Origin: a virus
Direction: 5' to 3' (one strand)
Length of the DNA: 41,120 nucleotides
Virus record (IMG/VR): IMGVR_UViG_3300021438_000026
Span: 1-41,120 of that record
The translations under genes and the position numbers were made by a program. Under the pieces are notes generated by a model. That model searched no databases. It was not told where the DNA came from and worked only from the letters and a program-made list of their open reading frames with translations. This document shows positions 1 to 41,120 of this stretch, in pieces; positions within the stretch are counted from its first letter, which is position 1, and every line of letters begins with the position of its first letter.

Positions 1-51
1 AGTCTTGCCCGCCCGAGGCGTTACAGTCAGTACTAACCGGAGCAACTCACC
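1..51 (+). promoter_or_regulatory. Upstream element of the left cassette (3' part)
   Basis: Bases 5-30 match the element at 40592-40617 and resemble 39900-39928: a CTTG box, then GCGTTACAGTC with a TACAGT that could act as a -10 hexamer. There is no good -35 at 17 bp. The 5' part of the element (TGTGAC) lies at the other end of the window (41096-41101). Joining the ends gives a TGTGAC-to-TACAGT distance of 41 bp, against 40 and 39 bp in the two internal copies. Confidence 0.5.
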
Positions 52-201
52 ATGTGGACGCCATTTGAATTCAACGGCCGCACCTACCGCACGAACAACG
101 ACGCCACGATTGTGGCCTACTGGTGCGAGCACCTGGGCAATTGGGTGCGGTCGATCAGCCCGGCCACGTATGCCGCAGCGCGCGAACGGGTGGCGTCATG
201 A
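52..201 (+). CDS. Small hypothetical protein, cassette gene 1 (left copy)
   Basis: A 49-residue ORF, too short for usual ORF cut-offs, starting MWTPFEFNGRTYRTN and ending ARERVAS. From NGRTYRTN onward it is nearly identical to the 52-residue product of 40635-40793; the first residues differ. The conservation of this reading frame between two copies is the main evidence that it is coding. It has an aromatic, Arg-rich N-terminal half (FNGRTYRTNND) and a short Ala-rich tail. The stop overlaps the next gene (TCATGA), so translation is likely coupled. CGGAG lies about 10 nt upstream as the ribosome binding site. No family is recognised. Its position in an array of tiny genes suggests an early accessory role (inference). 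Confidence 0.75.
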   Translation: MWTPFEFNGRTYRTNNDATIVAYWCEHLGNWVRSISPATYAAARERVAS

Positions 202-323
202 CCCACTATGCCAACGTGACCTACACGACTGCGGAGCTTGCCCCCGCTGTTACACTGCTTGAGCTGCTAGCCGAGTGCATCGCGGCGTACGGACCGCGCG
301 CTGTGCTTCAGGAGGTGCTGTGA
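198..323 (+). CDS. Small hypothetical protein, cassette gene 2 (left copy)
   Basis: A 41-residue ORF starting at the ATG that overlaps the previous stop (ATGA at 198-201). An in-frame ATG at 123 would run through gene 1 and is not needed. The product (starts MTHYANVTYTTAELAP, ends VLQEVL) differs from its paralogue at 40790-40915 at only a few positions, such as A5V and L23M. It is predicted mostly helical with a hydrophobic middle (TLLELLAECIAAYG); this is too short and too charged for a confident membrane helix. The end overlaps the next start as TGATG. AGGAGG at its 3' end (310-315) serves as ribosome binding site for the 60-residue gene. Function unknown. Confidence 0.75.
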   Translation: MTHYANVTYTTAELAPAVTLLELLAECIAAYGPRAVLQEVL

Positions 324-505
324 TGCCTACCCCTATGTGGCTAACCCCCGAAGGTCGTGCGCTGCACAGCGCCTTCGACGCGGGCTACGACGAGGCTTGC
401 GACGTGCACGGCGACCTGCGCAACAACCCATACCCACCCATGAGCCATGAGTCACACGAGTGGGTGCGAGGGTACGAGACACGGCGCATGGAGATGGCTG
501 ATTGA
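323..505 (+). CDS. Rmf/CrpP-fold-like small protein (left copy)
   Basis: A 60-residue protein starting MPTPMWLTPEGRAL. Residues about 18-58 fit the ribosome modulation factor pattern: an AxxxGY helix start, then NPY, then WxxGY and a basic end. In E. coli Rmf the matching blocks are AHQRGY, CPY and WLGGW. Rmf binds the 30S ribosome and drives 100S dimer formation; CrpP is a related small protein. Family placement rests on these spaced motifs and on length (Rmf is about 55 residues), with NPY replacing CPY. The paralogue is at 40915-41097 and a third relative is at 29069-29209. Translation is coupled to gene 2 through TGATG with a strong upstream AGGAGG. A ribosome-targeting role during infection is inference. 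Confidence 0.6.
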   Translation: MPTPMWLTPEGRALHSAFDAGYDEACDVHGDLRNNPYPPMSHESHEWVRGYETRRMEMAD

Positions 506-507
506 AA

Positions 508-585
508 ATGTGACGCGTGCACATTGTCTCTCGGGTCAAAGAGGCGCAGTATGCAGCCATCAGCAACGCAACGGGAGTAGGTGAG
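508..585 (+). promoter_or_regulatory. Leader/promoter element shared with 40063-40145
   Basis: Starts with TGTGACGC and ATTGTC, as at 40069-40087. It then contains an identical run of more than 20 bases (551-573) that is also found at 40110-40132 just before the ribosome binding site of an unrelated gene. TATGCA (550-555) could be a -10, but a -35 at the right distance is weak. Conservation of a non-coding leader in front of two different ORFs suggests a shared promoter or translational control signal. Confidence 0.45.
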
Positions 586-852
586 ATGAAAGTAGCGCAC
601 GCCTCAGTCACGGTTGCCCCGATTCGCTTCTTCGAAGATGGTAGCGGCGCGCCCACCACGGTCACGGTTGGCGGCTACAAGTATGCGTGCGATTACCTCA
701 ACGGCGCGCGGGTGCAGCTTATCAGCGAGTCACCCGGCACTCGGGTCGGCTGCAAGATCGCCGCTAGCCGGGCGAAAAGCGCCTACATCCAAGCAGTCTA
801 CGCGGGCGCGTCGTCGGACTGGTTCCGTGCGAACACCGCCATGTACGCCTAA
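586..852 (+). CDS. Small hypothetical protein (88 aa)
   Basis: The frame is open from 517, but the start is placed at ATG 586 because GGGAGTAGGTGAG gives a ribosome binding site there and the DNA before it is a conserved non-coding leader. The product starts MKVAHASVTVAPIRFF and ends FRANTAMYA. It has a beta-rich N-terminal half (alternating V/T residues, VTVGGYKYA) and a helical C-terminal half with two Tyr-rich stretches (SAYIQAVYA). No Cys cluster, signal peptide or membrane segment is seen and no family is recognised. It is the last gene of the left small-gene array and is followed by the promoter/hairpin of the terminase genes. An early accessory function is inferred from position only. 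Confidence 0.7.
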   Translation: MKVAHASVTVAPIRFFEDGSGAPTTVTVGGYKYACDYLNGARVQLISESPGTRVGCKIAASRAKSAYIQAVYAGASSDWFRANTAMYA

Positions 853-892
853 TTGACGCACCGCACCATAGCGGGCTACTCTGCCCGCTATG
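853..892 (+). promoter_or_regulatory. Putative promoter with hairpin covering the terS start codon
   Basis: TTGACG (853-858), 18 bp, then TACTCT (877-882) fits a weak sigma70 promoter whose start site would fall near the ATG at 890. A perfect 10-bp inverted repeat, CATAGCGGGC (867-876) and GCCCGCTATG (883-892), surrounds the -10 and contains the start codon. There is no Shine-Dalgarno sequence. It may be an operator, a leaderless start or a start-occluding hairpin. Confidence 0.5.
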
Positions 893-1696
893 CAAAAGCC
901 CCCGGCACGTTTCGCCCACCTGCTTGGCCCCGCGGTCAATGACCAGCTGACGGGGCAACCGCTTACCATCGAAGAAGAGCTATTTGCCCTGCGCGTTGTC
1001 GAGCTGCGCAACGGCGCCGCCGCGTACCGTGCGGTCTACGACTGCAGCAAGCTGGCGCCCTACGTTGTATATGACCACGCTCGGGTGCTGATGGGCCGTG
1101 CCGATGTGGCCGCACGTATCAGCGAGCATCGCGCCGTCATTGAGGCGCAATGTGTGGCCAAGGTGCTGGACCATCTGCGTGACTTGGATGACATCGCCAC
1201 GGCGGACCCTAACGAGCTCGTCAGCATCCGTATTTACAACTGCCGGCATTGCCACGGCGAAGGGCACGCCTATCGCTGGCGCGATGAGGCTGAGATGTCC
1301 AAGGCGTATGCTGAGTACGGTGCGGCGCTCGAGGCCCACCACATTGACCCGACGCGCCCCGCGCCAGCTGACCCGCCGGACAACTCAGGGGGCTATGGGT
1401 TCCGGCGCACTGACCCGGTCGACCTCGAGTGCCCGCAGTGCGAAGGGCAAGGCGTCACTGATGTAGTGCTGGCCGATACCACGTGCCTGAGCCCCAAGGC
1501 AGCCAAGCTGTACAAAGGGGCCAAGGTAACCAAAGAGGGGCGCATCGAGGTTCTTATGCACGACCAGACCGAGGCGCGCACGCTCATCCTGCGCGTGCTC
1601 GGTGCGCTCGGCGCCGGCGTCGGGGACAAGGGCGGACGCGAGGTGAGCGATGTGGATGCGGTGCTCAAGCGGATTGCGGATAGCTTGCCGTCGTGA
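890..1696 (+). CDS. terS: Terminase small subunit with two CxxCxGxG zinc motifs
   Basis: A 268-residue protein placed directly before, and overlapping (GTGA), the large terminase. The N-terminal region (about 25-90) is helical and resembles terminase small subunits that use an HTH to bind packaging sites (ELRNGAAAYRAVY). Residues 118-125 (CRHCHGEG) and 181-188 (CPQCEGQG) are two CxxCxGxG elements, the pattern also used by DnaJ-type zinc modules, and probably hold one zinc ion. An acidic, Pro-rich linker lies between them. The C-terminus (TLILRVLGALG) is a helix that may contact TerL. Role: recognises phage DNA and regulates the packaging motor. The start is ATG 890 inside a hairpin; no other good start was found. 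Small-subunit identity is secure by position and family feel, and zinc binding is inferred. Confidence 0.85.
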   Translation: MQKPPARFAHLLGPAVNDQLTGQPLTIEEELFALRVVELRNGAAAYRAVYDCSKLAPYVVYDHARVLMGRADVAARISEHRAVIEAQCVAKVLDHLRDLDDIATADPNELVSIRIYNCRHCHGEGHAYRWRDEAEMSKAYAEYGAALEAHHIDPTRPAPADPPDNSGGYGFRRTDPVDLECPQCEGQGVTDVVLADTTCLSPKAAKLYKGAKVTKEGRIEVLMHDQTEARTLILRVLGALGAGVGDKGGREVSDVDAVLKRIADSLPS

Positions 1697-4128
1697 GACA
1701 GACCGCCGAGCAACTCGCTACCGCTGAGGCTAAGTGCCGCGCGCGCTGGTATGAGTTGCGCGACCATCCGGTACAGTTGGCGTTTGTCCATGACGATGTG
1801 CGTTTCAAGTTGGCCCCGTGTGGCCGCCGCTGCTTACCCACCGGAACCCTCGTGGCTACACCGACAGGTCCCCGCGCCATCGAATCCCTACGCGTAGGCG
1901 ATACGGTTATGGGGCTTGACGGCCCCACCAATGTGACCGCTACTCACGACAATGGGGTGCAAGAAGTAGTAGGGCTCACTTCCCGCGGTCGAGAGTACCT
2001 GGCAGCCACCGACAACCATAAGCTTTGGGCCGCTCACGAGTATGCTTTTGATCCGCGGCGCAATTGGGCGGGGGGCTATGAGCGGATGGAAGTAGGTAGC
2101 CTAACTTCCCGGCACCGTGTGCGCAGGGTGTACCTCGGCGACGCTATCCGAGGGGGCAACGTTGCGGTGCCGCGGGCGTATTCCCTCGGCGCGCTGCTAG
2201 GCGACGGGTGCAGCCGCGACAATAAATCGACTGATGGCCGTTTCATGCGGTTCCTGTACGTGAGCGCCGGGGATCATCTGGTGCCCGAGGCTATCGCTGC
2301 CGAGATCGGCGGGCCTTACCGCAAACGCCCATCAGCCAACCACACGTGGCAGATTGCGGCAGGGCGCGGCGCGATGGACGCAGTGCCCTATTACCGCGAG
2401 TGGTGCGCAGGCAGGTACGCGCACGAGAAGATTGCCGATTGGGCAACAGTAGACACGTGGGACCGTGCCACGTGTTTGGCGTTCCTTGCGGGCATAATCG
2501 ACACAGACGGCTCGGTTTACTGGAAGTCATCGAAGCGGAAAGAGCTGGTAGTGCAGATAGGCATGCAGGCCCGCGCCGTCGTGGATGTGTGCGAACGGAT
2601 CGTCCATAAGTACTTCCAGGAATGGTGCACTCGCGAGGCGGACTGCCGCGCCAAGTATGTCAACGGGCCGGTCTACACGATCAAAACGACGTCCAATTGC
2701 ATGGCGGCCCGGCTGCTTACCGCGCTGCGTCCGTATCTTCGCAAGCGCTACGCGGACCCAGCCAGGCTAAAGCACGCCAATGTGCTGCCGGATCGCATTG
2801 GGTTGGCTCACGGGGCGCGCAGGCTCGCGCATACCTACGACATAACTGTAGCGAACGACTCAAATCTCTACGTTCTGCACGACGGGGGCATCGTAACCAG
2901 CAACAGCGGCAAAACCGAGCGGGCCAAGCGCAAGCTGGTCAAGGCTGCCATGCGCACGCCGGGCCGACCGTTCTTTGCCGCGGCCCCAACGCACAAGCAG
3001 GCCAAAACGATTTGGTGGGAGGACCTCAAGTTACTGAGCTTTGCCTACTGCTATGGGCCAGATGCCATTCGCGAGGGCGAGCTCACCATCCGTTTGCCTA
3101 ATGGGGCAAGTATCCACGTAATGGGGCTCGATGAGGCGCGGCGTATCGAGGGGGTACCGTGGGCCGGCGGGCCGATTGATGAGGTGGCGGACCTGCATGC
3201 CGACGCGGTCCCGTTGCACGTGCTGCCCGCGCTAAGCACCGAGGACCCGCGGTACCCAGGGTACAAACCCTGGCTCGATCTGATCGGTGTGCCCGAGGGG
3301 CTCAACCACTATTACGACATGTGCGAGCGGTCCAAGTCGGGAGTGTGGCGCAACTCCAAGGTGTACCACTGGACAAGCGCTGAGATTCTGTCTGCTGAGG
3401 AGATCGAGGATGCGCGTGGTCGCATGTCGGCCCGTCAGTTCCGCCAGGAGTACGAGGCGGCATTCGAGGGCGCGACGGGGCGCATCTACGAGGATTATGG
3501 CCATGCCAATACCACGACCGAGACGCTGCTGCCCACGGATGCGCTGAGCTGGATGCACGACTTCAACTATACGCCGCTGAGCTCATGTGTGGCCACCGAG
3601 CGTAACGGTAAGTTACTGATTGCAGACGAGATAGTGCTAACCTCGGCGGTGGCCCACAATGCCGCCGTCGAATTCTGCGAGAGGTACAAGGCGCACGCTA
3701 ATCGTAGCCTCAAGCTCTACGGGGACCCCGCGGGGCGTGCAGGCGAGAAGCACGCCCAACAATCCAACTACACCGCCATCGAAAGTTACCTCCGCAGTCA
3801 GGGCTGGAATGTGGAACGCCGCGTCAAGCTCGCAGCGCCAGCCATCCGAGACCGACAGAACGCAGTGCGCGCCAAGATCTGCAATGCCAAGGGCGACCGC
3901 ACGCTATTCGTCAACCCCAAGCTGGCGCCGACAGTCCACAAGGGGCTGAGCACCGTGCAGCTCAAGGAGGGCTCAGCGTTTCAGGAGGACGAGTCGAATA
4001 CTGCGCAACACATCACAACCGCGCTCGGCTATTGGATTGATCGCGAATGGCCGGTGCTGATAGACTCCACCGTACCGCGTCAGATCGTGACGCCTATCCC
4101 GAGTCATTCAGCGTTTAGGAGGAAATGA
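1693..4128 (+). CDS. terL: Terminase large subunit, intein-containing precursor
   Basis: An 811-residue precursor with GTG start overlapping the terS stop. N-extein is residues 1-46, intein 47-404 and C-extein 405-811, giving a 453-residue spliced product, normal for TerL. Splicing joins PCGRR to SGKTERAK, rebuilding a Walker A GRRSGKT. Walker B is GGPIDEVAD (acidic pair D496/E497). The C-terminal nuclease half includes HDFNYTPLS, ADEIV and GDPAG, consistent with an RNase H-like nuclease. Role: ATP-driven motor that packages DNA through the portal and cuts the concatemer. The enzyme should be inactive until the intein leaves, because the P-loop is split. An AGGAGG at the 3' end serves the next gene. 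Confidence 0.95.
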   Translation: MRQTAEQLATAEAKCRARWYELRDHPVQLAFVHDDVRFKLAPCGRRCLPTGTLVATPTGPRAIESLRVGDTVMGLDGPTNVTATHDNGVQEVVGLTSRGREYLAATDNHKLWAAHEYAFDPRRNWAGGYERMEVGSLTSRHRVRRVYLGDAIRGGNVAVPRAYSLGALLGDGCSRDNKSTDGRFMRFLYVSAGDHLVPEAIAAEIGGPYRKRPSANHTWQIAAGRGAMDAVPYYREWCAGRYAHEKIADWATVDTWDRATCLAFLAGIIDTDGSVYWKSSKRKELVVQIGMQARAVVDVCERIVHKYFQEWCTREADCRAKYVNGPVYTIKTTSNCMAARLLTALRPYLRKRYADPARLKHANVLPDRIGLAHGARRLAHTYDITVANDSNLYVLHDGGIVTSNSGKTERAKRKLVKAAMRTPGRPFFAAAPTHKQAKTIWWEDLKLLSFAYCYGPDAIREGELTIRLPNGASIHVMGLDEARRIEGVPWAGGPIDEVADLHADAVPLHVLPALSTEDPRYPGYKPWLDLIGVPEGLNHYYDMCERSKSGVWRNSKVYHWTSAEILSAEEIEDARGRMSARQFRQEYEAAFEGATGRIYEDYGHANTTTETLLPTDALSWMHDFNYTPLSSCVATERNGKLLIADEIVLTSAVAHNAAVEFCERYKAHANRSLKLYGDPAGRAGEKHAQQSNYTAIESYLRSQGWNVERRVKLAAPAIRDRQNAVRAKICNAKGDRTLFVNPKLAPTVHKGLSTVQLKEGSAFQEDESNTAQHITTALGYWIDREWPVLIDSTVPRQIVTPIPSHSAFRRK
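1831..2904 (+). mobile_element. Intein with LAGLIDADG homing endonuclease, in terL Walker A
   Basis: 358 in-frame codons from Cys (CLPTGTLV) to Asn (GIVTSN), followed by extein Ser as +1 nucleophile. Splicing block A is at residues 1-13, block B has TDNH at 60-63, and blocks F/G are at 335-358 (TYDITVANDSNLYVL). The penultimate residue is Ser instead of the usual His, a variation known in some inteins. Two dodecapeptide motifs, LGALLGDG (119-126) and LAGIIDTDG (219-227), both keep the acidic catalytic residue, so the homing endonuclease looks intact. Insertion at the P-loop of an essential ATPase is a classic homing target. Confidence 0.93.
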
Positions 4129-4232
4129 TGCACCCGCTACTCAAGATATCGATAGCCTGCGCCATAGTGGCAATCTGCCCGGTCCTCATCTGGGTCATGT
4201 TCATTTGGTGTAACCCGCGGCTCCTGGATTGA
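4128..4232 (+). CDS. Tiny single-membrane-span peptide
   Basis: A 34-residue ORF with one of the best ribosome binding sites in the window (AGGAGG at 4117-4122, 5 nt from ATG 4128; an ATG at 4125 is too close). The product is MHPLLKISIACA followed by a hydrophobic run (IVAICPVLIWVMFIW) that would span the membrane once, then CNPRLLD. It overlaps the terL stop by one base and precedes the GNAT gene by 8 nt. No family is recognised. Possible roles are a membrane-active accessory or lysis-timing peptide (inference). The strong ribosome binding site and clean hydrophobic core favour a real gene. Confidence 0.6.
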   Translation: MHPLLKISIACAIVAICPVLIWVMFIWCNPRLLD

Positions 4233-4240
4233 CCCCCTCA

Positions 4241-4651
4241 ATGCGCATCGTAATCCGCCGTGAACACGATCTCGAATGGCTGCGCGAGGTGCACCGCTTC
4301 GCGTTCCCGCACGATGTGTGGCCCGGCAACAACAATCTGTTTTGGGTTGCGGTGCACCCGGCCCGCGGCTTTCGTCAAGAGCAACTCGTTGGCTTTGCCT
4401 CGGCGTGTAACCATGGGGACATGTTGGAGCTCACAAGCTGCGCGGTGGTCTCCGCGGCCAATGGGCTTGGGCTGCAACGGCGGCTCATCCGGGTGCGTGA
4501 GGCGTACGCCAGGCGCCAAGGGTGCACCTGCGTCTGTACGTACGCGATCCACCATAACTACGGCTCAATTACCAACCTGATCCGTGCAGGCTATCGGTTC
4601 GTCCGAGGCTACTCGAGCACGCGGTATTTCCATTTCGTCCGCTATCTATAG
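4241..4651 (+). CDS. GNAT family N-acetyltransferase
   Basis: A 136-residue protein with the GNAT order: an N-terminal strand/helix (MRIVIRREHDLEWL), a beta hairpin (NNNLFWVAV, then QLVGFASA), strand 4 (LELTSCAVVSAAN) leading into the acetyl-CoA pyrophosphate loop NGLGLQRRLI (motif A, Q/RxxGxG/A-like), and motif B ending NLIRAGYRFV. The family transfers an acetyl group from acetyl-CoA to an amine; the substrate cannot be read from sequence. Such genes often lie between terminase and portal in podophages. ATG 4241 is chosen; an upstream in-frame TTG at 4229 is less likely. The gene ends before a string of hairpins and a new promoter. Host-protein or virion modification is inference. Confidence 0.85.
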   Translation: MRIVIRREHDLEWLREVHRFAFPHDVWPGNNNLFWVAVHPARGFRQEQLVGFASACNHGDMLELTSCAVVSAANGLGLQRRLIRVREAYARRQGCTCVCTYAIHHNYGSITNLIRAGYRFVRGYSSTRYFHFVRYL

Positions 4652-4779
4652 CAGCAAATCGCCCAATCGCTGCCTTATAAGGCAGGCCCGACAGGGCGCC
4701 GCGCGTCGGGAGGTCGGCCTCCTTACACTTGGTCGCTGAGTGTACGACGGGACGCGCGGCACCCGCTACCCTGCTCCTA
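4652..4779 (+). other. Structured intergenic region between GNAT gene and portal
   Basis: No ORF is supported here. A chain of inverted repeats is visible: CTGCC/GGCAG (4670-4685, centre TTATAA), CCCGAC/GTCGGG (4687-4710), GGAGG/CCTCC (4709-4722, 4-base loop) and ACACT/AGTGT (4725-4743). None is followed by a clear T-run, so a classic terminator is not certain. Together they separate the terminase block from the portal promoter and may slow or end transcription. Confidence 0.5.
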
Positions 4780-4819
4780 TTGTGCACCGCATCACAGTCC
4801 GCTATGATGCGGTGCACAA
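4780..4819 (+). promoter_or_regulatory. Portal promoter inside a perfect 15-bp palindrome (candidate operator)
   Basis: TTGTGC (4780-4785), 17 bp, TATGAT (4803-4808) is a good sigma70-like promoter. A perfect inverted repeat of 15-bp arms (4780-4794 and 4805-4819, 10-bp spacer) covers both the -35 and the -10 regions. The predicted start site (about 4815) is within a few bases of the portal ATG at 4819, and no Shine-Dalgarno sequence is present, so the mRNA may be leaderless. The symmetry suggests a dimeric repressor or activator site. Confidence 0.6.
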
Positions 4820-6882
4820 TGCCTGCATCCAATCTCCGTAAGGTCCACGAGCGCGCCCGTAAGCAATTCGACGACGCGCAGTCGGCTGTCTACGAGGAGC
4901 GCCGGCAATGCCTCGAGGACCGTCGGTTTTACTCCATCAGCGGTGCGCAATGGGACGGCCCATGGTCCGAGCAATGGGAAAACAAGCCAAAGATCGAAGT
5001 CAATAAGGTCCACAAGTCGGTCATGCGTGTCATCAATGAATGGCGCAACAACCGGCTCGACGTGGTCTTTACCTCGAAGGACGGCTCGGGCAACAGCGAG
5101 CTCAGCGACGCATGCGCCGACCTGTATCGCAGTGACGAGCAGGATAGCGGGGCGGAGGAAGCCTACGACAACGGCTATGAGGAAGCGGTGGGCGGTGGCA
5201 TGGGCGCGTGGCGCCTGCGTGCTTGCTACGAGGATGAAGGGGACGACGAGAACGAGTGTCAGCGCATTCGCTGGGAACCGATTCACGACGCGGATACCAC
5301 GGTATTTTTCAACGTCGGCTGCATGCGCCAAGACAAGGCGGACGCTAAGCAGTGCTGGGTGCTTACGCCCATGTCACACGAGGCGTACGAAGAGGAGTAC
5401 GGCGAGGACCCAAGCAGCTGGCCCAAAGATATCTGGACCTCCGATAGCGGCACGTTTGACTGGGTTACGCCTGACATGGTGTGGCTCGCCGAGTATTACG
5501 AGGTCGAGGAGTCCCCCGATACAGTCGAGGTGTGGACCAACGCCGCGACGGGCGAAGAGCAGCGCATTCGTGCGTCCGAGCTCGACGAAAAGGAACCCGA
5601 CGACCTCGACAGCCGCAGCGCCATGCGCAAGACTGGGTGGCGCAAAGACCGCACCAAGAAGGTTACCCGCAAGCGCGTTCACAAATACCTACTCGACGGC
5701 ATGCGCGTGCTCGAAGACTGCGGCTATATCGCGGGCCCGAACATCCCCGTTGTCGTCACGTACGGCAAACGCTGGGTCGTGGATCAAGTCGAGCGGTGCA
5801 TGGGGCACGTGCGGCTAGCCAAGGATGCGCAGCGGCTGAAGAATATGCAACTCAGCAAGCTGGCTGAGACTGCGGGCAAAACTTCCATAGAGAAGCCCAT
5901 TCTCACCCCTGAGCAGGTGCGCGGTCACGAGTTGTATTGGAGTCGCGACAACGTCGAGGACTACCCGTACCTGTTGGTTAATCCGATCCTCGACGCCAAC
6001 GGCCAAGAGGTAGCGACCGGCGCCATTGGCTACACGAAGGCGCCACAAATCCCGCCGGCACTTGCCGCGTTGCTGCAGATAACCGACCAAGACTTGGCGG
6101 ACCTCCTGGGAAACCAAGAGGCGGGCGAAGAGATGCGGCCCAACGCCTCGGGCAAGCTGCTTGAGTTGGTGCAAGCCAAGCTCGATATGCAGTCGTTCAT
6201 CTACGTGGACAACATGCGTAAGGCAGTCAAGCGCGGCGGCGAGATTTGGCTGGGTATGGCGCGCGAGCTGTACGTTGAGGAAGGTCGTACCATGAAGGGG
6301 ACGAGCCGCGAGGGCGCGCCGTCACCCATTGAGCTCATGAAGCCCATGGTGGACAAGCAGGGCAAGTCGGGCTACGCCAACGACCTGAGTGAAGCCAACT
6401 TTGATGTGACCGTGGATGTCGGCCCGACCACAAATAGCCGCAAGCAGTCCATCGTACGGGCGCTCACTGCGGTCATGCAAGTGACTGACGACCCCGAGAC
6501 GCGCAGCGTGCTCACCTCAATGATCCTGATGAACCTCGAGGGCGAGGGGCTGCAAGACGTGCGCGGCTACTTCCGCAAGAAGATGCTTCGCATGGGTGTG
6601 GCGCAACCGACCGACGAAGAGAAACAAGAGCTGGCCGACGAGCAGGCCAATCAGAAGCCTGACGCCAACGAGGAGTATCTCAAGGCGGCCGCCAAGCAAG
6701 CCGAGGCGGACGTGCTCAACAAGGTCAGCAACGCCGAGCTGAACCAGGCCAAGACGATGCAGATCTCCCAGGAGATTGACGTTTCCAAGGGCCAGCAAGC
6801 AATGGAAGTAATCGACCGCATGGCGCCCGCATCGGTGCAGCCTGCGACAAATTCCGGGACCAGCCCCCGAGTCAATGGCTGA
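4819..6882 (+). CDS. Portal protein (P22 gp1-like)
   Basis: A 687-residue portal in the size range of P22 gp1 (725 residues). The start is ATG 4819 (MPASNLRKVHER), at the end of the palindromic promoter; ATGs at 4804 and 4807 are in frame but lie inside the promoter. Family features are the early region SISGAQWDG followed by WENKPKIEVNKV, the acidic ring-like segments, and a long helical C-terminal part (EEYLKAAAKQAEADVL, then AELNQAKTMQ) expected to form the barrel. Role: a dodecameric ring at one vertex through which TerL pumps DNA and to which the gp4-like adaptor binds. It is followed by scaffold and coat in P22 order. Confidence is high from both sequence and order. Confidence 0.9.
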   Translation: MPASNLRKVHERARKQFDDAQSAVYEERRQCLEDRRFYSISGAQWDGPWSEQWENKPKIEVNKVHKSVMRVINEWRNNRLDVVFTSKDGSGNSELSDACADLYRSDEQDSGAEEAYDNGYEEAVGGGMGAWRLRACYEDEGDDENECQRIRWEPIHDADTTVFFNVGCMRQDKADAKQCWVLTPMSHEAYEEEYGEDPSSWPKDIWTSDSGTFDWVTPDMVWLAEYYEVEESPDTVEVWTNAATGEEQRIRASELDEKEPDDLDSRSAMRKTGWRKDRTKKVTRKRVHKYLLDGMRVLEDCGYIAGPNIPVVVTYGKRWVVDQVERCMGHVRLAKDAQRLKNMQLSKLAETAGKTSIEKPILTPEQVRGHELYWSRDNVEDYPYLLVNPILDANGQEVATGAIGYTKAPQIPPALAALLQITDQDLADLLGNQEAGEEMRPNASGKLLELVQAKLDMQSFIYVDNMRKAVKRGGEIWLGMARELYVEEGRTMKGTSREGAPSPIELMKPMVDKQGKSGYANDLSEANFDVTVDVGPTTNSRKQSIVRALTAVMQVTDDPETRSVLTSMILMNLEGEGLQDVRGYFRKKMLRMGVAQPTDEEKQELADEQANQKPDANEEYLKAAAKQAEADVLNKVSNAELNQAKTMQISQEIDVSKGQQAMEVIDRMAPASVQPATNSGTSPRVNG

Positions 6883-6894
6883 GGGTGAGTAGCA

Positions 6895-7722
6895 ATGACG
6901 GTACGTGAAGAAGTGGCGCCCGACGAGACGTTGGAAGCCGAGTTGGATGATGTGGAATTGGAGCCCGAGGAAACCGCCGAGGACGAGACGCCCCCTGCGG
7001 ATGACGAAGGCGAGCTAGTTGTAACGATTGGTGATGAGGCGCCGGAGCCGGACGAGACGCAAGGCGCACCGCAATGGGTGAAGGACCTACGCAAGGAAAA
7101 CCGCGAGCTCAAAAAGAAGCTCAAGGCTGCCCCTGCTGTCCCCGCGGGGACGCCAAAGGTAGGCGAGAAGCCGACCCTGGCGGGCTGTGAGTACGACTCG
7201 GAGGAATTCGAGAAGCAGCTAGAGGCGTGGCACGAAGCCAAGCGCGAAGCCGAAAAGGCCGAGCGTGAAGCGAAGGAGTCACAGACGGCGCAGCAGCGTG
7301 AATGGGAACAGCGCGTCAACAGCCACACAAAGGCCAAGGGCGCGCTAGGCGTGAAGGACTACGACGAGGCCGAGGAAGCGGTTTTCGACCAGCTCGACCA
7401 GACGCAGCAAGGAATCATCATCAGCGGTGCGGAGAACAGCGCGTTGCTCGTGTACGCGTTGGCCAAAGCGCCAAAGAAGCTCAAAGAGCTTTCCACAATC
7501 AAGGATCCAGTCAAGTACGCGTTCGCCATTGCGAAATTGGAGACCCAGTTGAAGACCAACAAACGGCGTCCCGCCACGCCCCCCGAGGGCAGTGTGGAAC
7601 GCAGCAACACCGGCAAGGCCCTCACGGGTCAAGCCGGACTCGACAAACTACGCGCAGAGGCTGAGCGTACCGGGGACTATTCAAAGGTCCACGCGTACAA
7701 AAAGAAACTACGCGCACGTTAA
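6895..7722 (+). CDS. Capsid scaffolding protein
   Basis: A 275-residue protein between portal and coat, the usual position. Residues 1-55 are extremely acidic (runs of E and D), followed by coiled-coil-like charged helices (KDLRKENRELKKKLK at about 62-76, and KREAEKAEREAKE). The C-terminus is strongly basic (KVHAYKKKLRAR), as in P22 scaffold, where a basic helix-turn-helix contacts the coat. Role: organises coat subunits into the procapsid and leaves before or during packaging. GAGGGTGAG lies 5-13 nt upstream of the ATG. Sequence identity to P22 gp8 is not claimed; the call rests on composition, length and order. Confidence 0.85.
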   Translation: MTVREEVAPDETLEAELDDVELEPEETAEDETPPADDEGELVVTIGDEAPEPDETQGAPQWVKDLRKENRELKKKLKAAPAVPAGTPKVGEKPTLAGCEYDSEEFEKQLEAWHEAKREAEKAEREAKESQTAQQREWEQRVNSHTKAKGALGVKDYDEAEEAVFDQLDQTQQGIIISGAENSALLVYALAKAPKKLKELSTIKDPVKYAFAIAKLETQLKTNKRRPATPPEGSVERSNTGKALTGQAGLDKLRAEAERTGDYSKVHAYKKKLRAR

Positions 7723-7738
7723 ACACCAGTAGGAAACC

Positions 7739-9028
7739 ATGAGTAACGCATTTACCAAAGAAGAGAAAGTCGCCTTTGAGGACATCCTTGAGGGCTTTAG
7801 CGACAAGTTGGTCTTGTCGAACCTTGTCACCGTTGACGCGCCGTCCGACGATGTCAACATGGAGCGCAGCAACGACGTTGTCTGGAAGCCCATGCCGTAC
7901 ATCGCGCAGGCTTTCAGCGGCACCGACATGACCAGCAATTTCAAGGACCAGACGCAGTTGTCTGTGCCCACGAGTGTCGGATACCAGTACAGCTCGCCTT
8001 GGCTGATGACGGCCAAGCAGTTGCGTGATGCCCTCCAGAACAAGAGCCTGGGCAAGGCTGCGGCCCAAAAACTGGCCTCGCTCATCAATCAGCGCTGCAT
8101 GGACATCGCGGCCAACCAGGGCACGCTCGTCGTTACCCGTAACGCTGCGGCGTCGGGCTTTGATGACGTCTCGAAGTGCGAGCAGCTCTTCAACGAGCAG
8201 GGCATCATGGACGGTGACCGCTTCTTGGCCCTGAGCACGAGTGACTACAACGGCATGGCCGGCAACCTGGCAAGCCGTCAGCTCGACAACAAGAAGACGT
8301 TGAGCGCGTACGAGCGCGCGTATGTGGGCGAGATTGCCTCGTTCTCCACGTACAAGCTCGACTACGCCAACCGTTTGACGGCGGCGGCCGGCGCCGGGAT
8401 CACGATCGGCACCCGTGTTGCCGATGCGCAGTACTACACCCCGCTCGCGCGCAGCACTGCGGCCACGGGGCAGTCCAGCAACGTGGACAACCGCTATCAG
8501 ACGGTCACTGTCTCGAGCACCACGAGCGTAGCGGCGGGCGACTGCTTCACGATCGCGGATTGCTACGCCGTGCACCACATCAGCAAGAATGTGACGGCGA
8601 ACCTCAAGACCTTCCGCGTCATCAGCGTGGACAGTGGCACCACAATGACTATCAGCCCACCGATTATCAGCGCTCAGGGCGCAACGGATGCTGAGCTGCA
8701 GTATCAGAATTGCAGCATGTCCGCCACGTCTGCGACTGCGGCCGTCACGTTCATAAACACCGACACGGCGTATGTCAATCCGTTCTGGCACCGGGACAGC
8801 GTGCTGCTGACCCCGAGCCGCGACGGGGCGATTGAGCCGAGCTCGGGCGTTGCCGTGATGCGCGGCTCGACCGAGCAGGGCATCGAGGTGTTGTGGCTCA
8901 AGCAGTTCGACATCCTCACTAAGAAGACCTTCTACCGTGCGGATATCTCGTTTGGCGTGGACATGTTGCAGCCCGAAATGGCTGGTATCATGCTCTTTGG
9001 CCAAAACAACAACGTCCCTAACGCCTAA
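7739..9028 (+). CDS. Major capsid protein (P22 coat gp5-like)
   Basis: A 429-residue protein, matching P22 gp5 at 430. Colinear family landmarks: an N-terminal helical region with MERSNDVVWKP (P22 has MQRSSNTIWMP), a central VDNRYQTVTVSSTTSVAAGD (P22: [20 protein letters not shown]) that begins the inserted I-domain, then KNVTANLKTFRV and NPFWHRDSVLL (P22: NVFWADDAIRI). Role: HK97-fold capsid shell subunit. AGGA lies 8 nt upstream of the ATG. The gene is preceded by scaffold and followed by a Gly-rich structural protein. Together with portal and gp10 it places the particle in the P22-like morphogenesis group. Confidence 0.93.
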   Translation: MSNAFTKEEKVAFEDILEGFSDKLVLSNLVTVDAPSDDVNMERSNDVVWKPMPYIAQAFSGTDMTSNFKDQTQLSVPTSVGYQYSSPWLMTAKQLRDALQNKSLGKAAAQKLASLINQRCMDIAANQGTLVVTRNAAASGFDDVSKCEQLFNEQGIMDGDRFLALSTSDYNGMAGNLASRQLDNKKTLSAYERAYVGEIASFSTYKLDYANRLTAAAGAGITIGTRVADAQYYTPLARSTAATGQSSNVDNRYQTVTVSSTTSVAAGDCFTIADCYAVHHISKNVTANLKTFRVISVDSGTTMTISPPIISAQGATDAELQYQNCSMSATSATAAVTFINTDTAYVNPFWHRDSVLLTPSRDGAIEPSSGVAVMRGSTEQGIEVLWLKQFDILTKKTFYRADISFGVDMLQPEMAGIMLFGQNNNVPNA

Positions 9029-9093
9029 CGTTTAACGCGTTACGGTAAACCAATTCGGGCCATGGATGGCCCACCCATCACAGGAATCGAACC

Positions 9094-10380
9094 ATGACTG
9101 TCAATGTTTTGTATGCGAACGGCACGGTGGACGTTAGCGTCCCCGCGTCCCAAAAGATCGCCGTCCTAACGGACGGTACCGCCAAGGTGTCTAAGCTGCT
9201 TGGATACCCCAACTTCCCTTCACAGGCTAGCGTTCTCACGCCGACCACGAACGGCCAAACCGTCTATGGCACGTTCTCGAGCACCGTAGCGACCACAATC
9301 CGCATCGAGAATGCGAGCGCGGCGCCGGTCTTCTACGACGTGGGCACGTCGCCAACTGCTGACCGTAACGCATCGGACCTCGTCGGCTCGGTCGATCCGT
9401 TCGCGCTCACCGGTTATGCCGCTGCGCAGGGCGGAGCCGTCACGGTAACGGGCGGCACCTCGAGCACCTCGGCGAATGCCGGCGGCGCGCTCATCTTCAC
9501 CGGCGGCACCCCGGGTGCTACTGGTGTTGGCGGCGCGGTCACGGTGGCCACGGGTGCTGGCGGGTCTACCTCCGGCGCGTCTGGCACACTCACTGTGGCC
9601 ACCGGCGTTACCACTGCCGGCAGCGGCAGCACGACGGGCGCGGTCGTCCTCAAGTCGGGCGCGGGCGCGGCGAGCGCTGCGGCTGTGGCGGGCGGCGCTT
9701 CTGGCGCGGTCACCGTGCAGTCCAGCGCGGGCGGTGCAAATACCGGCGGCGCGACGGGGCAAGTCGGCGGAGCGGCCGGTACGGTCACGGTGTCGGCGGG
9801 TGTCGGCGGCGCCACCAACTCTACTGGCGCGCATGCCGGCGGTGCGGGCGGTGACGTGACGGTTACTGCCGGGGACGGCGGCGCGGCATCGGCCGGTACC
9901 GGCAACGGCGGGGCGGGCGGATCGATCACACTTACCCCGGGTGCGGGCGGCACAAGTTCGGGCGGCACGGCGGGTGCTGCGGGGCTGGTGCTGATCCGAG
10001 GCGTACAATCGATCAAGCAGGGCACCCCGAATGCTCAGACTGTGGCGGCCACGTTGACTATCGCCAACCTGCTGACTGGCATCGTGACAGGCACGCATGC
10101 GGCCGGTGCAACTCAGGCATACACCTTGCCGACAGGGTCTAATACTGATGCGGCACTGCCTGACTTTGCGGCGGACGACGCGTTCGACTGGGTGCTTATT
10201 AACCTGAGCGCCGCTGCGGTCGATACCATCACGTTGACGGCCAACACGAACCACACGATCGTGGGCAACCCGATTGTGCAGTCCTCGCACAGCACGACCG
10301 GCGGCATCTACGGTAACAGCGCGCAATTTCGGACCCGGAAGACCGCGTCGAACACCTATGTGACCTACCGTATCGGCTAA
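9094..10380 (+). CDS. Gly/Ala/Thr-rich repeat structural protein (decoration or fibre candidate)
   Basis: A 428-residue protein downstream of coat. Residues about 1-105 are a beta-rich N-terminal domain. About 108-308 consist of roughly ten degenerate repeats of 17-26 residues with consensus GGxVTVxxGxGG plus a variable Gly/Ser/Thr linker. The C-terminal 110 residues (from TIANLLTG to TYVTYRIG) form a beta-rich cap like those ending trimeric fibres. The repeats suggest a beta-solenoid or Gly-rich helical rod. Position suggests a head decoration or head-fibre protein (inference). The upstream gap (9029-9093) has a TAACGCGTTA palindrome, a GGGCCA/TGGCCC hairpin and a CAGGA ribosome binding site. 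A terminator follows directly. Confidence 0.7.
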   Translation: MTVNVLYANGTVDVSVPASQKIAVLTDGTAKVSKLLGYPNFPSQASVLTPTTNGQTVYGTFSSTVATTIRIENASAAPVFYDVGTSPTADRNASDLVGSVDPFALTGYAAAQGGAVTVTGGTSSTSANAGGALIFTGGTPGATGVGGAVTVATGAGGSTSGASGTLTVATGVTTAGSGSTTGAVVLKSGAGAASAAAVAGGASGAVTVQSSAGGANTGGATGQVGGAAGTVTVSAGVGGATNSTGAHAGGAGGDVTVTAGDGGAASAGTGNGGAGGSITLTPGAGGTSSGGTAGAAGLVLIRGVQSIKQGTPNAQTVAATLTIANLLTGIVTGTHAAGATQAYTLPTGSNTDAALPDFAADDAFDWVLINLSAAAVDTITLTANTNHTIVGNPIVQSSHSTTGGIYGNSAQFRTRKTASNTYVTYRIG

Positions 10381-10382
10381 CC

Positions 10383-10411
10383 TTGCCAATTGCTGCAGTG
10401 CAGCGTACGAT
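10383..10411 (+). promoter_or_regulatory. Strong sigma70-like promoter before the gp4-like gene
   Basis: TTGCCA (10383-10388), 17 bp, TACGAT (10406-10411): five of six and four of six matches to the consensus hexamers. The predicted start, near 10418, lies inside the terminator hairpin that follows. Transcripts from here would therefore begin downstream of the hairpin's 5' arm and escape termination. Confidence 0.6.
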
Positions 10412-10438
10412 GGGGGCCAATTGGCCCCCATTTTCTTT
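10410..10438 (+). terminator. Rho-independent terminator after the coat/repeat-protein unit
   Basis: A perfect 9-bp stem, ATGGGGGCC / GGCCCCCAT, with AATT loop (10410-10431), followed by TTTTCTTT (10431-10438). It overlaps the -10 of the promoter at 10383-10411 and ends 4 nt before the next ATG. It would separate highly expressed head genes from head-completion genes. Confidence 0.8.
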
Positions 10439-10441
10439 CAC

Positions 10442-10906
10442 ATGACCACCAAGCGCGACATAATCGAAGCGGCGTTCAGCGAGCTGGGCATCTCGAATAA
10501 CTTCGATGTGGACCCCGTCGAGCTCACGGCGGCGCTCGGCAAGCTCAACGGGCTGATGAGCGCGTGGAATGCACGCAACATCCGCGTGGGCTACGTGCCG
10601 GGAACCGACATTGACGCCGAGTCCGGCATCGGGGACACAGCGGAAGAGGCCGTAAAGCTCAATTTGGCGCTTCGTCTGTGCCCGGGGGTGGGCAAAGTAC
10701 CGAGTCCCGACCTAAAACGTGACGCACGTCTCGCTTATCTGGCGCTACTGACGCAAACCGTTGAGGTAATCCCGGTCCAGCTGCCATCCCACACCCCAGC
10801 GGGTGCCGGCAACCGCCGATTTACTACCCGGAATTTCCTACAAACCCCGACTGCCCCGGTAGATGTGGGCAGCGGCGGCGCAATTGACGGAGTTGACTTA
10901 GAATGA
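10442..10906 (+). CDS. Head-to-tail adaptor (P22 gp4-like)
   Basis: A 154-residue protein (P22 gp4 is 166). Family signs: N-terminal MTTKRDIIEAAFSELG with a helical bundle, LNGLMSAWNARNIRVGYV (P22 has MMAEWYQDGIITGYV), then a region like the gp4 C-terminal arm ending in a Gly/Pro-rich tail. Role: binds under the portal as the first head-completion protein and links the portal to gp10. ATG 10442 is chosen; no clear Shine-Dalgarno sequence lies in the short leader after the terminator, which is odd for a needed structural protein. The stop overlaps the next start (ATGA). Confidence 0.8.
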   Translation: MTTKRDIIEAAFSELGISNNFDVDPVELTAALGKLNGLMSAWNARNIRVGYVPGTDIDAESGIGDTAEEAVKLNLALRLCPGVGKVPSPDLKRDARLAYLALLTQTVEVIPVQLPSHTPAGAGNRRFTTRNFLQTPTAPVDVGSGGAIDGVDLE

Positions 10907-11379
10907 GCCGAATCATCGACCTCACAGCGCTCGATTCGCTGGTTGCAGCGGATAATCTGCTCGTTTACAGCTCAGCAAATGGTGACGCGCGCCGCGTGAG
11001 CCTCGCCACGCTGCTGAGTTACATCGAAGACAACTTGACGGCGAGCGGATCGAGCTTCGCCACGCAATATAGCAGCCCATTGACTGGCGTTACGGTCACA
11101 CTGGGCTCAACGGCGGAGGATGCGGACGGTTCAGAGAACGTGCACCTCGTCATCACCCCGGCGGGCACTATTGCTGCCCTGACAATCAAGTTCCCGCTGT
11201 CCACATCGCTGGTCGACAAGCAGGAGGTGATTATCAACTGCACGCAAATCGTCACGACGCTGACGTTCGACGCCAACGGTGCAAGCGATGTGGTGGGCGA
11301 GCCGACTACCTTTGCGGCTAACGGTTTTTGTCGATTTAAGTACGACGCGCTGTTAGAAAAATGGTACCGGGTGGGCTGA
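10903..11379 (+). CDS. Hypothetical virion protein (158 aa)
   Basis: A 158-residue ORF translationally coupled to the gp4-like gene (ATGA). The N-terminal 40 residues (IIDLTALDSLVAADNLLVYSS, RRVSLATLLSYIED) form a short helical anchor of a type seen at the start of phage fibre-like and head-binding proteins. The rest is beta-rich: GVTVTLGS, HLVITPAGTIAAL, KQEVIINCTQIVTTLTF, ending FKYDALLEKWYRVG. The C-terminal pattern resembles small head-fibre or tail accessory proteins that finish with a strand containing a W-Y/R motif. No enzymatic motif is seen. It sits between gp4-like and gp10-like genes, so it is probably part of the neck or a short fibre (inference). Confidence 0.65.
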   Translation: MSRIIDLTALDSLVAADNLLVYSSANGDARRVSLATLLSYIEDNLTASGSSFATQYSSPLTGVTVTLGSTAEDADGSENVHLVITPAGTIAALTIKFPLSTSLVDKQEVIINCTQIVTTLTFDANGASDVVGEPTTFAANGFCRFKYDALLEKWYRVG

Positions 11380-11380
11380 T

Positions 11381-12817
11381 ATGGCCCAGATAAGCGTGCT
11401 CAACGGGTTGGCGTCGGACGAGCGGGGCGACTTGCGCGCCACGTACCCCGTCAATCTCGTGCCGGTGCCCTACGAAAACGAGCTGAGCCGCGGGTATCTG
11501 CGGCCCGCTGAGGGCATCGTCGAGCAGACCGCTAGCACGCCCCCGGGCGTAGACCGCGGCAGCCACGTGTGGAACGGCGTGCTTTACCGCGTGCTTGGCG
11601 CGCAACTTTGCTCGGTGGCGTCGGACGGCACCATTACGCAAATCTCTCCGGTGGCTACCGGGCTCGAGGTGGCACAGTTTGCCCACTCCCCAACCCAAAT
11701 GGCGGTCGTCACAGCTGTGGGGTCGGCGTATCTGCTCACCGCCGGCTCGCTGGTGCAAATCACAGACACCGACCTCGGTAACGTGAAGGACGTTATCTTC
11801 GTCGATGGCTACTTCATGTTCACCGATGGGGAATTCCTCATCATCACCGAGCTCACCGACGCATCGAGTATCGATGCGCTCAAGTATGGCTCCGCCGAGC
11901 AAGACCCCGACGAAATCCCAGCGGTGCTCAAGGCGCGCAACGAGCCGGTGGCGGTCGGGCGGTACACATTGGAGTTCTTCTCCAACGTCGGGGGCGGGGG
12001 GTTTCCATTTCAGCGCATCGACGGCGCGCTAGTCACCAAAGGCGCTATCGGCACCTTCGCCTGCTGCGTGCACCACGCCCCCGAGGGGGATCTTATCGCG
12101 ATGGTGGGCTCGGGCAAAGATGAGCCGGTGTCGGTCTATCTCGCAGCGGGGGCGCAGTGTGCGCGCGTCTCCACGCCGGAGATCGATACGCTGTTGCAGG
12201 GGTACACCGAGGCCGACCTGGCAGCGCTGTGCTCCGTTGAGTCACGCATTGAACGCGGGCACGAGTGGCTCTATGTGCACCTTCCCGACCGTACCATAGT
12301 CTACGACGGCATCGCGTCCAAAACATCAGGCGAGCCCGTGTGGTTCGTGCTGACCAGCGAGCAGGCGGCGGACACCTATAGCCGATACCAAGCGCGGAGC
12401 CTGGCATGGTGCTATGGCCAATGGAACGTCGCCGACCCGACGAGCGCACGCATCGGCACGCTTACCCGGGAGAGCGGCGAGCATTACGCCGTCAAGGTGT
12501 GGTGGGGCTTTGACACCCGCTTGCTCCACAACAACGGCAAGGGCGCAATGCTCAACGAGCTCGAGCTCATCGCGCTCACCGGCCGTGTGGCGGTCAGTGC
12601 CGACCCGATCATCTCGACGACTCACAGCACCGACGGCTTGACGTGGAGCGCCGAGCGGCAGATTTACAGCGGGCGCCGCGGTCAGCGCAACAAACGGCTC
12701 GTGTGGCGCCAGTTAGGGGTGTGGCGCACGATCCGCATCCAGCGGTTCCGCGGTGACTCGCAGTCATTCCTCAGCTTCTTGCGGCTCGAGGTGACGGCTG
12801 AGCCGTTAGCATTCTGA
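11381..12817 (+). CDS. Packaged-DNA stabilisation / tail hub protein (P22 gp10-like)
   Basis: A 478-residue protein, matching P22 gp10 at 472. Family landmarks in order: an N-terminal strand followed by YPVNLVPVPYENELSRGYLRP (gp10: YLPVNMLATPKE then GYLR), DRGSHVWNGVLYRVLG (gp10: AQNAVYRVCG), VKDVIFVDGYFMFTDG, LEFFSNVGG (gp10: IEYFSLTG), WLYVHLPDRTIVYD (gp10: LLIIHLPRHVLVYD) and a C-terminal RNKRLVWRQLGVWR (gp10: YDKRVLWKRVGRIR). Role: plugs the head below gp4 and keeps DNA inside, and forms the attachment site for the tail needle and spikes. Start ATG 11381 is one base after the previous stop. Confidence 0.9.
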   Translation: MAQISVLNGLASDERGDLRATYPVNLVPVPYENELSRGYLRPAEGIVEQTASTPPGVDRGSHVWNGVLYRVLGAQLCSVASDGTITQISPVATGLEVAQFAHSPTQMAVVTAVGSAYLLTAGSLVQITDTDLGNVKDVIFVDGYFMFTDGEFLIITELTDASSIDALKYGSAEQDPDEIPAVLKARNEPVAVGRYTLEFFSNVGGGGFPFQRIDGALVTKGAIGTFACCVHHAPEGDLIAMVGSGKDEPVSVYLAAGAQCARVSTPEIDTLLQGYTEADLAALCSVESRIERGHEWLYVHLPDRTIVYDGIASKTSGEPVWFVLTSEQAADTYSRYQARSLAWCYGQWNVADPTSARIGTLTRESGEHYAVKVWWGFDTRLLHNNGKGAMLNELELIALTGRVAVSADPIISTTHSTDGLTWSAERQIYSGRRGQRNKRLVWRQLGVWRTIRIQRFRGDSQSFLSFLRLEVTAEPLAF

Positions 12818-14277
12818 TGGCCGATACCCCGCGCGCACTGACTCGTCAGCAACTGCTTGCATTCCTGAGTGACTTTCAGGCCGTGCGCACGTTTGAGCGC
12901 ATGCAAGAAATGGTTTTTGTCGATATGGCCGACGCGCAGGTGATGGCGGCCACAACGGATGCGAGGATCAATGCGGCGGCGGATGCCATCGTTCGACTGG
13001 CCGCAGCGCTCGACCGGCTGGCCCTTGAGCCTCCTGGGCTACAATCCGCCCCTCCGGACCACGATTTGAGGCCCCCGAGCATCAATGCGGCAGCCCATCA
13101 AGACCTGACACCGGCCCAAGCGCCCGCGCGACCACATGAGGATTTGACGCCTCGAGCGCTACCGTATAACACGATGGGTGCACGTCCCGAGACAATCACC
13201 GGCGCGTGGACGTTCACCGTCACGCCGGTAGTGCCGAACGACTCGTGGACGTACGCCAAGATCCAGAATGTGAGCGCCACATCCCGCGTGCTCGGGCGTA
13301 TCAGCGCGGGCGCGGGTGACATCGAGGAACTGACCGGGGCCAATCTAGCTACGATCATAGGTACAGCACTGGGGGCTAACCCGAGCGCATCCGTCGGGCT
13401 CACCGCGGTCAACGGCACAGCAAGCACGTACATGCGCTCCGACGCTGCACCCGCGCTGGACCAAACCATAGCGCCCACAATGAGCGGTGCATGGACCTTC
13501 AGTCGGAACTCTGACTTCTCGACGCCCACGGTCACGCTCGCGAGTGCGCGTCCCGTCTTCATGTTGTACGAGACGGACGCGACGGCCGACAACGGCAAAT
13601 GGGGTCTACAGGCGCAAAGTGAGCAGCTACAACTCAGGCTAGTCAATGATAGCGCGGGTACCACAGCAATCATCATGACCGCGGATCGCACGGGCACCAC
13701 GCTGGACAATGTGACCCTGGGCAGCGGTTCCGCCACATTCACGTGGAGTTCGACGGGTACTGCTACGTTCAGCGGTCAAGTGTCGGCGCTACGCCACTCG
13801 CCTACCAGCGCGACCGCCTCCGGCAACGCGCTGTACCTACCGGCGGCCAATACCCCGGGCATCTCGTCGAATGGCTCGTTGGTAATGTCGTGGGACTCGA
13901 GCCTAAACAGCCTGGGCAAGGGCTCCATAAAGTCGGATAGCGCCACCGCGGGCATTGGATACGCCACGGGCGCGGGCGGTACCGTCACGCAGATCACCAG
14001 CCGTACCACGGGGGTAACAATCAACAAGGTGTCCGGGGCCATCACGCTGTTTTCGGCGGCTGGCTCGACCACGTGGCGGACGTTCACCGTGACAAATAGC
14101 ACCGTGGCGGCCACTGATGTGGTGAAGGTGTGCCAGAAGTCCGGCGCGGACCTCAACATGATCCACGTGACCGCGGTGGCGGCCGGGTCGTTCAATATCT
14201 CATTCGCCACCACTGGCGGTACCACGGTGGAGCAGCCTGTTTTCAATTTCGCGGTCATCAAAGCGGTCACGGCTTGA
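12817..14277 (+). CDS. Tail fibre-like structural protein
   Basis: A 486-residue protein. Residues 1-70 are helical (TRQQLLAFLSDFQAVRTFERMQEM). Residues 70-125 are Pro-rich with three short DL-(R/T)-P elements. The middle part has the phage-fibre phrase SVGLTAVNGTASTYMRSD followed by a second TGAWTF/SGAWTF copy, marking two related beta modules. The C-terminal 100 residues (GIGYATGAGGTVTQ, TTGVTINKVSGAIT, QPVFNFAVIKAVTA) are a recurrent C-terminal domain of phage tail and structural proteins. Role: probably a fibre, needle or head appendage; receptor binding cannot be shown. It overlaps gp10-like by one base (TGATG) and is followed by a promoter that overlaps its 3' end. Confidence 0.7.
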   Translation: MADTPRALTRQQLLAFLSDFQAVRTFERMQEMVFVDMADAQVMAATTDARINAAADAIVRLAAALDRLALEPPGLQSAPPDHDLRPPSINAAAHQDLTPAQAPARPHEDLTPRALPYNTMGARPETITGAWTFTVTPVVPNDSWTYAKIQNVSATSRVLGRISAGAGDIEELTGANLATIIGTALGANPSASVGLTAVNGTASTYMRSDAAPALDQTIAPTMSGAWTFSRNSDFSTPTVTLASARPVFMLYETDATADNGKWGLQAQSEQLQLRLVNDSAGTTAIIMTADRTGTTLDNVTLGSGSATFTWSSTGTATFSGQVSALRHSPTSATASGNALYLPAANTPGISSNGSLVMSWDSSLNSLGKGSIKSDSATAGIGYATGAGGTVTQITSRTTGVTINKVSGAITLFSAAGSTTWRTFTVTNSTVAATDVVKVCQKSGADLNMIHVTAVAAGSFNISFATTGGTTVEQPVFNFAVIKAVTA

Positions 14278-14302
14278 TATGCTGCGCAGCGACTGTTATG
14301 CT
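14274..14302 (+). promoter_or_regulatory. Sigma70-like promoter before 14329
   Basis: TTGATA (14274-14279), exactly 17 bp, TATGCT (14297-14302). The expected start is near 14309, giving a short leader with CGGAG before the TTG start at 14329. The -35 overlaps the stop of the previous gene. Confidence 0.55.
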
Positions 14303-14328
14303 GCGACGCACCACGCGGAGTAACGCAA

Positions 14329-14664
14329 TTGACTGTTCAAGTCGTCAGTCTATTTGACCCCAAATACGCCGAGAATGCGCAAACCACGCAGTACACCTCG
14401 GCGAACGTTCGCACCATCGTGGACAAATTCACGGTCACCAACGTAACCGCCGGCACGGTCACTTTTGCGCTCAACTTGGTTCCGAGCGGTGGCGCGGCGG
14501 GGTCGGGCAACTTGCTGATTTCCACGCGGGGCATTCTGGCGGGCGAAACGTACCTTTGCCCCGAGATCGTGGGCCACACACTCGACTCGGGCGACTTTAT
14601 TTCGACTCTTGCTGGTGCTGCGACGTCGCTCGCCATCGCGGCCAGCGGCCGAACGGTGACCTAA
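14329..14664 (+). CDS. Small virion-associated protein (111 aa)
   Basis: TTG start at 14329 with CGGAG 9-13 nt upstream; no better start exists in frame. The 111-residue product (MTVQVVSLFDPKYAEN to AASGRTVT) is almost all beta: VRTIVDKFTVTNVTAGTVTFALNLVP, NLLISTRGILAGETYLCPEI, SGDFISTLAG. This is a jelly-roll or Ig-like composition seen in small phage decoration and tail proteins that bind to a bigger structural partner. It has its own promoter and overlaps the SET-domain gene (TAATG), so the two may be co-translated. Role unknown; a capsid or tail accessory is inferred. Confidence 0.65.
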   Translation: MTVQVVSLFDPKYAENAQTTQYTSANVRTIVDKFTVTNVTAGTVTFALNLVPSGGAAGSGNLLISTRGILAGETYLCPEIVGHTLDSGDFISTLAGAATSLAIAASGRTVT

Positions 14665-15401
14665 TGGGGCTGCCAGCGCGTCTCGACTTCGCCGCGCTTG
14701 AGCGCGAGTTGCGCCTAGAGCCGCGCGTGCCGTGCCCGGTTACACACCATTTCTCGCACGGCATTTACGCGCGACAGATGCTAGCGGCGGCCGGCTCGCT
14801 GGTGCTCGGCAAGAAGCATCGGGGCCCGTGCCTAAATATCATGCTCAGCGGTAAATGCGTGTTGATTGACGCCGACGGCAGCAAGCGCGAGTTAACCGCA
14901 CCGCAGTGCTTTGAGTCGCCTGCCGGCCAAAAGCTCGCATATGTCATCGAGGACATGGTGTGGGTCAACGTGTGGGCCACAAACGAGACGGATGTCGAGA
15001 GGCTCGAAACGTTGCTTTTTGACTACGAGTCGCCTGATGAATTTGCAGATGATATGGCGGAAATTGGCTACACCGTTGACGAAGTGCGGTTTTACTCCGA
15101 GTTGACGGATGATTTGTGGCTTGACCCGGTCGTTACGCCGTGCATCGAGGTGCTGCCATCCAAGATCCAGGGCCACGGGTGTTTCCCGTTCCGCGCTGGG
15201 TTTGCCCAAGGCGACTACGTGGGGCCTGCCCGCATCGGCGGCAGCCGCACGAGCCTGGGGCGCTTCACCAATCATTCACGTACGCCAAACGTCGAATTTC
15301 GGGATGATGGTGACGGCGGGCTATCCGCGTACGCCCTGCGCAACATCCCGCTCGGCGAGGAAATCACGGTAGACTATCGTCAAGCTCGGGGGGTCGCATG
15401 A
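14664..15401 (+). CDS. Cupin plus SET-domain protein (putative lysine methyltransferase)
   Basis: A 245-residue fusion. Residues about 25-110 are cupin-like: THHFSHGIYARQM, then GPCLNIMLSGKCVLIDADG, then LAYVIEDMVWVNVWATNETD. Residues about 163-240 are a SET domain: KIQGHGCFPFRAGFAQGDYVG, FTNHSRTPNVEF (NHS/PN motif at 203-210, part of the SET pseudoknot) and LGEEITVDYR (GEExxxDY motif at 231-238). SET enzymes move a methyl group from S-adenosylmethionine to protein lysine. The target, phage structural protein or host protein, is unknown. Start ATG 14664 overlaps the previous stop (TAATG), and the stop overlaps the ejection-protein gene (ATGA). A co-expressed virion protein as substrate is a reasonable guess. 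Confidence 0.8.
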   Translation: MGLPARLDFAALERELRLEPRVPCPVTHHFSHGIYARQMLAAAGSLVLGKKHRGPCLNIMLSGKCVLIDADGSKRELTAPQCFESPAGQKLAYVIEDMVWVNVWATNETDVERLETLLFDYESPDEFADDMAEIGYTVDEVRFYSELTDDLWLDPVVTPCIEVLPSKIQGHGCFPFRAGFAQGDYVGPARIGGSRTSLGRFTNHSRTPNVEFRDDGDGGLSAYALRNIPLGEEITVDYRQARGVA

Positions 15402-16357
15402 GCGGCGCGATTACAGCGGCCGTTGTGGTTGCCGGCGGGGCCGCATATGCGGCCAATCAAGCCAAAGGTGCGGCGCGCGACGCAGCGCGCTCGCAGCGGC
15501 GGTCAGCAGACGCCGGCATTGCCGAGCAGCAGCGACAATTTGACGAGGTCCGTGCGCTGCTCAAGCCGTACATCGTGTCGGGCAACGGCGCCTCGGCGGC
15601 GCAGATGGCGTTCCTCGGGCTGTCTGATGACGCAACTAACCTTAATGACCTCAAGACGCGCGCTGCGGACGCCGCGGCTAACGCCAAGTTCCTGCGCGAT
15701 CAATTCACCAACTCACCGCCGTCCACAAAATATAACCGCCGCGCGCGCCAAGAGGTAATCGTACGCGATGCCGAGGCGCAAGCAGCTCGGTTGCAAGACG
15801 AGCTCAAGCAAGCTCAAGCGTCATTCAACCCCAACGCGGGGCGGGATGCTGAGCAAGCAGCGGTGCAGGGCGTGCTCGACAGTTCGCAGTATAGGCAGGG
15901 GGTGAAAGAGGGCGAAAATGCCATCCTGCAGAACGCCAGCGCCACCGGCGGGCTACGCGGCGGCAACACCCAGAACGCGTTGGCCAATTTCCGGCCCAAT
16001 TTGCTCAATCAGCTGATTGCGCAACGCTTCGCCCAACTCGGGGATGTGGCCGCACGTGGGCAAGCCTCCGCAGCAGGGCAAGCCGAACTTGGGCAGCAGT
16101 CCGCGGGCGCTGTTGCCGGGCTACTGCAACAGCAGGGCCAAATCCAAGCTGGGCAATCGCTGGCCAATGGCGCGGCCAACCAGCAACTAGTCGGCGGCAT
16201 CGCGCAAGCGGCCGGCGGACTCGCGGGCTACTACGGCAACCGACCACAAACACCGCAAGGTGTGGTGGCCCCCGCCGCGCCAGCAGTGCAACCCGCGGCC
16301 CCGCAATACGGTCCACCCCCGGTCTACAACAATCCGAATGCCCCGCTGAGCGCTTAA
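15398..16357 (+). CDS. DNA ejection (pilot) protein 1, P22 gp7-like
   Basis: A 319-residue protein. A hydrophobic N-terminus (AITAAVVVAGGAAYAANQAKGAA) is followed by long Ala/Gln-rich helices. The core ILQNASATGGLRGGNTQNAL, then LANFRPNLLNQLIAQRFAQL, is the typical signature of phage DNA transfer/ejection proteins of the gp7 group. The C-terminus is Pro/Ala-rich. Role: packaged inside the head and released ahead of DNA to build a conduit across the host envelope. It is the first of three consecutive ejection-type genes, matching the P22 gp7-gp20-gp16 set. Coupled by ATGA to the SET gene. Confidence 0.85.
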   Translation: MSGAITAAVVVAGGAAYAANQAKGAARDAARSQRRSADAGIAEQQRQFDEVRALLKPYIVSGNGASAAQMAFLGLSDDATNLNDLKTRAADAAANAKFLRDQFTNSPPSTKYNRRARQEVIVRDAEAQAARLQDELKQAQASFNPNAGRDAEQAAVQGVLDSSQYRQGVKEGENAILQNASATGGLRGGNTQNALANFRPNLLNQLIAQRFAQLGDVAARGQASAAGQAELGQQSAGAVAGLLQQQGQIQAGQSLANGAANQQLVGGIAQAAGGLAGYYGNRPQTPQGVVAPAAPAVQPAAPQYGPPPVYNNPNAPLSA

Positions 16358-17644
16358 ATGGCCGACCCGTACAATTACACGCTGAACGTGCCCAACCCGG
16401 CGCAGTCATTCATGGGCGGTGTACAAGCGGGCGCCGGTGTGGCCGAGATGCAGGCGCAACGGCAACAGCGAGACGCGGCGGCGCAAGCGGCACAGGACAA
16501 GGCAACGCGTTCACAGCAGTTCCAACAAGCGCTCGTGGGGCTCGGTGCCACACCGAGTGCAAAGCAGCTATCACAGCTTCTGGTGCAGTTCCCCGAGATG
16601 TCGGAGATTTACAAAGAGAGCTACGCACGGCTGAACGACCAAGAGAAACAGGAGCGGCTGTCGCAGGCCAACACGGTCTACAGCGCGGCGCTATCGGGTG
16701 ACACCGAGCTGGCCAAAAAGTACCTACAGGAATACGCCACGGCGTACCGTAACAGCGGGCGCGAGGATGACGCCAAGGTGCTCGAGGCCAAGGCAAAGTT
16801 GCTCGAGTCGCACCCCGAGCTGACCACGAATGTGCTCGGCTCGTACCTCGCTGAGGTGCAAGGGCCTGAGAAATTTGCCGAGGCGTACAGCAAGCAGTTG
16901 GACGACCGGCGCAAAGAGGCGTTGCAGAAATCTGACTTGACCATAAAAGAGAAGCAGGCCATACAAGAGTCGGTGAGAGCTAAGTACGCCGAGAGCGCCG
17001 CGGCGCAAGAGGCGGCCGAACGGGGCCTGCGCATTGAAGGGCTCGCGCAGGACAAAGATATTAAGCGCGCCAATTTGGCCGTGTTGACTGCGCAGGCCGC
17101 TTACGACAAAGAAACCAACTCGCTCAAGAAACAAGAGCTTGAAGGCAAATTGGCTGACGCACAGGCGGCGCGCGACGAGAAGACCCGCGCACGCACTGCG
17201 CAACTCGAGACGGCCCGCGGGGCGAATGCGGACCTGCGCGAGATCACCAACGATTTGCTGAATGTCCCGGCGGGGGTGCTCGAAGACGTCACCGGGCCGA
17301 TTGACTCACGGTTCCCCACGCTGGGGACGGAAGAGGCGGCGGTCGAAGAGAAGATCAAGACGCTGCAAAACATGGTAGCCTTGGGCAGTGTGGACAAGCT
17401 GACGGGGGCAATGTCCGACACGGACATCTTGCTACTCAAGAATTCAATTGCTGCCTTGGACCCTCGCGCGGGTGCGGCCAGCCTCGTGAAGTCGTTCAAG
17501 AAGATACAAGAGATCGTCGACCGTAACGACAAAATCCAATCCAAGAAGCTCGGCGCGATGTGGACGACCGGCGAGGCCCCGGGGAGTCAGGGGGGCGCAC
17601 CGGCGACTGGCGGGGGTGGCTGGTCGGTCACTGAGGTGCAGTGA
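16358..17644 (+). CDS. DNA ejection protein 2 (DNA transfer protein)
   Basis: A 428-residue, highly helical, Ala/Gln/Glu-rich protein starting MADPYNYTLNVPNPAQSFMGG. The start is directly after the previous stop. Segments of heptad-like charge (KQEKERL-type stretches at about 85-110 and 255-290) predict long coiled coils. The Gly-rich C-terminus (GGAPATGGGGWSVTEVQ) is common in this family. Function is inferred from position between gp7-like and gp16-like proteins and from the N-terminal pattern shared by phage DNA transfer proteins (NPAQSFMGGVQAGAGVAEMQ). Role: virion-internal protein injected with the genome. No enzymatic motif is seen. Confidence 0.78.
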   Translation: MADPYNYTLNVPNPAQSFMGGVQAGAGVAEMQAQRQQRDAAAQAAQDKATRSQQFQQALVGLGATPSAKQLSQLLVQFPEMSEIYKESYARLNDQEKQERLSQANTVYSAALSGDTELAKKYLQEYATAYRNSGREDDAKVLEAKAKLLESHPELTTNVLGSYLAEVQGPEKFAEAYSKQLDDRRKEALQKSDLTIKEKQAIQESVRAKYAESAAAQEAAERGLRIEGLAQDKDIKRANLAVLTAQAAYDKETNSLKKQELEGKLADAQAARDEKTRARTAQLETARGANADLREITNDLLNVPAGVLEDVTGPIDSRFPTLGTEEAAVEEKIKTLQNMVALGSVDKLTGAMSDTDILLLKNSIAALDPRAGAASLVKSFKKIQEIVDRNDKIQSKKLGAMWTTGEAPGSQGGAPATGGGGWSVTEVQ

Positions 17645-19638
17645 TGCCCACGTACGAGATAACCGCCCCGAACGGTAAGCGCTACCGCATAGCAGGCAAC
17701 GGCACGAAAGAAGAGGCGCTAGCCGAGGTTCAACGGCAATACGCAGCTTCGGAGCAACGCGCGGCCAACTACGCCCAGGGCAGCGCGGGGGCTAAGTACC
17801 TCGCGCCTCCTGAAGTGAAATCCCCTCGGCTACAGCAGCTCGACCAAATGTCATTCGGCGAACGCGTGGCCAAAGATGCGGCCACCATCGGGGAAGGTGT
17901 AGTCGGCGCGGCCGACGCGGCCACCACGCTGGCATCCACGGCCGTGGGGGGTATCGTTGGGCTCGGTGCGGGCGTAGCGGAGACTGCGCGGCAGATCCTC
18001 AACGGCGGCGCGAACGATGGCGCGGCCATTCAAGCCGCCGCGGACCAAGCGGCGCAATCGGTGCTCGTCGCACCCTCTACCGAGATGGGCCAGCAGATGG
18101 TCGGCGATGTGGGCGAGGTGTTCAAAGCCGCTGAGCCCGCGATGAATCTTGCGCAAGACGTCTCGACGAACCTTGGACCACTGGGGGCGACGGCGGCAGC
18201 AGTGCCGCAGGGGCTGAAAGCGTTTGGGGGCTTAGTACGGGACGCGGCGGGTGTGCCGGCTGCCGCCATTGAGCGGCGCGCAACGCGAGTGGCAGCATCC
18301 GCCAAGCAAGGCGCAACGCGAGTGGTTGACGCCGTGACCCCTGCACCGGAGGCCCCCGCGGCGGCACCGAGTGGCTTTGGTCCTAAGAGTGCGGGTAGCG
18401 CGGAGCTCGCGGCGGGCGACTTGCGGCAAGCGAAGGCCGAAAATCTGCCCGTGCCAATCAAACTCACTAAGGGTCAGCGCACCCGAGCGTTTGAGGATAT
18501 CCAATTTGAGCGCGAGACGGCCAAAAATGGTGATGTTGGCGACCCGATCCGCGAGAGGATCAATGACCAGCAGGCCGCGCTGCAGCAGAATCTCGACAGA
18601 TTCATAGAAGGGTCTGGCGCCGAGGCTACTGATCTCTCCGGGGTCGGTGACAGGGTGACGGGCGCGCTCGCCGGGAAGTCCAAGCGTATCAAGGACAAAA
18701 TCCGGGTGCTGTATGCCGACGCACGGAAAGCGGGCGAACTCGAAGCCCCCGTGACCCTTGATGCATTTGTGGAGCACCTCGAGGCGAATCGTAACCTCGA
18801 CAAGCTTGCGCCAAACTTGCCAGCGATACGCGCCGAGGCCATCCGCCTGGGTGTAGCCAAAGAAGTAGACGGCAAGCTAATTGCCCAGCCCACAAAGCTC
18901 GGTACGGGCGAAGAGCTGTATCAATACATAACGAAAACCACGGGTATCGATAAGCGCGAGCTCGCACAAGCCAAGATCCTAAAGGGGCTCTACAACGATT
19001 CCACGGCCACCGCGGGCGGGCAGAAATTCCAGGCGGCTCGAGCCGAGCACGCGCGGCTCATGGGGGATTTCCAAGGGCAATCCCTCGTCAAAAACTTGCT
19101 CGGCACCAAGCGTGGCGGCACAGACCGCGCCATTGCGGCTGAAGACGTGCTTAGGCGTACCGTGCTCAACGACGGTACAAGCGCGGAGCAACTCGACGGG
19201 GTCAAGTCGCTATTGCAGCGATCTGGTCCGGAGGGCCGTCAGGCGCTCAAAGAGCTACGCGGCGGCACCCTGCAATGGATTAAAGATCAAGCGACCAAGG
19301 GCGTAGCGCTGAATGAACGCGGTGAGCCGGTCGTTAACGCAGGGCAGCTCGACAAGGCCATCCGCCAGCTCGACAAGAATGGCAAGCTAGATGTGCTACT
19401 CGGCAAGCAACAGGCCGAGCAATTGCGGCTGCTTAACGATGTGGCCAAGGATGTCATTACCGTTCCGCCGGGCAGCGTCAACACTAGCAACACGAGCTCA
19501 GCGCTGATCCAGGCACTTGACCTCGTCGGCAGCGCTGCAACTGGGGTCCCTGCCCCGGTGGCCACACTGCTGCGCATCGGGATCAAGCGGTCCAAAGACG
19601 CAAAGCTTAAAGTACGAATACAGGAACATCTGAAATGA
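17644..19638 (+). CDS. DNA ejection protein 3 / internal virion protein (gp16-like position)
   Basis: A 664-residue protein. The start is placed at ATG 17644 (TGATG overlap); an in-frame GTG at 17641 adds one residue. The N-terminus has the YEITAPNGKRYRIAGNGTKE element found in many internal virion proteins. A hydrophobic Ala/Gly-rich region at about 80-125 (GVVGAADAATTLASTAVGGI) may insert in membranes. The C-terminal two thirds are helical and charged, without a lysozyme or protease motif that I can see. By order it corresponds to P22 gp16, which helps DNA cross the inner membrane. Its 3' end overlaps the tailspike start (ATGA). Confidence 0.78.
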   Translation: MPTYEITAPNGKRYRIAGNGTKEEALAEVQRQYAASEQRAANYAQGSAGAKYLAPPEVKSPRLQQLDQMSFGERVAKDAATIGEGVVGAADAATTLASTAVGGIVGLGAGVAETARQILNGGANDGAAIQAAADQAAQSVLVAPSTEMGQQMVGDVGEVFKAAEPAMNLAQDVSTNLGPLGATAAAVPQGLKAFGGLVRDAAGVPAAAIERRATRVAASAKQGATRVVDAVTPAPEAPAAAPSGFGPKSAGSAELAAGDLRQAKAENLPVPIKLTKGQRTRAFEDIQFERETAKNGDVGDPIRERINDQQAALQQNLDRFIEGSGAEATDLSGVGDRVTGALAGKSKRIKDKIRVLYADARKAGELEAPVTLDAFVEHLEANRNLDKLAPNLPAIRAEAIRLGVAKEVDGKLIAQPTKLGTGEELYQYITKTTGIDKRELAQAKILKGLYNDSTATAGGQKFQAARAEHARLMGDFQGQSLVKNLLGTKRGGTDRAIAAEDVLRRTVLNDGTSAEQLDGVKSLLQRSGPEGRQALKELRGGTLQWIKDQATKGVALNERGEPVVNAGQLDKAIRQLDKNGKLDVLLGKQQAEQLRLLNDVAKDVITVPPGSVNTSNTSSALIQALDLVGSAATGVPAPVATLLRIGIKRSKDAKLKVRIQEHLK

Positions 19639-22013
19639 CTCTACAAGCAACCACCAGCCCGTTCCCGATGTTCATGGATCGCGCGGGGGCGCCACTGACC
19701 GGTGGTAAGATCTACATCGGCACAGCGGGGGCCAACCCGATCACCAACCCGATTTCGGTCTATTACGACGCGGCCCTAACGGCCCCTGCGGCGCAGCCTA
19801 TCCGTACCTCGGGGGGCTATGCGCTGAATGGTAGCAGCATTGCACGGCTGTTTGTGGACGCAGCGGCGTTCAGTATCCTTGTGCGTGATGCCAACGATGT
19901 GCTGATTTACAGCGCCCTGAGTGCGACTAATATCCCCTCGCCTACCACGTTGGCATCCACCTATGTGGAGTACGCCACGACTGCCGCTGAGACTGCGGCA
20001 AGCTTGACGCCTACCGACAAGACCCGCATTCCGCAGTTTGACGAGCCTCGCCGGCTAGGTGCGGTGATTGACGACTCGACAAATGATGGGCCGGTGTTGC
20101 AATCGCTCGAGGATCTCGGCGGAACCACATCGCTGTACCCCGGCGCGTACACAGTGAGGCCGACGAACACCAGCCCGTTTGATTTCGCGAATCAGACCGC
20201 CGATGCGTACCGTGCTGTCGATCTCGACGCCAGCGGGTACACAGTTGTGGGGTTCGGCGCAACGTTTCACATCCGGTCGCACACCTCGGGGCTGTTAGGC
20301 GGAGACATCCAATTCGTTTACGCTACTGACAAAAACACGACCATCGCGCAGAACCGCATCACCTTCGTGGGGACCTCGTTCGATTCCGGCAACGACGCGG
20401 ACGCGACGAACAGCAATCACCGCTTCGCCTACATGACGGGCGTCCGGGGACTACGATATCTTTTGACTGAGGGGCGGTCGAGTGAAGCGCGACGGGGCTA
20501 CACCAGTCACATCCAGAATTGCGAGGATGTGCAAATCGTCGGCCACCGGCACTATAAACAGACGGGAGGATTCAACCTGCGATATGTGGACAACGCGGTT
20601 ATAGTTGGCGGGGTCCATCGTGATTTCAGCGAATGCTTGGACTTTGATGGCACCTCGCGCGGCTGTGTGGTTGTTGGCAATGGCTACGTGAGCACCAGTC
20701 GCAGCAACCAGATGTGGGATATTAACGGTCAGCGTGATGGCGTGTTCATGGGCGCGACGTGCAACACGTTGGGCAACATCGCAACGATTAATTTCAAAGA
20801 CACGACCCCCGATAACTTTACGGATTATCTCAACAACGCCGCAGTCACCACGATGTTACCCAGCCAGCGGGTGCTTATATCCGGCGTGGCGGGCTCAGCA
20901 ATTGGCGGCGGGGGCGGCTCGGCAACGATTGGAATCGGCAACGATTGGGCGGGCTTGCCTCACGATGGCTTCGATCCGGTAAGCGACATAGTTATACGTG
21001 ACGTGCTGCTGAAGGATTGCCATTGGTGGCCCGTTTTTGAAGGTCGCCGCATTGTGCTCGACACGATCCACCTATCCGACATGACGACCCCCGCGGCCAA
21101 CTACGCGTTCGACCTTAAGTCGCAGTTCGGGAGCGTTGCACAGCGTCAGTGGTCTGGGCTGGATATCTCGGTACGGAATGTCCACATCGATGGATGCGAG
21201 CGAGGCGGCATCAAAGTCAACGGCGCGAGCCGTGCAGAGATCATCGGTTGCAAAATCTCTAGGATCAATACGAGTGGCTCGACCGATTACGCGATCCAGA
21301 TAAACAACATGGCACAGCGCGGGTGCCAAATCGCTATCGATCACTGCGATATAGATGGGGACGTAAACCTTTCCGCCAACGTCGCAGGTATTGCAGCGTG
21401 GACAATAACGACCGTCTATGTGCGCGGGGATGTGGTCCGCAATGGCACTCGGTACTACCGCGCCACGAGCTCGACGGGCACCAGCGCAGGCGCGGGGGGT
21501 CCAACGGGCATCACCTCGCCTATCACAGACGGCACAGTTACGTGGGAGTACCTACCCGAGCCAGTTAGGTGCACGTGGGGCCTCAATAACCGAGTGCGCG
21601 GTCAGATTATCTTCACCACGGATGCCCACCTCTACACCCACGGTGTGCCTTTATCCGTGCCGATTGGCACGCTGGCCGCTACGGGCGCTGTCGAGCAGAC
21701 GCTATTTGTGGCCCGGCGCAAGTGCTACATCCCCCGCATGACTTTCACCGCAGCCGCTGCAGTCGCCGCCAGCGGCGTGGACTACCGAACTCTAACCACG
21801 AGGTCTATACGTAATGGAGTTGATGCCGCCATAGCCACGCCGGACACACAGGCGGGGCTATCCGCGCACACCCCGTACGACGGAGGGTTCACAGCCAACG
21901 AAGCCGACGCGTGGCTCGAGCCCGGAGATGTGGTTTACTTCAAATCTACATCTGCAGGGGCGGGCAAAGCAATTACTCTTCTCGTAGCCCATTTTGAAGT
22001 GTTGTACTGCTGA
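19635..22013 (+). CDS. Tailspike with P22-type head-binding domain
   Basis: A 792-residue protein. Residues about 5-105 form a P22 tailspike head-binding domain (PFPMFMDRAGAPLTGGKIYIG, TNPISVYYDAAL, IRTSGGYALN, SILVRDANDVLIYSA). Residues about 125-590 have the repeated short strands and Asn/Gly turns of a right-handed beta-helix (NCEDVQIVGHRH, NAVIVGGVHRDF, CVVVGNGYV, DISVRNVHIDG). At about 595-645 is an inserted module with AWTITTVYVRGDVV and DGTVTWEYL, a carbohydrate-binding-like repeat. The C-terminal part is a beta cap ending LLVAHFEVLYC. Role: trimeric receptor-binding spike that probably binds and perhaps cuts surface polysaccharide. Catalytic residues cannot be assigned from sequence alone. 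Confidence 0.9.
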   Translation: MTLQATTSPFPMFMDRAGAPLTGGKIYIGTAGANPITNPISVYYDAALTAPAAQPIRTSGGYALNGSSIARLFVDAAAFSILVRDANDVLIYSALSATNIPSPTTLASTYVEYATTAAETAASLTPTDKTRIPQFDEPRRLGAVIDDSTNDGPVLQSLEDLGGTTSLYPGAYTVRPTNTSPFDFANQTADAYRAVDLDASGYTVVGFGATFHIRSHTSGLLGGDIQFVYATDKNTTIAQNRITFVGTSFDSGNDADATNSNHRFAYMTGVRGLRYLLTEGRSSEARRGYTSHIQNCEDVQIVGHRHYKQTGGFNLRYVDNAVIVGGVHRDFSECLDFDGTSRGCVVVGNGYVSTSRSNQMWDINGQRDGVFMGATCNTLGNIATINFKDTTPDNFTDYLNNAAVTTMLPSQRVLISGVAGSAIGGGGGSATIGIGNDWAGLPHDGFDPVSDIVIRDVLLKDCHWWPVFEGRRIVLDTIHLSDMTTPAANYAFDLKSQFGSVAQRQWSGLDISVRNVHIDGCERGGIKVNGASRAEIIGCKISRINTSGSTDYAIQINNMAQRGCQIAIDHCDIDGDVNLSANVAGIAAWTITTVYVRGDVVRNGTRYYRATSSTGTSAGAGGPTGITSPITDGTVTWEYLPEPVRCTWGLNNRVRGQIIFTTDAHLYTHGVPLSVPIGTLAATGAVEQTLFVARRKCYIPRMTFTAAAAVAASGVDYRTLTTRSIRNGVDAAIATPDTQAGLSAHTPYDGGFTANEADAWLEPGDVVYFKSTSAGAGKAITLLVAHFEVLYC

Positions 22014-22014
22014 C

Positions 22015-22245
22015 ATGAATGACAAAGAAATCGGTATGCACGAAGCCCGTCTAGATGCCCACAATGACCGCATCGGCCGTCTAGAGGGCCAATTAGCCAG
22101 CATCGAATCCAAACTTGACGCCGTGCTAGAGACGGTCAGTAACGCCAAGTTTGGAGTTAGGCTGTTGTGGTCGATCGGTGCTGTGGCCACAGCAATGGGC
22201 GGGTTCGCAGTTGGTGTCATCCATTGGCTTTCGGGGAGAACGTAG
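22015..22245 (+). CDS. Coiled-coil plus TM protein (XhlA-like, holin candidate)
   Basis: A 76-residue protein; ATG 22015 is chosen because the extension to 21994 would lie in the tailspike gene. Residues 1-45 are a charged helix with heptads (HEARLDAHNDRIGRLEGQL, then SIESKLDAVLETV). Residues about 52-72 are one hydrophobic membrane span (VRLLWSIGAVATAMGGFAVGVI), followed by a short basic end. This layout is that of XhlA/hemolysin-like lysis proteins or single-TM holins. It follows the tailspike and its end overlaps the convergent minus-strand gene at 22217-22531. The 3-TM holin at 25968 is the other candidate, so the two may cooperate. Confidence 0.6.
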   Translation: MNDKEIGMHEARLDAHNDRIGRLEGQLASIESKLDAVLETVSNAKFGVRLLWSIGAVATAMGGFAVGVIHWLSGRT

Positions 22246-22531
22246 CCACGTGCACCCACGCAAAGAGCTTGACGCTGCGGCCCTCCCTAGCTAGGCGGTC
22301 TGCAGCTGTTTGTGCCGCCTCGATACTGTCGGCGCGCTCAATCATCGCGCAGGTGACGCAGTCATACAGGATGAAATCGGGCTTTTCCATCTGGGACGCT
22401 CCAACAATCTGCAGTTGACGACGAGGCGGCTTGGCCGGTGCGCACATGCCGCACACGGCCAGCTCACGGAAGCCTAGCCCCTCGGTATGCATCGGCACGG
22501 TGCCGGCGCCTTGGCATTGCTCGCAGGTCAC
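22217..22531 (-). CDS. Small Cys-rich zinc-ribbon-like protein
   Basis: A 104-residue protein starting MTCEQCQGAGTVPM, with CEQC and CGMC (residues 3-6 and 27-30) making a four-Cys zinc site that includes a CxxCxGxG element. The middle has a second pair (YDCVTCAMIERAD, about 56-68), and the C-terminal part carries a helix (AAQTAADRLAREG) and strand. Start ATG overlaps the stop of the DUF3310 gene (ATGA). The end overlaps the convergent 22015-22245 gene by 29 bp. No family is recognised with confidence. Small zinc proteins in this place may bind nucleic acids or host proteins. Confidence 0.65.
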   Translation of the reverse strand: MTCEQCQGAGTVPMHTEGLGFRELAVCGMCAPAKPPRRQLQIVGASQMEKPDFILYDCVTCAMIERADSIEAAQTAADRLAREGRSVKLFAWVHVATFSPKANG

Positions 22532-22848
22532 GGTGCGGGCACCTCGGCCTCGAGCTTGAGCGGTGCGGGGCTCAGTGCCGCATGGCTTGAGTCGTCATGC
22601 AGCGGGAAGGCCCAGTTGCGGGCAGTGACCGCGGCCCCCTCAAGCTTCTGGATCTCATCGTTGATGTACCAAATGGCTTTTCGCAAATCTTCGATCGTCG
22701 GGGCGTTCTCTTTCAGCCCCGCACGCCACAAGTACTTTACAGCGTTCCCCAAGTTAAACCCCATGTGGCGGGTAATCTGAATACACTCCACGCCGCTCGG
22801 ATGTGAGCGGTAATGCTGCGGGTTCGTGTTGTCGTTGCTCAAGGTCAT
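22528..22848 (-). CDS. DUF3310 protein
   Basis: A 106-residue protein from ATG 22848 (MTLSNDNTNPQHYR), which overlaps the stop of the 27-residue ORF (ATGA). A longer in-frame start at 22902 would lie inside that ORF. The core HPSGVECIQITRHMGFNLGNAVKYLWRAG plus EDLRKAIWYINDEI is the DUF3310 signature (HY, CIxxTRHxxFxxGNAxKYxxRxG). DUF3310 occurs in many lytic phages and, in T7-like phages, is part of the gp1.7 nucleotide kinase. Here the domain stands alone, so a nucleotide-metabolism role is plausible and not shown. The C-terminal 40 residues are Ala/Pro-rich and variable. Confidence 0.85.
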   Translation of the reverse strand: MTLSNDNTNPQHYRSHPSGVECIQITRHMGFNLGNAVKYLWRAGLKENAPTIEDLRKAIWYINDEIQKLEGAAVTARNWAFPLHDDSSHAALSPAPLKLEAEVPAP

Positions 22849-22928
22849 CTCCCAAACCGGAAGCCCCCGAAGGGCATCCAGCAGTTGAACGTATAGGACC
22901 ATCGAATCCGGGGTTTTTGTTTCGTCAT
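22845..22928 (-). CDS. 27-residue basic/aromatic peptide
   Basis: A short ORF, ATG 22928 to TGA 22845, coding MTKQKPRIRWSYTF followed by NCWMPFGGFRFGR. Its stop overlaps the DUF3310 ATG (ATGA), the same coupling as in the rest of the operon, which is the chief reason to accept it. It is rich in Arg, Trp and Phe. It starts 38 nt after the metallophosphoesterase stop. No clear Shine-Dalgarno sequence is seen. It could be a genuine micro-protein or an upstream ORF that loads ribosomes onto DUF3310. Confidence 0.4.
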   Translation of the reverse strand: MTKQKPRIRWSYTFNCWMPFGGFRFGR

Positions 22929-22966
22929 GGTGCTATACTGGGCTATTTGCTGCGGTTCATTCAATG

Positions 22967-24433
22967 TCACAGCGCACACTTTCCGTCGATAATAAACAGT
23001 AGCTGACGATGACCGTCGGCGTTGAGGAGGCAATGCGCTTGCAGCCACGCGCTCGGACCGTGGTTGTATTCGAGCCGTAACCGTGTGGACGTGCCGACTT
23101 GCACACACCCCTCGTCCTCACCAGGGCTGTGGGAGTGCCCGATAATTGACTTGAGCCCTATCCGGCGTAGATTTTTTATGGAGCCGCGCGCACCGTTCGG
23201 ACCTTGGTGGCCGTGCATGCCGAGCTCAACGTTACCGAGAACGAACGACTCTCGCACCATCTGTACCCCCGGGATGCCCGCCTTCTCGAACCAGTAGGGG
23301 ACGGCGCTCGGGTACTCAACGCCGCTTGGCCCCATTTTCGTACCGCGCACCATCGCAAGCGCGGTTTCTAAGTAAAACTCAGCGTTCACAGGGTCGGCTT
23401 TCCAGTCCTGCTCGATGATCCATTTAGAGAGAAAGTCGTCGTGGTTACTGCCGATCACAAGCGCTTTCCTGCCGGCGCTACGCAATCGCACAGAATCGAT
23501 GGCGCGGTTAAGCGCGGCGCGCGCATCGTCAAGCCCGCTGGCGCGTTTGGCGAGCCGGTTGAAGGGATTCTTCCCGTGATGGTGATTCACGGGGTAGCCA
23601 TCGTCCGTATCGTGCCACACGATGTACTCTGGGTCCGTGCGCTCAATGATACCGCCGTCCCCGAAAGTGCACTCGACAACAGCCGGGTCCGTAAAGCCCT
23701 CGTGCCAATCCCCCATTGCCACGGCCAGCGCTCGCGGTGCTTTCTCGTGGCGGTCGGCGAAATAGCGCGTTCCGAAGTCGGTAACGCTCTTGGTCTTGGC
23801 GTCCCAGAACAGGCGGCGCATATGGAATCGCTTGCGGTCCACCACCTCGACGAGCAGCGCAGACAACGAGTGGTGGAATTCGCCGAGCTTCCCAACGCGA
23901 GACGTGGAATAATTCGCAACGGTACACGAGCCGGTCGTCATCAGCAGTTTGGCCATGCGGTTAGCCGGGGTGGCTACGGTTTTAGTGTGCACCTTTGCGT
24001 GCCCCACGATACACGACCGGCTCTTAGTTACCGCGTCAACACCATTTAGCGGCTGCGCCATGGTTGGTTGAATCGGCATGTCCGCGAGTAACTCTAAATT
24101 TTGGTTCAGTTGGTGCCGCACATTCCATAAGAGCGGCTGCACTTCTTTGGCCCAATACTCTGCGTTTTTCTGTGACCCTGTCCACACGCTGGTGGGGTTT
24201 TTGTATCGTGTGGGGATAACGAGCGTTTCGCAGCCACCCCGTCGCGCATGGTGGCGTTGCATGTACTGCAGAACCGCCCAGAACCCCGTGTCAACGGGCG
24301 TCGCGTTTTGAGCGCTCGTTATCAGATAGCGCTTGACGGGGCGTAGCTCACGGCTAAACTCCGTCCCGATAGCTTGCGCTAAATAAAATGGGTCCGTCTC
24401 GCGCTTGAAGTCCTCGAGGGTCTTAGCGCTCAC
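22967..24433 (-). CDS. Calcineurin-like metallophosphoesterase
   Basis: A 488-residue protein. The start is GTG 24433, overlapping the upstream stop (GTGA); a longer ATG start at 24490 would overlap that gene by 61 bp. The C-terminal half shows the metallophosphatase order: GDWHEG (241-246), GSNHDDFLSKW (328-338), GMHGHQG (405-411) and GHSHSPG (432-438), which supply the two-metal site. The N-terminal half (KRYLITSAQNATPVD, then TLVIPTRYKNPT) belongs to a phage-specific architecture. Possible roles are a phosphodiesterase or nuclease (Mre11/SbcD-type enzymes share this fold) or a protein phosphatase. Phage T5 A1, linked to host DNA degradation, may be comparable, but I cannot verify homology. 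Confidence 0.8.
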   Translation of the reverse strand: MSAKTLEDFKRETDPFYLAQAIGTEFSRELRPVKRYLITSAQNATPVDTGFWAVLQYMQRHHARRGGCETLVIPTRYKNPTSVWTGSQKNAEYWAKEVQPLLWNVRHQLNQNLELLADMPIQPTMAQPLNGVDAVTKSRSCIVGHAKVHTKTVATPANRMAKLLMTTGSCTVANYSTSRVGKLGEFHHSLSALLVEVVDRKRFHMRRLFWDAKTKSVTDFGTRYFADRHEKAPRALAVAMGDWHEGFTDPAVVECTFGDGGIIERTDPEYIVWHDTDDGYPVNHHHGKNPFNRLAKRASGLDDARAALNRAIDSVRLRSAGRKALVIGSNHDDFLSKWIIEQDWKADPVNAEFYLETALAMVRGTKMGPSGVEYPSAVPYWFEKAGIPGVQMVRESFVLGNVELGMHGHQGPNGARGSIKNLRRIGLKSIIGHSHSPGEDEGCVQVGTSTRLRLEYNHGPSAWLQAHCLLNADGHRQLLFIIDGKCAL

Positions 24434-24696
24434 TTGCTGACGCCCCGCATTTGTTTGGCCAGCTTGGCCGTGCCGGCCCAATAGAAACACTTTGCGCCCC
24501 TAGCCCGAGTACCCTGCACGACGTGGGCCTTGAACGCGTCGCGGTACTTGGCCACATCGCATGTGGATACTCGGGTAGCGCGGCACAGCTCGTACTCGTT
24601 AACGTAGCGATCACCTAAGGTCTTGAGGAATGCGCGGATGTCGGCCGAGCGGTCTTTGGTGGTGGCCGCTTTGTACTCACTGAACGTCTTTGCCAT
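24430..24696 (-). CDS. Small HTH-like protein (88 aa)
   Basis: The start is ATG 24696 (MAKTFSEYKAATTK), with GGAG about 10 nt upstream; the frame is open to 24714. The 88-residue product has a helical core, IRAFLKTLGDRYVNEYELCRATRVSTCDVAKYRDAFKAHVV, in which ELCRATRVSTCDVAKYR resembles a winged-helix/HTH recognition unit. It then ends basic (KCFYWAGTAKLAKQMRG). The pattern is typical of small phage DNA-binding proteins. It overlaps its upstream neighbour by 20 bp and its downstream neighbour by GTGA. A local regulator of the metallophosphoesterase operon is possible. Confidence 0.6.
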   Translation of the reverse strand: MAKTFSEYKAATTKDRSADIRAFLKTLGDRYVNEYELCRATRVSTCDVAKYRDAFKAHVVQGTRARGAKCFYWAGTAKLAKQMRGVSK

Positions 24697-24919
24697 TACG
24701 GGTGCACTCCACACACTTGCATTGCGGAATCGTGATGCCTGTCAGATGTGCGGCCAGCTTGCCCCATTCGGGGCGAAACTTGTTGAGAATCAAGGCGGCC
24801 CACAAGTCGGCAGCTTGCCCCGCGGCGCGCTTGAGCCGGTACGTCTCGCGACGTTGCCGGCGGGCTCGACCCGCTGCGGTGTCATCGTGGCGGGCCTTGA
24901 GGGTGCGGCGCCCACTCAC
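24677..24919 (-). CDS. Basic small protein (80 aa)
   Basis: GTG start at 24919, overlapping the previous stop (GTGA). The 80-residue product begins MSGRRTLKARHDDTAAGRARRQRRETYRLKR, highly basic, then a helix (AAGQAADLWAALILNKF) and a Cys pair near the end (QCKCVECTRNGK). The Arg-rich start and the late C-x-C-x2-C group suggest nucleic-acid binding, with zinc possible. No known family is recognised. It is part of a tightly overlapped minus-strand operon (25116 to 22217), which supports its being a real gene. Confidence 0.6.
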   Translation of the reverse strand: MSGRRTLKARHDDTAAGRARRQRRETYRLKRAAGQAADLWAALILNKFRPEWGKLAAHLTGITIPQCKCVECTRNGKDVQ

Positions 24920-25116
24920 AACGGCGTCCCCGCGGGGGCAATGCGCTCCGCAACGGAGTCGAGCGCGACGGCGGTCATGAGGCGAATACGCACCCCCGTC
25001 ACGTCTACCGCGGCGGGCTTGGCGTTGCGCAGCGACTCAGCCTCGGCACGCAACGCTGCGTACACAACGGCCAAGGCGGCGCTTAAGGCCTCTGGGGGAA
25101 TTGGCTTCTTGGCCAT
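24916..25116 (-). CDS. Small hypothetical protein (66 aa), first gene of the minus operon
   Basis: ATG 25116 (MAKKPIPPEALSAAL) has GAAGGT upstream; the frame extends to 25209, but that would run across the divergent lysozyme start. The 66-residue product is one long Ala-rich helix (AALAVVYAALRAEAESLRNAK), then a beta-like TGVRIRLMTAVALDSVAERIA and a short tail. No motif is recognised. Only 40 bp (25117-25156) separate it from the divergent lysozyme gene, so promoters for either direction must lie in that gap or inside the opposing genes. No convincing pair of hexamers is visible there. Confidence 0.6.
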   Translation of the reverse strand: MAKKPIPPEALSAALAVVYAALRAEAESLRNAKPAAVDVTGVRIRLMTAVALDSVAERIAPAGTPL

Positions 25117-25156
25117 GGTGTGGTACCTTCGGGTGAACTGATGGGCGAACGATATC

Positions 25157-25642
25157 ATGAGCGAACCCCAAGGACTAGAAACTGCGTCACAGATCGCCGC
25201 CGATCTCATACGAAAGTTCGAGGGGTTCGAAGAGTTGCCCTACCTCTGCCCCGCGGGCGTGCCCACAATTGGCTACGGGTTCACGCGCTATGCCAGCGGG
25301 CGCAAGGTCACGATGCGAGACCTACCGATGGCTCGCGATCTCGCCGAGGCGTACCTTACCGAGGTAGTGCGGCGCGAGGTGGCGCGCGTCTGCCAGCTCA
25401 TCCCAAATCTAGCCGAGCCCAAGCGACTAGCGGCGTTGGTTGACTTCTCGTACAACCTCGGTACCGCGGCACTCGCAGGCAGCACCCTGCGCAAGCGAGC
25501 CAACGAGGGCGATTGGCGAGCGGTATGCAAAGAGCTGAGCCGCTGGGTGCACATCCACACGTCGAGTGGCGCCGTCAAAACGGAGCTCGGCCTGGTGCGG
25601 CGTCGAGCCGCGGAAATCAAACTGATTGAGGAAACACTATGA
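25157..25642 (+). CDS. Endolysin, GH24 lysozyme
   Basis: A 161-residue muramidase of the T4/P1/lambdoid lysozyme family. The catalytic triad spacing is exact: E22, eight residues, C31, five residues, T37 (KFEGFEELPYLCPAGVPTIGYGFT region), the E-8-C-5-T variant found in some phage lysozymes. Further family features: AALVDFSYNLGTAAL and STLRKRANEGDW, with a C-terminal GLVRRRAAEIKL. No signal peptide or SAR segment is seen at the N-terminus (MSEPQGLETAS), so a pore-forming holin is needed for export. It cleaves the bond between N-acetylmuramic acid and N-acetylglucosamine. It is coupled to the next gene by ATGA. Confidence 0.93.
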   Translation: MSEPQGLETASQIAADLIRKFEGFEELPYLCPAGVPTIGYGFTRYASGRKVTMRDLPMARDLAEAYLTEVVRREVARVCQLIPNLAEPKRLAALVDFSYNLGTAALAGSTLRKRANEGDWRAVCKELSRWVHIHTSSGAVKTELGLVRRRAAEIKLIEETL

Positions 25643-25971
25643 GTTCACGACTTACGAATGCGGCGCGGCGGGTGCCGCGCTATCTGGTGCTGGCGGCGGT
25701 AGTGGGCGGCGCCGGGTGCCTCGGCCTCCATGGTGGGCGGGCGCGCGAGCGCGCACGGGTGGCCAATCTACCTAAGCCGATCGTCACCTACGTGCAAGCC
25801 GTCGCCGCGGCGCAATGCGGACACATCGCCTTCGTCGTGCTCATCCGCAGCGACGGGACGTTTCGCGTGCTGCCCGACCCGACCCCCGAGCAAATCGCCA
25901 TCGTCAATCTCGTCATACCCGATCCGGATCGCAAAACGACGATATTTCTCAAGTGCGGGGACTCCACATGA
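25639..25971 (+). CDS. Membrane-anchored lysis-cassette protein
   Basis: A 110-residue protein between lysozyme and holin, overlapping both (ATGA each side). A basic start (SSRLTNAARRVPR) is followed by one hydrophobic segment (YLVLAAVVGGAGC, about 15-27). This ends in GAGC, a possible lipobox, so it may be a membrane-anchored or lipid-modified exported protein. The mature part is beta/helix (VTYVQAVAAAQCGHIAFVVLIRSDGTFRVLP) with two further Cys. Placement suggests a lysis accessory, but it lacks the long coiled coil and the Pro-rich tail typical of spanins. Function unknown. Confidence 0.65.
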   Translation: MSSRLTNAARRVPRYLVLAAVVGGAGCLGLHGGRARERARVANLPKPIVTYVQAVAAAQCGHIAFVVLIRSDGTFRVLPDPTPEQIAIVNLVIPDPDRKTTIFLKCGDST

Positions 25972-26375
25972 TCCCGCTGCTCGAGTTGGGACTAAAGCTG
26001 CTCGAGCGCGTGGTGCCCGACCCGAAGGCACGTGTAGCGGCTCAGCTCGAGATGATGCGCATGCAGCAGGCGGGCGAGCTGCAGGAACTCGACGCCTCCC
26101 TCAAGCTGTCGCTCGGTCAATTAGACGTGAACAAAACCGAGGCCGCGAGCAGCTCTTTGTTTGTTGCGGGGTGGCGACCTTTTTCTGGTTGGCTATGTGG
26201 AGTAGGGCTCGCGTATCAATTCCTCGTTCACCCTTTGCTGTGTTGGCTTAGCACCATGAAAGGCTGGCCCGTGCCGCCCCGATTAGATATGGACACCCTG
26301 ATGACTGTGCTCATGGGGATGTTGGGCCTCGCGGGCTTCCGCACCAGTGAGAAATTCAAGGGTGTAGCTAGGTAG
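25968..26375 (+). CDS. 3-TM holin family protein
   Basis: A 135-residue protein. The N-terminal amphipathic part (LLELGLKLLERVVPDPKAR) and long charged helix (RMQQAGELQELDASLKLSLGQLDVNK) are followed by AASSSLFVAGWRPFSGWLCGVGLAYQFLVHPLLCWL and a last hydrophobic stretch (LMTVLMGMLGLAGFRTSEKFKG). This fits the phage/GTA 3-TM holin family: PDPxxR start, GWRPFxGW, and C-terminal GLxGxRTxEK. Role: forms lesions in the inner membrane and sets lysis timing so lysozyme can reach the wall. It overlaps the upstream gene by ATGA and the convergent minus-strand gene by 8 bp. Confidence 0.85.
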   Translation: MIPLLELGLKLLERVVPDPKARVAAQLEMMRMQQAGELQELDASLKLSLGQLDVNKTEAASSSLFVAGWRPFSGWLCGVGLAYQFLVHPLLCWLSTMKGWPVPPRLDMDTLMTVLMGMLGLAGFRTSEKFKGVAR

Positions 26376-26565
26376 CAGCCTTCACGTGATCGCCAAGAAA
26401 CGAATCGATACGACGGCGCAATGAGTGGTCCTCAGCGTCCGGCCCCCACGAGGTGCGCCGTGCGCGCCACTCGGCGAGAATCTTGCGCTCGACGGTGCCG
26501 CCACGCATCGCCATATCCAGTGCGTATTCGAGCTCGCGGTTACGGGGCTGTGGAAGGATGTTCAT
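26368..26565 (-). CDS. Small charged protein (65 aa)
   Basis: The start is ATG 26565 (MNILPQPRNRELEYALD), which overlaps the stop of the 38-residue lipoprotein ORF (ATGA). A longer frame to 26709 is open but would cover that ORF. The 65-residue product is helical and highly charged (ERKILAEWRARRTSWG, HSLRRRIDSFLGDHVKA). No family is recognised. It is the last gene of the long minus-strand operon and overlaps the holin end by 8 bp. Confidence 0.5.
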   Translation of the reverse strand: MNILPQPRNRELEYALDMAMRGGTVERKILAEWRARRTSWGPDAEDHSLRRRIDSFLGDHVKAAT

Positions 26566-26678
26566 GCCTGGCTCGGTGACGGGTAACTCGTAGGGGATGA
26601 GGTCCTCATCTGACACGAGCCTACTGCACCCACAATCGATATCAGCACCGATGTCATGGCTATCTTGAGGATCAGCAT
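26562..26678 (-). CDS. Tiny lipoprotein-like peptide (38 aa)
   Basis: An ORF missed by usual length limits: ATG 26678, with GAGGT about 9 nt upstream, to TGA 26562. The product begins MLILKIAMTSVLISIVGAVGSC, a signal peptide with lipobox-like VGSC, followed by a short QMRTSSP-type Ser/Pro-rich mature part of 16 residues. Small outer-membrane lipoproteins of this form can be o-spanins or superinfection-exclusion factors. Coupling by ATGA with the next gene supports expression. No inner-membrane spanin partner is clear. Confidence 0.5.
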   Translation of the reverse strand: MLILKIAMTSVLISIVGAVGSCQMRTSSPTSYPSPSQA

Positions 26679-26681
26679 CGT

Positions 26682-26909
26682 TCAATACCTCACAACTTTG
26701 CAATCCCAACTACTGCCGTACGCCACGCAATAGCACATCAGCCCGGCGGGCAAGCCCGTGGTCTTGCGGTCGCACGTCATCTCGACGCGCTTCACCTCGT
26801 ACGGGGGCAGCTTGTAGTTGTTGGCTGTGGAGCAGCCAGCAAAGAGCAGTAGTGCAGCGACGTACAGCAAAATGGCGACCAGCACTCGATTACCGCCGCG
26901 CTCATCCAT
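26682..26909 (-). CDS. Small lipoprotein (75 aa)
   Basis: ATG 26909, with GAGGAG 9 nt upstream, starts MDERGGNRVLVAILLYVAALLLFAGCST. This is a clear type II signal peptide with lipobox FAGC. The mature part (about 48 residues) reads NNYKLPPYEVKRVEM, TCDRKTTGLPAGLMC and YCVAYGSSWDCKVVRY; its four further Cys suggest disulfides in the periplasm. It overlaps the upstream zinc-protein gene by 8 bp. A role in lysis (o-spanin-like), envelope modification or blocking superinfection is possible. The export signal is convincing and the function is not known. Confidence 0.7.
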   Translation of the reverse strand: MDERGGNRVLVAILLYVAALLLFAGCSTANNYKLPPYEVKRVEMTCDRKTTGLPAGLMCYCVAYGSSWDCKVVRY

Positions 26910-27117
26910 TGCTCTGCTCCTCAAAGTAATACCCCGGCTGCCGGTAACAGCGGGCTTGCTGCCGCTCGCGAGCATACCGGGCCCGATCTGACACACGACG
27001 GCACTCCAGGCAGTACCCGTTGTCCGTGCGTCGTGCCCCTACGTGGCCGTGTTTGCACGTCTTGCCGGTCGTGTATTCCGCGGCACCAGACAGCTCAGCT
27101 TTGCGCCGCGGGCTCAT
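26902..27117 (-). CDS. Small zinc-binding protein (71 aa)
   Basis: ATG 27117 (MSPRRKAELSGAAEYTT) overlaps the stop of the upstream membrane-protein gene (ATGA); the frame is open farther upstream but this start fits the operon. The 71-residue product has TCKHGHVGARRTDNGYCLECRR, a C-x2-GH ... C-x2-C zinc site of the kind found in many small phage proteins and at the start of HNH-type modules, and a basic tail (RARYARERQQARCYRQPGYYF). No HNH active-site half follows, so endonuclease activity is unlikely. RNA or DNA binding is inferred. Confidence 0.6.
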   Translation of the reverse strand: MSPRRKAELSGAAEYTTGKTCKHGHVGARRTDNGYCLECRRVSDRARYARERQQARCYRQPGYYFEEQSNG

Positions 27118-27281
27118 CGCTGACGCTCCAATTCTTCCGAGAGGGCTATGCAGACTGCACCGGGAAATGCCAGAATCCCGAGCACCGCGGTGAATAGCGC
27201 GGCAATTGCAATGCCGACTAGCCCGCAAGCGGCCACGGGGGCAAAGAGGGCCAAGCCGAGCAATAAGAGGATTAAGCGCAT
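27114..27281 (-). CDS. Small two-TM membrane protein (55 aa)
   Basis: ATG 27281 with AGGAG 8 nt upstream; an in-frame ATG at 27311 is less well placed. The product MRLILLLLGLALFAPVAACG, then LVGIAIAALFTAVLGILAF, ends PGAVCIALSEELERQR. It has two hydrophobic segments joined by a tight turn and a charged C-terminal tail. It could be a small holin/antiholin-like or envelope stress protein (inference). It is the first gene after the polymerase C-half (60-bp gap) and is coupled to the next gene by ATGA. Confidence 0.6.
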   Translation of the reverse strand: MRLILLLLGLALFAPVAACGLVGIAIAALFTAVLGILAFPGAVCIALSEELERQR

Positions 27282-27341
27282 TGTGGGCTCCTGAGAGTGT
27301 GAGGTGAGCATAGCGGCGCGTGGGGTGGGCGCGCTGTGAAC

Positions 27342-29081
27342 TCATTCCCATTTCCCGTATCTTTGCGTCACCTCAGCCCCCGGCAGCTTGATGGGCCAAG
27401 GGCGGCCCTCATCGTCAACGGCCCAAGGCTTGAGCACCGCAGCGCGAGCGATGCGCAGGTACTCCTCGGATGTGCCGTGCACAGTCTCCACGATTTGCTC
27501 GTCATGCGTGTGGCCGACCACGGGGTAATTGCCGCTCGGGTGCTCATCGAGGGCCAATAGGGTATCGGCTTGGAATTCGCGCGCCACCTTGGCGACTACG
27601 TTTTGCGTGAGCACCCCGCCGTACAGCGGCATGCGTAGCCACGAGCCGCCATCCTTGGTGTTCCATCCCTCGTAACTGAGGTCCAATTCCCAAGGGCTCG
27701 CCCACTCGCGGCGGGCTTTGTTGAGCCGTGGCGCATGGTATTGCAGCGGCGCACCGTCGCCCGGGGGCTGGCAATACAGCACGTCGCCGACCATCATGTA
27801 CCGCACTTGGCGGTGGCCAAAGCAGGTGCCGGGGTTCTGTACCGCTGCAATTGCGGCACCCTCGAGCCCGTACAGCTCGGGCCGCTCGGGCGCGTAGCTG
27901 CCATCCGGCGCCTTGTTAAATTTGTTGCGCGTCTGGCCGCCCCACATCTCGACAATGTTGGGAATCTGCCGGCGGGTGCGCAATATCATCTCTTTGATTG
28001 CCTTCTCGTCGCCAAACGCCGCTGCGCCGAATTTCACCCAGCCACCTACCCATGCACCAAAGTCACTCGCGAGCACGGGGATTTTTCCGTACGTCTGCCG
28101 GTCGGGGTGATGCTTGCCGTTCTCCTTGCGGTATTGCAAGTAATAATCGAGCGATTTGCCGGTGAGCATCGCGGCCATCGACTCGTATATCTTGCCGTGC
28201 GTGTGGAACACGTCGAGCCGCCATTTCTCGCCCGCAAGTGCACTCGTCACCACGGCTTGAATCGCGGTGAAGTCGGCCGATATCAGTGTGGATCCGAGCG
28301 GCGCGCAAATCATTGACCGCAAGCAATTGGCCACACACTCAAGCGCATCGCCATAGACCAGCTCGACGTATTCAAGCGATCCCGTTGCGATGACGGCCAA
28401 CGCCGCTTCGATCTCCTCGGGGGTGTTGTTTGACCCTTTGTAGAGATTCATCACTTGAATGTCGCGGCCGTTCCACAAGCTAGTGTGGGCACTGTGGAAC
28501 GAGTATTGATCGCGCAGTCGGCCATCGGCGCACGTTTGGGCGCGCATCGCATACAGCTTTTTGACGCAGCCAAACGATAACAAGGCGCGCAACTTGAGGA
28601 CGCGCAACACATCCGCCGGATGCTGCTTGGCGAGCTCGGTTTCGACTGCCTCCTCATCCAAATTTTCAACGTAACAACTACGCGTTGCGAGCCAGCGCAT
28701 CATATCGGCCGCTTTGCTGTAGGACTCGACGGCGCCATGCGTCAACGCGCGGATCTCGGCGTTGTATTTGCCCATCGCTTGCTCGACGATGACAATGCAC
28801 GCATTGACTGCTTTGAGGTCGATCGGCAACCCGCGCGCATTTATGCGTTGATCCATCAACCATAGCCGCAACTCGCGGGGGCTCATCTCGGGCATGGCGT
28901 CACTCACCGCTATCTCGGCGCGTACGTCTTGCTTGCAGTACTCGTAGAACTGCGCGAATTCAAGCGGCGCGGTCCACGGGTGCAGCCGCAAGTCGGGGTT
29001 GCCCTTGGTCGGATTGCGCGGTACGGTCAGCTTTTTTATCAGCGCTTTGCCGGCTTTGTCTTTGAAGGCTACCGGCTGCAC
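27342..29081 (-). CDS. Family A DNA polymerase, C-terminal half (split gene)
   Basis: A 579-residue protein starting at GTG 29081 inside the end of the Rmf-like gene; GGCGGGG lies 8 nt upstream and an in-frame stop lies two codons before. It begins after the first exonuclease motifs: KDKAGKALIKKL, then YEYCKQDVRAE (exo III-like, 47-55). The polymerase part has HTSLWNGRDIQVMNLY (199-214), motif A SADFTAIQAVV (catalytic D270), RQTYGK (motif B, 328-333) and motif C GHTHDEQIV. The usual HTGRW and IEAR patterns read HTSLW and IQAV here, so active-site side chains differ while the metal-binding Asp residues remain. Role: replicative polymerase, probably working with the N-half at 29206-29736. Confidence 0.88.
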   Translation of the reverse strand: MQPVAFKDKAGKALIKKLTVPRNPTKGNPDLRLHPWTAPLEFAQFYEYCKQDVRAEIAVSDAMPEMSPRELRLWLMDQRINARGLPIDLKAVNACIVIVEQAMGKYNAEIRALTHGAVESYSKAADMMRWLATRSCYVENLDEEAVETELAKQHPADVLRVLKLRALLSFGCVKKLYAMRAQTCADGRLRDQYSFHSAHTSLWNGRDIQVMNLYKGSNNTPEEIEAALAVIATGSLEYVELVYGDALECVANCLRSMICAPLGSTLISADFTAIQAVVTSALAGEKWRLDVFHTHGKIYESMAAMLTGKSLDYYLQYRKENGKHHPDRQTYGKIPVLASDFGAWVGGWVKFGAAAFGDEKAIKEMILRTRRQIPNIVEMWGGQTRNKFNKAPDGSYAPERPELYGLEGAAIAAVQNPGTCFGHRQVRYMMVGDVLYCQPPGDGAPLQYHAPRLNKARREWASPWELDLSYEGWNTKDGGSWLRMPLYGGVLTQNVVAKVAREFQADTLLALDEHPSGNYPVVGHTHDEQIVETVHGTSEEYLRIARAAVLKPWAVDDEGRPWPIKLPGAEVTQRYGKWE

Positions 29082-29209
29082 GAATCATACCCCGCCATCC
29101 ATTGGGCATGCTCAGCCGTGCCGTTAGCGTAGGGGCAAGACGACCGGCCCTCGTTTCGCGTGGCTGCCCATACACCTTGGTTGAAACACATCTGAAGATG
29201 AATGCTCAA
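29069..29209 (-). CDS. Rmf/CrpP-fold-like small protein between polymerase halves
   Basis: A 46-residue ORF starting at TTG 29209 (TTGA overlap with the polymerase N-half stop; GGAGG 10 nt upstream); an internal ATG at 29191 would give 40 residues. The core GVWAATRNEGRSSCPY then AEHAQWMAGYDS matches the ribosome modulation factor pattern: an aromatic helix, then CPY, then WxxGY/W. The CPY triplet is identical to E. coli Rmf. Its end overlaps the GTG start of the polymerase C-half by 13 bp, so the three cistrons are likely translated as a chain. The tiny size and the split host gene made it easy to miss. Ribosome binding is inference. Confidence 0.6.
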   Translation of the reverse strand: MSIHLQMCFNQGVWAATRNEGRSSCPYANGTAEHAQWMAGYDSCSR

Positions 29210-29736
29210 AACGGCTTATCCTCCGCATCACAACGCGGGCAATCCACATGTGTGGGCGTACCGTGGGCGCAGTGCGTTGGCCGCTCCGGTTGCGTCCTAT
29301 GGCGCAACACCACGTCGCCCGCATCCTCGAGCCCCCGTGGGTAACCATTCACCGCCGCTTGTGCCATCGCGCACCGCATTTGCTCGATCCGCAGTGTGGG
29401 CCAGCCGAGGCGAGGCGTACAGAATAGCGACCAGACGTAGAACTCAAAGGAGCTGTTCCACGCCTTGACCAGACCGCCCGCGGCAACATGAGCGCAGATG
29501 TCCGCGGGGGGCGCATCGCCGGGCAACCACAATTGCACCCCGGCGCCGCGGCGCATGTCGTAGGCCATGCAGAGCACCTCGAAACTGGGATGAGAGACGT
29601 AGTTGTAAGCCCCAACGAGCGGCAACCCGGTCTTTTTGCTGCCCGGTTCGGTGCCGTGCCATTTACCGGCGGCGGCATCCCACGCTAGGCCAGCTTCGCT
29701 GTACGTCTCATAGTCGAATGAAGGGATGATCCGCAT
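29206..29736 (-). CDS. Family A DNA polymerase, N-terminal exonuclease fragment with zinc tail
   Basis: A 176-residue protein. The opening IIPSFDYETYSEAG holds exonuclease motif I (DYET), LVKAWNSSFEFYVW the motif II region, and MAQAAVNGYPRGLEDAGDVV the conserved stretch that in intact phage polymerases leads to KDKxGKxL. That continuation is found only in the downstream ORF (29081), in a different frame (655 bp offset, not a multiple of three). The last 25 residues are replaced by a zinc-ribbon-like tail (CAHG, CPRC). AGAGG, 5 nt from ATG 29736, is the ribosome binding site and is largely buried in the leader stem. The two halves are separate cistrons joined by the Rmf-like gene. Confidence 0.82.
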   Translation of the reverse strand: MRIIPSFDYETYSEAGLAWDAAAGKWHGTEPGSKKTGLPLVGAYNYVSHPSFEVLCMAYDMRRGAGVQLWLPGDAPPADICAHVAAGGLVKAWNSSFEFYVWSLFCTPRLGWPTLRIEQMRCAMAQAAVNGYPRGLEDAGDVVLRHRTQPERPTHCAHGTPTHVDCPRCDAEDKPF

Positions 29737-29741
29737 AGAAA

Positions 29742-29870
29742 CCTCTTTGCGCTGCGCTCACCCACCGGGGGGTGGGGATCCCGCCACCCTAGCGGAGTCG
29801 AACCGCCGCGAGCGCAGCGCAAAGAGTGCCGGTCTATTCCCGGCGGTCAGCGGCTTTGCACATCGCCGCA
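29742..29870 (-). promoter_or_regulatory. Structured 5' leader of the polymerase operon (candidate riboswitch-like element)
   Basis: In the minus-strand RNA, a perfect 17-bp stem pairs 29810-29826 with 29743-29759, and the distal strand contains most of the AAAGAGG ribosome binding site of 29736. Inside the stem is a T-arm-like hairpin (29791-29809): a 5-bp GGCGG/CCGCT stem with loop TTCGACT. There are also two mutually exclusive 6-bp hairpins (29771-29776 pairs with 29761-29766, or 29770-29775 with 29784-29789). Upstream are GCCGG/CCGGC (29828-29844) and GCGGC/GCCGC (29850-29869). No tRNA can be folded from it. This layout suggests control of translation. Confidence 0.65.
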
Positions 29871-29895
29871 CGAAATGCCCCTTTGTATCGGGGTG

Positions 29896-30813
29896 CTATG
29901 CTATCAAACCTTCTTGTCGCAACAAAGCGTCAGTCCAACCGGCACCGATGAGCGCCTCATACGTTGCGCCTTGTGCCTTGGCTGTCATCACTCGCAATGG
30001 AGCCTGCGGAACCGGTGGCGCTGGGGGAACGGGGCCGGTGGGCACTCCGGGCGTAAGAAACGAGGGCACCGGTACCACATGAGTGGGTGCAGCGGGTACC
30101 GCAGGGGGTGCAGCATGGGGGGCGGCCGGCGTGGGGGACATGGCGGCGGCCGGTGGCAACTGGAAGTTAGTCATGCTGACCCCCGCAGGCAGCGCGACGC
30201 CTTGCCCAAACCCGACCGAGTCCGGATCGACGCTAGCCGATTCAATCACCTTGTCAATGCCCAGAAGGCAAATAATACGGTGATTTAGGTACATGCCGGC
30301 GGTCTTGGAGGATTGATTGCTGGCCACCTCGGCGGAAACTTGCACCCAGTAGCCAGGGCGGATGGCGTCCTTTTCCATCAGCTCGACTGTGCGGCCGCCC
30401 TCAAGCCGCACATATGTGGACGCCTGGGAGTTGCTGAATGTGAGCACCCAGTGACCCGGGTAGCCTTCTTTGTCCGCGTTGCGGCGCATGTTCTTATTCG
30501 GCACGGTAGAGTCGCCGTCAGCCACCTTAAAAGCGAAGCCGGTTTGCTGCGTCTGGCCGTTCGGCCAAGCCTTGAGCGCAGCAGCGTGCAATTGCGCGCC
30601 CCACGGAGAGGCGGTCCAATGCTGCCCCGGAGTCTTGGGGATGGCGTACCCGAATGCGTACTCGGGGCGTGGCTTGCCGGCGTTCGAGCCAGTCTTGAAT
30701 AACTTGGGCGTGCCGTCCTCATTCTTGGGGAATTTGGGCTCATAGAAGTTCCCCCAGACGATGCGTCCGGGAGCGAACAGGATGCTGATGCGGTCTTGCG
30801 TGGTGGTGCTCAT
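29896..30813 (-). CDS. DUF2815 protein (ssDNA-binding-like)
   Basis: A 305-residue protein from ATG 30813 (MSTTTQDRISILFAPGRIVWGNFYEP), overlapping the HNH gene stop (ATGA). The first 190 residues hold the DUF2815 core: GRIVWGNFYEPKF, KPRPEYAFGYAIPK, EGYPGHWVLTFS, AIRPGYWVQVSAEVASN and MYLNHRIICLLG. These proteins sit in the DUF2815/DUF2800/PolA/helicase/VRR-NUC replication module of many phages and behave like an OB-fold ssDNA-binding protein (inference from context). Residues about 200-280 are a Pro/Ala-rich linker, and the C-terminus is a short helix motif (YEALIGAGWTDALLRQEGLIA region) likely used for partner binding. Confidence 0.85.
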   Translation of the reverse strand: MSTTTQDRISILFAPGRIVWGNFYEPKFPKNEDGTPKLFKTGSNAGKPRPEYAFGYAIPKTPGQHWTASPWGAQLHAAALKAWPNGQTQQTGFAFKVADGDSTVPNKNMRRNADKEGYPGHWVLTFSNSQASTYVRLEGGRTVELMEKDAIRPGYWVQVSAEVASNQSSKTAGMYLNHRIICLLGIDKVIESASVDPDSVGFGQGVALPAGVSMTNFQLPPAAAMSPTPAAPHAAPPAVPAAPTHVVPVPSFLTPGVPTGPVPPAPPVPQAPLRVMTAKAQGATYEALIGAGWTDALLRQEGLIA

Positions 30814-31295
30814 TTGGTGCTTGCCTTGGCTGATGTGATTAGAGTTGAAACCCATGCGGAAATCTTCTGCAGTTCCTCGGGGGTCGAATCGTTTTTAATT
30901 CGATTGGCCCGGCCCGAAATCACGGTCACGTTCCCGCGGACGTACCCCAGTTTCGGTATCGTTCTATCCAATTGCGGTGAGTTGTCCAATCCTCCATCGA
31001 TGTAAATAGGAATCCCCAATGCTGGGCAAAACGCTGGAATCTCAAAATCCGTTATGGCCAAGTCAAACGGCAGGCCCTTCTTTTTAGCGCGATGCTTGGC
31101 CGTAACCACCATACGCCTCCGAGGGTCAGCCAAGTGCTTCACCTTATCCGCCGCCGGGTTGTAAGCCGCCCTAACTGCCGCAAGCTTTTTGGCCCGGTTG
31201 CGCACGTACCATTCGCGGTGCTTGGCGTTTATGCGCCCCTTGCACCGTTCACGGTACGCGTTTCTATACTCTTTTTCGTGAGAAGGGAATGACAT
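30810..31295 (-). CDS. HNH-like endonuclease/zinc protein
   Basis: A 161-residue protein between DUF2800 and DUF2815. The N-terminal 75 residues are basic helices (EYRNAYRERCKGRINAKHREWYVRN, RRRMVVTAKHRAKKKG). The C-terminal part FEIPAFCPALGIPIYI, SPQLDRTIPKLGYVRGNVTVISGRANRIKN shows the late half of a phage HNH family: ...P.LDR....GY..GNV.VIS..AN..K. Only one Cys of the usual pair is seen (FCPALG). Such genes are often free-standing homing-type endonucleases inserted in replication modules. Here the 1-bp gap and the ATGA overlap make it a fully integrated operon member. Activity is likely but unproven. Confidence 0.75.
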   Translation of the reverse strand: MSFPSHEKEYRNAYRERCKGRINAKHREWYVRNRAKKLAAVRAAYNPAADKVKHLADPRRRMVVTAKHRAKKKGLPFDLAITDFEIPAFCPALGIPIYIDGGLDNSPQLDRTIPKLGYVRGNVTVISGRANRIKNDSTPEELQKISAWVSTLITSAKASTK

Positions 31296-31296
31296 T

Positions 31297-32403
31297 TTAG
31301 GGCTTTCCAGTCAAGTCCTTTGCTACTGCTGCCTGGTTGACGCGAACCAATTTCATCTTGCCCGGCGGGCGTTCGGTAACGGAATCTATCACCTCGATGG
31401 GCAATAGTCGCCTATCGCGTGCCTGCGTGGGCGTGATGTAGTCCGCAGGTTTGCGAAGGTCCACGCCCATTGCATCACCGAGCGCCAGCACCTCGTCTAG
31501 CGACCCAGACCAGCGCAGATTGCTGCGACTCGGCTCCATACCGAACCCTGCCACACGCTCACCGCGGGCAATTAGTGCCTCGGCCTGCGCTGTGAGCCCC
31601 GTCGCGCGCATCTGCAGTGTGGCTATAGCGTCCTCGACCACCGCGAGCTCGCGGCCCAATGCGGCCGGGGGTAAATTGAGCGGCTCAGCGCGTAGCTGTG
31701 CGTAGTCCGCTGCGCGCAACGCCTCGGCTTGCAGCGCGGGGCAGATGTGGCTAGCGTCGCAAAGCCTGCACTCAGGGCCAACGCGTAACCGCGGGGATGG
31801 CTCGAGCGCCTCGTGCGCGGCGTTGAACGCCGTGTTGACGTACTGTCGCAGCTCGGCCGCAGTCACGACCCAACGCCGCACGGGGCCGTCACGGTGATAA
31901 CTGCGAGGCTGTACGATGGCCATATCGATCGTCCAATACTGCTCGTCCACGCCGTTGAGCCCTTGCTCCTCAATCGCTGCGCACGCGCCGGCAATCAGCT
32001 GCCAACACTCGTACGCGTCGATGTGCGAATGGCCGTATTTGTAGTCCTTACAGCGTACGATGCAATCGATCGGATCGACACGACGGAAGTCAGGGCGCCC
32101 ACCGCACTCGGTCGGATGGATACGAGTAGCCACCGCAGGCACCTCGACGAGCCCGTGCATGCCGACCTCGTCGCGCCACATGATAGCGCCGTCGATCATC
32201 TCACGCGTGATCCGCACGCCGTTGGGCGCCTTGGTGCCTTCGACACAATTGCGCCCTTCGACGTATTGCTGAGCCACCCAGTGCGCCGCGTCTCCCTCGA
32301 GTGCATCCTCGGTCTTGGGCGCCCTGGGTACCTGCTCGCACAACACCACACTGCCGGGGCATTGCACGGTGCGCGCGAGGTTAGCGAATGTGATGCGACT
32401 CAT
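31297..32403 (-). CDS. DUF2800, Cas4-like PD-(D/E)XK nuclease
   Basis: A 368-residue protein. It opens MSRITFANLARTVQCPGSVVLCEQVP (first Cys), followed by EDALEGDAAHWVAQQYVEG (family Glu/His). The catalytic core is GGRPDFRRVDPIDCIVRCKDYKYGHSHID, giving PD...(D)xK with D and K in KDYKYG. Late Cys residues GPECRLCDASHICPAL, with the early Cys, can hold an iron-sulphur cluster as in Cas4/AddB-type nucleases. DUF2800 proteins work in phage replication/recombination modules and probably process DNA ends. Its start overlaps the 58-residue gene stop (ATGA). Downstream are HNH, DUF2815 and the split polymerase. Confidence 0.88.
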   Translation of the reverse strand: MSRITFANLARTVQCPGSVVLCEQVPRAPKTEDALEGDAAHWVAQQYVEGRNCVEGTKAPNGVRITREMIDGAIMWRDEVGMHGLVEVPAVATRIHPTECGGRPDFRRVDPIDCIVRCKDYKYGHSHIDAYECWQLIAGACAAIEEQGLNGVDEQYWTIDMAIVQPRSYHRDGPVRRWVVTAAELRQYVNTAFNAAHEALEPSPRLRVGPECRLCDASHICPALQAEALRAADYAQLRAEPLNLPPAALGRELAVVEDAIATLQMRATGLTAQAEALIARGERVAGFGMEPSRSNLRWSGSLDEVLALGDAMGVDLRKPADYITPTQARDRRLLPIEVIDSVTERPPGKMKLVRVNQAAVAKDLTGKP

Positions 32404-32576
32404 GGTATCAGCCCCCAGGGGTTGAACGCTTCCAATTGCGGTGACGGTTGTTGCACGCGCTTGCGCAGCTCGAGCACCTCCCTGGCCAATGCGCGCGCCT
32501 CGTGTGGGTAGGCCGGCTTACCGGCTGCAATCAGCTCGGTAACATCTGGCGGCACCGGATCGTATGGCAGGCTCAT
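32400..32576 (-). CDS. Small hypothetical protein (58 aa)
   Basis: An ORF from ATG 32576 to TGA 32400, below usual length limits. It is linked at both ends by ATGA overlaps, to the 104-residue gene upstream and DUF2800 downstream, which strongly supports it. The product starts MSLPYDPVPPDVTELIAAGKPAY, then a helix (PHEARALAREVLELRKRVQQ) and a short PWGLIP tail. The Pro-rich start and leucine-heptad helix look like a small partner protein. No family is recognised. It may bind the DUF2800 nuclease, with which it is co-translated (inference). Confidence 0.65.
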   Translation of the reverse strand: MSLPYDPVPPDVTELIAAGKPAYPHEARALAREVLELRKRVQQPSPQLEAFNPWGLIP

Positions 32577-32887
32577 CGGGCGTACCCCATACGTTGGTCA
32601 ATTTTGGCGCCATAGCGGTAAGAGTCCACTGCTTTGCGGGGTGTAACTTCCCCCTGCGCCCGGGCCACCAACACCGCCCGCACCCCCGCGTCATGCGTGC
32701 CGATCGTCATGACGCTGCCCAGCCGCTGCACGGCGGGCGGGTACTTGCGGCCGGGCGCCTTGGGCTTCTTGGCCCGCGGTGGCTCGAGCAACAGCGGAAG
32801 CCCATCGGGCCACAGGTCCCGCACTGGAATCGAGGGCAGCAGCGAGAAGCCCCGAGCTATGAGCTGCGCCGTGACGCGAGCGCTCAT
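32573..32887 (-). CDS. Hypothetical protein in the replication operon (104 aa)
   Basis: A 104-residue protein, ATG 32887, overlapping the 263-residue gene by 4 bp (ATGA) and the next gene by 4 bp. The N-terminal helix SARVTAQLIARGFSLLPS is followed by RDLWPDGLPLLLEPPRAKKPKAPGRKYPPAV, a basic Pro/Lys linker. Then comes a strand-rich VMTIGTHDAGVRAVLVARA and YRYGAKIDQRMGYAR at the end. No known motif was recognised. Its place ahead of the Cas4-like nuclease indicates a DNA metabolism accessory role (inference). Confidence 0.6.
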   Translation of the reverse strand: MSARVTAQLIARGFSLLPSIPVRDLWPDGLPLLLEPPRAKKPKAPGRKYPPAVQRLGSVMTIGTHDAGVRAVLVARAQGEVTPRKAVDSYRYGAKIDQRMGYAR

Positions 32888-33675
32888 GATTGCACCAGCG
32901 GCAGCAGACCCGCCATGACGATCGGCAACAGCTCAGGTTGCTTGGCGAGCCCCGCCATATTCGCACAGCCCGCGGCGGCGCACTCGGTGATGATGGCGCC
33001 CGCGGTCAGCTTGCCGGCCGTGAGGTGTGGCGTAGCCCAGCGCATGAAGTCCATGAAGGTGACGACGGGGGCGTCAGCCGTCGGGGGCATCGGTACCGAA
33101 CCCGGTACCGCCGCAGGCCCAGCAAAGCCCGGTGCAATTGCCTGCACCGTCGGGGGCATCGGTACCGAACCCGGTACCGCCGCAGGCCCAGCAAAGCCCG
33201 GTGCAATTGCCTGCCCCGTCGGGGGCATCGGTACCGCGGCAGTACTCGCAGGGCTCGGAACGGGCGGCGCCGGCACGAAAGGGGGCAACGCTGGGGCGTC
33301 CTCCGCATTGCCAGACCTACCAGACAACTCCGCAAGCACCGAGTCATACACCGCATCATCCACGCCGCGGCGTCGCGCCCACGCGCCCTTGTCGGTCAGC
33401 TTCTTGCTGCTCGAGTCAATGCGTTCGTCCCATTGGCGGCCGGTCTTATCGGTCGCCGGCGCCGCGACAGGTGCAACCGGAACGGGGGCGTCAGCCTGGG
33501 GCGGCACCGGGGGGGAAGGAACAGGGTTGGCGTCAACGTCGAGCGCGCTCAGTGACGCTTCGCAGTCTTTGCGCGCTCGGTCCCGTTCATTGTGGTTCGC
33601 AATGGTGTTGATGAGAGCCGCGAATGCTCGCAGCACCTCGGGGGCACTACACAAATCAAGCTCCAAACGTATCAT
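32884..33675 (-). CDS. Proline-rich phage protein with 23-residue repeats
   Basis: A 263-residue protein that begins the left-reading replication operon (GGAG about 10 nt before ATG 33675). Residues 1-45 are helical (LDLCSAPEVLRAFAALINTIANHNERDR). A Pro/Ala linker follows, then residues about 75-120, WDERIDSSSKKLTDKGAWARRRGVDD, a segment I associate with conserved hypothetical proteins near phage replication genes. A second linker (about 140-200) contains two exact copies and one partial copy of a 23-residue unit (VPMPPT, AIAPGFAG, AAVPGS). The C-terminal 60 residues are helical (TFMDFMRWATPHLTAGKLTAGAI). Function unknown; a scaffold or nucleoprotein partner is possible. Confidence 0.65.
   Translation of the reverse strand: MIRLELDLCSAPEVLRAFAALINTIANHNERDRARKDCEASLSALDVDANPVPSPPVPPQADAPVPVAPVAAPATDKTGRQWDERIDSSSKKLTDKGAWARRRGVDDAVYDSVLAELSGRSGNAEDAPALPPFVPAPPVPSPASTAAVPMPPTGQAIAPGFAGPAAVPGSVPMPPTVQAIAPGFAGPAAVPGSVPMPPTADAPVVTFMDFMRWATPHLTAGKLTAGAIITECAAAGCANMAGLAKQPELLPIVMAGLLPLVQS
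33079..33236 (+). repeat. Tandem 69-bp repeat (2.3 copies) within the 263-aa gene
   Basis: A unit of 69 bp begins at 33079 and again at 33148, with a 20-bp partial third copy at 33217-33236. Copies are identical except for a single base in the unit end. It encodes 23-residue Pro/Ala repeats in frame on the minus strand, so copy number can vary without a frameshift. Each unit carries two GGTACC sites. Confidence 0.9.
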
Positions 33676-33777
33676 ATGGGTTTCTCCGGTAAGGTGTCAC
33701 AGATTCAGTGCGTGCACCTTGCGCCCCGCACGCCGTGCCCGTCAATATAGCCCTATCAATTTTGCGACGCGTTCCAC
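33676..33777. promoter_or_regulatory. Divergent intergenic region of the two replication operons
   Basis: A 102-bp gap between the minus-strand operon (from 33675) and the plus-strand helicase operon (33778). An AT-rich core (33746-33763, with TATAGCCC and ATCAATTTTG) is the best candidate for both -10 regions, but no strong -35 is seen for either strand. GTGTCACAG (33697-33705) is a reverse-strand match to the TGTGAC box of the terminal array. The helicase ATG has no obvious ribosome binding site. Confidence 0.45.
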
Positions 33778-35493
33778 ATGCTCCGCCCGTACCAACAGCA
33801 ACTCAAGCAAGCCATATACGACGCGTGGGGCCGCGAGCACCGCAACGTCATATGCACGGGCGGTACGGGCATGGGTAAGACGGTACTGATGGGCAACATC
33901 ATAAAGGACCTCGACGTGCCCACATGCGCCATCGCCCACCGTAACGAACTCGTGGGGCAAATTAGCCTGGCGCTCAATCGCGAGGAAGTGCCACACGGTA
34001 TCGTGGCGCCACCCGCTGTAGTCCGTGAGGTAGTCCGCGCTCACATGGAGACACATGGTAAGAGCTTCTACAACTCCCGATCGCCTGTGCGCGTGGCGGG
34101 GGTCAACACCGTTGTGGCTCGCGAGGCTACCGACCGTTGGTTCGACAGCGTTCGCCTAGTTATTGTGGACGAAGCCCACCATTTGCAGCGGGAGAACGTC
34201 TGGGGCCGTGCGGTTGAGATGTTCCCGCACGCTAGGCTGCTCGGGCTGACTGCCCACGCGCTGCGCGGTGACGGCAAGGGGCTAGGCAGATGCGCGACGG
34301 GGGTATTTGATGAGCTGGTTATCGGACCGTGCGCGCGCGATCTAATCGACCAAGGGTACCTATCCGACTACCGCATTGCTTGCCCGCCGAGCGACATAGA
34401 CTTAGCGGCAGTGCCCACATCGCCGGCTACCGGGGACTTTAACCCCAAGGCCCTCAGCGCAGCCACGCATGCGTCCCGGTCAATCGTAGGCGACGTGGTC
34501 AAGCACTATCAAAAGTTTGCCGCGGGCAAATTGGGGCTAACCTTCAGTGTCGATATCGCAGCGGCCAAAGAGATTCAAGTCGCATACCAAGCGGCCGGCA
34601 TACGCGCCGAGGTACTCACAGGTGAGACGCCAACATTTGTCCGTGCGCAGCTGCTGCGGCGGTTCCGGGCGCGCGAGATATTGCAGCTAGTCTCGTGCGA
34701 TATTCTGGGCGAAGGTACCGACATACCGGCGGTAGAAGTCATCAGCATGGTTCGCGGCACTGCGAGCTTTCAGCTATACGGCCAGCAATTCGGCCGCGGC
34801 TTGCGGCCCATCATAGATGATGCCGATGTGTGGCACCGTTGGGATACCTTCACCGCAGCGGAGCGCAAGGCCCACATTGCCGCCAGCCGCAAGCCTCATT
34901 GCATGCTGATTGACCACGTGGGTAACGTGCTGCGGCATGGGCTGCCATGTGTGCCGCGTAGCTATACGCTCGACTCCCGCGAGAAGCGCGCCAAGAAGAC
35001 TGACGATGCCCCTAAATTCCGCGTGTGCCTGCAAGTAATGTGCATGCTGCCGTACCCGCGGGAGATGTCAGCCTGCCCACAATGTGGTACGCCTATCCCG
35101 TTGCCTGCGCAGCGCAGCAAACCCGAATTCGTCGAGGGTGATCTTCTCGAACTCGATAGCGCGGTACTCGAGCAGATGCGCAATGCCGCGCGCACTGCGC
35201 TCGACGTGCCGAGCGGCGTCAGCCAGCTGCCCGCAGCGGCACAAGCGGGATTCAAGGCGCGCCACAGAGAGAAGATCGCAGCGCAAATGGACCTACGGAG
35301 CGCCATCGCCACATGGGCGGGATGGAAACTGCAGCACGGACGCCTCGACGAGCACGAGGCGTATCGGCTATTTTGGATTACCTTCGGGTATGACGTGCTC
35401 ACAGCGCAGACCCTCAACCACGCGGACTCTGAGCAGCTGCAGGCACGCATTGCTGCTGAGTTGGCCGCGCATAACGTACAGGTGGCAGAATGA
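33778..35493 (+). CDS. SF2 DEAD/DEAH-box helicase
   Basis: A 571-residue helicase. Motif Q/I region LRPYQQQLKQAIYDA, then GGTGMGKTVL (Walker A, about 27-36), DEAHH (motif II, about 130-134), LLGLTAHALRGDG (motif III TAH), VSCDILGEGTDIPAVE (motif V) and QLYGQQFGRGLRP (motif VI). A CxxC pair follows (SACPQCGTPIP), then a helical C-terminal region. It belongs to the SF2 group (UvrB/RecG-like core) common next to VRR-NUC in phage replication modules. Role: unwinds DNA in replication, repair or recombination together with the nuclease encoded next (ATGA overlap). Confidence 0.9.
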   Translation: MLRPYQQQLKQAIYDAWGREHRNVICTGGTGMGKTVLMGNIIKDLDVPTCAIAHRNELVGQISLALNREEVPHGIVAPPAVVREVVRAHMETHGKSFYNSRSPVRVAGVNTVVAREATDRWFDSVRLVIVDEAHHLQRENVWGRAVEMFPHARLLGLTAHALRGDGKGLGRCATGVFDELVIGPCARDLIDQGYLSDYRIACPPSDIDLAAVPTSPATGDFNPKALSAATHASRSIVGDVVKHYQKFAAGKLGLTFSVDIAAAKEIQVAYQAAGIRAEVLTGETPTFVRAQLLRRFRAREILQLVSCDILGEGTDIPAVEVISMVRGTASFQLYGQQFGRGLRPIIDDADVWHRWDTFTAAERKAHIAASRKPHCMLIDHVGNVLRHGLPCVPRSYTLDSREKRAKKTDDAPKFRVCLQVMCMLPYPREMSACPQCGTPIPLPAQRSKPEFVEGDLLELDSAVLEQMRNAARTALDVPSGVSQLPAAAQAGFKARHREKIAAQMDLRSAIATWAGWKLQHGRLDEHEAYRLFWITFGYDVLTAQTLNHADSEQLQARIAAELAAHNVQVAE

Positions 35494-35972
35494 GCCTACT
35501 CCACGACTGGGCTCGCGATTGGCTCCCCGCCGAGCTCCGCGACGCGGCCATAGCGGACCTACAGCGGCGACTCGCACCGCTGGCGCCCGAGCGGCGCCCC
35601 GAGATACCGTTGAGTGAAGCGGCAGTGCAAGCCGGCTTGCGTCTCAACGCGGCCAAGCGGGGCATACGCGCCTGGCGCAATAACGTCGGCGTGCTGATGG
35701 ACGCCAAGGGCCGGCCGGTGCGCTACGGGCTCGGCAATGAGTCCAAACAGATGAATGCTATGTGGAAATCCGCCGACCTGATCGGTTGCGAGCCGATCCT
35801 TATCACACCCAACCACGTGGGGCAGACTCTCGGGCGCCTATGGTCACGTGAGGCCAAAGCGGTCGGCGGGCGCACCGATCCCGAGCGGCTGGCGGCTCAA
35901 GAGAGATGGCGGGACCTGCTGCTGAGCCTTGGGGCCAACGCTGCAATTACGGAGGACCCGGGAGATGTGTGA
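35490..35972 (+). CDS. VRR-NUC domain nuclease
   Basis: A 160-residue protein with the VRR-NUC layout. KRGIRAWRNNVGVLMDAKGRPVRYGLGN is the early strand and Arg-rich part, KSADLIGCEPILITP the PD-(D/E)XK strand with Asp, and GRLWSREAKAVGG carries the catalytic E-x-K. The C-terminus AAQERWRDLLLSLGANAAI is the final helix typical of phage versions. Role: structure-specific DNA nuclease, probably for Holliday junction or flap processing, paired with the helicase ahead. Its tail has a GGAGG that can serve the downstream GTG start (35969), which overlaps the stop. Confidence 0.88.
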   Translation: MSLLHDWARDWLPAELRDAAIADLQRRLAPLAPERRPEIPLSEAAVQAGLRLNAAKRGIRAWRNNVGVLMDAKGRPVRYGLGNESKQMNAMWKSADLIGCEPILITPNHVGQTLGRLWSREAKAVGGRTDPERLAAQERWRDLLLSLGANAAITEDPGDV

Positions 35973-36151
35973 CGCCGTCCGCTAGACACACCGCACAAGC
36001 GCAGCGTATCGTGCGCAGCATTCGCCAGCTTAGGAGCCGCCAGATGATTATCCGCAATAGGTATACCAGGCAGTACTTGCGGCAATGGTGCAAGTTGCGG
36101 AGGCTCCAGTTCTCCCGAAATATTTGGATCGTGCGGCGTGCGGCTCCATGA
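35969..36151 (+). CDS. Small basic protein (60 aa)
   Basis: GTG start at 35969 overlapping the VRR-NUC stop by 4 bp (35969-35972), preceded by GGAGG and GGGAG. The 60-residue product MTPSARHTAQAQRIVRSI, QLRSRQMIIRNRYTRQYLRQW, CKLRRLQFSRNIWIVRRAAP has many Arg residues (about one in four) and is predicted helical. Such a composition suggests nucleic-acid or anionic-partner binding. The stop overlaps the TetR-like ATG (ATGA). No family is recognised. Confidence 0.6.
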   Translation: MTPSARHTAQAQRIVRSIRQLRSRQMIIRNRYTRQYLRQWCKLRRLQFSRNIWIVRRAAP

Positions 36152-36444
36152 GCAGCAGTGCCGATCGTATCATGGCCGCTGCCCTCGAGCTGGCCGCCAC
36201 CAAGGGTTACCGCAATGTGACCCGCAAAGACGTGGCCGAGCGTGCCGAATGCAGCATCGCGCTCGTCACGTACCGCATGGGTCCAATAGAGCGCATGCAG
36301 GATGGCATCATTCAAGCTGCCATCTACACTGAGAATCTGCCCGTGTTGCGCTGGGCGTTGGTGGATGGCAATCAGCGGCTGCGGGATGCGCCGGTCGGGT
36401 TGCGCATGGCAGTTGTGGAGTACCTTGCGGCCGGTGCGGCGTAA
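36148..36444 (+). CDS. TetR-like HTH protein, N-terminal domain only
   Basis: A 98-residue protein; ATG 36148 is chosen by ATGA overlap (frame open to 36085). Residues 5-48, ADRIMAAALELAATKGYRNVTRKDVAERAECSIALVTYRMG, are a good TetR N-terminal HTH: ALELAxxKGYxxVTRxDVA, then the recognition helix. A full TetR regulator has about 190 residues with a ligand domain. Here only about 50 residues follow (ERMQDGIIQAAIYTENLP, WALVDGNQRLRDAPVGL), so it is a short phage-type version or a ligand-free repressor. TetR proteins bind palindromes, and the 40-bp palindrome at the portal promoter (4780-4819) is an obvious candidate, untested. Confidence 0.75.
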   Translation: MSSSADRIMAAALELAATKGYRNVTRKDVAERAECSIALVTYRMGPIERMQDGIIQAAIYTENLPVLRWALVDGNQRLRDAPVGLRMAVVEYLAAGAA

Positions 36445-36447
36445 CCC

Positions 36448-38721
36448 ATGCGCATACTCCAAGCATTCGCCGACCGCGCGTGGTTTATCCTTTGGAGGCC
36501 CGCTCGCCGTCCCGACGGTAGTTGGAACAAGGTGCCGTGCGATGCCAACGGCACGCCCACCAACGCCCATGACCGCTCGACGTGGATGCTCCCGGCATTC
36601 GCCGAGGCAATGGCCGCAGCGACGGGCTACCACATCGGCATTGTGCTGCACGATGGCTGCCAGCTGGCGTGCGTGGATGTGGACCACGCGCTTGACCGCA
36701 ACACCGGCCAATGGTCACCGCTTGCGCACGAGATGTGCGCCAAGTTTCCCGGCGCCCTAGTCGAGGTAAGTTACTCGGGCGATGGGCTGCATATATTTTT
36801 TAGCTACAGCGGACCGCGACCGGACCACGGTACGCGGGCGCCAGGCATCGAGGTGTACACCTTTGGGCGCTTCATAGCGCTCACTGGCACCAGTGAGACG
36901 GGCGACCCGCGCACTGACCACACTGCGGCGCTGCATGCGCTGATAGCGGAGCGGTGCAATGCGCCGGCATCCGAGCGCGTCGATAAAGATTGGTGGACGG
37001 ATGCTCCGGATCCTGCGTTCCCGTGGCCGAATCGCACTGATGAGGAAATAATAGCGCTGGTCAAGGCGCGTCCGGGCAGCACCCCGCGTGCCGACGCGTC
37101 CGTGTTTACCACTGGGCGCATGCCACAGAAAACTCCGAGCGGGCTTGAGCTGTGGGAAGCCGACGAATCGGCGCTTGGTGAAGCGTACCCGCACGCCACG
37201 AATGCCTACGATGCGAGCTCGGCGGATATGGCGTTGGCTAATATGGTAATGCGTGAGACGGGCTACGACTGCGCGCGCACCGAGCGCATCATGCGTCAAT
37301 CCGAGCTCGTGCGCGACGCGTGGGATAGCAACCCTTACAAATTGGGCGGGGCCATCCGTCGCGCCGGGGACGGGTTGTCGGCGGCTCGTGAGCATTGGGC
37401 TAAGTGTCTTGTGCCAAAGACTGCGCGAGCCCCAGATGCCGCGCCAGCGGCGGCCGGCAAGCAACCAAACCCAAGTGACATCCTTGGCGCTCTGGATCAA
37501 GCAGAGCTGTTCGCGGGTTGCTGCTATGTTACAGCGCTAAACCGTATCCTAGGCCCAGGCGCGACGGAATACGACGAGCCTCGGTTTAATGCTACTTTTG
37601 GCCTTGGGCGCACGTTCCTCCTCAACGCGGATGGCAGCAAGCACACCAAAAAGCCTTGGGATAGCTACTTAAACAATGAAATGCATTTGTTCCCGCGCGC
37701 TGCAAAGACCTATTTCTCGCCAGATGACGCGCCTATGACTATGCGCGACGACGCGGTCAATAACTGGTGGCCGCCCGCCATTGCTGCCGAGCCGGGCGAC
37801 ATATCGCCGTTTCTTTCAATGATGGCCAAGCAGCTACCAGACGAGCGCGACCGGCAAATACTGCTGTCGTGGATGGCCGCCTGCGTGCAGTACCCCGGTA
37901 AGAAGTTTAGATGGTCCCCATTCGTGCAAGGCGCCAAGGGCGGCGGCAAGACAACGTTCGTCAACGTTCTTACCTATGCAGTCGGGCGACGGTACGTTGA
38001 GCGCCCGCGTGCTAATCACCTAGATGGGCAGTTCAACGGCAACTTGGATGCAAAGGTTCTAGCCTGCGTGGATGATATCAATCTGCACGGTCGCTACGAA
38101 TTGTGGGACGCGCTCAAGCCGATGATTACCGAGGACGTGTCGGAAGTCGAGCGCAAAGGAATCGACCGAACCACGGTTTATGGTAACGTGCTGAAGTTTT
38201 TCTTTACCGGCAATGAGAAGCGAGCGCTACCCCACACGCCAGATGAGCGGCGGTTGGCCCCGTTCTTCTTGGCGCAGCAAACCGAGGCCGACCTCATCCG
38301 CGATGATCTGCACGAAACATTTTTTGCTGAATACTTCTACCCTTGGTTGCAGCGTGAGGGGTACGCCTACCTCGCGCACTATCTGCAGACGTACCAAATA
38401 CCGGACCAATTCAATCCCGCACGCACAGCTCGAGCGCCTAAGACTTCATTTACTGAGGAGCATATCCGCATGAGCCGCCCGCGCCACGAGCAGCAGTTGC
38501 TTAATGATATCGAAGCGGGTCGCATCGGGTTGGATGGCCGCGTTACCGAGCTCGACCTTGAACTATTCCTACAGCGTAACCGCGCCACCGAGAAAGTCGC
38601 CCCCGAGTGCCGCGCCGAATTGATGGCATCGGTAGGCTTCCCATACGTGGGCAGGGCTGCGCCCGACGCGGCAAGAGTGCGCCAACTGATCTACAGCGCG
38701 CACCCATTGCCTACAGGCTAA
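36448..38721 (+). CDS. PrimPol-helicase fusion (primase/replicative helicase)
   Basis: A 757-residue two-domain protein. N-terminal PrimPol: IGIVLHDGCQLACVDVDH with catalytic DxD (D77/D79), SYSGDGLHIFF (H115) and FGRFIALTG (R141), the AEP primase pattern. A helical linker with QPNPSDILG follows. The C-terminal SF3-like helicase has Walker A GAKGGGKTT (495-503), Walker B VLACVDDIN (537-545) and a sensor-like FFFTGNEKRALP. This is the layout of phage PrimPol/DUF5906 proteins such as the NrS-1 type. Role: opens the origin, unwinds DNA and makes primers for the family A polymerase. It is the last gene of the plus replication operon. Confidence 0.88.
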   Translation: MRILQAFADRAWFILWRPARRPDGSWNKVPCDANGTPTNAHDRSTWMLPAFAEAMAAATGYHIGIVLHDGCQLACVDVDHALDRNTGQWSPLAHEMCAKFPGALVEVSYSGDGLHIFFSYSGPRPDHGTRAPGIEVYTFGRFIALTGTSETGDPRTDHTAALHALIAERCNAPASERVDKDWWTDAPDPAFPWPNRTDEEIIALVKARPGSTPRADASVFTTGRMPQKTPSGLELWEADESALGEAYPHATNAYDASSADMALANMVMRETGYDCARTERIMRQSELVRDAWDSNPYKLGGAIRRAGDGLSAAREHWAKCLVPKTARAPDAAPAAAGKQPNPSDILGALDQAELFAGCCYVTALNRILGPGATEYDEPRFNATFGLGRTFLLNADGSKHTKKPWDSYLNNEMHLFPRAAKTYFSPDDAPMTMRDDAVNNWWPPAIAAEPGDISPFLSMMAKQLPDERDRQILLSWMAACVQYPGKKFRWSPFVQGAKGGGKTTFVNVLTYAVGRRYVERPRANHLDGQFNGNLDAKVLACVDDINLHGRYELWDALKPMITEDVSEVERKGIDRTTVYGNVLKFFFTGNEKRALPHTPDERRLAPFFLAQQTEADLIRDDLHETFFAEYFYPWLQREGYAYLAHYLQTYQIPDQFNPARTARAPKTSFTEEHIRMSRPRHEQQLLNDIEAGRIGLDGRVTELDLELFLQRNRATEKVAPECRAELMASVGFPYVGRAAPDAARVRQLIYSAHPLPTG

Positions 38722-38856
38722 CCCACACTCAGCCGTTGCGCCGAGCTCTAGCAGCCTAGCCCCCGCTAGAACTCGTCAACCCGTCAGCCGCACAGCGGCG
38801 GCCATGGCTTCTACCTGTGCCCATCGCCTGGGAGAAGTGTGTCACAGTCTGACCAG
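38722..38856. other. Convergent intergenic region
   Basis: 135 bp between PrimPol-helicase and the convergent minus gene. There is no supported ORF. A weak TCTAGC/GCTAGA repeat lies at about 38748-38772 and a GTGTCACAG at 38838-38846. I see no T-run terminator on the plus strand. Confidence 0.5.
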
Positions 38857-39165
38857 TCAAACAGCTATCAAGGTTGATAGCTGCCCCGGAGCTTCTGTCG
38901 GGTATCTATAAACCATCGCTTCCACCGTCTCAATGTCTAGCGCCGCGATTACATCAGAGACGCGGCTGTACTCTTCCCTTAGTACCTCTTTAACTTCTTC
39001 AGGCATGCGCTTGGGCCACTTGAACACCGGCAAGTCTGCGTTAAGGTATGCGCGCCGTTTTGGCTTTGCGGGGTATCCTAAATCCTTTGTGCGTTGTTCG
39101 AACCATAATGCGGCCAGTCGGGCACGAGAATGCTGAAACCAAACTGCTAGGAATTTAGAGCTCAT
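38857..39165 (-). CDS. Hypothetical protein (102 aa)
   Basis: A 102-residue protein that starts at ATG 39165, overlapping the upstream stop (ATGA). The N-terminus SSKFLAVWFQHSRARLAALWFEQRTKDLG is an aromatic-rich amphipathic helix. The middle KPKRRAYLNADLPVFKWPKRMPEE is basic and the last third helical (VKEVLREEYSRVSDVIAALDIETVEAM). No membrane segment or zinc site is seen and no family is recognised. The pair of genes is read leftward from a strong sigma70-like promoter beside the large inverted repeat, separate from the main operons. This suggests early or constitutive expression. Confidence 0.65.
   Translation of the reverse strand: MSSKFLAVWFQHSRARLAALWFEQRTKDLGYPAKPKRRAYLNADLPVFKWPKRMPEEVKEVLREEYSRVSDVIAALDIETVEAMVYRYPTEAPGQLSTLIAV
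38863..38882 (-). terminator. Hairpin at the 3' end of the 38857-39165 gene
   Basis: A perfect inverted repeat, AGCTATCAA / TTGATAGCT (38863-38871 and 38874-38882), at the stop codon of the minus-strand gene, followed in that direction by GTTTGA. The stem is AT-rich with a tight turn, so termination would be weak. It could instead be a protein-binding dyad. Confidence 0.35.
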
Positions 39166-39557
39166 TGCAAACGCCCCTTCCGAATAAGCCCCAGCGACTC
39201 AAGCTGCTCCCAAGTGACGCCATCCGCCGGCCGCCAGTCGGCAAGCAGCGTATCTAGTAGCTCGCTAGTCCTGGCCGCTTTGTTGTTCAGCGCGTCCCGC
39301 TCCGACTGTGTTATCCGTCGAGAAGCCCTTAAGCCGCGCCACATGTCGGAGACGTTGGCAGTCAGGATTGCTAGTTGCTGTTGACGACGCTCAGCCCGCC
39401 GCGTGGCGCGCAGCGCTTTTTCTGCCGGCGTGCCGCACCGGCAGTCCACGCAGGCGCCGCAACTCGTGTAGCGCAACCTGCCGTGACTCGGGTTAACTCG
39501 GCAAGGGAGCCCTTCGTAGTGGACCTCCCCAAATGCAATAGCCTCTGCTCGGTTCAT
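39162..39557 (-). CDS. Cys-rich hypothetical protein (131 aa)
   Basis: A 131-residue protein with AAAGGAG before ATG 39557. The N-terminal third carries GLPCRVNPSHGRLRYTSCGACVDCRCG: five Cys and one His within 25 residues, forming a probable zinc knuckle of the kind found in phage HNH-linked and DNA-binding proteins. Then follows a long basic-to-acidic helix (KALRATRRAERRQQQLAILTANVSDMWRGLRASRRIT) and a last helical part (TSELLDTLLADWRPADGVTWEQLESLGLIRKG), similar to a small wHTH. It may bind the neighbouring inverted repeat (inference). First gene after the minus promoter at 39588-39616. Confidence 0.65.
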   Translation of the reverse strand: MNRAEAIAFGEVHYEGLPCRVNPSHGRLRYTSCGACVDCRCGTPAEKALRATRRAERRQQQLAILTANVSDMWRGLRASRRITQSERDALNNKAARTSELLDTLLADWRPADGVTWEQLESLGLIRKGRLQ

Positions 39558-39587
39558 GAAAAAGTCTCCTTTGGTTTTGGCTAGGGC

Positions 39588-39616
39588 ATCTTAATGGCAA
39601 CAGCGCGACGCGTCAA
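39588..39616 (-). promoter_or_regulatory. Strong sigma70-like promoter, leftward
   Basis: On the minus strand TTGACG (39616-39611), 17 bp, TAAGAT (39593-39588), with the start expected near 39581 and AAAGGAG before ATG 39557. It abuts the left end of the long inverted repeat. Confidence 0.65.
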
Positions 39617-39837
39617 GAAGTGTAGTTTGTCATTAGGACTACGAAAATGGGTTTACGGCTAAAGGGGCATTTCTTTCGTTTTCAGTATGTATGACTGTTT
39701 TTCTGTGTGCATTTGAGTGTTATATGTAGTAAGAAAGATTGCGCGGGTAGATAAGGTAATCATACATACTGAAAACGAAAGAATGGGGCCATGGCGGCTA
39801 AAGGCGATTTCGTAGTCCTAATGACAAACTACACTTC
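39617..39837. repeat. 221-bp region with 78-nt imperfect inverted-repeat arms (origin/control candidate)
   Basis: Arms 39617-39694 and 39760-39837. The outer 30 nt match perfectly as inverted repeats (39617-39646 with 39808-39837) and so do the inner 24 nt (39671-39694 with 39760-39783). Between them each arm has a 24-nt unmatched segment, both containing CGGCTAAAGG in the same orientation (39656-39665 and 39795-39804). The 65-bp centre is AT-rich relative to the genome (TGTTATATGTAG, AAGAAAGATT). There is no ORF. Divergent promoters lie on both flanks. Candidates: replication origin, long RNA hairpin or multi-protein operator. Confidence 0.85.
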
Positions 39838-39850
39838 AAAGACTTATAGT
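39821..39850 (+). promoter_or_regulatory. Rightward sigma70-like promoter from the inverted repeat
   Basis: ATGACA (39821-39826), 18 bp, TATAGT (39845-39850); five of six matches in each hexamer. The -35 is inside the right arm of the inverted repeat. It would read into the small-gene array from 39947 onward. Confidence 0.5.
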
Positions 39851-39884
39851 TACATAATATTCCCGTGACAAAACTGTGACGCAA

Positions 39885-39930
39885 GCCGCTCAAGCTTTGT
39901 GTGGACAAGCCGTTACAATCCGTACACAGC
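39885..39930 (+). promoter_or_regulatory. Terminal-array upstream element, copy at 39885
   Basis: TGTGACG, then CTCAAG, CTTTG and AAGCCGTTACAATCCGTAC. The TGTGAC-to-TACAAT distance is 39 bp. TACAAT is a good -10, but the -35 position is poor, so activation through the TGTGA site is possible. It precedes the 41-codon gene at 39947. Confidence 0.5.
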
Positions 39931-39946
39931 AACTCGGAGAGCGACC

Positions 39947-40072
39947 ATGAAGTCAATCGTTATCAGCGCGTCACGTGTCCGTGTGGAATACCTCGACGGC
40001 TCGCACATCGACATCGAATGCGCCGATCCGCGCGGCTTGGCCATGTGGTTGCTCGACGATCGCAAAGTGTGA
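39947..40072 (+). CDS. Small hypothetical protein (41 aa)
   Basis: An ORF from ATG 39947, with CGGAGAG 6 nt upstream, to TGA 40072. The product reads MKSIVISASRVRVEYLDGSH, then IDIECADPRGLAMWLLDDRKV, a compact beta-beta-alpha layout. There is no recognised family. It is the first gene of the right-hand array, directly behind a copy of the repeated upstream element. Its stop lies inside the TGTGAC box of the following leader (AAAGTGTGACGC), so the coding end and the regulatory element share bases. An early accessory function is inferred from place only. Confidence 0.65.
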   Translation: MKSIVISASRVRVEYLDGSHIDIECADPRGLAMWLLDDRKV

Positions 40073-40145
40073 CGCACTCGGATTGTCCCGAGAGTCAACT
40101 TGGCGCACTATGCAGCCATCAGCAACGCAACGAGGATGACCGAAA
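40063..40145 (+). promoter_or_regulatory. Leader/promoter element shared with 508-585
   Basis: TGTGACGC, ATTGTC, then a segment of 23 bases (40110-40132) identical to 551-573, followed by GAGGATGACC before ATG 40146. A TATGCA (40109-40114) sits at the same place as in the other copy. The same non-coding leader in front of unrelated genes indicates a shared control signal. Confidence 0.45.
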
Positions 40146-40334
40146 ATGTACGCCTCCTACGAAATTCTCTCTGATCGCATCCTCCTGGACTACTCCATTG
40201 ACGGCGATTGGGCCGGTGCTGAGCGCATCGACATCCCGAGGAATTGCCGCGACTTGGAAACCCTCGCTTACAACGCGGCGTCACAGCGCGCGGCCCTCAA
40301 GGGGGTGCGCCTTGAGCGCGTCTCCCGGGTTTGA
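40146..40334 (+). CDS. Small hypothetical protein (62 aa)
   Basis: ATG 40146 with GAGGA 10-14 nt upstream. The product MYASYEILSDRILLDYSIDGD, then WAGAERIDIPRNCRDLETLAYNAASQRAAL, KGVRLERVSRV is a mix of strand, acidic turn and one long helix. No motif is recognised. The leader before it is shared with the 88-residue gene at 586, suggesting parallel expression. The 3' end overlaps the probable TTG start of the next gene by 23 bp. Confidence 0.65.
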   Translation: MYASYEILSDRILLDYSIDGDWAGAERIDIPRNCRDLETLAYNAASQRAALKGVRLERVSRV

Positions 40335-40560
40335 CGCCCCGGGGGCGCACTGGGAGCGCCTCGCGGCCGAACAAGACGCCATGATCGGGCATTACGCTGC
40401 CCTAGGTTTCCCTTACGGAAGCACGGCCGCGTACTCGGCTAAGGCCGCTACATACCGCAATGCCGCTGAAGCGGAACGGCTAGGGACGGCAACTGGCAAA
40501 CCGCATTGCACATGTTGCCTGAAACCGCTCGGCACAGATGTCCCTTACTGGAAACGATAA
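40312..40560 (+). CDS. Small protein with C-terminal CxC/C cluster (82 aa, start uncertain)
   Basis: A TTG at 40312 with GGGGGTG upstream gives 82 residues; an internal ATG at 40381 would give 59. The product LSASPGFDAPGAHWERLAAEQD, then MIGHYAALGFPYGSTAAYSAKAATYRNAAEAERL is helical. It ends KPHCTCCLKPLGTDVPYWKR, where HCTCC may bind a metal, though the usual second pair is missing. No family is recognised. It lies between the 62-residue gene and the right copy of the duplicated cassette. Confidence 0.55.
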   Translation: MSASPGFDAPGAHWERLAAEQDAMIGHYAALGFPYGSTAAYSAKAATYRNAAEAERLGTATGKPHCTCCLKPLGTDVPYWKR

Positions 40561-40565
40561 GCGAA

Positions 40566-40634
40566 ACTGTGACCCAATTCTCCTCAAGTCTTGCCCGCCC
40601 GAGCCGTTACAGTCAGTACTAACCGGAGATACTC
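40566..40634 (+). promoter_or_regulatory. Upstream element of the right cassette
   Basis: TGTGACCC (40567-40574), CTCAAGTCTTG, then AGCCGTTACAGTCAGTACTAACCGGAG. The TGTGAC-to-TACAGT distance is 40 bp. Bases from 40588 match window bases 1-42 almost exactly. CCGGAG is the ribosome binding site for ATG 40635. Confidence 0.55.
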
Positions 40635-40793
40635 ATGCGCGACAAATGGACCAACTTCTACATGAACGGCCGCACCTACCGCACGAACAACGACGCCACG
40701 ATCGTGGCCTACTGGTGTGGTGATCTGCAGAACTGGGTGCGATCGATCAGCCCGGCCACGTATGCCGCAGCGCGCGAACGGGTGGCGTCATGA
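40635..40793 (+). CDS. Small hypothetical protein, cassette gene 1 (right copy)
   Basis: A 52-residue ORF, ATG 40635 to TGA 40793. It begins MRDKWTNFYMNGRTYRTN and shares nearly all residues from NGRTYRTN to ARERVAS with the left copy (52-201). The N-terminal ten residues are unrelated between copies, so that part evolves fast or was exchanged. It overlaps the next ORF by TCATGA. No family is recognised. CCGGAG lies 8 nt upstream. Confidence 0.75.
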   Translation: MRDKWTNFYMNGRTYRTNNDATIVAYWCGDLQNWVRSISPATYAAARERVAS

Positions 40794-40915
40794 CCCACTA
40801 TGTCAACGTGACCTACACGACTGCGGAGCTTGCCCCCGCGGTTACACTGCTCGAGATGTTGGCCGAGTGCATCGCGGCGTACGGACCGCGCGCTGTGCTT
40901 CAGGAGGTGCTGTGA
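40790..40915 (+). CDS. Small hypothetical protein, cassette gene 2 (right copy)
   Basis: A 41-residue ORF from ATG 40790 (ATGA overlap) to TGA 40915. It differs from the left copy at a few positions only (V5 in place of A5, EMLAE in place of ELLAE). The longer in-frame extension upstream belongs to gene 1 sequence in another frame and is not counted. The helical ELAPAVTLLEM part is kept. It carries the AGGAGG used by the next gene. Function unknown. Confidence 0.75.
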   Translation: MTHYVNVTYTTAELAPAVTLLEMLAECIAAYGPRAVLQEVL

Positions 40916-41097
40916 TGCCTACCCCCATGTGGCTAACCCCTGAAGGTCGTGCGCTGCACAGCGCCTTCGACGAGGGCTACGACGAGGCTTGCGATACACA
41001 CGGCGACATGCGCAACAACCCGTACCCGTGCATGAGCCCGCAGTCCCTGGAGTGGGTGCGCGGCTACGAGACGCGGCGCATGGAGTTGGCGGAATGA
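40915..41097 (+). CDS. Rmf/CrpP-fold-like small protein (right copy)
   Basis: A 60-residue paralogue of 323-505, starting MPTPMWLTPEGRAL. The motif line is AFDEGYDEACDTHGD, then NNPYPCM, then LEWVRGYETRRMELAE, again GY, PY and WxxGY at Rmf spacing. Compared with the left copy, a Cys follows the PYP segment and the MSHESHEW stretch reads MSPQSLEW, so the copies may differ in target. Ribosome binding, if real, would be through the conserved PY/WxxGY face. Strong AGGAGG upstream. It is the last gene before the window end, 23 bp from the terminal base. Confidence 0.6.
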   Translation: MPTPMWLTPEGRALHSAFDEGYDEACDTHGDMRNNPYPCMSPQSLEWVRGYETRRMELAE

Positions 41098-41120
41098 AAC
41101 TGTGACGTGTGTACATTGTC
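41096..41120 (+). promoter_or_regulatory. 5' part of a terminal-array element, cut by the window end
   Basis: CTGTGACGTGTGTACATTGTC. It matches the start of the leader at 508-530. Joined to base 1 it gives TGTGAC, 41 bp, TACAGT, close to the other copies, which supports a circular or permuted genome. Confidence 0.5.

Follow-up and report, generated by a model that had tools for sequence, protein, structure and literature searches.

A phage family A DNA polymerase gene split inside its proofreading exonuclease domain

Several phage enzymes are known to work in pieces, including the split gp43 of Aeromonas phages 25 and 44RR, the split NrdA of Aeromonas phage Aeh1 and the topoisomerase of T4 (PMC2988022). 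The two gp43 polypeptides of Aeromonas phage 25, 43A and 43B, co-purify, and polymerase activity is present (PMC2988022). In addition, the family A polymerase of the OM43 phages MEP401 and MEP402 is encoded by two ORFs that flank a small one, and a split polymerase is present in most group I genomes of these phages (PMC10580990). Split phage polymerases are already known, both as the T4-like gp43A/43B and in MEP401.

Here we describe a family A polymerase gene that is split between the second and third motifs of its exonuclease domain. It lies in the virus record IMGVR_UViG_3300021438_000026, and "the window" below means the whole stretch of this record that was analysed (41,120 bases). Each polymerase half is single-copy in the record, and the two ORFs jointly cover an intact homologue, which is the mark of a gene in pieces. 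We propose that the gene is stably split and that its two separately translated polypeptides reassemble non-covalently into one proofreading polymerase, a reading to which we give a probability of roughly three in four.

Architecture of the split locus

The polymerase unit consists of three minus-strand ORFs (29736-29206, 29209-29069 and 29081-27342). ORF calls reproduced the coordinates, frames and overlaps of the initial annotation in full. The features of the locus are as follows.

29896..30855, minus strand: Gp2.5-like ssDNA-binding protein gene, upstream (phrog_7011, E=4.8e-54)
29743..29826, minus strand: hairpin directly upstream of the N-part, its 17-bp arms perfect (z=-4.05)
29742-29747, minus strand: Shine-Dalgarno-like AAGAGG of the N-part
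29206..29736, minus strand: N-part of the split PolA, 176 aa, ATG start (phrog_17, E=8.5e-9; alignments; AF2)
29206..29304, minus strand: extra tail of the N-part past the junction, with a Cys/His pattern, ending DAEDKPF before the stop; predicted disordered from about residue 150
29220..29224, minus strand: Shine-Dalgarno-like GGAGG of the Rmf-like ORF (best 0.9% of random positions)
29069..29209, minus strand: Rmf-like ORF, putative cargo between the halves, 46 aa, TTG start (PF04957)
29090..29096, minus strand: Shine-Dalgarno-like GGCGGGG of the C-part (best 4.3% of random positions)
27342..29081, minus strand: C-part of the split PolA, 579 aa, GTG start (phrog_17, E=6.6e-45; alignments)

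Each of the three starts is preceded by a Shine-Dalgarno-like site that ranks in the top 0.9-4.3% of random window positions, in agreement with the earlier claim that each start has its own ribosome binding site. The N-part stop and the TTG start of the Rmf-like ORF are joined as TTGA, and the Rmf-like ORF overlaps the GTG start of the C-part by 13 nt. Since an in-frame TGA lies two codons upstream, the C-part start is fixed at this GTG and none earlier is possible.

Both parts were assigned to the family A DNA polymerases by PHROG 17, at the E-values listed above; the Pfam scan gave a DNA_pol_A match below the cut-off only (E=0.11). The N-part comprises the exonuclease core with Exo I (D8 and E10, 29707-29715) and Exo II (N94-E98, 29443-29457). 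The C-part comprises the Exo III helix (Y48 and D52, 28926-28940) and a Klenow-like polymerase in which the carboxylates D270 and D527/E528 are present by alignment, and so the Exo I, II and III residues and the polymerase carboxylates are all kept across the two parts. Alignment with intact phage PolA proteins, the check suggested when the split was first annotated, showed that N-part residues up to 144 and C-part residues from 2 onwards tile the whole enzyme, with no conserved residue missing at the junction. In the nearest phage records, the N-part match usually stops near residue 143 and the C-part match usually starts at residues 4-11, in the same gene. Intact homologues extending over both parts as one gene are found in Vibrio phage 1.009.O, Shewanella phage SppYZU01 and Acinetobacter phage Scuro; these have a single ORF without the extra tail and without cargo, whereas the window has both. 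In the AF2 model of the N-part, residues 1-148 fold alone with high confidence, and the AlphaFold2 model of an intact relative (L194, pLDDT 91.8) has a Klenow-like fold according to Foldseek.

Split relatives and selection on the two parts

Relatives were gathered from viral-contig scans, one genome scan and phage records. The window C-part alone as a query gave no match in viral contigs, and alignments were needed to find relatives. In total, 179 distinct polymerase loci covered both parts; 168 of these were intact and 11 were flagged. L129, flagged as broken by the automatic count, was treated as an alignment artefact because an open 718-aa ORF spans it, and L014 (= L097) was left out of the count because the break in its frame lies near A-runs and may reflect either a frameshift or an error in sequencing. 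L013, L181, L168 and L068 carry in-frame insertions at other places in the polymerase, which we do not class as such splits; by eye, the large insertion of L013 (about 2610-3484) is intein-like near motif B and that of L168 (about 2754-3625) overlaps an HNH-like ORF. The remaining split loci fall at three sites, each between Exo II and Exo III. By alignment, these sites are loops between the Exo II and Exo III helices, at about 144-152, 176-183 and 194-213 of the L194 model.

Site 1 (N residue ~121): L019, L107 (near copy L217), L108 and L214
Site 2 (N residue ~144, the site of the window): the window, L016 and L113
Site 3 (C residue ~30): L205 and L119

The closest relative, L016 (67%), shares the junction of the window, and its 831-nt insert between the halves holds four small, unrelated ORFs. 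At the same site, L113 has no insert: its N-part ends DGYDDDIPF and an ATG follows directly. Site-1 N-parts end HCD(D/E)QGLPPL and site-1 C-parts begin M(T/S)DQAHCSAAKA, with gaps of 304 (L019), 855 (L107), 1425 (L108) and 307 nt (L214) in which the ORFs differ. At site 3, the two ORFs of L205 overlap by 11 nt, and L119 has a Dam-type methyltransferase gene between the halves and an N-part ending EDDIPF. Searching related phages for the same split, as the initial annotation proposed, thus returned L016 with the same junction and further splits at two other loops; the window is not the lone disrupted isolate among intact relatives that would have spoken for decay. Since the halves will be mislabeled by gene callers, the number of such polymerases is probably underestimated.

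In a maximum-likelihood tree of 68 C-parts (INDEPENDENCE), the window grouped with L016 (100/97), L119 with L205 (100/100), the four site-1 phages with one another (100/100) and L113 with the intact L112 and L116 (95/65). The split groups are set apart by intact relatives, and every split is confined to the 31 rows that form one side of the tree, with 0 of 37 rows split on the other. The simplest reading of this topology is at least four fissions of independent origin, or five if L014 is real; the alternative would be repeated re-fusion.

Pairwise dN/dS (Nei-Gojobori) was 0.06-0.18 for N-parts (where dS was defined) and 0.05-0.09 for C-parts in site-1 pairs, 0.08 (N) and 0.09 (C) for L119/L205, and 0.10 (N) and 0.17 (C) for the window and L016, all of these being rough values because dS is near saturation in several pairs. 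The ratios clearly point to purifying selection maintaining both parts. In most site-1 pairs the N-parts diverge somewhat faster than the C-parts, and some relaxation of the N-parts is therefore possible. Taken with the shared split, the recurrent fission and the retention of all exonuclease and polymerase residues, this selection supports the earlier description of an evolved three-cistron unit and not decay.

One further observation from the 179 loci concerns motif A. The position of the Klenow steric gate E710 is Gln in the window C-part (Q275, 28257-28259), which has also lost the Arg of the TGR motif (residue L202, 28476-28478). The two changes co-occur: Gln without Arg is found in 24 loci, Glu with Arg in 152 and a mixed state in 3, and ribonucleotide discrimination is worth testing in the Gln/Arg-loss subclade.

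A probable two-polypeptide enzyme and the slot in its gene

Reassembly of the two proteins into one proofreading polymerase is the most likely outcome, given purifying selection on both parts and the retention of all catalytic residues. Because the exonuclease residues are kept on two different polypeptides, it is likely that the two meet, and the independent repeat cuts and the changing slot contents argue for a functional enzyme in two pieces rather than a broken gene. The evidence for the split comes from metagenomic contigs throughout. We suggest that fission took place in the tolerant loop stretch between Exo II and Exo III, and that the two polypeptides are translated from starts of their own, stops and starts overlapping at the junctions. 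The N-part would give the beta-sheet core of the exonuclease, including Exo I and II, and the C-part the Exo III helix and the polymerase, and their non-covalent reassembly would yield one polymerase with a proofreading site shared by two proteins. The open junction would then have become a slot for small genes, here the Rmf-like gene.

It is also conceivable that the halves stay apart, with the C-part acting as an exonuclease-deficient polymerase and the N-part having some other role or decaying. The case for association is an indirect one, made from sequence, and the slightly faster evolution of N-parts in most site-1 pairs would fit such a separation. Nevertheless, the Exo III Y and D of the C-part are kept together with the Exo I and II residues of the N-part in every split pair, and N-part dN/dS is low, so that we consider a separate existence of the halves unlikely.

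Very unlikely, in our judgement, is the rejoining of the halves into one chain by an intron, ribosome bypass or a frameshift (ALTERNATIVES). Phage polymerase genes with self-splicing introns are known (discussed in PMC10580990), and the open frames of L014 and L205 overlap by 58-71 nt, where a frameshift could join them. However, two frameshifts would be needed in the window, an intron would not fit into the junctions of L113 and L205, and the search for group I and II introns gave no Rfam family match and no excess structure in the window insert (z=+1.16). The Pfam scan likewise found in neither part the intein (Hint) domain that a split intein would have.

The initial annotation had also raised a coupling of replication to a translation modulator, in which the Rmf-like protein would be co-expressed with the polymerase and tie replication to ribosome hibernation. 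The RMF domain is genuine, with a match to Pfam RMF PF04957 (30.5 bits, cut-off 27.9, E=3.8e-7) well beyond chance for 46 codons, and the overlapping junctions and good Shine-Dalgarno-like site are what such co-expression would call for. RMF-domain genes are also present in cultivated phages (Agrobacterium phages). However, the Rmf-like ORF was absent from all other fetched polymerase loci. The slot contents differ in each distinct split phage, L113 and L205 are without cargo, and no cargo ORF is common to distinct split phages. The coupling is thus highly improbable, and Rmf was rejected as a conserved partner. Within the two-piece polymerase that we favor, Rmf is most likely passenger cargo and not a conserved link between replication and translation, and the slot looks like one in which small genes turn over.

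An assembly error or pseudogene has a negligible chance: the sequence is a metagenomic assembly, but the junction recurs in the independent contig L016 around a different insert, the flanks and insert are coding, and dN/dS is low.

N-part ends, neighboring genes and known systems

The window N-part has about 32 extra residues past the junction, a tail that is probably disordered since AF2 confidence drops from about residue 150. This tail had been described as a zinc ribbon. A CxH..CxxC pattern is present in the tail, but no zinc ribbon is conserved across the other split N-parts: Cys residues are common to the tails of the window and L016, the tails of L113 and L119 have none, and a shared zinc-ribbon tail was rejected beyond the window and L016.

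The extreme ends of these N-parts are recurrent (window DAEDKPF, L016 NECIPF, L113 DDDIPF and L119 EDDIPF), with a terminal PF in three fission lineages and DDIPF in two. The SSB of E. coli ends DDDIPF, which is a docking motif, and the SSB of phage HK620 uses NDYPPF similarly (PMC5928155). The ends of L113 and L119 match this tip well and those of the window and L016 only in part. In the loci set, 30 of 8966 distinct ORFs of at least 40 aa end in PF, as do 5 of 888 ORFs of at least 150 aa, with split N-parts among them. The phage's own Gp2.5-like protein is without an SSB-type PF end. No PF end occurs in the N-parts of L205, L014 and the site-1 group, so that the tail is dispensable for a split enzyme. 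In L214, a 69-aa ORF (3653-3862) that lies immediately upstream of the split polymerase ends SDDEIPF, another SSB-like tip.

Perhaps fission frees an exonuclease subunit whose SSB-mimicking tip docks the proofreading subunit and the polymerase onto SSB-tail-binding proteins. We regard this as doubtful; the window tail resembles SSB only in part, and any partner that it might bind is speculative. If it were true, proofreading would reside in a subunit that can detach and is regulated on its own, possibly by way of the hairpin that overlies the ribosome-binding site of the N-part.

The 3' arm of this hairpin covers most of the N-part AAGAGG, and the hairpin may control translation of the exonuclease part. 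Inverted repeats were also seen elsewhere: L016 has three in a chain (2448-2721), of which one covers the start codon of its N-part, arms of 11-14 bp occur at the corresponding place in several intact relatives, and the window has two nested repeats at 39617-39837, one of 39 nt (90%) and one of 24 nt (perfect). Genes of the Endonuclease VII / HNH-like type are found close to the window polymerase (30810-31295 and 26902-27351) and directly flank that of L019 (729-1184 and 3662-4042). Such flanking genes may have helped gene exchange at the polymerase locus.

In conclusion, one phage lineage appears to have undergone repeated independent fission inside the proofreading domain, with a hypervariable gene slot in mid-gene. 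Natural comparisons are at hand in L205 without cargo versus L119 with cargo, and in intact versus split relatives, and make it directly testable here how a single chain turns into two subunits and whether proofreading comes under separate control. In the open-licence papers searched we did not find fission of a family A polymerase in its exonuclease loops, its repeated origin or SSB-like N-part ends. Like the T4-like Aeromonas phages 25 and 44RR, the window would have its replicative polymerase as two polypeptides. However, gene 43 of those phages belongs to family B, another lineage, and its split holds a seg homing endonuclease or an untranslated stretch, whereas the window polymerase is of family A and the slot holds unrelated small genes. 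The split NrdA of Aeh1, which arose with a mobE insertion, also gives a functional enzyme from two polypeptides (PMC2988022), but it is a ribonucleotide reductase with a homing endonuclease insert, in contrast to a polymerase with an Rmf-like one; at the window break there is no homing endonuclease, the insert being the RMF-like ORF only, with endonuclease genes nearby instead. MEP401 and MEP402 (L224) resemble the window in that their polymerase is of family A and its two ORFs are separated by one small ORF. Their polymerase belongs to a different clade, with an N-part that lacks a PF end, and it is cut in the polymerase domain, past the whole exonuclease domain, whereas the window polymerase is cut inside the exonuclease itself.

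Follow-up and report, generated by a model that had tools for sequence, protein, structure and literature searches.

The window analysed here, a 41,120-nt stretch that makes up a virus record with a P22-type coat protein, contains on its minus strand a long hairpin between a gene for a Gp2.5-like ssDNA-binding/annealing protein (SSB) and the gene for a DNA polymerase. The hairpin reaches into the ribosome-binding site of the polymerase, which raises the question of what such a structure does at this junction. The original prediction took it for a ligand-operated on/off switch of polymerase translation carrying a mimic of a tRNA T-arm. As described below, this reading was partly supported.

Structure of the Leader and Its Flanking Genes

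The leader occupies the 159-nt gap between the two genes and holds no supported gene, as had been proposed. Its features are collected in Table 1.

Table 1. Features of the SSB–polymerase junction in the window.
Feature	Position	Strand	Basis
Upstream gene, Gp2.5-like ssDNA-binding/annealing protein, 319 aa	29896–30855	minus	PHROG 7011, E = 5e-54
Upstream hairpin CCCC-GATACAAA-GGGG (loop 8), right behind SSB stop	29878–29893	minus	RNA fold
Upstream hairpin GCGGC-10-GCCGC	29850–29869	minus	RNA fold
Short hairpin GCCGG-GAATAGA-CCGGC (5 bp, loop 7), one base 5′ of main stem	29828–29844	minus	
Main hairpin, 17-bp perfect stem and 50-nt branched apical domain, 84 nt	29743–29826	minus	
5′ arm of main stem, CTCTTTGCGCTGCGCTC	29810–29826 (read 29826–29810)	minus	
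Apical hairpin GGCGG-TTCGACT-CCGCT, T-arm-like, not conserved	29791–29807	minus	
Apical segment with two pairing options for CCCACC	29761–29789	minus	
3′ arm of main stem, GAGCGCAGCGCAAAGAG, holding AAAGAG of the Shine-Dalgarno sequence	29743–29759 (read 29759–29743)	minus	
Ribosome-binding site AAAGAGG	29742–29748	minus	sequence and computed accessibility
Downstream gene, N-terminal part of split family-A DNA polymerase, 176 aa, exonuclease motifs I and II	29206–29736	minus	PHROG 17 and alignment
C-terminal part of split polymerase, 579 aa, exonuclease motif III and polymerase domain	27342–29081	minus	PHROG 17, E = 7e-45

The perfect 17-bp stem closing a 50-nt multi-hairpin domain was recovered as first proposed. 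Six of the seven bases of AAAGAGG lie within its 3′ arm, 5 nt ahead of the ATG at 29736–29734, which is the sole start codon upstream of the first conserved polymerase motif. In the predicted fold this Shine-Dalgarno (SD) sequence is fully paired, with an unpaired probability of approximately 0 for AAAGA and an opening cost of 11.6 kcal/mol, in agreement with the claim that the ribosome-binding site is buried. The minimum free energy of the RNA at positions 29720–29900 was −91.1 kcal/mol against −71.3 ± 4.6 kcal/mol for shuffled sequences (z = −4.3), and of 200 dinucleotide shuffles of the leader 199 were less stable; folding as DNA gave z = −5.2. The RNA-folding check suggested with the original prediction accordingly returned a strong structure. 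Pure chance was ruled out as the origin of the stem, since in 60 whole-window shuffles the longest perfect inverted repeat averaged 11.5 bp and never exceeded 15 bp. The 17-bp stem with a buried polymerase ribosome-binding site is hence confirmed. Further hairpins are indeed present upstream, but they number three instead of two, because 29893–29878, 29869–29850 and 29844–29828 each form one.

The ATG starts polymerase coding as proposed, but the ORF it opens covers just the N-terminal 176 aa, the polymerase being divided over two ORFs, which sit in different frames. The division (29302–29069, minus strand) lies in the exonuclease domain between motifs II and III and amounts to approximately 230 nt, within which a 40-aa ORF with a ribosome modulation factor (RMF) domain was found (29191–29069; Pfam PF04957, E = 5e-7). 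The polymerase of the sister phage L027, described below, is split at the same place by approximately 750 nt with several small ORFs. A group I intron was rejected for the split polymerase of the window, for which Rfam gave no match at the gathering threshold. Elsewhere in the window, nested inverted repeats at 39617–39837 (39-nt arms of 90% identity enclosing perfect arms of 24 nt and a loop of 65 nt) occupy an AT-richer gap between divergently oriented ORFs and may be a promoter/operator region or an origin, and an ORF at 32884–33675 (minus strand) encodes tandem near-identical protein repeats (PMPPTVQAIAPGFAGPAAVPGSV).

Comparison with a Sister Phage

The only close relative of the window in the collections, IMGVR_UViG_3300037742_000058 (L027/G006), is collinear with it and shares mostly 50–77% identity in the virion proteins and 67% in the C-terminal part of the polymerase. 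Its SSB–polymerase gap of approximately 390 nt folds as a hairpin chain (z = −9.4) that includes three contiguous hairpins with stems of approximately 18, 23 and 21 bp, and the polymerase ATG is located inside the last 3′ arm. The first hairpin is preceded by GCCGG-10-CCGGC-A, the same arrangement as in the window, and its stem differs from the window stem by two double pair-preserving changes and one change from C-G to U-G. In the third L027 hairpin, the arm CTTTGC-ATACG-GCTGCGCTC matches CTTTGC-GCTGCGCTC of the window except for 5 bp added symmetrically on both sides of the stem. These changes indicate that pairing was maintained while the sequence changed, which is what the proposed covariation analysis was meant to reveal. 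The loops of the two phages are unrelated, and the T-arm-like loop is absent from L027.

Hairpins Downstream of Gp2.5-like SSB Genes

An alignment-based search yielded 80 polymerase relatives. A positional class was defined here as a stem of at least 13 bp with a loop of 18–95 nt located no more than 200 nt after a Gp2.5-like SSB gene, and the window hairpin falls within it. Perfect stems of 13 bp or more with a long loop were detected in 7 of 70 SSB-downstream regions, the window being one of the 7, and in 3 of 2160 controls (P = 2e-9), in a screen that favours perfect stems and whose thresholds were set after the window hairpin had been seen. When only intergenic gaps were considered, the corresponding counts were 5 of 29 (again including the window) and 1 of 114 (P = 0.001), based on crude gene calls that were mechanical for the controls. 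The gene upstream of the hairpin was Gp2.5-like in all six cases tested with profiles. Hairpins also stand behind SSB genes that are followed by a gene other than polymerase (L036, L039 and L063). None of the 57 polymerase upstream regions without an adjacent SSB gene had a long-loop hairpin, and the contrast between 3/47 and these 0/57 polymerase upstream regions is suggestive only. These placements do not support defining the hairpin as a polymerase leader.

The elements take the form of a stem of 13–23 bp and a branched hypervariable loop of approximately 35–85 nt. In 6 of 12 independent hairpins the stem is stacked directly on a short GC-rich hairpin that lies at most 2 nt from the 5′ arm, versus 3.7% of positions (binomial probability approximately 2e-6, calculated by hand). 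In the window, L027, L100 and L101 the next SD or start falls under the 3′ arm, which is clear of both in L099, L078, L102, L036, L063 and the Xanthomonas group; an SD or start was located within the arm at only about half of the hairpin-bearing SSB–polymerase junctions. Stems of the class are almost purely Watson-Crick with hardly any G-U pairs, to which the perfect-stem bias of the screen contributes, and a comparison of G-U with A-C departures, intended to tell RNA from DNA selection, found no usable mismatches in them. For 60 of the 70 SSB genes in the clade, no long-loop stem of at least 10 bp occurs within the following 200 nt, so the element is dispensable or replaceable; ordinary terminators are present behind some SSB genes of the clade.

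A second hairpin style was observed right behind the SSB stop in L078 and L100–L103, with CCCC(C)-based stems of 10–13 bp. Two of these genomes, L101 and L103, are related and have the surrounding sequence in common, while their inner stems are different and both fully paired. Matches to the L063/L099 stem were set aside in L130 (coding), L132 (tRNA) and L129 (palindromic contig end). The last contig opens at positions 1–116 with a 35-bp palindromic stem and a 46-nt loop, possibly a fold-back assembly artefact, which is a warning for hairpin scans in metagenome contigs.

Cassette Exchange in Xanthomonas Phages

When IMG/VR was scanned for the outer stem, a match appeared in one other contig (L012/G001), in which only helicase and primase are weakly similar to the window. 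It shares with the window 23 nt on the 5′ side (two mismatches) and 15 nt on the 3′ side around an unrelated loop, and the inner 15 nt of the window 5′ arm are identical. This contig is closely related to Langgrundblatt1, Langgrundblatt2 and Pfeifenkraut, which are phages of Xanthomonas; most of the 15 nt are also present in the latter two, where new loops of 62 and 85 nt sit on a retained outer stem. The hairpin site of this group has upstream flanks of 88–97% and downstream flanks of 90–99% identity around an intergenic cassette of 45–73%. Between Langgrundblatt1 and Langgrundblatt2 the flanks are 97–99% and the cassette 50% identical, and both stem and loop of Langgrundblatt1 are wholly different. 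A short hairpin TCCCGG-14-CCGGGA resembling that of the window is present in the Xanthomonas phages, where the element lies behind a PHROG 2480 gene and ahead of a small ORF and a Sak4-like gene. In three Xanthomonas phage records (L120, L121 and L122), a hypervariable hairpin cassette was seen at approximately 2020–2190 between nearly identical flanks, and its annotation is inconsistent (small ORFs, a peptidase on the opposite strand, or a pseudogene).

Among 50,697 phage records, the window leader gave at most short chance matches by DNA similarity, and the Pfeifenkraut and Langgrundblatt1 cassettes gave no matches outside their group. A host repeat (REP-like) origin of the arm was rejected: of 274 genomes of one class, 2 contained CTTTGCGCTGCGCTC, each as a single copy. 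Two genome contigs (L013 and L014) carry hairpins that share the arm base; these were judged to be chance likenesses, because an exact match finds each only once in its genome and their inner stems are unrelated. The core pattern was also matched without a hairpin in L110, L111 and L113, and L015 falls within coding sequence; all four were set aside.

Comparison of these genomes identifies the element as a predicted intercistronic hairpin of phage replication operons, positioned just after a Gp2.5-like SSB gene, and shows that the predicted structure persists while the sequence does not.

Apical Domain

The segment CCCACC (29776–29771) can pair with either of two partners, as had been noted: GGGTGG (29789–29784), chosen in the minimum free energy fold, or GGTGGG (29766–29761). 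The second pairing is, however, worse by approximately 4 kcal/mol, and the outer stem is intact and the SD paired in both forms. The proposed on/off action is not supported by this alternative pairing, which releases neither. No Rfam family, riboswitches and T-box included, matched the leader at the gathering threshold (the best match, an unrelated family, scored 17.6 bits versus 45), so that the Rfam search suggested earlier came out negative. ARAGORN found no tRNA or tRNA-like structure, and there is no acceptor, D or anticodon arm beside the T-arm-like hairpin. The sequence GGTTCGANTCC is present in just one further hairpin loop, that of L053 (2668–2760), where an SSB–polymerase hairpin with a 19-bp stem and a loop of 55 holds the T-arm signature GGTTCGATTCC. 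Few other occurrences of this signature outside tRNA genes were found in approximately 0.9 Mb of partly redundant sequence; that so rare a motif stands in two loops of a small hairpin set is recorded here as an observation.

Proposed Role and Alternative Explanations

We propose, with a probability of roughly 45%, that the element is a constitutive intercistronic insulator after the SSB gene, selected for its structure, which in the window may also lower polymerase translation. The hairpin would act constitutively in the polycistronic mRNA, making a ligand unnecessary, and would block or receive nucleases as a barrier to 3′-end decay, an RNase III cleavage site, or both. Such blocking or cleavage could keep the abundant SSB message apart from the next gene, and in cases such as the window, with the 3′ arm extending into the next ribosome-binding site, polymerase translation would be held low relative to SSB. 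An RNase III-type stem has approximately 17–20 bp or more in the transcript; the window offers 17 bp and stacked apical stems in the predicted fold. Near-total turnover of sequence with a similar long hairpin kept speaks for a structural spacer and not for a ligand-sensing switch. The strong fold with its buried SD, the pairing kept in L027, the enrichment after SSB genes (also those with another gene than polymerase behind them), the exchanged Langgrundblatt cassettes and the abutting short hairpin are taken in favour of the insulator. Counting against the insulator are the almost purely Watson-Crick stems, since RNA selection alone would tolerate more G-U, the missing stem behind 60 of 70 SSB genes, and the position of the Xanthomonas hairpins after PHROG 2480.

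The perfection of the stems may have another source. At a replication hot spot, switching of the DNA template could make such stems and keep them perfect, with no selected function or only a mild one; perfect stems have been reported to arise and persist through single events of this kind (PMC8794818). The stems are perfect, end abruptly and contain hardly any G-U, the 5-bp insertion between the window and L027 is symmetric in both arms, and the loops have no other matches in the 50,697 records. This is a serious rival, although we consider it unlikely as the whole account: it can explain the origin and perfection of the stems but not, by itself, their clustering after SSB, which holds even against other intergenic gaps, nor the abutting short hairpin and the wholesale replacement of hairpins at the same site. 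Selection at the DNA level is a further alternative, in which a cruciform or single-strand hairpin would serve replication, recombination or gene exchange and the arms would provide short homology for annealing recombinases. The DNA fold score, the cassettes exchanged between nearly identical flanks, the near absence of G-U pairs and the neighbouring genes for annealing proteins (Gp2.5-like and Sak4-like) are consistent with it, as is the 15-nt arm shared by otherwise unrelated phages. That sharing is a single case, however; most phages have entirely different arms, which leaves no recognition sequence in common, and the few non-Watson-Crick departures in the first L027 hairpin are G-U in the mRNA sense. 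We accordingly regard a DNA-level role as quite unlikely. Slightly more doubtful still is a fast-evolving hairpin cassette beside ssDNA-binding/annealing genes, whose loops would be exchanged or diversified by selection, for example in escaping or engaging host RNA- or DNA-sensing defence, with the conserved two-hairpin base as a scaffold.

Regulation of the polymerase itself fares less well. A switch operated by a ligand or protein, for example autoregulation as in T4 gene 43, would make use of the buried SD with its opening cost, of the alternative CCCACC pairing, and of the SD or start lying under the 3′ arm also in L027, L100 and L101. Such a switch would be expected to keep a recognition element, and none was seen: the loops hold no conserved sequence for a ligand, even in the sister phage, which turns the comparison against the ligand-recognised leader first envisaged. 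The apical rearrangement that keeps the outer stem, the lack of riboswitch or T-box matches in Rfam and the hairpins standing ahead of genes other than polymerase add to this, and the switch is judged improbable. Least probable by far is that a factor for tRNA processing or translation binds here to a tRNA-like element or a remnant of a tRNA. This reading draws on GGTTCGACTCC at 29804–29794 and on the rare signature recurring in the L053 loop, but the other tRNA arms are absent, both tRNA searches were negative, and the motif is missing from L027 and from all hairpins other than those of the window and L053, so that the proposed T-arm mimic is not supported.

If the insulator reading is true, the hairpin would be a simple way for phages to set the SSB:polymerase ratio. 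Langgrundblatt1 and Langgrundblatt2, close isolates differing at such a site, provide ready test material. The element represents a class of phage non-coding elements missed by profile searches, because its sequence turns over while position and fold persist. We found no description of it in the open PubMed Central literature, and hairpins go unmentioned in the paper on these Xanthomonas phages.

Comparison with Known Systems

In T7-like phages, genes sharing a transcript are separated by intercistronic hairpins with long double-stranded stems, which RNase III processes. The long intergenic stem is alike here, whereas the predicted stems are perfect, the loops measure 35–85 nt and sequence turnover is extreme. 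The intrinsic terminators behind SSB in the relatives L030 and L005 occupy the same junction with a GC-rich hairpin; unlike them, the window hairpin has a 50-nt branched loop and no T-run behind it, and no intrinsic terminator (GC hairpin plus T-run) was found there. Promoter/stem-loop exchange elements (PeSL) of T4-like phages are intergenic hairpins tied to module shuffling. They are cited in PMC4503421 and PMC5348500. The present element shares intergenic position and module shuffling with them, but no promoter motif was found for it and most of its copies have no common sequence; in the window, no promoter-like site accompanies the hairpin and the arm occurs in just one hairpin. Among the studied examples of control through a polymerase leader, T4 gene 43 comes closest. 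As in the window, the T4/RB69 operator is a hairpin ahead of a phage polymerase gene and involves its ribosome-binding site (PMC3014915). The T4 operator hairpin is only 16–18 bases long, with a conserved loop recognised by gp43 (PMC3014915), and no small hairpin with a conserved recognition loop was found in the window and L027, whose loops are unrelated. Unlike the T4/RB69 operator, the element described here has stems of at least 17 bp and hypervariable loops, and it tracks the SSB gene.
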